Notes under the pieces: generated by a model
Database searches by the model: none
What the model was told of the DNA's origin: nothing
Seen by the model: the letters and a program-made list of their open reading frames with translations, nothing else
Position numbers and translations under genes: made by a program
Source of the DNA: a virus
IMG/VR virus record: IMGVR_UViG_3300046505_000276
Location: 1 to 24,737 of that record
Length of the DNA: 24,737 nt
Reading direction: 5' to 3' (one strand)
In this document: one piece after another, positions 1 to 24,737 of the stretch
How the letters are laid out: each line of letters starts with the position of its first letter
Numbering within the stretch: the first letter of the stretch is position 1

Positions 1-592
1 GGTAGAGGCCGAAAATGGCACGCACCTGCTCGGCCTCGGCCTCGTTGACCAGCAGCTTCCGGCCACCCGGTGCCACGTCGTAGCCCAGGATGGGCACCCC
101 GCCGCACCAGCGGCCAAGGCGCTTGGTAGCCGCCACCTTGTCGCGCACGCGCTCAATCATGTTCTCACGCTCGAACTGGGCGAAGCAGATCAGGATGTTG
201 AGCATCAACCGGCCCATGGGCGTGGCCGTGTTGAAGTGCTGGGTCACGGAAACAAAGGCAACTTGGTGCTTCTCCAGTAGTTGGAGCAGGCCGACAAAGT
301 CGTTTAGCGAGCGCGACAGGCGGTCGAGCTTGTAGACCGCGATGATCTGGATCTTGCCCGCCTCGACATCCGCGAGGAGCCGCTTCAGCGCGGGTCGGTC
401 GGTGTTGCTGCCGGAGAAGCCACCGTCGTCGTAACGGGCATCGCTAGCCACCCAGCCCTCGTGGCGCTGGCTGGCGATGAACTGCTCGCAGCACTGCCGC
501 TGGGCGTCCTGGCTGTTGAACTCCCGGTCGAGCCCCTCCTCGGTGCTCTTGCGGCAGTAGATGGCGACGGTCTTGGGAGCAGGGGTCGTCAT
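1..592 (-). CDS. Large serine recombinase (phage integrase), N-terminal part, cut by window edge
   Basis: Catalyses site-specific integration and excision of the prophage. About 197 N-terminal residues are visible. The resolvase-type catalytic domain starts with IYCRKSTEEG (nucleophile Ser16), followed by the family signature DDGGFSGSNTDRPAL, the arginine motif YKLDRLSRSLNDF and the helix containing GRLMLNILICFAQFERE. The zinc-ribbon recombinase domain is just beginning (GRWCGGVPILGYDV) when the window ends. The ATG at 590-592 overlaps the stop of the DUF2924 gene by 4 bp (ATGA), implying translational coupling; that pairing is common in proteobacterial prophages. The family call is firm. The attachment site must lie outside the window on the left or far right, since none is visible here. 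Confidence 0.93.
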   Translation of the reverse strand, partial: MTTPAPKTVAIYCRKSTEEGLDREFNSQDAQRQCCEQFIASQRHEGWVASDARYDDGGFSGSNTDRPALKRLLADVEAGKIQIIAVYKLDRLSRSLNDFVGLLQLLEKHQVAFVSVTQHFNTATPMGRLMLNILICFAQFERENMIERVRDKVAATKRLGRWCGGVPILGYDVAPGGRKLLVNEAEAEQVRAIFGLY

Positions 593-1083
593 GCTGCACC
601 TACGCGTTTGGTCAGGCCGAAGAACAGGTACCCGTTCCACTTGGTTCCCGTCACCGCCTTGGCCAAGGAAGACAGGCTGCGGTATATGGCGCCATCGTGC
701 TCGAAACCCTCGGGGTGGACCGTGGCGAGGATTGTGCGGCCCTTCCATTCCCGGCGCAGCACGGTGCCGGGGGCGAGACCCGTATCCCGGGCCTGGGGCA
801 AGGTGATGACCTTGGTGCGGGAGGGATCGGGCGTGCCGGCGCGGTCGACCGGGCGCCGCTCGCGCAACTGTGCGTCCTTGGCCAGTTCGGCGGCGCGCAC
901 CAGGGCCCGCTCGCTGAGGCCCCCCTCCTCTGCGGCCTGGAGGCGCCAGGCGATGCGGCGGACCAGCCAAGTCTTGTGGCGGGAGGCAGTTGGCTCGCCC
1001 AATGCCTCGTGGTGGTAGACGCGCAACTCGTTCACCGTCATGGTGTCGAGGCGCGCGATGGCGGCTGTGGTTGCTGGGGACAT
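589..1083 (-). CDS. DUF2924 family protein
   Basis: A 164-aa protein of the DUF2924 family, typically encoded immediately upstream of a serine recombinase in prophages. Its biochemical role is not established; it is presumed to bind DNA or assist the recombinase. Visible hallmarks are the N-terminal helix MTVNELRVYHHEALGEP, the motif KTWLVRRIAWRLQ, and a C-terminal half with PGTVLRREWKGR, followed by HPEGFEHDGAIYRSLSSLAK, a small beta-rich DNA-binding-like module, ending in TGTKWNGYLFFGL. It sits 12 bp downstream of the 69-aa gene and overlaps the recombinase start, so the three genes form one minus-strand operon. The recombinase association is known for the family; assistance in integration is inference. 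Confidence 0.85.
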   Translation of the reverse strand: MSPATTAAIARLDTMTVNELRVYHHEALGEPTASRHKTWLVRRIAWRLQAAEEGGLSERALVRAAELAKDAQLRERRPVDRAGTPDPSRTKVITLPQARDTGLAPGTVLRREWKGRTILATVHPEGFEHDGAIYRSLSSLAKAVTGTKWNGYLFFGLTKRVGAA

Positions 1084-1095
1084 GCTGTGGTTCTC

Positions 1096-1305
1096 CTACG
1101 CGCCAGGCTGGGGCGCGTCAGCACTAATCCCCGTCTGGTCCCCAGTATCCACTCCGAACACGGCGTCTCCCGGGTTGACTGACTCATTCCACTCATGTGG
1201 CCGCGCGATGGCCCGCATGAGCCCGGTGGCGATGATCCCCAGGGCAACAGCGAGATGGTCTTCGTCTTTTCCTGTAGGATCATCCAGCTGATCCGGATTG
1301 GCCAT
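1096..1305 (-). CDS. Hypothetical 69-aa protein, first gene of integration operon
   Basis: I do not recognise this protein. It is short and acidic, with an N-terminus beginning MANPDQLDDPTGKDEDH, a short apolar stretch (AVALGIIATGLMRAIA) and a C-terminus rich in Gly, Asp and Pro. It has no clear DNA-binding motif. The start is supported by GGAGG seven bases upstream of the ATG. It lies 12 bp ahead of the DUF2924 gene on the same strand, so it is probably co-transcribed with the integration genes. It could be a small directionality or regulatory factor by position alone; nothing in the sequence proves this. Confidence 0.6.
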   Translation of the reverse strand: MANPDQLDDPTGKDEDHLAVALGIIATGLMRAIARPHEWNESVNPGDAVFGVDTGDQTGISADAPQPGA

Positions 1306-1377
1306 GGCAACGCCTCCGTGCGGTGATCCACGTTGGCGTGCGCTTGGCGCTCGGCCGCAGGCGGAACGAAAGTCCCC

Positions 1378-1413
1378 CTATTTGTTATGTTTGCGGACGC
1401 ATGACCGTTTGTG
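1378..1413 (-). promoter_or_regulatory. Copy 1 of a 36-bp repeated upstream element (CACAAAYGG-N8-CCGCAAAYATAACNAATAG)
   Basis: On the minus strand this reads CACAAACGG, 8 bases, then CCGCAAACATAAC followed by AAATAG. The same arrangement with the same 8-bp spacer occurs at 22853-22888 on the plus strand, and the right half recurs at 6869-6888. It lies about 73 bp upstream of the integration operon (ATG at 1305) in the correct orientation for a promoter or operator. The TATAAC-like hexamer could be a -10 box, but there is no good -35 box. A short dyad, CTGTA-N5-TACAG (1414-1428), lies next to it. Confidence 0.45.
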
Positions 1414-1485
1414 CTGTAGTTATTACAGATACCAGTGCGGCACATCTGCAGCGCTTTATAACCCAAATGACACGCCTGCGTTGGC

Positions 1486-2070
1486 TCACGTCGAAATGTC
1501 GGAAAGAAGAGCGTCTCTTAGAGATTTCCTGAGCTGCTCGAGCATATTCAGATATTCCTCTGCCAGTTTAATGCCGTCTTTTGTCACTTGGGAATCCTCA
1601 ATATCGACCTCGTGTCTTCCGACCTCGCACTTTGAAATCATATCGGATATCATTTTTATTTGTTCATCGCTTAGAAGATGTCCATACTTGCGCTCAAAAT
1701 CGACTATCGCTAGCAAGTATTTATCAAACCATCGGGCAACCTGTTCGCACGCTTCGTGCCAGTCCATATCTGGATACGCAAATGTTGGCTGCGCGTCCCG
1801 ATAAATGTTGATAATCTGTTTTGTTGCTGCCACCTTATCGTCAAATAAGATTGACGACTTATTGATTCTATCCTTGTACTTTTCCATGTCCTTGAGAAGT
1901 CGACTTCTCAACTCGTCTGTCTCTTTGGTGTACATTATCTTTGCCTGCAAGAGAATGCGCTCAGCCCAAATCTTCCCAATCCAATTTGACAACGCGTATA
2001 ATAGCAGTGTTCCACCGCCAAGTGATCCAAGAATCGTTATGGCAAGTTGTGATTGCTCTGAAAATGTCAT
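1486..2070 (-). CDS. Membrane-anchored coiled-coil protein, unknown function
   Basis: A 194-aa protein. Residues about 8-32 form one hydrophobic segment (ITILGSLGGGTLLLYALSNWIG). A long charged helical region follows (about 33-75: KETDELRSRLLKDMEKYKDR), and then a helical C-terminal domain with DWHEACEQVARWFDKYLLAIVDFERKYG. I recognise the architecture (short N-terminal anchor with glycine turn, then a coiled coil) as a recurring orphan type near phage-defence genes, but I know no assigned function. The ATG has AGAGGAAAG just upstream. The gene is clearly AT-richer than its surroundings and runs divergently from the 2576-5582 module, consistent with separate acquisition. It may be a component of the neighbouring module or an independent cargo gene. 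Confidence 0.7.
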   Translation of the reverse strand: MTFSEQSQLAITILGSLGGGTLLLYALSNWIGKIWAERILLQAKIMYTKETDELRSRLLKDMEKYKDRINKSSILFDDKVAATKQIINIYRDAQPTFAYPDMDWHEACEQVARWFDKYLLAIVDFERKYGHLLSDEQIKMISDMISKCEVGRHEVDIEDSQVTKDGIKLAEEYLNMLEQLRKSLRDALLSDIST

Positions 2071-2085
2071 GACTTTCCTCTGTGG

Positions 2086-2184
2086 TTAAAATGAGCGTTT
2101 ACCGACCCAGTCCGTGGACATCAACTCCGCCTGCTCAAGCACCGTCTCCGTCGCCTTCTCCTGCTTGTTTGTCCGCTTTGGTGA
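2086..2184 (-). pseudogene. Possible C-terminal remnant of a type I restriction HsdR-like protein
   Basis: The last 32 codons of a minus-strand reading frame, ending TAA just before the 1486-2070 gene, translate as KQEKATETVLEQAELMSTDW plus a short tail. This resembles from memory the C-terminal tail of type I restriction R subunits, but the stretch is too short for certainty. No start codon or ribosome site fits a stand-alone gene. It lies between the membrane-protein gene and the excisionase remnant, in what looks like a graveyard of earlier inserts. It could equally be noncoding. Confidence 0.2.
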
Positions 2185-2236
2185 GGGTTGCAGTAGATAC
2201 GTCATGGTTTTTGGGGAGGCGTCCACGGGGCATCGG

Positions 2237-2359
2237 TCACTGCGCCTTGTCGTCTGAATGATTGGGGTCGGCGGCATACTCGGAATTCACCCAGGCATCG
2301 ACCTCGGACAGCTTGAAACGAAAGAAGCGCCCGATGTGGTGAACCGGGAAGCTCGGTTT
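2237..2359 (-). pseudogene. Truncated excisionase-family HTH protein (C-terminal 40 codons)
   Basis: The minus strand reads KPSFPVHHIGRFFRFKLSEV, continuing DAWVNSEYAADPNHSDDKAQ, then TGA. The pattern of FPVH-IGRFFRFKLSEVDAWV is the recognition-helix/wing half of the excisionase or AlpA-like HTH_17 domain. The expected upstream half (the YLGVSRRTIYR-type helix) is missing: immediately before the lysine codon there is an in-frame TGA (2360-2362) and unrelated sequence. The gene is therefore broken at about 2360, next to the start of the QueC-like module. In an intact prophage this would be the recombination directionality factor or a transcriptional regulator beside the integrase. Confidence 0.6.
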
Positions 2360-2575
2360 TCATCCGGGGCTACAGCGAGACCCTGATCATCCCCGGGTGG
2401 TTGGCGACATCCTTGCTGTCTACCCTGCGCTCCTCACTCCCGGTCACGATCTCCCCTGTTGCATGGCGTCAAACAAGATACAACGAAACCAGATGAAAGC
2501 CATACCCCTCGCAAGGTCGACAGACCGGACTTGCGGGCCTGGATAGCGACAACGTCGGCGAGGCAATTTTCCACC

Positions 2576-3370
2576 ATGGGCCATTCGTATCTTTCTGATC
2601 TGCCGAAGTCGCGGCCCTGGAAGGACGTTGTTGGCCTAGTGAAAGGAGGCGGAAGCGCGCCCCAAGTAGCTCGGGCAGTGATGGAAGCGGCGAAGGAGGG
2701 GCTCATCGGCGCTGAATCCAGCAAGGGACTCATAGAGGCAACCTACCTGCTAATGCAGCTACCGATTGCTGCACGCAGTGGCAACCCGGTCGAGGCATTG
2801 CGCCAAGCCGGCATCCCAGTCGAGGATGGCTTCGGCCTGCCATCGTTGATGGCGGGACTGGCGACGGCCATGGGTAACGCATTTCACCATTGCCACGGCA
2901 AGGACGATGTGGGCGAGATCGCCCGCCGTGCCCTGCATACGTCAGTGGGAGAACTACTGGCGACCCGTGCCCCGCGGCTAGATGGCATAACCCATGCTTC
3001 AATCGTCGATGAATTGGGAAAGTTGGGAACTGAGAAACAATTCGGCATCGTCGGCAAGAGCTTCTTTGGAAAATTCATGGATGGCTATGTACGCCAATTC
3101 CTCGACCGTGTCTTGATGCGACAGATCGGCGAAGATCGCCGCTTTAACACACTGGAACGGGCTGATCACTTTGGTGACGCAGTCAGTACTCACTGCGGTG
3201 AGATGGCCGTCCTGTTCCAGGACTACTCGGGCGGATGGTTCACCAAGCACCGTTACGAGAACGACGGCGTCATCAACAGAGATGATGTGCGCGGCTTCCT
3301 TTGGAAGGCGATGGATAAAATGCGTTCGGAGTTCGACCTCGAAGCGAGTAAGAGCCATGACAACGACTGA
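2576..3370 (+). CDS. Unknown 264-aa partner protein of the QueC-like enzyme (QatB-like position)
   Basis: A 264-aa protein with no motif I can name. It begins MGHSYLSDLPKSRPWKDVV, then has a Gly/Ala-rich helical region (GGGSAPQVARAVMEAAKEGL), a central segment with LPSLMAGLATAMGNAFHHCHG, and a C-terminal part ending in GFLWKAMDKMRSEFDLE. I chose the ATG at 2576; an upstream TTG at 2459 has no ribosome site and adds 39 residues of unlikely composition. GAGG lies about 12 bases before the ATG, which is weak. The frame overlaps the QueC-like gene by 14 bp, so the two are coupled. In Qat systems a protein of similar size (QatB, often starting MG) precedes QatC. That comparison rests on position, size and the N-terminal MG, not on demonstrated homology. 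Confidence 0.75.
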   Translation: MGHSYLSDLPKSRPWKDVVGLVKGGGSAPQVARAVMEAAKEGLIGAESSKGLIEATYLLMQLPIAARSGNPVEALRQAGIPVEDGFGLPSLMAGLATAMGNAFHHCHGKDDVGEIARRALHTSVGELLATRAPRLDGITHASIVDELGKLGTEKQFGIVGKSFFGKFMDGYVRQFLDRVLMRQIGEDRRFNTLERADHFGDAVSTHCGEMAVLFQDYSGGWFTKHRYENDGVINRDDVRGFLWKAMDKMRSEFDLEASKSHDND

Positions 3371-5582
3371 TGTTTTCTGCGGGAGTTTGGGGCGTGCTAC
3401 GCCAGCGAACACGCCCGGCCATCGCATCATCCTGATGGGAACCGGAGCCAACGCGGTTCTGAATCTCGACCACCTATGTAGACCACTGGTGCGCAATGTC
3501 CCATCCCATTTCCACGACTTGCTGGAAATCGCCGCCTACGTCTATGTCGCAGATCAGATGACCAATCGACGCGGGAAGGGCCATGAGGGTGACTATGGCA
3601 AGCTCTGGCGACGGCAGTTCCACTTCTCAGTCCCAGTTCGCTCCCCCGATTTCTGGAATCAGCAGGAGGTCATGGATGCCCTGGTGGAGGCAGTGGGATT
3701 CTTATCGGACGACGAATACGAATTCACTTTCTCGCAAGATCAGCAGCCAACGCCCTATCAACAATACATCCAATTTCAGGACCGTGCGCCTTGGGAACAG
3801 GCCGATGACGTCGTCCTGTTCTCGGGCGGACTCGACTCTCTGGCTGGCGTCGTTGAACAGATACTCACTCATCGGCAGCGTTTGGTGCTGGTGACACATG
3901 CATCAAGTAATAAGTTTGAGACATGGCACGCAACCCTGCGTGCCCAGATTAACCAGCGGGCTGGCGACATTCACCCCCAATATGTGAAGGTCACTGCTCA
4001 CAAGCTAATCGACACGGAGGAATACACCCAACGCTCGCGCTCGTTTCTCTATGCATCCCTGGCCTGCACCATCGCCAACATGACAGGTAAGAAGCGCATC
4101 CGTTTCTTCGAGAACGGTGTCACCAGTCTGAACTTGCCGATCAGTGGACAGATTATCGGATCTCGTGCCACTCGCACCACTCATCCAGAGACCTTGCGGC
4201 GCTTCGCTAAGTTCTTCAGTCTGCTGGCGAATGAACAGTTCGTGGTTGAGAACCCATTCCAATGGTTCACCAAGACCGATATCGTGGGTATAATTGTCAG
4301 CCTCGGCTGTCAAAGCATGATCGAAAATGCTACCAGTTGCGCTCATACCTGGCGTATGCCCCGGCAGATCAGCCATTGTGGAACGTGCTCGCAATGCGTG
4401 GATCGCCGACTGGCGACGATTGCTGCCAATGCAAAAGATCACGACCCGCAGCGACTCTATCGCAAGAACCTCTTCACTTCTGCACTGAACGATGAGGGAG
4501 TGAACAAAGACCGTACACTTGCCGGTTCATATGCACTGACCGCCTTGACCTGGGAGAAAATGACGGAATCGGAACTGTTCATCTCCGAGGGAGATATCGG
4601 GCAGGCCCTGGCAGCGATGCCCGGTTCCGCCACCGAGAATGCCCGCAAGATCGTCGACCTCCTGCATCGGCACGCCCGCGCCGTCAAGTCTGCCATCGCT
4701 GCGGGTATCGCCGACTATCGTGACAACCTGACCGACCGGGTTGCCATCGATGCCGACTCGTTCCTCTATATGATCCTCGGACGCGAGCACGGTGAACCCG
4801 ATCAGCAGACCATCAGGCCTCTCTCTTCTTCGCCCGAACAGCGCGTTTTGCCCAATTGGTTCCGCCCTGCAGACAAGAACTTTTATGTGATGTTGAATGG
4901 CAATGGCCCCCACGAAATCAAAAACATTATCGGCGCCCAAATGCTACACTGGTTGCTACAACGTCCGCGGATTCCTGTTTCATGCCGCGACATAGCTAGT
5001 CACCTGTATGAGCAGTGCCCAAAGCTACTCAAAGGATCAGATCATCGCAAATACCAACGCGCCGTACAGGTGATCAACGAATACGAAGGAGAGGTTAACG
5101 CCTGGGAAGATCAGCAGAAAGAGCATGAGGATGAGTCTTCTGAATCAGGCGGCATTGAAATGAAGGTTGAAGTAATCACGGATGAACAACTCTCAATTGT
5201 TGAGAAATCTATCAAAGAGCGGCGGGAAGAACTTGCTGATGGACCTGCCGCAAAGCGAAAGGCCATTATCCTGGATGAAATTGAGAAGTTGGAGACGTAC
5301 CGCAAACGCGCCACGATGCCAGGGAGACCGAACAAGCCAAAGTCCGTGAATGCGGCACAACTGCGACTGCAGAAGTCACTCTGGAACGCTCTCCAGACTG
5401 TTCTGAAGGCCCTCCACGGCGCCGATCCTGCCCTAGCGAAATACCTCAACAGTCCCGCCAAGGGTGGGCATATCTCGACCGGCTACCTGATGACCTTCCT
5501 TCAGCCTCCTGATGCGGGGGAATGGGATCTCACCAGCACCTCGCTCAAGAAATTGATGGGAAACGGATCGGTAGCTTCGTAA
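3357..5582 (+). CDS. QueC-like PP-loop ATPase, QatC-type defence protein, with long C-terminal extension
   Basis: A 741-aa protein, three times the length of housekeeping QueC (about 230 aa). Residues 1-150 carry the N-terminal domain seen in QatC-like proteins (HDLLEIAAYVYVADQ, then WRRQFHFSVPVRSPDFW and GFLSDDEYEFTFSQ). The PP-loop is VVLFSGGLDSLAGV with SGGLDS at 156-161, for ATP/AMP chemistry. Cysteines at 328, 341, 344 and 347 (CGTCSQC) match the QueC zinc site. Residues about 400-560 are helical, about 590-650 are charged and coiled-coil-like, and the basic end has QLRLQKSLWNALQTVLKALH. QueC makes preQ0; defence homologues are linked to 7-deazaguanine chemistry on nucleic acid or protein. 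No queD/queE/queF, ATPase (QatA) or TatD nuclease (QatD) gene is adjacent, arguing against tRNA queuosine synthesis and against a complete Qat operon. Confidence 0.85.
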   Translation: MTTTDVFCGSLGRATPANTPGHRIILMGTGANAVLNLDHLCRPLVRNVPSHFHDLLEIAAYVYVADQMTNRRGKGHEGDYGKLWRRQFHFSVPVRSPDFWNQQEVMDALVEAVGFLSDDEYEFTFSQDQQPTPYQQYIQFQDRAPWEQADDVVLFSGGLDSLAGVVEQILTHRQRLVLVTHASSNKFETWHATLRAQINQRAGDIHPQYVKVTAHKLIDTEEYTQRSRSFLYASLACTIANMTGKKRIRFFENGVTSLNLPISGQIIGSRATRTTHPETLRRFAKFFSLLANEQFVVENPFQWFTKTDIVGIIVSLGCQSMIENATSCAHTWRMPRQISHCGTCSQCVDRRLATIAANAKDHDPQRLYRKNLFTSALNDEGVNKDRTLAGSYALTALTWEKMTESELFISEGDIGQALAAMPGSATENARKIVDLLHRHARAVKSAIAAGIADYRDNLTDRVAIDADSFLYMILGREHGEPDQQTIRPLSSSPEQRVLPNWFRPADKNFYVMLNGNGPHEIKNIIGAQMLHWLLQRPRIPVSCRDIASHLYEQCPKLLKGSDHRKYQRAVQVINEYEGEVNAWEDQQKEHEDESSESGGIEMKVEVITDEQLSIVEKSIKERREELADGPAAKRKAIILDEIEKLETYRKRATMPGRPNKPKSVNAAQLRLQKSLWNALQTVLKALHGADPALAKYLNSPAKGGHISTGYLMTFLQPPDAGEWDLTSTSLKKLMGNGSVAS

Positions 5583-5604
5583 AGCTATGTCATAAAAACA
5601 TATG

Positions 5605-5636
5605 GGTCGTTTTCCACATAGCGTGTGGAAGCGACC
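5605..5636 (+). terminator. Hairpin 22 bp downstream of the QueC-like gene
   Basis: GGTCG, two unpaired bases, TTCCACA, loop TAGCG, TGTGGAA, one unpaired base, CGACC: a 12-bp stem interrupted by a small internal loop. It has no T-run, so it is not a textbook intrinsic terminator. It marks the 3' end of the two-gene module. Its left arm contains TTTTCCACA, which fits the degenerate DnaA-box consensus TTWTNCACA; one match is weak evidence for DnaA binding. Confidence 0.4.
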
Positions 5637-5704
5637 ACATGGGACCGGGGAACGAGGGGGTTGTACCCCTGGCAATCCACCCCGATGGCGCGCATGACGC
5701 GCCT

Positions 5705-5736
5705 GCCTCAGGCCCACCAGGGGCCCAACCTGAGGC
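5705..5736 (+). promoter_or_regulatory. Leader hairpin abutting the ribosome site of the 5750 gene
   Basis: GCCTCAGG (5705-5712) pairs exactly with CCTGAGGC (5729-5736), with a partly self-complementary GC-rich interior. The 3' arm runs directly into GAAGGA, the ribosome site of the next gene, so folding could affect its translation. The role is inferred; GC-rich sequence makes hairpins common. Confidence 0.3.
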
Positions 5737-5749
5737 GAAGGACCCTCCC

Positions 5750-6070
5750 ATGGCCCCTACCCGTTCCACCCTCTCTGTCAGCCGTCGTCGGCTGGTGGAC
5801 ATTTGCTCCCGTATTGGCTTCGGCCGTATCGAGCGGTTGCTCGTCCGAAGCGGAGAGCCCCAGTTCGATGCGGCGACCCTGATTGTCACCGAGCGCAAGC
5901 TCGGCGCCGAAGCCACTCCCACTGACCGCTCCGCTGATTTCACCCTGAAGCCGACGGTCGTGGACCTCATGCGCGTGCTCGACCTCGTCGGCAACGGTTC
6001 AATTCGCTGCCTGGAAGTTCGTCACGGCTTGCCGTTCCGGGTCGAAATTGAGGGCGAATTGGCCGCGTGA
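5750..6070 (+). CDS. Conserved-looking 106-aa phage early protein, unknown function
   Basis: A 106-aa basic protein starting MAPTRSTLSVSRRRLVDICS, with IGFGRIERLLVRSGEPQFD in the middle and FTLKPTVVDLMRVLDLVGNG near the end. The N-terminal half is arginine-rich, and the C-terminal third alternates strand- and helix-like segments, ending FRVEIEGELAA. I do not recognise the family. The start is supported by GAAGGA eight bases upstream. It is the first plus-strand gene after the cargo region and precedes the sigma-like factor by about 180 bp, so a regulatory or DNA-binding role is possible but unproven. Confidence 0.65.
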   Translation: MAPTRSTLSVSRRRLVDICSRIGFGRIERLLVRSGEPQFDAATLIVTERKLGAEATPTDRSADFTLKPTVVDLMRVLDLVGNGSIRCLEVRHGLPFRVEIEGELAA

Positions 6071-6143
6071 CAGAGGTCAATCACCCCGCTCTTTGATTCT
6101 TTCGCTTTGTCTCCCTCCGACTCAACCCGACCGCACAGCGGAC

Positions 6144-6176
6144 GGTTGCGTGGACGCCACCCGGCGACCTGCAACC
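6144..6176 (+). promoter_or_regulatory. Hairpin between the 106-aa gene and the sigma-like gene
   Basis: GGTTGC (6144-6149) pairs with GCAACC (6171-6176), and CGCC/GGCG close an ACCC loop inside, with G-C pairs between them. It lies about 70 bp after the upstream stop codon and 70 bp before the sigma-like start. It could be a terminator or a leader structure. There is no T-run. Nothing else clear is seen in 6071-6246. Confidence 0.3.
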
Positions 6177-6246
6177 ACTCTCATTCCGCGGTCAGGAGTC
6201 ATGGCGTTCATGCACCTCGCGTGCGGCCAATCCCAAGGCCAACGCC

Positions 6247-6807
6247 ATGGCACTCAACGCCAACGTCATTCCCTCCACCCCGAGCCTCGACGACTATGTT
6301 GAAACGCTCATCTCCACCACCGCCAGAAAGTCCGTGCGCAGCGGATCGATCCGCCGCGATGATCGTGACGATCTCGAACAGGATCTGCGCCTCGCGGTGC
6401 TCACCAGCTTCGTAGGTTACAATCCAACAAAGGCCTCGTGGCACACCTACGCTAACGGTGTGGTGCGGTGCGCGCTGAAGATGCGCTTGCGTGGTCACCA
6501 CGCTGCCTGTCGCCATCCCAGGCGATGCCGCTCGTTGATCGTTCACAACGAATCCAGCGATCACGAAACCGTTACTGACATCATTGATGGCAGCACGCTA
6601 GAGGACCAGCGCCAAAGAGAATTCGCCGAAGAAGTCCAGGTGGTGGTTGATCGCCTGTCCGAAGATCAGCGCGCGATGGCAGCGTTGCTGATGGACACCT
6701 CTCCGGGCCAGGCGATGCAGCTGCTGGGCTGGTCGCGCAGCCGCTTCTACCAGATGCGGGCGCGGATTCGCGCCGCCTTTGAGAGCGCTGAACTCGTTCC
6801 TGCCTGA
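6247..6807 (+). CDS. Small sigma-70-like factor (phage-encoded)
   Basis: A 186-aa protein with two sigma-like regions. Residues about 35-85 look like region 2: RDDLEQDLRLAVLTSFVGYN, then ASWHTYANGVVRCALKMRLR. Residues about 133-180 look like region 4: LSEDQRAMAALLMDTSPGQA, then the helix-turn-helix LLGWSRSRFYQMRARIRAAF. The linker carries the acidic stretch HNESSDHETVTDIIDGSTLED. No anti-sigma gene is adjacent. It probably directs RNA polymerase, or acts as a sigma-like regulator, for phage promoters. Small sigma-like proteins of this type occur in phages just ahead of recombination genes. A repeated promoter-like motif lies 62 bp after its stop codon. It might instead be a sigma-derived DNA-binding regulator that no longer binds polymerase. 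Confidence 0.75.
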   Translation: MALNANVIPSTPSLDDYVETLISTTARKSVRSGSIRRDDRDDLEQDLRLAVLTSFVGYNPTKASWHTYANGVVRCALKMRLRGHHAACRHPRRCRSLIVHNESSDHETVTDIIDGSTLEDQRQREFAEEVQVVVDRLSEDQRAMAALLMDTSPGQAMQLLGWSRSRFYQMRARIRAAFESAELVPA

Positions 6808-6868
6808 GGTGGTGAGACCGGGTGCGGACCACCGCACCCGGCAGTTCGCCAAGACGACCGCCAACGCC

Positions 6869-6888
6869 ACCGCAAATATAACCCAATG
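6869..6888 (+). promoter_or_regulatory. Copy 2 of repeated motif ACCGCAAATATAACC
   Basis: Fifteen identical bases (ACCGCAAATATAACC) are shared with 22869-22883, and the motif is one mismatch from the copy on the minus strand at 1384-1396. It lies 42 bp upstream of the ATG at 6930 and between the sigma-like gene and the recombination operon. It contains TATAAC, a possible -10 box, but the sequence about 17 bp upstream is not a sigma-70 -35 box. It lacks the CACAAAYGG half found in the other two copies. Confidence 0.45.
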
Positions 6889-6929
6889 AAGTCCTAGTTC
6901 CCGAGCCCAGCCCTATCGAAGAACCAACC

Positions 6930-7076
6930 ATGGCCCTTGCCCACACCACCAACCCCTCCACCTCCCACGAGGCATCCCGCGACGCCGGGCTGATGGCCAA
7001 CGCCCCCATCCACATCTACGCCCTGAAGTACCGGCACCGCCTCACCTGGCTCCTCGCACAGGAGGCCCCGCTGTGA
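6930..7076 (+). CDS. Small 48-aa protein, first gene of recombination operon
   Basis: A short frame encoding MALAHTTNPSTSHEASRDAG, continuing LMANAPIHIYALKYRHRLTW, then LLAQEAPL. The TGA overlaps the GTG start of the RecE-like nuclease gene (GTGA), the coupling expected of a real phage gene. The ribosome site is weak (GAAGAACC). I do not recognise it. The composition fits the high-GC codon use of the neighbours. Confidence 0.5.
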   Translation: MALAHTTNPSTSHEASRDAGLMANAPIHIYALKYRHRLTWLLAQEAPL

Positions 7077-7885
7077 TCGCCGCCCCCAGCATCCTCGACC
7101 ACCTCATCGTCGAACCGGAGGCGGTGTACGCCGCACGCCGGAAAGACCACCTCAGCAGTCACGCGCTCGCAGAATTCCGCAAGAATCCGCGCCTCTACCA
7201 GCTCAAGCAGCTCGGCTTGATCGTGGAAGAGGAGCGCGCCGCCTTCGTCACCGGCCGCGCCGCGCACTGCCGCGTGCTGGAGGGCGAGGATGAGTTCCGC
7301 CGGCGCTTCGCCATCGGCGGACCGATCAACCCCAAGACCAACAAGCACTTCGGTCAGGATACCAAGGCTTACGCCGAGTGGGCGGCGGTGCAGGGAAAAC
7401 CGGCGATCAGCCAGGATACCGCCGACCTCTGCGACCGCCTCGCTCGCGCCGTGCGCGAGCACGAAGCGGCGGCGGCGTTCATCGCCGAGGGCCAGGCTGA
7501 GGGTGTGGTGCGCGCCAAGTTCTGCGGTTTCCCGTCCCAGATCCGCATCGACTGGATGCACCCCGAGCGCGGCATCGTCGATCTCAAGACCATCGACGAC
7601 CTCGACTACTTCGAGATGCAGGCGCGCTCCTTCGGCTACGCCCACCAGCTCGCGTTCTACCGCACGGTCCTCGCCCAGGTCGCAGGCCGCAAGCCCGAGG
7701 TCCATGTCATCGCGGTGGAGAAGAAGGAGCCCTTCCGCGTTGGCGTGTGGCGCTTCTCCGACCAGGTACTCGACGCCGCGGCGCGGGAAAACCTGGCTGC
7801 CATCGAACGGCTGAAGATCTGCCGCGCCCAGGACACCTGGCCGACCGGCTACGAGCAGGTCCGCCAATTCGACTACCTCGCCTGA
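7073..7885 (+). CDS. RecE-like PD-(D/E)XK exonuclease (DUF3799 / exodeoxyribonuclease VIII type)
   Basis: A 270-aa protein expected to degrade one strand of double-stranded DNA ends for phage recombination. Visible motifs are FVTGRAAHCRVLEG (about 58-71, the conserved G-x-A-x-H of the family), QIRIDWMHPERGIVDLKTID with Asp160 and the D-L-K of the PD-(D/E)XK core at 170-172, then the helix FGYAHQLAFYR. The length matches the C-terminal nuclease domain of RecE rather than the full 866-aa protein. The start is a GTG that overlaps the previous stop. Directly downstream are a Sak4-type ATPase and a DUF669 protein, a frequent phage recombination cassette. Confidence 0.85.
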   Translation: MIAAPSILDHLIVEPEAVYAARRKDHLSSHALAEFRKNPRLYQLKQLGLIVEEERAAFVTGRAAHCRVLEGEDEFRRRFAIGGPINPKTNKHFGQDTKAYAEWAAVQGKPAISQDTADLCDRLARAVREHEAAAAFIAEGQAEGVVRAKFCGFPSQIRIDWMHPERGIVDLKTIDDLDYFEMQARSFGYAHQLAFYRTVLAQVAGRKPEVHVIAVEKKEPFRVGVWRFSDQVLDAAARENLAAIERLKICRAQDTWPTGYEQVRQFDYLA

Positions 7886-7917
7886 TCCACCCCATCCCAA
7901 CCAGGAAGCATCACGCC

Positions 7918-8700
7918 ATGAGCCCTCTCACCTCCATCATCACCGGCGCCAAGCCGGGCCCCCGTCGGATGCTCGTCTACGGCACCGCCGGCATCGGGAA
8001 GTCTACCTTCGCCACCTGCGCCCCGTCGCCCATCGTCGTCCAGACCGAGGACGGCCTGGGCGAGATCGACTGCCACAAGTTCCCCGTCGCGCAGTCCTTC
8101 GACGAGATCATGCAGTCCCTCGCCGCCCTCTACGGCGAGGACCACCCCTACCGCACCATCGTCATCGACAGCCTCGACTGGCTGGAGCGGCTGATCTGGG
8201 CCAAGGTCTGCACCACCCGTCAGGTCGCCACCATCGAGGACATCGGATACGGCAAGGGTTACACCTTCTCACTCCAGCATTGGCGCGATTTTCTCGACGG
8301 CCTCGCCTTCCTGCGCGAACGCCGCGGCATGACGGTGGTCCTCATCGCCCACGCTAAGATCGAGCGCTTCGAGAATCCCGAGACCGATGCCTACGACCGC
8401 TATGTGCCGCGCCTGCACAAGACCGCCGCGGCCATGGTCACGGAGTGGTGCGACGAGGTGCTGTTCGCCACCTACCGGGTCTTCACCAAGGCCACCGAGG
8501 AGGGCTTCAACCAAAAGCGCATCCAGGGCCTGGGCTCCGGCGAACGCGTCCTGCGCACCACCGAGCGCCCCAGCCACCTGGCCAAGAACCGCCTGAACCT
8601 GCCCGACGAACTGCCGCTCGCGTGGGCGGAGTTCGCCAAGCTCCTCACCGCCAGCAACGCCATCGCCTCCGCCACCACCACCGTCCCCGTCAACCGCTGA
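7918..8700 (+). CDS. Sak4-type RecA-like ATPase (AAA_24), phage single-strand annealing/recombination protein
   Basis: A 260-aa P-loop ATPase. Walker A is GTAGIGKST at 22-30; Walker B is TIVIDSLDWLE with Asp84. It has a conserved VLIAHAKIERFENPETDAYD segment and the ending RLHKTAAAMVTEWCDEVLF typical of phage AAA_24 proteins. These are short RecA relatives that stimulate pairing of single strands in phage recombination. It follows the RecE-like nuclease by 32 bp and precedes DUF669 by 20 bp, so they form one operon. The Sak4 assignment rests on the fold and neighbours. A role as a generic nucleotide-binding protein in replication is the alternative. Confidence 0.8.
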   Translation: MSPLTSIITGAKPGPRRMLVYGTAGIGKSTFATCAPSPIVVQTEDGLGEIDCHKFPVAQSFDEIMQSLAALYGEDHPYRTIVIDSLDWLERLIWAKVCTTRQVATIEDIGYGKGYTFSLQHWRDFLDGLAFLRERRGMTVVLIAHAKIERFENPETDAYDRYVPRLHKTAAAMVTEWCDEVLFATYRVFTKATEEGFNQKRIQGLGSGERVLRTTERPSHLAKNRLNLPDELPLAWAEFAKLLTASNAIASATTTVPVNR

Positions 8701-8720
8701 ACCCAGCAAGGAACCATCCC

Positions 8721-9185
8721 ATGGCTACCCTCAACTTCGACGCCACTCAGGTCGAGCCCAGCGCCGGCCGCGATCCCCTCCCCGCCGGCAAATACGTCGC
8801 CGCCATCATGGCGAGCGAGATGAAGCCGACCAAAAACGGCACCGGGCAGTACCTCGAACTCGAGTACCAGATCATCGAGGGCGAGCACAAGGGCCGGAAG
8901 CTCTGGTCTCGGCACACGCTCCACCATCCGAGCGCCCAGACCGTGCAGATCGCCCGCGGCGAGCTGTCGGCGATCTGCCGGGCGGTGGGCATCATGACCC
9001 CCAAGGATTCGGCCGAGCTGCACAACCTGCCGCTCACCGCCACCGTGAAGCTGAAGAAGCGGGATGACAACGGCGAGATGACCAACGAGGTCACCGCCTG
9101 GGCCAAGAAGGACGCGGTGGCTGGCACCCCGCAGCAGGCCGGCGCCACCGGTGGCCCCGCCACCCCGCCCTGGCTGCGGCGCTGA
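8721..9185 (+). CDS. DUF669 family protein (possible ssDNA-binding partner)
   Basis: A 154-aa protein of the DUF669 type. It contains PLPAGKYVAAIMASEMKPTK, followed by NGTGQYLELEYQIIEGEHKG, then RKLWSRHTLHHPSAQTVQIA and ELSAICRAVGI, an OB-like beta-rich core, and a Gly/Ala/Pro tail. Members usually sit beside phage recombinases and are thought to act as single-strand-binding or accessory proteins; this is not firmly established. The start is ATG 20 bp after the Sak4 stop, with AAGGAACC upstream. It ends 9 bp before the RuvC-like gene. Confidence 0.8.
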   Translation: MATLNFDATQVEPSAGRDPLPAGKYVAAIMASEMKPTKNGTGQYLELEYQIIEGEHKGRKLWSRHTLHHPSAQTVQIARGELSAICRAVGIMTPKDSAELHNLPLTATVKLKKRDDNGEMTNEVTAWAKKDAVAGTPQQAGATGGPATPPWLRR

Positions 9186-9194
9186 GGAGGCGGC

Positions 9195-9686
9195 ATGCAC
9201 ATCACCGTTGGTATCGATCCAGGCCTCGGTGGTGGTGTGGCCGCCCTTGATCCCGCCGGCGCCGTCGTGGGCCTCTGGCCCATGCCGGTGGCCGGCGGCG
9301 AAGTCCACGCCGCCAGCTTGGCCGATCTGCTTCGGTCACTGCGCTGCCTCGACGGCCACCAGGACATCGGGCGGGTCTGCTTGGAGAAGGTCAACGCCAT
9401 GCCCAAGCAGGGCGTCTCCTCGACCTTCCGCTTCGGTACCGGCTGGGGGATGGTGCGCGGCGTCTGCGCCGCTCTCGGCATCCCGGTCATCCTGGTGCCG
9501 CCCACGGTCTGGAAGAAACGGGTGCTCCTGGGTCTGCCGCACGACAAGGATGGCGCGGTGCAGTTCTGCACCAGCCGGTGGCCGGGCGCCGACCTCGTCC
9601 TCACCGGCTGTCGCACGCCCCACGACGGCATCGCCGACGCCCTCTGCCTGGCCGAGTACGGACGCCTCCTGGAGCAGCTTCCATGA
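9195..9686 (+). CDS. RuvC-like Holliday junction resolvase
   Basis: A 163-aa protein with the RNase H-like RuvC fold. The first strand is ITVGIDPGLGGGVAALD (Asp8), the second acidic site is CLEKVNAM (Glu65), and the C-terminal acidic helix is PHDGIADALCLAEYG (Asp145/Asp149). These match the metal-binding residues of RuvC. It would cut four-way or branched DNA before packaging. The start has GAGGAGG just upstream, and the stop overlaps the next gene's ATG (ATGA). It is phage-borne rather than the host gene, since ruvA/ruvB are absent. Confidence 0.87.
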   Translation: MHITVGIDPGLGGGVAALDPAGAVVGLWPMPVAGGEVHAASLADLLRSLRCLDGHQDIGRVCLEKVNAMPKQGVSSTFRFGTGWGMVRGVCAALGIPVILVPPTVWKKRVLLGLPHDKDGAVQFCTSRWPGADLVLTGCRTPHDGIADALCLAEYGRLLEQLP

Positions 9687-10021
9687 GCGACAGCACGGTC
9701 TTCATCGACGCCGGTGGCATCCGCCGCGACCGACCGATCCTACCCCAGCGCCACCAGGTTGATGATACCAGCCTGCTGTTCCTGGGATTGCTAGCTGACC
9801 TCGGCGAGCCGGGATCGGTGCAGCGCCAGGGCTGGGACAACCTGCTGCGGGTCCACGGCCTCCAGGCGGTCGTACGCGCCACGGCACGCTGTTTCCATCT
9901 GATCAATGACAGCGGGAAGGTCAGCAACGAGCAGGCTCAGGCGGTCCTCGACGGCAAGCTGCCGGGCGGCCACGCCGTCCAGCACCATGGTACCTACCAC
10001 CGGCGACCCCAGGTCGCCTGA
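9683..10021 (+). CDS. Unknown 112-aa protein in recombination/helicase operon
   Basis: A 112-aa protein starting MSDSTVFIDAGGIRRDRPIL, with a helical middle (SLLFLGLLADLGEPGSVQRQ, then GWDNLLRVHGLQAVVRATAR) and a His-rich end. I do not recognise it. It overlaps the RuvC-like gene by 4 bp and the helicase gene by one base (TGATG), so translation of all three is coupled, implying a role in junction processing or helicase function. That role is inference from position only. Confidence 0.65.
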   Translation: MSDSTVFIDAGGIRRDRPILPQRHQVDDTSLLFLGLLADLGEPGSVQRQGWDNLLRVHGLQAVVRATARCFHLINDSGKVSNEQAQAVLDGKLPGGHAVQHHGTYHRRPQVA

Positions 10022-11715
10022 TGGTCACCTTGCGGCCGTACCAGGAGGCGGCGATCTCCGCCGTCTATGAGCACCTGTCCGCACGCGACGACAACCCCTG
10101 CGTGGTGTTGCCGACAGCCGCGGGCAAAGGCATCCTTGTCGGCAAACTATGCGCCGATGTCGTCGAACGTTGGAACGGTCGCATTTTGGTGATCACTCAT
10201 GTGAAGGAACTGGTGGACCAGAACGCGACGCAGGCTGCGCGCTTTCTCCAGCCGCTCCTGGTGGGGGTGCATTCGGCCGGCCTCAAGCGCCGGGACATCG
10301 ACCACCCGGTCATCGTCGCCGGCATCCAGTCGGTTTACCAGAAGGCCTGCGATCTGGGACGCTTCGATGTCGTCCTCATAGATGAGGCACATCTCATTCC
10401 GCCAGATGGCGAAGGAATGTACCAGACCTTCCTGCGCGACGCGCGGGTAGTGAATCCGCGCCTGCGCGTCATCGGCCTGACGGCGACGCCGTTTCGCCTC
10501 AAGGACGGCTCGATCTGCGCCCCGGACAACATCCTCAACCACATTTGCTACGAGATCTCCGTGAAGGAGTTGATCCGCGACGGCTACCTGTCGCCGCTCA
10601 TCAGCAAGGCGGGCAAGGCCAAAGCCGACACCACGGGATTGCATGTGCGCGGCGGGGAGTTCGTCCCCGACGAAGTGGAGGCGCTCATGGACGGCGCTGG
10701 TGTCGTCCAGGCCGCCTGCGCCGAAGTCGTCGAGCAGACCCGCAACCGCAAGGCCTGCCTCATCTTCGCCGCCGGTGTCCAGCATGCTGAGCACGTCGCC
10801 GCCGTCCTGCGCGAGGCACACGGCCTGGAGGTCGCCGGCATCTTCGGCCACACCCCGGACGGCGAGCGCGACCGCATCGTCGCCCGATTTAAGCGAGGCG
10901 AGTTGCGGTACCTCGTGAACGTCACGGTGCTCACCACCGGCTTCGACGCGCCGCACATCGACTGCGTGGTCCTGCTGCGTCCGACCCTGTCCCCGGGACT
11001 TTTCTACCAACAGGTTGGGCGCGGCTTCCGCCTCGCCCCGGGCAAGTCGGACTGTCTGGTCCTCGACTTCGGCGGCAACGTGCTGCGCCACGGGCCGGTC
11101 GATGCCCTGCGGATCACCGACCGCGACGAACGCGAGGGCGGCGAGGCCCCGGCCAAGGAATGCCCGCAGTGCCAGGCGGTGATCGCCGCCGGCTTCGCCA
11201 CCTGCCCGCACTGCGGCTATCAGTTCCCGCCGCCGGAGCGCGAGAAGCACGAACGCGAGGCCTCATCTGCTGGCGTGCTCTCGGGCCAGGTCACCATCAC
11301 CGAGTATCCCGTCCGCGAGGTCTACTACGCCGTCCACCAGAAGCGCGGCGCGCCGCCGGAGGCGCCGAAAACCCTGCGCGTCGAGTACGAGGTCGGCCTC
11401 AACCGTTATCACAAGGAGTGGGTCTGCTTCGAGCACACCGGCTTTGCGCGCGGCAGGGCGGAAGCCTGGTGGCGGGCGCGCAGCCGTCTGCCGGTGCCAT
11501 CCACCGCAGCCGGGGCCTGCCGCCTGGCCTGTGCCGGCGCACTGGCACCGGTGACCCACATCACCGTGCGCACCGTCTCTGGCGATGACTTCGAGCGGAT
11601 CACCGACTGGAAGCTCGGGCCGAAGCCGGCGTCCCGGCAGCCGGGCGACGACCGTGAAGAGCCGGCCTTCGCCGTGGTCGGCATCCCTTCAACCGACGAC
11701 GAACCACCCTTCTGA
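10021..11715 (+). CDS. SF2 DEAH-box helicase with zinc ribbon
   Basis: A 564-aa helicase. It begins with the Q-like RPYQEAAI segment. Motif I is PTAAGKG (31-37), motif II DEAH (121-124), motif III TATPFR (154-159), motif V TTGFDAP (305-311) and motif VI QVGRGFR (331-337). A zinc ribbon follows with cysteines 381, 384, 395 and 398 (CPQC...CPHC). The C-terminal 130 residues have a segment around YHKEWVCFEHTGFARGRAEA typical of phage helicases of this group. It probably unwinds replication or recombination intermediates. The C-terminus ends in an acidic tail (DDEPPF). It is translationally coupled to the gene before it. Confidence 0.88.
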   Translation: MVTLRPYQEAAISAVYEHLSARDDNPCVVLPTAAGKGILVGKLCADVVERWNGRILVITHVKELVDQNATQAARFLQPLLVGVHSAGLKRRDIDHPVIVAGIQSVYQKACDLGRFDVVLIDEAHLIPPDGEGMYQTFLRDARVVNPRLRVIGLTATPFRLKDGSICAPDNILNHICYEISVKELIRDGYLSPLISKAGKAKADTTGLHVRGGEFVPDEVEALMDGAGVVQAACAEVVEQTRNRKACLIFAAGVQHAEHVAAVLREAHGLEVAGIFGHTPDGERDRIVARFKRGELRYLVNVTVLTTGFDAPHIDCVVLLRPTLSPGLFYQQVGRGFRLAPGKSDCLVLDFGGNVLRHGPVDALRITDRDEREGGEAPAKECPQCQAVIAAGFATCPHCGYQFPPPEREKHEREASSAGVLSGQVTITEYPVREVYYAVHQKRGAPPEAPKTLRVEYEVGLNRYHKEWVCFEHTGFARGRAEAWWRARSRLPVPSTAAGACRLACAGALAPVTHITVRTVSGDDFERITDWKLGPKPASRQPGDDREEPAFAVVGIPSTDDEPPF

Positions 11716-11823
11716 CCGGGGGCATCTACGAGAACACGATGACGGAGACCGTCCCCTTCCGCTCTCCCTAACCGTCCAGGAACCAGAACGGAACTGATGC
11801 CGTCATGCTTCACTATTCTGCCG

Positions 11824-12135
11824 CTACCCTGCCGTTCCGGCTCGTGCCCGGTACGCCGCCACGGCTTTATCGATGAAGGCATCCCGCTGCGGTGGATCCC
11901 AATCGGTTGGGAGGTATTGCCGCAGTGCTTCCATCAGATCGCCCATGTCGCGTTTGGTGCCGAGGAGGTAGTTCAGGAACGTGTAGATCCGATCCGCGAC
12001 CTGGCGGTTGAACGCCTCCATGTCGGTGTCGTCCAGCTTCCCGTCGCTATGGTATTTCTCGATGATCGTGTTGCGCACGCAGGTCACGCTCATGATCAGG
12101 GCGATGCTGCGGATCGGATCTTTGTTCATGTTCAT
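11824..12135 (-). CDS. Hypothetical 103-aa protein, convergent with helicase gene
   Basis: A 103-aa helical protein starting MNMNKDPIRSIALIMSVTCV, with RNTIIEKYHSDGKLDDTDME and FNRQVADRIYTFLNYLLGTK in the middle, ending AAYRARAGTAG. I do not recognise the family. It is one of the few minus-strand genes inside the plus-strand early region. Upstream in-frame codons to 12237 read as Arg-rich shadow sequence, so I use the ATG at 12135; a second ATG lies six bases downstream. No clear ribosome site is seen, and a perfect dyad covers the start codon. It lies divergent from the primase gene across 71 bp, so it could be a regulator. Confidence 0.6.
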   Translation of the reverse strand: MNMNKDPIRSIALIMSVTCVRNTIIEKYHSDGKLDDTDMEAFNRQVADRIYTFLNYLLGTKRDMGDLMEALRQYLPTDWDPPQRDAFIDKAVAAYRARAGTAG

Positions 12136-12149
12136 GGTACGAAACCATG
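12133..12149. promoter_or_regulatory. Perfect dyad CATGGT-N5-ACCATG over the start of the 103-aa gene
   Basis: Six-base arms with a five-base spacer (ACGAA). The left arm contains the ATG of the minus-strand gene, and the element lies in the 71-bp divergent region before the primase gene. It could be an operator or, in the mRNA, a hairpin that hides the start codon. No experimental or family support. Confidence 0.35.
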
Positions 12150-12206
12150 GCGACCGCGTTGTCGAACGAAAGCGTCGAGCCACGCGCGCACTGCGGGTAG
12201 GTCCGC

Positions 12207-14426
12207 ATGAGCAGTCTCGCCGACGCAGCGCGGGCATATCAGGCCGCTGGCCTCTGCGTCATGCCCGCCCTATTCCCGGCCAAACGGCCGGCGATCAGTG
12301 GCTGGAAGGAGTACCAGACCCGCTTGCCAACCCCGGTCGAGGTATCGGCCTGGTTTGCCAACCCCCACGACGCCTGTTGCCTCATCTGCGGCGCCGTCTC
12401 GGGCAATCTCGAACTCATCGACTTCGACTGCGCTGGCGAGGCCTTCGCCGCCTGGTCCAAGCTCGTCACGGTCGAGGCACCGGGCCTGCTCGACCGCCTA
12501 GTGGTGGAGACCAGCCCTTCGGGTGGTTGGCATGTCGTCTACCGCTGCGCCGAGGCGGTGTGCGGCAACCTGAAACTCGCCAGCCGGCGTGAGGAGCTGC
12601 CCGGTCCCGAGCCGGTCGTCCGCTTCGGCAAGACCTACAAGCCGCGCAAGGATCGCGACGGTCGCTGGCACATCATCCTGGTCCTTATCGAAACGCGAGG
12701 CGAGGGCGGCCTGTTCCTCTGCGCGCCATCGCCCGGCTACCAGCTGGTGCAGGGCGCCTTCACCGCCCTGCCGGTCCTGACGACCGCGGAGCGCGATGTC
12801 CTACTGCGCTGCGCATGGGCCATGAACCAGGTGCTACCCGAGGCCATCGATCCCCAACCTGCCATCAGCGAAGGCCAACGGCCCGGCGATGACTTCAACC
12901 GTCGCGCTGACCTTGCGGCCCTCCTCACCCACCACGGCTGGTCGCTTTCCCGCGATGGACCCAACCAGCACTGGTGTCGGCCAGGCAAGACCAGCGGCAC
13001 ATCGGCAACGCTGAAGGACGGTGTCTTCTACGTCTTCACTTCGAACGCGCCGCCCTTCGAGCCCAACCGGGCCTACAGCCCGTTTGCCGTCTACGCCCTG
13101 CTGGAACACCACGGCGACTATGCCACGGCCGCCACGACGCTGCGCCGCCTGGGCTTCGGATCGCCACCTTTGGATGGTGACGTGGACCTCTCGGGATTGG
13201 TGCGCGCCACGGATGCGCCCTCGCTCCTGTTCGACCTCCAGCGCTTTTCGGAGACGCCGGAGAAGGTCATCGACTGGATGTGGCCCGGCGTGATCCCACG
13301 CGGGATGCTGTCGCTCCTCGGCGGCAAGCAGGGCTTGGGGAAATCGTTCTTGATCTGCGATTTGGCAGCACGGGTGTCCGCAGGCAAGCCGATGCCGGAT
13401 GGCCTCATCAACCCACCTGGCAAGGTGCTGCTCCTGGCCCGCGAGGATGACGCCAGCTGCGTCCTCTTGCCGCGCCTCAAGGCCGCTGGCGCCGACCTGA
13501 CGCGGATCTGCTGGTCCGTCTTCGCCAACACCCAGACCGGTTCGCCTCTCGACCTTGCGGCTCACGTCAACCTGTTGGTCGAGGCGACCGCCACCCACGC
13601 CTTCGACCTGATCGTGGTCGATACCTTTGCCGCCTTCGCCCCTGCTGGCACCGATGCCAACGCCGCTCAGGACGTGCGCCTGCTGCTGGACGCCCTCACC
13701 CGCCTAGCCCGCTCCACTGGCGCCGCCGTCATGGTTGTGGCGCACCTGCGCAAGACCGGCCAGAGCGACGGCGATCCCATGGACGCCATCGCCGGCTCAG
13801 CCCAAATGACGGCCGGCGTGCGCGTGGCTGCCCTGCTCGACAAGGGGATGCAGGAAGGCGAACGCTGGTTCCGGGTGGTGAAGTCCAACCTGGGCAGGAT
13901 CGACGAGAACGGCTGGGTCTGGCGCTTCGCGTGGTCCAACCCTTTCGCCGAAGGAGCCAGCGAAATGCCCCACATCGAATGGACCCAGGCCGGGAACGAT
14001 TATTCCAAGGTCGAGGAGGCCCGGAGGACCGGAGGAACGCCAGTGGATCCAGGATCATTCCGGGACGCCCTGCTGGAGATCCTGGCCAAAGGGCCGCGTT
14101 CGCAGTCGTCAGCCTGCGATCTGGTCTGGACCATCCTGCGCAAGGACCACTCGCGCCTGCGCAAGGCCGAGGTCGAGTTGGCCATCGACGAACTGATCGA
14201 GTCCGGGGTGGCCGAGGTTTGGGAAGGGCCACGCGGGGCAAAGCTGATCGGTCTACCGGGCAGTCAGACCCAGGTTGAGACGCCCGAGGACAAGGCGGTC
14301 CGCCTCGCCCAGGAGAACCCCAACCTGACGGTCCGCGAGTTGGCGGCCCAAGCCGGTTGTCGCATGGCGACGGCCAGTGAAGTCCTGCGCACGTTGAAAA
14401 ACGCAACGCCACAGGAGCGGCCGTGA
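12207..14426 (+). CDS. Bifunctional primase-polymerase / AAA (RepA-like) replicative helicase
   Basis: A 739-aa replication protein. Residues 1-190 are a Prim-Pol (archaeo-eukaryotic primase) domain with catalytic LELIDFDCAG (DFD at 72-74) and the SGGWHVVY motif (105-112). A middle linker follows (about 225-320: RADLAALLTHHGWSLSRDGP). Residues about 350-590 are an AAA_25/RepA-type ATPase with Walker A GGKQGLGKS (372-380) and Walker B DLIVVDTFAAF (Asp472), then VMVVAHLRKTG. The C-terminal 120 residues look like tandem winged helices (LTVRELAAQAGCRMATASEV). It probably primes and unwinds phage DNA in one polypeptide, as in P4-alpha-like initiators, although the domain details differ. The start has GTAGGTCCG upstream. 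The candidate origin array follows at once. Confidence 0.87.
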   Translation: MSSLADAARAYQAAGLCVMPALFPAKRPAISGWKEYQTRLPTPVEVSAWFANPHDACCLICGAVSGNLELIDFDCAGEAFAAWSKLVTVEAPGLLDRLVVETSPSGGWHVVYRCAEAVCGNLKLASRREELPGPEPVVRFGKTYKPRKDRDGRWHIILVLIETRGEGGLFLCAPSPGYQLVQGAFTALPVLTTAERDVLLRCAWAMNQVLPEAIDPQPAISEGQRPGDDFNRRADLAALLTHHGWSLSRDGPNQHWCRPGKTSGTSATLKDGVFYVFTSNAPPFEPNRAYSPFAVYALLEHHGDYATAATTLRRLGFGSPPLDGDVDLSGLVRATDAPSLLFDLQRFSETPEKVIDWMWPGVIPRGMLSLLGGKQGLGKSFLICDLAARVSAGKPMPDGLINPPGKVLLLAREDDASCVLLPRLKAAGADLTRICWSVFANTQTGSPLDLAAHVNLLVEATATHAFDLIVVDTFAAFAPAGTDANAAQDVRLLLDALTRLARSTGAAVMVVAHLRKTGQSDGDPMDAIAGSAQMTAGVRVAALLDKGMQEGERWFRVVKSNLGRIDENGWVWRFAWSNPFAEGASEMPHIEWTQAGNDYSKVEEARRTGGTPVDPGSFRDALLEILAKGPRSQSSACDLVWTILRKDHSRLRKAEVELAIDELIESGVAEVWEGPRGAKLIGLPGSQTQVETPEDKAVRLAQENPNLTVRELAAQAGCRMATASEVLRTLKNATPQERP

Positions 14427-14439
14427 TGTCCTCTCCCAT

Positions 14440-14604
14440 GTTTCCCACCTCTGTTTCCCACCTTGGGAAACATTCCCTGACCTGGGAAACATCAGTGTTT
14501 CCCACCCATGTTTCCCACCCCTCCGCGCGCCCCCTTAAGGGGGGCGCGGGGGAGTGGGAAACGTGGTGGGTGATTTTTGTTTCCCACCTCGGCGGGTGGG
14601 AAAC
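14440..14604. repeat. Array of nine GTTTCCCA/TGGGAAAC sites, candidate replication origin
   Basis: Forward copies start at 14440, 14453, 14497, 14510 and 14579. Reverse copies start at 14464, 14483, 14555 and 14597. Six sites extend to GTTTCCCACC or its complement. Some are paired as dyads: 14453/14464 with a 3-bp gap, 14483/14497 with a 6-bp gap, and 14579/14595 as 10-bp arms with a 6-bp gap. Two forward pairs repeat at 13-bp spacing. A hairpin, CGCG-CCCCC-TTAA-GGGGG-CGCG with one extra G (14525-14548), sits in the middle. The array lies in a 357-bp gene-free gap just after the primase-helicase, where phage origins often lie. The remainder of the gap (14605-14783) shows nothing clear beyond sequence leading into the next gene. 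Confidence 0.65.
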
Positions 14605-14783
14605 GGGTAACACGCGACCTGGCGCGCCGAGATGCGCCGCTGACTTGGCGTTGCATTTCTCGACGCGGCCATGGTTCCTTCCCGGCGGATGGGCTTCCCG
14701 ATACCGCAGGGAACAGTGGCAATAGGACCGAGACTTTCTTTCTGTTGGCCGAGTTCCTCTCCACCCCTGACCAGGATCATCCT

Positions 14784-16082
14784 ATGCACATCGAATCCCG
14801 CCCCTTCGATTCCATCCGGCCCTACGAGAACAACCCCCGCCAGAACGACGACGCAGTGGTGGCGGTGGCCGAGAGCATCCGCCAGTTCGGCTTCCGCCAG
14901 CCCATCGTGGTGGATGCCGACGGTGTAATCGTCATCGGTCACACCCGCTGGCGCGCCGCCAAGAAGTTGGGTCTCGCAGAAGTTCCGGTTCATGTCGCCG
15001 CGGAGCTGAGCGCCGACCAGGTCCGAGCGCTGCGCATCGCCGACAACAAGACCGCCGAGATTGCGGAGTGGGATTTCGACAAGCTCGGCATCGAGTTGAA
15101 GGCCCTGGATGGCAGCAACCTCGACCTGGACCTCGTGGCGCTGGGCTTCGACCAGGGGGAACTGAATCGCCTACTGGCGACCAATCCCGACGAGGAGCAG
15201 GGCGACCCGGACGCCGTGCCGGTAGAGCAGGATACCGTGATCAGCCAGCCCGGCGAGGTCTACCACTTGGGACCGCACCGGCTCATGTGCGGGGACTCCA
15301 CCAGCGCCCAGAACTGGCATCGGCTCCTGGGAGACGAGCGCGGCGCACTCTGCTTCACCTCGCCACCATATGCCCAGCAGCGTGCCTACGAGGGCGGTAT
15401 CGGGGATTGGGACAGCCTCATGCGCGGCGTCTTCGCCGCCCTGTCTCTGACGGAGCATGCCCAGGTGTTCGTGAACCTGGGGCTGGTCCATCGGGACAAC
15501 GAATGGCAGCCCTACTGGGACGCCTGGATCGACTGGATGGCCACCCAGGGCTGGCGGCGCTTCGGCTGGTATATCTGGGACCAAGGGCCCGGACTGATGG
15601 GCGATTGGGCAGGACGCTTCGCGCCTGCCCATGAGTTCATCTGGCACTTCAATCGGCAGGCGCGCAGGCCGCACAAGACGAAGGAATGCAAGCTCGCCGG
15701 GGCGACCACCGGCAGCGTCATGCGCAATCCCGATGGCAGCATGAAACCGGCGACCGGCGCAGGCGATGCCATCCAGTCGCACAAGATCCCCGACAGCGTG
15801 GTGCGCATCATGCGACACAAGGGCGCGGTTCCCGGTGGCGACCACCCCGCGGTCTTCCCGGTAGCCCTGCCGCTGGAGTTCTACGCCGCCTACGGCGACC
15901 CCGGCGACATCGCACTGGAACCCTTCTGCGGCAGTGGCACCAGCCTCATCGCCGGGTCCAAGGCCGGGCTCCAGGTTCGGGCCATGGAGTTGGCACCCCT
16001 CTACTGCGACGTGGCTCGGCGCCGCTGGACGACCTGGGCCCAGTCCAACGGCCAGGATCCCGGACCAGGCGCACTGGCCTGA
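14784..16082 (+). CDS. ParB-domain / DNA methyltransferase fusion (SPPY type)
   Basis: A 432-aa protein. Residues 1-130 are a ParB/Srx-like domain (PYENNPRQNDDAVVAVAESI, then FRQPIVV and GHTRWRAAK at 52-60). Residues about 155-425 are a beta-class methyltransferase with catalytic FTSPPYAQQR (SPPY at 193-196) before the SAM-binding ALEPFCGSGTSLIA near residue 380. The SPPY variant is usual for N4-cytosine enzymes, whereas N6-adenine enzymes usually have DPPY. It would methylate phage DNA, with the ParB-like part possibly guiding DNA binding. The ATG at 14784 is where homology begins; upstream in-frame codons run through the repeat array and are not coding. The next gene is a paralogue 25 bp downstream. 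Confidence 0.87.
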   Translation: MHIESRPFDSIRPYENNPRQNDDAVVAVAESIRQFGFRQPIVVDADGVIVIGHTRWRAAKKLGLAEVPVHVAAELSADQVRALRIADNKTAEIAEWDFDKLGIELKALDGSNLDLDLVALGFDQGELNRLLATNPDEEQGDPDAVPVEQDTVISQPGEVYHLGPHRLMCGDSTSAQNWHRLLGDERGALCFTSPPYAQQRAYEGGIGDWDSLMRGVFAALSLTEHAQVFVNLGLVHRDNEWQPYWDAWIDWMATQGWRRFGWYIWDQGPGLMGDWAGRFAPAHEFIWHFNRQARRPHKTKECKLAGATTGSVMRNPDGSMKPATGAGDAIQSHKIPDSVVRIMRHKGAVPGGDHPAVFPVALPLEFYAAYGDPGDIALEPFCGSGTSLIAGSKAGLQVRAMELAPLYCDVARRRWTTWAQSNGQDPGPGALA

Positions 16083-16107
16083 CCACCCCCATCACTTGGA
16101 GCCGACC

Positions 16108-17352
16108 ATGCACCTCGAACAGCGCCCCATCACCTCCATCCACCCCTACCCGGGCAACCCACGGCAGAACGACGACGCCGTGGTCGCCGTCGCCGAGAGC
16201 ATCCGCCAGTTTGGCTTCCGCCAGCCCATCGTGGTCGATGCTGAAGGCGTGGTCATCTGCGGCCACACCCGCCTGGCTGCCGCCCAGCGCCTGGGGTTGG
16301 CCACCGTGCCGGTGCATGTGGCGGCCGATTTGACGCCCGACCAGATCCGCGCCTACCGGGTGGCGGACAACAAGACCAATGAGTTGTCCTCCTGGGATCT
16401 GGACAAGCTGGCCATTGAACTGAAGGCCATCGACGGCAGCGACCTCGATCTCGATCTCGGCCTACTCGGTTTCGACCGGGACGAACTCGCCCGCCTACTC
16501 GACCCCGGCGTTCACGAGGGTCTGACCGATCCCGACGAAGTGCCGCCGGTCCCCGATGCCGGGCAGACGCTCTGCCAGCCAGGCGACCTGTGCTTGCTCG
16601 GCGAGCACCGCGTGCTCTGCGGTGACAGCACCAAGCCCGAGGACATGGCCCGGCTTATGGACGGCGGCGAGGCCGATCTGCTGCTCACCGATCCGCCCTA
16701 CAACGTCGCCTACGAAGGCGGAACCGATGCGGCCATGACCATCGCCAACGACGACATGGACGATGCTTCCTACCGGAAGTTCCTCGTCGCCAGCCTTGGC
16801 GCATCAGTCGCGGCGCTACGCGCCGGAGGCGCGTTCTACATCTGGCACGCCGACTCGGAGGGACTGACCGTGCGCGGGGCCTGCGCCGACATCGGCCTCA
16901 CCGTGCGGCAGTGCTTGGTCTGGGCGAAGTCGTCGCTGGTGCTTGGGCGGCAGGACTACCAGTGGAAGCACGAGCCCTGCCTCTACGGCTGGAAGGATGG
17001 CGCCAGCCACACCTGGCTCTCGGATCGCAGCCAGACCACGGTCCTCGAGTTCGACAAGCCCAGCCGCAACGGCGAGCACCCCACCATGAAGCCGGTGCCG
17101 CTGTTCGTGTACCTGGTGCGGAACTCCTGCGCGCCAGGCGGTGTGGTCCTCGACCCCTTCGGTGGCTCCGGCACCGCCCTCATCGCCGCCGAGCAGACCG
17201 GGCGCCGGGCTCGGCTCATAGAACTCGATCCACGCTACTGCGATGTGATCGTGAAACGCTGGGAGCAGTTCACTGGCAAGCAGGCCCAGCGCATCGCCAC
17301 CGCCACCAACGAGCAGGCCCCGGCGCAAGCCGGGGCCGTCGAGGGCGCGTGA
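16108..17352 (+). CDS. ParB-domain / DNA methyltransferase fusion (DPPY type)
   Basis: A 414-aa paralogue of the preceding gene. The ParB-like domain (1-130) is the same length, and residues 17-45 are identical in the two proteins, with GHTRLAAAQ at 52-60. The methyltransferase part has LTDPPYNVAYEGG (DPPY at 195-198), HPTMKPVPLFVYLV and LDPFGGSGTALIAAE. The DPPY motif and order fit a beta-class N6-adenine enzyme. It ends with an alanine-rich tail containing a GC-rich hairpin. It follows the first enzyme by 25 bp with GGAGCC upstream of the ATG, so both are expressed together. No cognate restriction gene is adjacent, so the pair are probably orphan protective methylases. Confidence 0.88.
   Translation: MHLEQRPITSIHPYPGNPRQNDDAVVAVAESIRQFGFRQPIVVDAEGVVICGHTRLAAAQRLGLATVPVHVAADLTPDQIRAYRVADNKTNELSSWDLDKLAIELKAIDGSDLDLDLGLLGFDRDELARLLDPGVHEGLTDPDEVPPVPDAGQTLCQPGDLCLLGEHRVLCGDSTKPEDMARLMDGGEADLLLTDPPYNVAYEGGTDAAMTIANDDMDDASYRKFLVASLGASVAALRAGGAFYIWHADSEGLTVRGACADIGLTVRQCLVWAKSSLVLGRQDYQWKHEPCLYGWKDGASHTWLSDRSQTTVLEFDKPSRNGEHPTMKPVPLFVYLVRNSCAPGGVVLDPFGGSGTALIAAEQTGRRARLIELDPRYCDVIVKRWEQFTGKQAQRIATATNEQAPAQAGAVEGA
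17316..17337. terminator. 9-bp hairpin with GCAA loop at the end of the methyltransferase gene
   Basis: GGCCCCGGC, loop GCAA, GCCGGGGCC: a perfect stem capped by a GNRA tetraloop, 13 bp before the stop codon and just before a convergent gene. There is no T-run. It may act as a transcription barrier for both strands or may simply reflect GC-rich coding sequence. Confidence 0.4.
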
Positions 17353-17363
17353 TGATCGGGCGC

Positions 17364-17657
17364 CTACTCGTCCTCGTCTTCGTCCTCCCCCTCGTCGCCG
17401 TTTTCCAGGCGGTCGATCCAGTCGTCGATGTTCATGCTGCGGTCCAGGAACCCGTGACCTCTGGCGGCCAGGATGCGCAGGTGATCGACCACGTAGGCCT
17501 CGGCGTTGTCGTCCTTGGTCTCGCGCACGACATCCTGCAGCACGTCGATGGCCGCCTGGATCAGGGCCTGGGCGGTGCGGACGCGGTCGACAGCCGGGGC
17601 CTGGGGATCGAAGTCGGTGATGAGGTCTTCGAGGTCGAGGAGTTGGTGGTTGGGCAT
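17364..17657 (-). CDS. Small acidic protein, 97 aa, unknown function
   Basis: A 97-aa protein starting MPNHQLLDLEDLITDFDPQA and ending in the highly acidic tail ENGDEGEDEDEDE. The middle is helical (RTAQALIQAAIDVLQDVVRE, then YVVDHLRILAARG). AAGGAA lies seven bases before the ATG; a TTG five codons upstream is less likely. It lies 54 bp after the 122-aa gene on the same strand, so the two probably share the leader at 18081-18170. A DNA-mimic or chaperone role is suggested only by the acidity. Confidence 0.7.
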   Translation of the reverse strand: MPNHQLLDLEDLITDFDPQAPAVDRVRTAQALIQAAIDVLQDVVRETKDDNAEAYVVDHLRILAARGHGFLDRSMNIDDWIDRLENGDEGEDEDEDE

Positions 17658-17711
17658 GGCAGGTTCCTTCAAGGGGTGGTTTCGTTCATTGGCTCGCTGG
17701 TCCGGGCCGCC

Positions 17712-18080
17712 TCAGCGGCGGCACCGGCGGTTGAGGTCATCCTGCGTGGCCAGGAGCAGGTCGGGGTCGTGGCATTCCTTGCGGGCGCAGAGGAGGCGGG
17801 CTTCGCAGGCTCCGATCAGGGGCAGCAGGTGCATCGCGATGCGCGCGCTGCGGTAGCGCGGGTAGCTGCCGCCTTCGGCGTTGACCAGGACCACATCCAC
17901 CCCGTCCGTGACCAGGGCGTAGCCGGCGTGGCCACCCGAACCGCACAGTATGGCGAGGTCGGGTGCGATGCGATCGAAGTCGTCAAGGCAACTGACCAGG
18001 CGGCGGAGCACCGCCGTCGTGGTGACGATGCGGTACTGGCAGGGGAAGTGGGTGGGGGGGATGTTGGGGGCGGTTGGCAT
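17712..18080 (-). CDS. Hypothetical 122-aa protein, leader-A gene
   Basis: A 122-aa protein starting MPTAPNIPPTHFPCQYRIVT, with a central SCLDDFDRIAPDLAILCGSG, then HAGYALVTDGVDVVLVNAEG and a C-terminal half with HLLPLIGACEARLLCARKEC. I do not recognise it. Six cysteines are scattered without a clear CxxC pair. The ATG at 18080 has CGGAGA upstream at normal spacing. Its upstream region is one of three near-identical leaders. It is the first gene of a two-gene minus-strand unit with the acidic 97-aa protein. Confidence 0.65.
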   Translation of the reverse strand: MPTAPNIPPTHFPCQYRIVTTTAVLRRLVSCLDDFDRIAPDLAILCGSGGHAGYALVTDGVDVVLVNAEGGSYPRYRSARIAMHLLPLIGACEARLLCARKECHDPDLLLATQDDLNRRCRR

Positions 18081-18170
18081 GGGCGATCTCCGTTGGGTAC
18101 TGCTGGCTGTGTTACCGATGCACATCGAGCACATCCACTTGCGTCTCCCCGTGAAAACATGGTGCCTCAT
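18081..18170 (-). promoter_or_regulatory. Shared leader, copy A
   Basis: A roughly 90-bp leader shared with copies at 19515-19604 and 20061-20150. The 29-bp core at 18109-18137 (minus strand: TGGATG, 17 bp, TAACAC) differs from each other copy by one base and ends exactly 28 bp before the ATG in all three. The ribosome site GGAGA follows the core. TGGATG and TAACAC at 17-bp spacing resemble -35 and -10 boxes, giving a leader RNA of about 20 bases. The rest of 18171-18278 holds no gene I can support. Confidence 0.6.
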
Positions 18171-18278
18171 TGGGTTGGTAATCGGCTCCACACGAACGGG
18201 GATGGGCAGGGCCGCCATGAACGACCAGACCTCGACCCATGGGGCCGAGGTGGGGAGGCGGTGCTCCTGATTGGCCGT

Positions 18279-18908
18279 TCAGCTAGCGGCGGCGAAGCGG
18301 CCCCGGTCGACCTTCTGGAAGCGGCTGGCCGTGCCCTTGGCCTTGATCTCGCGGATCATGGCGGCGTAGATCGTCGCGGCCGGCGTCTTGCCATCCGTCT
18401 TCCACAAGCCGCGCTCGATGATGCGCTTGACCAGATCCTGGGCGTTCAGCGGCTCGCCGGCCTGGCGCAGAACCTGGGCGGCGGCGTCCAGGCCCGAGAG
18501 GCTTTTGGGCTTGACGGGCTTGGCGGCCTTGGGCTTCTTGGCGACCTTCGGGGCCTTTGGTTTGGCGGCGGCCTCGACCTTCGGGGTGGAAGCGTCCTTG
18601 GCGGTCGGGTCGGTGGTGGGCGCGGATGCGGTGGCCTCCGACGGGGGCGCGTCGGCGAGGCGGGCCCGCGCCGCCTCGATGGCCTGCTGCAAGGCGGGCA
18701 GGGCCTCGTCCCAGGCCGCAACGGCGCGGCGCAGGTTGTTGGCCCCGCCGTTGGCGCGCTGGGTGAGATCGAGGTGCTTGCGGTCGGCCTGGACCTTCCA
18801 GGCCTCGACGCGGCTGAGGAGGGCCTGCAGCGTCTTGCCGTCGAGCAGCTTGAGTTGGTTGACGAAGCGCCGCGCGGTGGCGGGTTCGAGGTTGTGGGTG
18901 GTGGACAT
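18279..18908 (-). CDS. HARE-HTH domain protein with basic Lys/Pro/Ala-rich linker
   Basis: A 209-aa protein. Residues 1-85 are helical (ATARRFVNQLKLLDGKTLQA, then LRRAVAAWDEALPALQQAIE). Residues about 88-135 are low-complexity and basic (KAPKVAKKPKAAKPVKPK), like a histone H1 tail. Residues 136-209 form a HARE-HTH winged helix (LDAAAQVLRQAGEPLNAQDL, VKRIIERGLWKTDGKTPAAT, then FQKVDRGRFAAA), a domain found in RNA polymerase delta subunit, chromatin proteins and some restriction systems, often tied to modified DNA. GGGAGAAT precedes the ATG. It lies 66 bp after the 179-aa gene, so it is probably in the leader-B unit. A nucleoid- or DNA-modification-reading role is inferred. Confidence 0.78.
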   Translation of the reverse strand: MSTTHNLEPATARRFVNQLKLLDGKTLQALLSRVEAWKVQADRKHLDLTQRANGGANNLRRAVAAWDEALPALQQAIEAARARLADAPPSEATASAPTTDPTAKDASTPKVEAAAKPKAPKVAKKPKAAKPVKPKSLSGLDAAAQVLRQAGEPLNAQDLVKRIIERGLWKTDGKTPAATIYAAMIREIKAKGTASRFQKVDRGRFAAAS

Positions 18909-18937
18909 GGCATTCTCCCTGATTGGGGGTTGGTGAA

Positions 18938-18964
18938 GCCCGGCCGGGAACACCCCGACCGGGC
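18938..18964 (-). promoter_or_regulatory. Intercistronic hairpin between two minus-strand genes
   Basis: GCCCGGCCGGG, loop AACAC, CCCGACCGGGC: an 11-bp stem with one mismatch (wobble in one RNA sense), located in the 66-bp gap upstream of the HARE-HTH gene. It may act as an attenuator or RNA-processing site that lowers expression of the second gene. No T-run follows. Confidence 0.35.
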
Positions 18965-18974
18965 GGGTGAGGGT

Positions 18975-19514
18975 TCAGCAGGTGGCGGGGCCGTAGAGGT
19001 GATCGGCGAGGCGCTCGCCCAGGGAGTCGACCGCGGCCTGCGTGGCGGCGTCGGCAGCCGGGATGGCGAGGCCGCGATCCCAGGCGTAGGCGATCGCGTT
19101 GTTGTCGAGCCGGCGCAGTTCCAGCTTCGAGATCCGGCTGCGACCGATCTCGTAGGTGGCATCCCTGGCGTGCTCGGGGTAGACCTTGGCCTGGAAGCTG
19201 AAGGCGCGGATGCGGCCGATGGCCCAGGTCGGGGCGTCGTCTTCCGGCTTGGAACTGGTGAGGATCAGGTCGCCCAAGACGGCGGTGGGCTTGCGCTCGG
19301 GGCGCTTGTTCGCTTTCCGGCCGGCTTCGAAGGCGGCGCGCAGTGCGTCGCGGATGGCCCAGCAGGCGTGGTCCTTGAAGTCGAGGTTGTCGAGGTGCTG
19401 GCTCTCCAGGGTTTCCAAGCCGAGGTGGACCTGGGCGATGGCGGCGATGACCGCGTCGCGTTCGCTGGGGGCGGCGGTCGGGTTGGTGGGGTGGGTGGTG
19501 GGGCGCTTGGCCAT
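18975..19514 (-). CDS. Hypothetical 179-aa protein, leader-B gene
   Basis: A 179-aa protein starting MAKRPTTHPTNPTAAPSERD. It has a long helix (DAVIAAIAQVHLGLETLESQ), then FKDHACWAIRDALRAAFEAG, a basic stretch (RKANKRPERKP), a beta-like segment (TWAIGRIRAFSFQAKVYPEH) and a C-terminal helix with QAAVDSLGERLADHLYGPAT. I do not recognise the family. The ATG has GGAGAAACAACC upstream. It is first in a minus-strand unit with the HARE-HTH protein downstream, which may be functionally linked. Confidence 0.65.
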   Translation of the reverse strand: MAKRPTTHPTNPTAAPSERDAVIAAIAQVHLGLETLESQHLDNLDFKDHACWAIRDALRAAFEAGRKANKRPERKPTAVLGDLILTSSKPEDDAPTWAIGRIRAFSFQAKVYPEHARDATYEIGRSRISKLELRRLDNNAIAYAWDRGLAIPAADAATQAAVDSLGERLADHLYGPATC

Positions 19515-19604
19515 GGTTGTTTCTCCTTGGGTACTGCGGTTCGTGTTACCGATGCACATCGAGGACATCCAGTTGAGTCCCGCCGTGAAACCATGGTGCA
19601 TCAT
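19515..19604 (-). promoter_or_regulatory. Shared leader, copy B
   Basis: Second copy of the roughly 90-bp leader. The 29-bp core at 19543-19571 differs from copy A by one base (GATGTCC for GATGTGC on the minus strand). Distance to the ATG and position of the ribosome site equal those of the other copies. The part 5' of the core (TGCACCATGGTTTCACGGCG on the minus strand) is closely matched in copy A and less so in copy C. Between here and 19654 I see no gene. Confidence 0.6.
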
Positions 19605-19653
19605 GCTGTTAGTGATCAGGGACACACGTCCGGCTGGCGGGACTTGACTGGCC

Positions 19654-19686
19654 GTCCGGCGACCGGGGTTATCCCCGGCGCCGGAC
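19654..19686 (-). terminator. Strong hairpin 12 bp after the 120-aa gene
   Basis: GTCCGGCG, one extra A, CCGGGG, loop TTAT, CCCCGG, CGCCGGAC: a 14-bp stem with a single bulge, directly downstream (minus sense) of the stop at 19698. It is the strongest hairpin in the window. It lacks a T-run, but its position suggests it ends the leader-C unit and shields the leader-B unit. Confidence 0.5.
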
Positions 19687-19697
19687 CAGCCAGGACG

Positions 19698-20060
19698 TCA
19701 GACCGCTGCGAAGCCCGCCAGCAGGAAGTCCAGCAGGTGCGCCGGGGCGCCGATCTCCTGCCGAAACCAGGCCTCGGCCTCGGCGGGCGACGCGAAGGGG
19801 TGCTGCAGGCAGCGGCCTCCAAAATCGTTCTGGGCGTCATCGTCGATCATGAGGCAGCCACCGGTGGCATCGAGGATCAGCAGCCAGCCGCGCTTGTCGC
19901 CCAGCGTCGCCTTGCCCTCGGCGATCAGCGGCTCGGCGCCATCGGCGAAGCGTTCGGCGCCGGCAAAGCCGTACCAATCCTCTCTGGCAAAGGGGCGGAA
20001 GGTCACGGCGGTGGCCTCGGGGGCGGCAGCGTCGGTGGGGGTGTTGGGGGTGTCGGGCAT
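19698..20060 (-). CDS. Hypothetical 120-aa protein, leader-C gene
   Basis: A 120-aa acidic protein starting MPDTPNTPTDAAAPEATAVT. It has FRPFAREDWYGFAGAERFAD, a strand-rich centre (LGDKRGWLLILDATGGCLMI), then DDDAQNDFGGRCLQHPFASP and the helical end EAWFRQEIGAPAHLLDFLLA. I do not recognise it. It forms a single-gene unit with its own leader and a strong hairpin behind it, the layout of a moron (an independently expressed accessory gene) in a prophage. CGGAGAT precedes the ATG. Confidence 0.68.
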   Translation of the reverse strand: MPDTPNTPTDAAAPEATAVTFRPFAREDWYGFAGAERFADGAEPLIAEGKATLGDKRGWLLILDATGGCLMIDDDAQNDFGGRCLQHPFASPAEAEAWFRQEIGAPAHLLDFLLAGFAAV

Positions 20061-20150
20061 GGTCGATCTCCGTTGGGTACTGCTGGTCGTGTTACCCATG
20101 CACATCGAGCACATCCAGTTGAGTTCGGCACCGTGGAAGGGGTGCATCAT
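20061..20150 (-). promoter_or_regulatory. Shared leader, copy C
   Basis: Third copy of the leader. The 29-bp core at 20089-20117 differs from copy A by one base (CATGGGT for CATCGGT on the minus strand), and the TAACAC hexamer and 28-bp distance to the ATG are kept. The sequence 5' of the core has diverged most here. It lies beside the plus-strand packaging operon, so promoters for the two strands may be close. Confidence 0.6.
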
Positions 20151-20181
20151 CAGCTGACCCGGCCGGCCCCAGGAGGCGCAG

Positions 20182-20421
20182 ATGGCGCTTGATAATCCAT
20201 CGCGCCCGGATGCCGAAACCCCACGTTTGACCGCCCTCGCCATCGAGCAGGCGGCCAGCCTGCTGCGTCGCTCTGGCAGTCAGAGCATCGACGCCGAGCG
20301 TATCCGCGCCGACATCGCTGTCGGCGCCCCGGTCAACCGCGATGGCACCCTGAACCTGATCGCCTATGGGGCCTGGCTGGTGCAGGAACTGGCGCGGAAA
20401 GAAGGCGCGCATGCCTCCTAA
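20182..20421 (+). CDS. Small phage protein, 79 aa, in small-terminase position
   Basis: A 79-aa protein starting MALDNPSRPDAETPRLTALA, with EQAASLLRRSGSQSIDAERI, then RADIAVGAPVNRDGTLNLIA and YGAWLVQELARKEG. The second half looks like a conserved phage module found next to terminases, but I cannot name the family. GGAGGCGCAG precedes the ATG. It overlaps the terminase gene by 11 bp. In lambda the small terminase Nu1 holds this place; this protein is much shorter than Nu1 (181 aa), so the role is uncertain. Confidence 0.65.
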   Translation: MALDNPSRPDAETPRLTALAIEQAASLLRRSGSQSIDAERIRADIAVGAPVNRDGTLNLIAYGAWLVQELARKEGAHAS

Positions 20422-22690
20422 CCAGCGCCCCCTCGACCCCCGCCGGCTGCGGCCAGCCGACCTGGCGCGGCTTCTCAACAGCACCGCTCTCGGCACCGTC
20501 ATCGGTGAGCGGCAACTGCATCGTCACCGAACCCGGGCGGGGTTCCGTATCGGCGACGGTCGCAGCGTGGATCTGCTGCGCTACCTGGCCTGGGTCGCCG
20601 ACCTCGTCCACCAACCGGCGGCGCCGAAGGATGCCTTGGCGGACTACGCCGCGCATCGGGAGGCGGCTCGCGAACGGGCGCGGCTGGAATCGGAGTCCGG
20701 CCGCGACATCGGCGACTTGCCGCCGGTGGAAGACCCGGCGCGCCGGGCGACGGCCGAGCGTTCGTTCCGGTCCTTCTGCGACGCCTACTTCCCCGAGGTC
20801 TTTCACCTGCCCTGGTCGGCGGATCACCTCAAGGTCATCGCCAAGATCGAGCAGGCCGTGCTGCACGGCGGGCTCTTCGCTTTAGCAATGCCCAGAGGTG
20901 CGGGGAAAACCACATTAGCGGAGTGTGCCTGCCTCTGGGCGATGCTCTACGGTCATCGCGATTTCGTCTGCCTCATCGGCTCTGACGAGCAGCACGCCTC
21001 GGACATGCTGGAGTCGCTCAAGACCGAACTCGAAACCAACGACCGGTTGTTGGCGGACTTCCCCGAGGCGGTGTTCCCCATCCGCGCTTTGGAAGGGATC
21101 TCGCACCGGGCCAACGGCCAGCTCTACCGTGGGAATCGCACCCACATCGGCTGGACCGCCAAGGACATCGTCCTGCCCACCATCTCGGGCTCCAAGGCCA
21201 GCGGGGCGGTGATCAAGGTGGCCGGGATCACCGGACGCATCCGCGGCATGAAGTTCAAGCGGTCGGATGGCCGCGCCGCCCGTCCGTCGCTGGTGGTGCT
21301 CGACGACCCGCAGACCGACGAGAGCGCCCGCAGTCCCAGCCAGTGCCAGCACCGGGAATCCATCCTGGTAGGCGCCGTGCTCGGCCTGGCCGGCCCAGGC
21401 AAGAAGATCGCCGGGATCATGCCCTGCACGGTGATCCGAACCGGCGACATGGCGGACCGCATCCTCGACCAGGACACGCACCCGGAGTGGAACGGCGAAC
21501 GGACCAAGATGGTCTATGCCTTCCCCACCGCGACGAAGCCGTGGGAGGAATACGCCAAGCTGCGCGCCGATGGCATGCGCGCTGGGCGAGAACTGGCGGA
21601 TGCCACCGCGTTCTATGTCGCCCATCGTGCGGAGATGGACGCTGGCGCCCGGGTTGCCTGGGAGGCCCGCTACAACCACGACGAGTTCTCGGCCATCCAG
21701 CACGCCATGAACCTCAGGCTCCAGGACGAGGTGGCGTTCTGGGCGGAGTATCAGAACGAGCCTCTGCCGGAGGTCACCGAGGAGAGCGAGGCGCTGACCG
21801 TCGATGCGATCATGGTCAAAGGCAACGGCCATGACCGTGGCGTGGTGCCGCTGGACGCCAGCCATCTGACCGCCTTCATCGATGTGCAGCAGAAGGCCAT
21901 GTTCTGGGTGGTCTGCGGCTGGAGCGATGAGTTCACCGGCTATGTGCTGGACTACGGCACCTGGCCGGACCAGCGCCGAGCCTACTTTACCCTGCGGGAT
22001 CTACGCATCACCCTGGCGGCAGCGACCAAGGGCGCGGGCCTGGAGGGCCAAGTCTATGCCGGTCTGGAAGCAGCCACCGGACAGCTGCTTGGTCGGCGCT
22101 TCCGCCGCGACGATGGGGCGGAGTTGAACATCGAACGCCTGCTCATCGACGCCAACTGGGGCCAGAGCACCGACGTGGTCTACCAGTTCTGCCGGCAGTC
22201 GCCGCACGCGGCGGTGCTGCTACCCAGTCACGGCCGCTTCGTCGGCGCCTCATCCATCCCGTTCAGCGAGTACCGGCGCAAGCGCGGTGATCGAGTCGGC
22301 TTGCACTGGCGCATCCCGGGAGTGGTCGGTCGGCACACCGTGCGACACCTGCTCTACGACACCAACCACTGGAAGTCCTTCATCCACGCCCGACTTGCCG
22401 TGCCCATGGGCGATCCCGGTTGCCTATCGCTGTTCGGCCATGACCCGGAACGGCATCGGCTCATTGCGGAGCATCTCACCGCCGAGTACCGGGTGCGCAC
22501 CGAGGGTCGCGGGCGGGTGGTGGACGAATGGCGCTTGCGCCCCGAGGGCTTCGACAACCACTGGTTCGATGGGGTGGTCGGCTGCGCGGTGGGTGCGTCG
22601 ATGCTGGGGGTGGTGCTGGCGGGAACCAGCGACATGCCTGCCAAGCGTCCACGGGCGCGCCTGCGCCTGTCGGATCTCGCCCGACGGTAG
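20411..22690 (+). CDS. Phage terminase large subunit
   Basis: A 759-aa DNA-packaging motor. Residues 1-65 form an extra N-terminal helical domain (LRPADLARLLNSTALGTVIG, then RHRTRAGFRIGDGRSVDLLR) that looks DNA-binding. Residues about 115-400 are the ATPase: Walker A MPRGAGKTT (160-168), Walker B PSLVVLDDPQTDE (292-304) and a coupling segment with IAGIMPCTVIRTGDMADRIL. Residues about 480-700 resemble the RNase H-like nuclease (FIDVQQKAMFWVVCGW, then LLIDANWGQSTDVVYQFC). It sits in the lambda A position, before the gpW-like and portal genes. It cuts and pumps DNA into the procapsid. The family is clear; the exact terminase class (GpA-like or other) is less so. Confidence 0.9.
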   Translation: MPPNQRPLDPRRLRPADLARLLNSTALGTVIGERQLHRHRTRAGFRIGDGRSVDLLRYLAWVADLVHQPAAPKDALADYAAHREAARERARLESESGRDIGDLPPVEDPARRATAERSFRSFCDAYFPEVFHLPWSADHLKVIAKIEQAVLHGGLFALAMPRGAGKTTLAECACLWAMLYGHRDFVCLIGSDEQHASDMLESLKTELETNDRLLADFPEAVFPIRALEGISHRANGQLYRGNRTHIGWTAKDIVLPTISGSKASGAVIKVAGITGRIRGMKFKRSDGRAARPSLVVLDDPQTDESARSPSQCQHRESILVGAVLGLAGPGKKIAGIMPCTVIRTGDMADRILDQDTHPEWNGERTKMVYAFPTATKPWEEYAKLRADGMRAGRELADATAFYVAHRAEMDAGARVAWEARYNHDEFSAIQHAMNLRLQDEVAFWAEYQNEPLPEVTEESEALTVDAIMVKGNGHDRGVVPLDASHLTAFIDVQQKAMFWVVCGWSDEFTGYVLDYGTWPDQRRAYFTLRDLRITLAAATKGAGLEGQVYAGLEAATGQLLGRRFRRDDGAELNIERLLIDANWGQSTDVVYQFCRQSPHAAVLLPSHGRFVGASSIPFSEYRRKRGDRVGLHWRIPGVVGRHTVRHLLYDTNHWKSFIHARLAVPMGDPGCLSLFGHDPERHRLIAEHLTAEYRVRTEGRGRVVDEWRLRPEGFDNHWFDGVVGCAVGASMLGVVLAGTSDMPAKRPRARLRLSDLARR

Positions 22691-22701
22691 AAAAGCAACA
22701 C

Positions 22702-22728
22702 GGCACCGAGAGCGACGCTCCCAGTGCC
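22702..22728 (+). terminator. Weak hairpin after terminase gene
   Basis: GGCAC (22702-22706) pairs with GTGCC (22724-22728) around an inner GAGC-GAC-GCTC, 12 bp after the terminase stop. The stem is broken by a 3-base internal loop and has no T-run. It opens the 249-bp gap 22691-22939, which holds no gene I can support. Confidence 0.25.
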
Positions 22729-22852
22729 ATGACGGGCTACCTGCCTTACCCCTTGCCGCCGACGCTATTCCGGTCGCCTGCTCATTGCGCGCGGCGGGGG
22801 AAGCTGCCGGGAGACGGGACCGACGGAGTGGCCATCGCAAAAAGTCACACCA

Positions 22853-22888
22853 CACAAATGGGAGTCTGACCGCAAATATAACCAATAG
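22853..22888 (+). promoter_or_regulatory. Copy 3 of repeated upstream element
   Basis: CACAAATGG, 8 bp, CCGCAAATATAACCAATAG. Outside the spacer it matches the minus-strand element at 1378-1413 at 25 of 28 positions, with equal spacing, and its right half is identical over 15 bp to 6869-6883. It lies 51 bp upstream of the GTG at 22940, in an unusually long gap for a head operon. It is a probable promoter or operator for the head genes. Confidence 0.5.
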
Positions 22889-22939
22889 AGCGGTCCTGCT
22901 GGCACCCATGCCAGGGATGTCCTGCTCCGGAGGCTCACC

Positions 22940-23137
22940 GTGGGGAACGACCTCAAGGATACGATCCAGGAGAACGCCACCGGACCCAAGAAGGCCACGG
23001 GCGACTCCGGTTCGGTCGAACAGCACGGTCTTCAGGACCAGATCGCGGTCGACCGCTACCTGGCCTCCAAGCGGGCGATGAGGACGCGGACCAAGGGGCT
23101 GATCCTCACCAAACTGGTCCCGCCGGGGGCGGCGTGA
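22940..23137 (+). CDS. Small 65-aa protein in gpW (head-tail joining) position
   Basis: A 65-aa charged protein with a GTG start six bases after GGAGG. It reads MGNDLKDTIQENATGPKKAT, then a helical second half QDQIAVDRYLASKRAMRTRT and GLILTKLVPPGAA. Its TGA overlaps the portal GTG (GTGA). Length and location between terminase and portal match lambda gpW (68 aa), which joins head and tail, but the sequence resemblance is not obvious to me. The role is by position only. Confidence 0.65.
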   Translation: MGNDLKDTIQENATGPKKATGDSGSVEQHGLQDQIAVDRYLASKRAMRTRTKGLILTKLVPPGAA

Positions 23138-24737
23138 GAGCCGCAGGCTGGCTGACCAAGGGGCTTCGCGCCCTGCGCTGCCTCCGTGCTCCCGGCCTCG
23201 CTGGCTCCGCCGCCCACGGCCAGAGCGGAGCGGTGCGCCAGGTCGTCCCGACCATGCGCCGCATCGTGCGCGCCCGCTACGACGCCGCCCAGACCACCCA
23301 CGACAACTACCGGCACTGGGCCCTGGCGGACGGGCTCTCGGCCGACGTGGCGGCCTCGCCGGCCGTGCGTCGGATCCTGCGCAACCGTGCCCGCTACGAG
23401 GTGGCCAACAACAGCTACGCCCGCGGCATCGTCCTGACTCTGGCCAACGACGCGATCGGCACTGGCCCCCGGTTGCAACTCATGGGCATCCGCGGCGAGG
23501 ACGCCCGCCTCATCGAGCGCGGCTTCGCCGATTGGGCCGCCGCAGTAGGCCTCGCGGAAAAGCTGCGCTGCATGCGCATGGCCCAGGTCGAGGACGGCGA
23601 GGCCTTCGCCCTGCTGGTTTCCAATCCTCGGTTGGGCGTCCCGGTCACGCTCGATCTGCGTCTGGTTGAGGCTGAGCAGGTCAGCACTCCCAACGTCGGC
23701 TGGCTCCAGCCCAACCGCATCGACGGCATCTCCTTCGACACCGCCGGCAATGCGGTCGAGTACCACATCCTCAAGTTCCACCCCGGCGGGCCGATGGGGC
23801 TCATGCCCCTGGAATACGACAAGGTGCCGGCGGGGTCGGTGATCCATCTCTTCCGGCCAGACCGGCCGGACCAGCGCCGGGGCATCCCCGAGATCACCCC
23901 GGCTGTCCCACTCTTCGCCCAGCTGCGGCGCTACACCCTGGCGGTGATCGCGGCGGCCGAGACCGCCGCCGACTACGCCGGCATCGTCTACACCGATGCG
24001 CCGGCTGGGGGGGAGGCGGATCCGGTCGAGCCGATGGACACCATCCGCCTGGAGAAGCGGGCGCTGCTGACCATGCCCGGTGGCTGGAAGATGGAGCAGA
24101 TGCGGGCGGAGCAGCCGTCCACCACCTACGCCGAGTTCAAGCACGAGATCCTCAACGAGATCGCCCGCTGCCTGAACATGCCCTTCAACATCGCGGCCGG
24201 CAACTCATCCGGCTACAACTACTCCTCGGGGCGTCTCGATCACCAGACCTACTTCAAGGCCCTTCGCGTCGACCAGGCGCGCATCGCTGCTCAGGCCCTG
24301 GACCGAGTGTTCGCGGTGTGGCTGCGCGAAGCCCTGCTCATCGACGGCTACCTGCCAGAGCGGTTGCGGGCCGCAGGCCTCGACTGGTCGCACCAGTGGT
24401 TCTGGGACGGCCACGAGCACGTCGATCCCGCCAAGGAGGCCAACGCCCAAGCGACGCGGCTGCAGAACCTCACCACCACCCTGGCCGACGAGTACGCGAG
24501 ACGGGGCCAGGATTGGGAAGCCCAACTCCAACAGCGGGCGCGAGAAGTTCGTCTCATGCAGGAACTCGGACTGAACGCCGCAACAACTCCAACGCTGCCG
24601 GGCAATGCGGAGCCAGGCGAGGCTGGGCGAGGCACACCAAGGCAAGGCAACTCACCCGATGATTCCAGCGATCCCGCCACCCCATCCCCCGACCCCGCTA
24701 ACCCCGATGCCGGAGATGACATCGATGCCCGTGCCGC
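23134..24737 (+). CDS. Lambda-family phage portal protein (3' end beyond window)
   Basis: The frame is open for 534 codons to the window end. It starts GTG (overlapping the previous TGA), MRAAGWLTKGLRALRCLRAP. The portal core has MRRIVRARYDAAQTTHDNYR, then RNRARYEVANNSYARGIVLT with LANDAIGTGPRLQL, the typical lambda portal opening. Later come DLRLVEAEQVSTPN, VIHLFRPDRPDQRRGIPEIT and FKHEILNEIARCLNMPFNIA, followed by GNSSGYNYSSGRLDHQTYFK, which is very characteristic of PF05136. The C-terminal tail is rich in Pro, Asp and Ser. It forms the DNA entry channel at one capsid vertex and docks the terminase. The stop codon is not visible, but most of the expected length (about 530 aa) is present. 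Confidence 0.93.
   Translation, partial: MRAAGWLTKGLRALRCLRAPGLAGSAAHGQSGAVRQVVPTMRRIVRARYDAAQTTHDNYRHWALADGLSADVAASPAVRRILRNRARYEVANNSYARGIVLTLANDAIGTGPRLQLMGIRGEDARLIERGFADWAAAVGLAEKLRCMRMAQVEDGEAFALLVSNPRLGVPVTLDLRLVEAEQVSTPNVGWLQPNRIDGISFDTAGNAVEYHILKFHPGGPMGLMPLEYDKVPAGSVIHLFRPDRPDQRRGIPEITPAVPLFAQLRRYTLAVIAAAETAADYAGIVYTDAPAGGEADPVEPMDTIRLEKRALLTMPGGWKMEQMRAEQPSTTYAEFKHEILNEIARCLNMPFNIAAGNSSGYNYSSGRLDHQTYFKALRVDQARIAAQALDRVFAVWLREALLIDGYLPERLRAAGLDWSHQWFWDGHEHVDPAKEANAQATRLQNLTTTLADEYARRGQDWEAQLQQRAREVRLMQELGLNAATTPTLPGNAEPGEAGRGTPRQGNSPDDSSDPATPSPDPANPDAGDDIDARA

Follow-up and report, generated by a model that had tools for sequence, protein, structure and literature searches.

QueC is used by phages for DNA modification. 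A QueC-type ATP enzyme, Cap9, is also found in type IV CBASS, a system that features N-terminal deazaguanylation of its CD-NTase, a partner with a conserved N-terminal Met-Gly. The closest described counterparts of the locus presented here are the Qat systems, in which the overlapping genes qatB and qatC are accompanied by qatA and qatD, encoding a KAP ATPase (QatA) and a TatD protein (QatD), respectively. QatBC alone suffices for defence against lambda-vir, and this defence depends on Gly2 of QatB and the PP-loop of QatC (PMC13279940). The N-terminal MGTS...P.W of QatB, including Gly2 and the P16/W18 region, is essential for defence (PMC13279940). Reconstitution of QatC activity has not been achieved so far and its chemistry is open (PMC13279940); queuosine is not restored by QatC (PMC13329287). 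The motifs of the QatC cluster are D, D(x)4R...WxR, DxW/YxxxF, RxRxxxF/Y, ExG, HP, P(x)4TK and C...CGxCxxCxxRR (PMC13329287).

Gene pair and phage setting

A two-gene module resembling qatBC was identified in IMGVR_UViG_3300046505_000276, a linear virus record in IMG/VR that was analysed over positions 1 to 24,737 (the window). The genes B (2576..3370, + strand) and C (3357..5582, + strand) encode a 264-aa helical QatB-like protein, the putative substrate of C, and a 741-aa QatC-like protein, respectively. Both are ATG open reading frames, and their coordinates agree with the protein sizes and the 14-bp overlap given in a preliminary description of this DNA. Gene B is supported by family homologues and a fold match of its AlphaFold2 (AF2) model, and gene C by QatC HMMs and a fold match to the crystal chain 9y02_B. 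An upstream extension of B is possible, as a TTG at 2459 would give 303 aa; since the relatives align from the MGH start, with M1 and G2 in 60 of 60, the start at 2576 is taken to be right.

The left end of the window contains a gene for a large serine recombinase that runs off the window end (2..600, - strand; phrog_95 integrase, 1e-65; integration-module context) and, beside it, a gene for a DUF2924 protein (589..1083, - strand; PF11149, 4.4e-39). Other genes encode a sigma-like factor, a RecE-like exonuclease, Sak4, SSB, a helicase, a primase, ParB/methyltransferases, a terminase and a portal protein. This gene content is consistent with a tailed phage; megablast of the window found no close phage record. 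QatA and QatD are absent from the window and no queuosine-pathway gene was found among its PHROG-scanned open reading frames, as had been noted earlier for the neighbourhood of the pair. The GC content of the B-C region is 54-57% (about 55%) versus 67% for the window to the right of the pair, and its third-position GC is 63-65% versus 83-85% in the genes encoding primase, terminase and portal protein. On account of this lower GC, the pair resembles acquired cargo.

Several other genes of the window were recorded. Between B and the recombinase module, the interval 1486-2070 (- strand, 43% GC) encodes a protein of 194 aa that seems to have a membrane segment at its N-terminus and a coiled coil; it weakly matches an uncharacterised PHROG and is unlike known defence models. 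Two related ParB-like/DNA methyltransferase genes (14577-16082 and 15934-17352), both phrog_498, lie in tandem. A 1093-aa open reading frame directly before the terminase gene (16911-20192, + strand) has no match in PHROG or PADLOC.

Proteins C and B compared with QatC and QatB

Protein C scores 201.4 bits against the NCBIfam QatC model NF041925 (equivalog cut-off of 280 bits not reached), 2.8e-49 against the PADLOC QatC model and 38 bits against Pfam QueC (PF06508, cut-off 22), which together exclude a chance match. With TIGR00364 (canonical QueC), it scores 23.8 bits and stays under the cut-off of 150.3. A profile of the C family matches a profile of ten QatC proteins over 401 columns (probability 100%, E 1e-54). 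Residues 2-476 of the AlphaFold2 model of C (pLDDT 84.9) match crystal QatC 9y02_B with Z 33.7 (409/427 residues, rmsd 3.4, 23% identity), and the model contains the QatC fold with the N- and C-terminal extensions that only QatC has. This score is far above those of QueC (3bl5) and Cap9 (9nto), both Z 12.9, which match the QueC-like Rossmann core at residues 148-361 (3798..4439, + strand). The resemblance of C to QatC that had been proposed earlier is therefore borne out by profile comparison, fold and motifs.

The PP-loop SGGLDS (ATP pyrophosphatase; residues 156-161, 3822..3839, + strand) is intact as first described, and S156, G157, G158, D160 and S161 are present in 61/61 members. The QueC-type zinc site, C328...C341GxC344xxC347..RR (4338..4409, + strand), was likewise confirmed in its CGxCxxCxxRR context, with the four cysteines and R350/R351 invariant (61/61). 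The TRTTHP motif (residues 272-277, 4170..4187, + strand) aligns with the TRTTHP of QatC and is the equivalent of its T278/T280 and HP; T272 is T or S in 61/61 members, T274 is conserved in 60/61, and T275 and H276 in 61/61. Where C has the Thr/Thr pair of this motif, QueC and Cap9 have the Tyr/Asp that recognises the base. C retains nearly all of the published QatC motifs, most of them invariant among 61 diverse members: D54, D66-R71, W84-R86, D119-F125, R226-R228, E252-G254, H276-P277, P300-T305K306 and C328/C341/C344/C347/R350R351. P300 is kept in 54/61 members, and the R-to-W spacing of D(x)4R...WxR exceeds that of QatC. Compared with canonical QueC, C shares the PP-loop, the zinc site and the core fold, but lacks the QueC catalytic motifs, is three times larger, has a partner protein and has no que genes beside it. 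A Cys at residue 8 of C (3378-3380), in an ILCG-like motif, is present in 58/61 members and absent from ten aligned QatC proteins.

No match to protein B was obtained in Pfam, NCBIfam, PADLOC or PHROGs, nor any by tblastn against plasmids. A search of PDB sequences with the B-family profile returned chance matches only, and PADLOC/NCBIfam scans of 60 members gave scattered weak matches, among them one weak match (1/60) to the QatB model NF041924. The B and QatB profiles have no significant similarity in hhalign (probability 7.8%). The AF2 model of B (pLDDT 88.9) is helical, with residues 1-8 disordered and a helix from residue 13, and aligns with crystal QatB (9y02_A and 9y01_A, Z 12.8 and 12.6, respectively) over 202-209 residues, of which 9-10% are identical (9y02_A: 202/211 residues, rmsd 3.8, 9% identity). 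An unrelated chain follows with only Z 5.9, and Foldseek gives E 0.32 and probability 0.97 for the QatB match. Although a Z of 12.8 is just under the safe level of the tool for helical bundles and is borderline alone, gene position and the conserved N-terminus agree with it, and B is taken to be a true QatB homologue. Its resemblance to QatB, also proposed earlier, is thus one of fold, without significant sequence or profile similarity.

The N-terminal motif of B, MGHSYLSDLPKSRPW (2576..2620, + strand), contains the proposed modified Gly2 and LP...W, and has a counterpart in QatB. Among 60 aligned members, M1 and G2 are conserved in 60/60, H3 in 57/60, L9 in 57/60, P10 in 53/60 and W15 in 56/60. 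The protein starts with MGH in 57/60 members and with MGN or MGQ in the rest, in place of the MGTS of QatB. As aligned, MGH...LP...W recalls the essential MGTS...P.W of QatB. The disordered N-terminal tail is shorter in B (about 10 residues) than in QatB (30-90).

The preliminary description also mentioned an extra C-terminal part of C. This part is present, but its length of 340 residues becomes about 265 when measured against QatC, since the alignment of C with crystal QatC extends to residue 476. The module (residues 477-741, 4785..5579, + strand) lies outside the QatC match and was characterized by DSSP of the model, alignment A9 and tblastn. In the window, the tail is predicted to contain a beta-sheet and helices with a coiled-coil insertion; it may be winged-helix-like, a reading based on predicted secondary structure, as the whole-model fold search barely probes the tail. 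The window tail has no Pfam match, and tail profile A9 found no believable match among PDB sequences.

Across the family, the tails that follow the QatC part comprise 118-468 residues (counted from about residue 453) and fall into unlike groups. The largest group, which includes the window, has a domain common to the C-termini of Streptomyces AAA ATPases; the tail of one relative matches Streptomyces plasmid ATPases at 31-35% identity in tblastn. An OmpR-type DNA-binding domain (Trans_reg_C) was detected in 7/61 tails at E 0.1 or better (best 3.6e-8). The Leptospira copy, a plasmid-borne, isolated B-C pair, has a DpnII-MboI-type nuclease as its tail (PF18742, 1.2e-10). Profiles A9 and A10 have no significant likeness and so were kept as two tail types. 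Judged from these sequence matches, C carries an exchangeable module at its C-terminus, whose domain type differs between members. Three Acidobacteriota members (L048, L050 and L061) of 903-922 aa have a tail of ~470 residues without a confident family.

Distribution and neighbours of the family

Relatives were obtained from two alignment-based scans, which contributed 80 of 137 loci in bacteria and 56 in viruses; these scans were needed, as a viral scan with C as a single sequence found nothing. Without the window and its copy, and with the qat-like loci L004 and L005 set aside, 138 family loci were counted, 82 of which have >=2.5 kb on both sides of the pair. B lies directly before C in 133/138 loci, mostly with an 8-14 bp overlap; qatB and qatC likewise overlap in this order. 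Three of the five loci without B are cut at contig ends, L003 is truncated next to insertion sequences, and no B could be recognised in L017. Searches for QatA and QatD by tblastn and HMM (ten sequences each) were positive in 0/138 family loci versus 10/10 canonical qat controls. The early suggestion of a phage-borne QatBC-like pair that recurs without QatA and QatD is thus upheld, and partners that are normally present and simply lost here are excluded. In a tree built from 61 representatives together with 12 QatC-type proteins, all family members form one group (SH-aLRT 95), within which the window C is a long branch. The family occurs in Pseudomonadota, Planctomycetota, Verrucomicrobiota, Acidobacteriota, Bacteroidota, Myxococcota, Thermodesulfobacteriota and others.

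By these comparisons of sequence, the B-C pair is a separate, widespread and mobile clade and not a reduced Qat; of the earlier wording, a reduced or different system, only the second term fits. A degraded qatABCD operon was considered and is refuted for the clade by the same count and tree. A literature search found no paper naming the two-gene B-C family. The clade was probably overlooked because the window C scores under the NCBIfam QatC cut-off, and the Leptospira pair is annotated 'hypothetical protein'. Relative to the first identification, what is new is that the lineage is distinct, common and mobile, a QatBC-type core that travels alone and often on phages. Outside the family, a Roseomonas mucosa plasmid (L004:5354-10249) carries a diverged QatC-like gene that is preceded by a small gene and has ImmA/IrrE and Shedu genes downstream.

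Large serine recombinases of one cluster lie near 75 family loci, and a cluster related to the DUF2924 protein of the window is present in 36. Recombinase/integrase markers lie within about 7 kb of the pair in 40/77 genome loci and 41/52 viral loci. The pair is also found on plasmids and chromosomes without phage markers, and is not tied to a set position in a single type of phage. In 27 loci (L012:5936-6169 and 26 others), a LexA-type HTH gene absent from the window is located 34-47 bp upstream of B; it encodes a 77-aa protein having the DNA-binding domain without the peptidase, and SOS-type control of the pair is possible. Hma defence genes (HmaA or HmaC) adjoin the pair in about eight loci (L119:1695-5081, L010, L035, L043, L040, L045, L056 and L039), some of which also carry phage recombination genes. 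HmaC lies 5 bp before B in one locus, and a type I restriction gene is near another. No CD-NTase was found among the scanned neighbours of the pair.

Proposed function and alternatives

The B-C pair is probably an immune system, as predicted from homology and context. The reading considered fairly probable is that of a phage-carried two-gene module of QatBC type in which C modifies Gly2 of B, the complex acts against phage and the tail replaces QatA and QatD. Removal of Met1 from B would expose the N-terminal Gly2, and C would bind and activate a carboxylate substrate (a small acid) with ATP at the PP-loop. The activated acid would then be joined to Gly2, as Cap9 does with its CD-NTase and as proposed for QatC and QatB. 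The short disordered tail of B weighs against the proposed reach of Gly2 into the active site of C. The modified complex may act on incoming phage, in superinfection exclusion or lysogen defence, and may do so through the C tail on the invading phage DNA or its expression. The fusion of nuclease or DNA-binding domains in a clade that lacks QatA and QatD suggests that their roles are supplied in cis by the tail, which is of nucleic-acid-binding or nuclease type. The clade would represent a smaller two-gene system, whose natural fusions suggest the events that follow modification. Type IV CBASS differs in having a CD-NTase, Cap10 and an effector, all missing from the B-C module, and B folds like QatB and not like a CD-NTase; C has large extensions compared with Cap9.

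It is possible, with less confidence, that the pair is a free-standing phage-cargo system distinct from Qat, in which a QueC-type ligase adds a non-deazaguanine group to the N-terminal Gly of its partner and the exchangeable domains fused to it, DNA-binding or nuclease, decide the effect. A phage regulatory switch is unlikely; here B-C would control lysogeny or gene expression through a DNA-binding tail, with the QueC-like reaction tuning the regulator. The OmpR-type winged helices of some tails, the LexA-type gene upstream of B in 27 loci and the adjoining integrase module speak for it, and a winged-helix tail could equally belong to a regulator; but the Leptospira tail is a DpnII-type nuclease, tail types differ widely, the core belongs to a defence enzyme, and the pair has no single phage context and is also carried by plasmids and by chromosomes that lack phage markers. 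An overlapping gene pair that sits on mobile elements next to recombinases would also suit a toxin-antitoxin-like or addiction module, in which B is toxic once modified or is restrained by C, for prophage maintenance and not immunity. This is improbable, as B has no toxin or antitoxin family match, and the conserved catalytic site and the Qat precedent favour immunity.

The PF06508 match, the PP-loop and the use of QueC in phage DNA modification could point to a metabolic or counter-defence QueC making deazaguanine for phage DNA or host tRNA. Against this very improbable role stand the score of C far under the TIGR00364 cut-off, the Thr residues that replace Tyr/Asp as in QatC, the absence of queD, queE and tgt beside the pair, and the failure of QatC to restore queuosine (PMC13329287). 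Loss of qatA and qatD from a canonical qatABCD operon in the window phage would explain the QatBC homology, and QatBC alone can defend (PMC13279940); with 0/138 relatives having QatA or QatD and a clade apart from canonical QatC (SH-aLRT 95), it is the least probable of these readings.

The preferred reading, a QatBC-type module modifying Gly2 of B, leaves the acid open, including the 7-deazaguanine link first proposed. A QueD-family gene is present in 21/25 genomes carrying the pair. In the draft assemblies of two isolates, Sneathiella HT1-7 and Shimia abyssi, no match to QueD, canonical QueC or QueE was detected; both retain tRNA-guanine transglycosylase. If the module works in these hosts, host-made 7-carboxy-7-deazaguanine cannot be its substrate; the two genomes are also compatible with use of a salvaged compound or with an inactive module. 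Together with the Thr/Thr site, the two hosts weaken the deazaguanine reading, and they permit a direct test of 7-carboxy-7-deazaguanine as the substrate.
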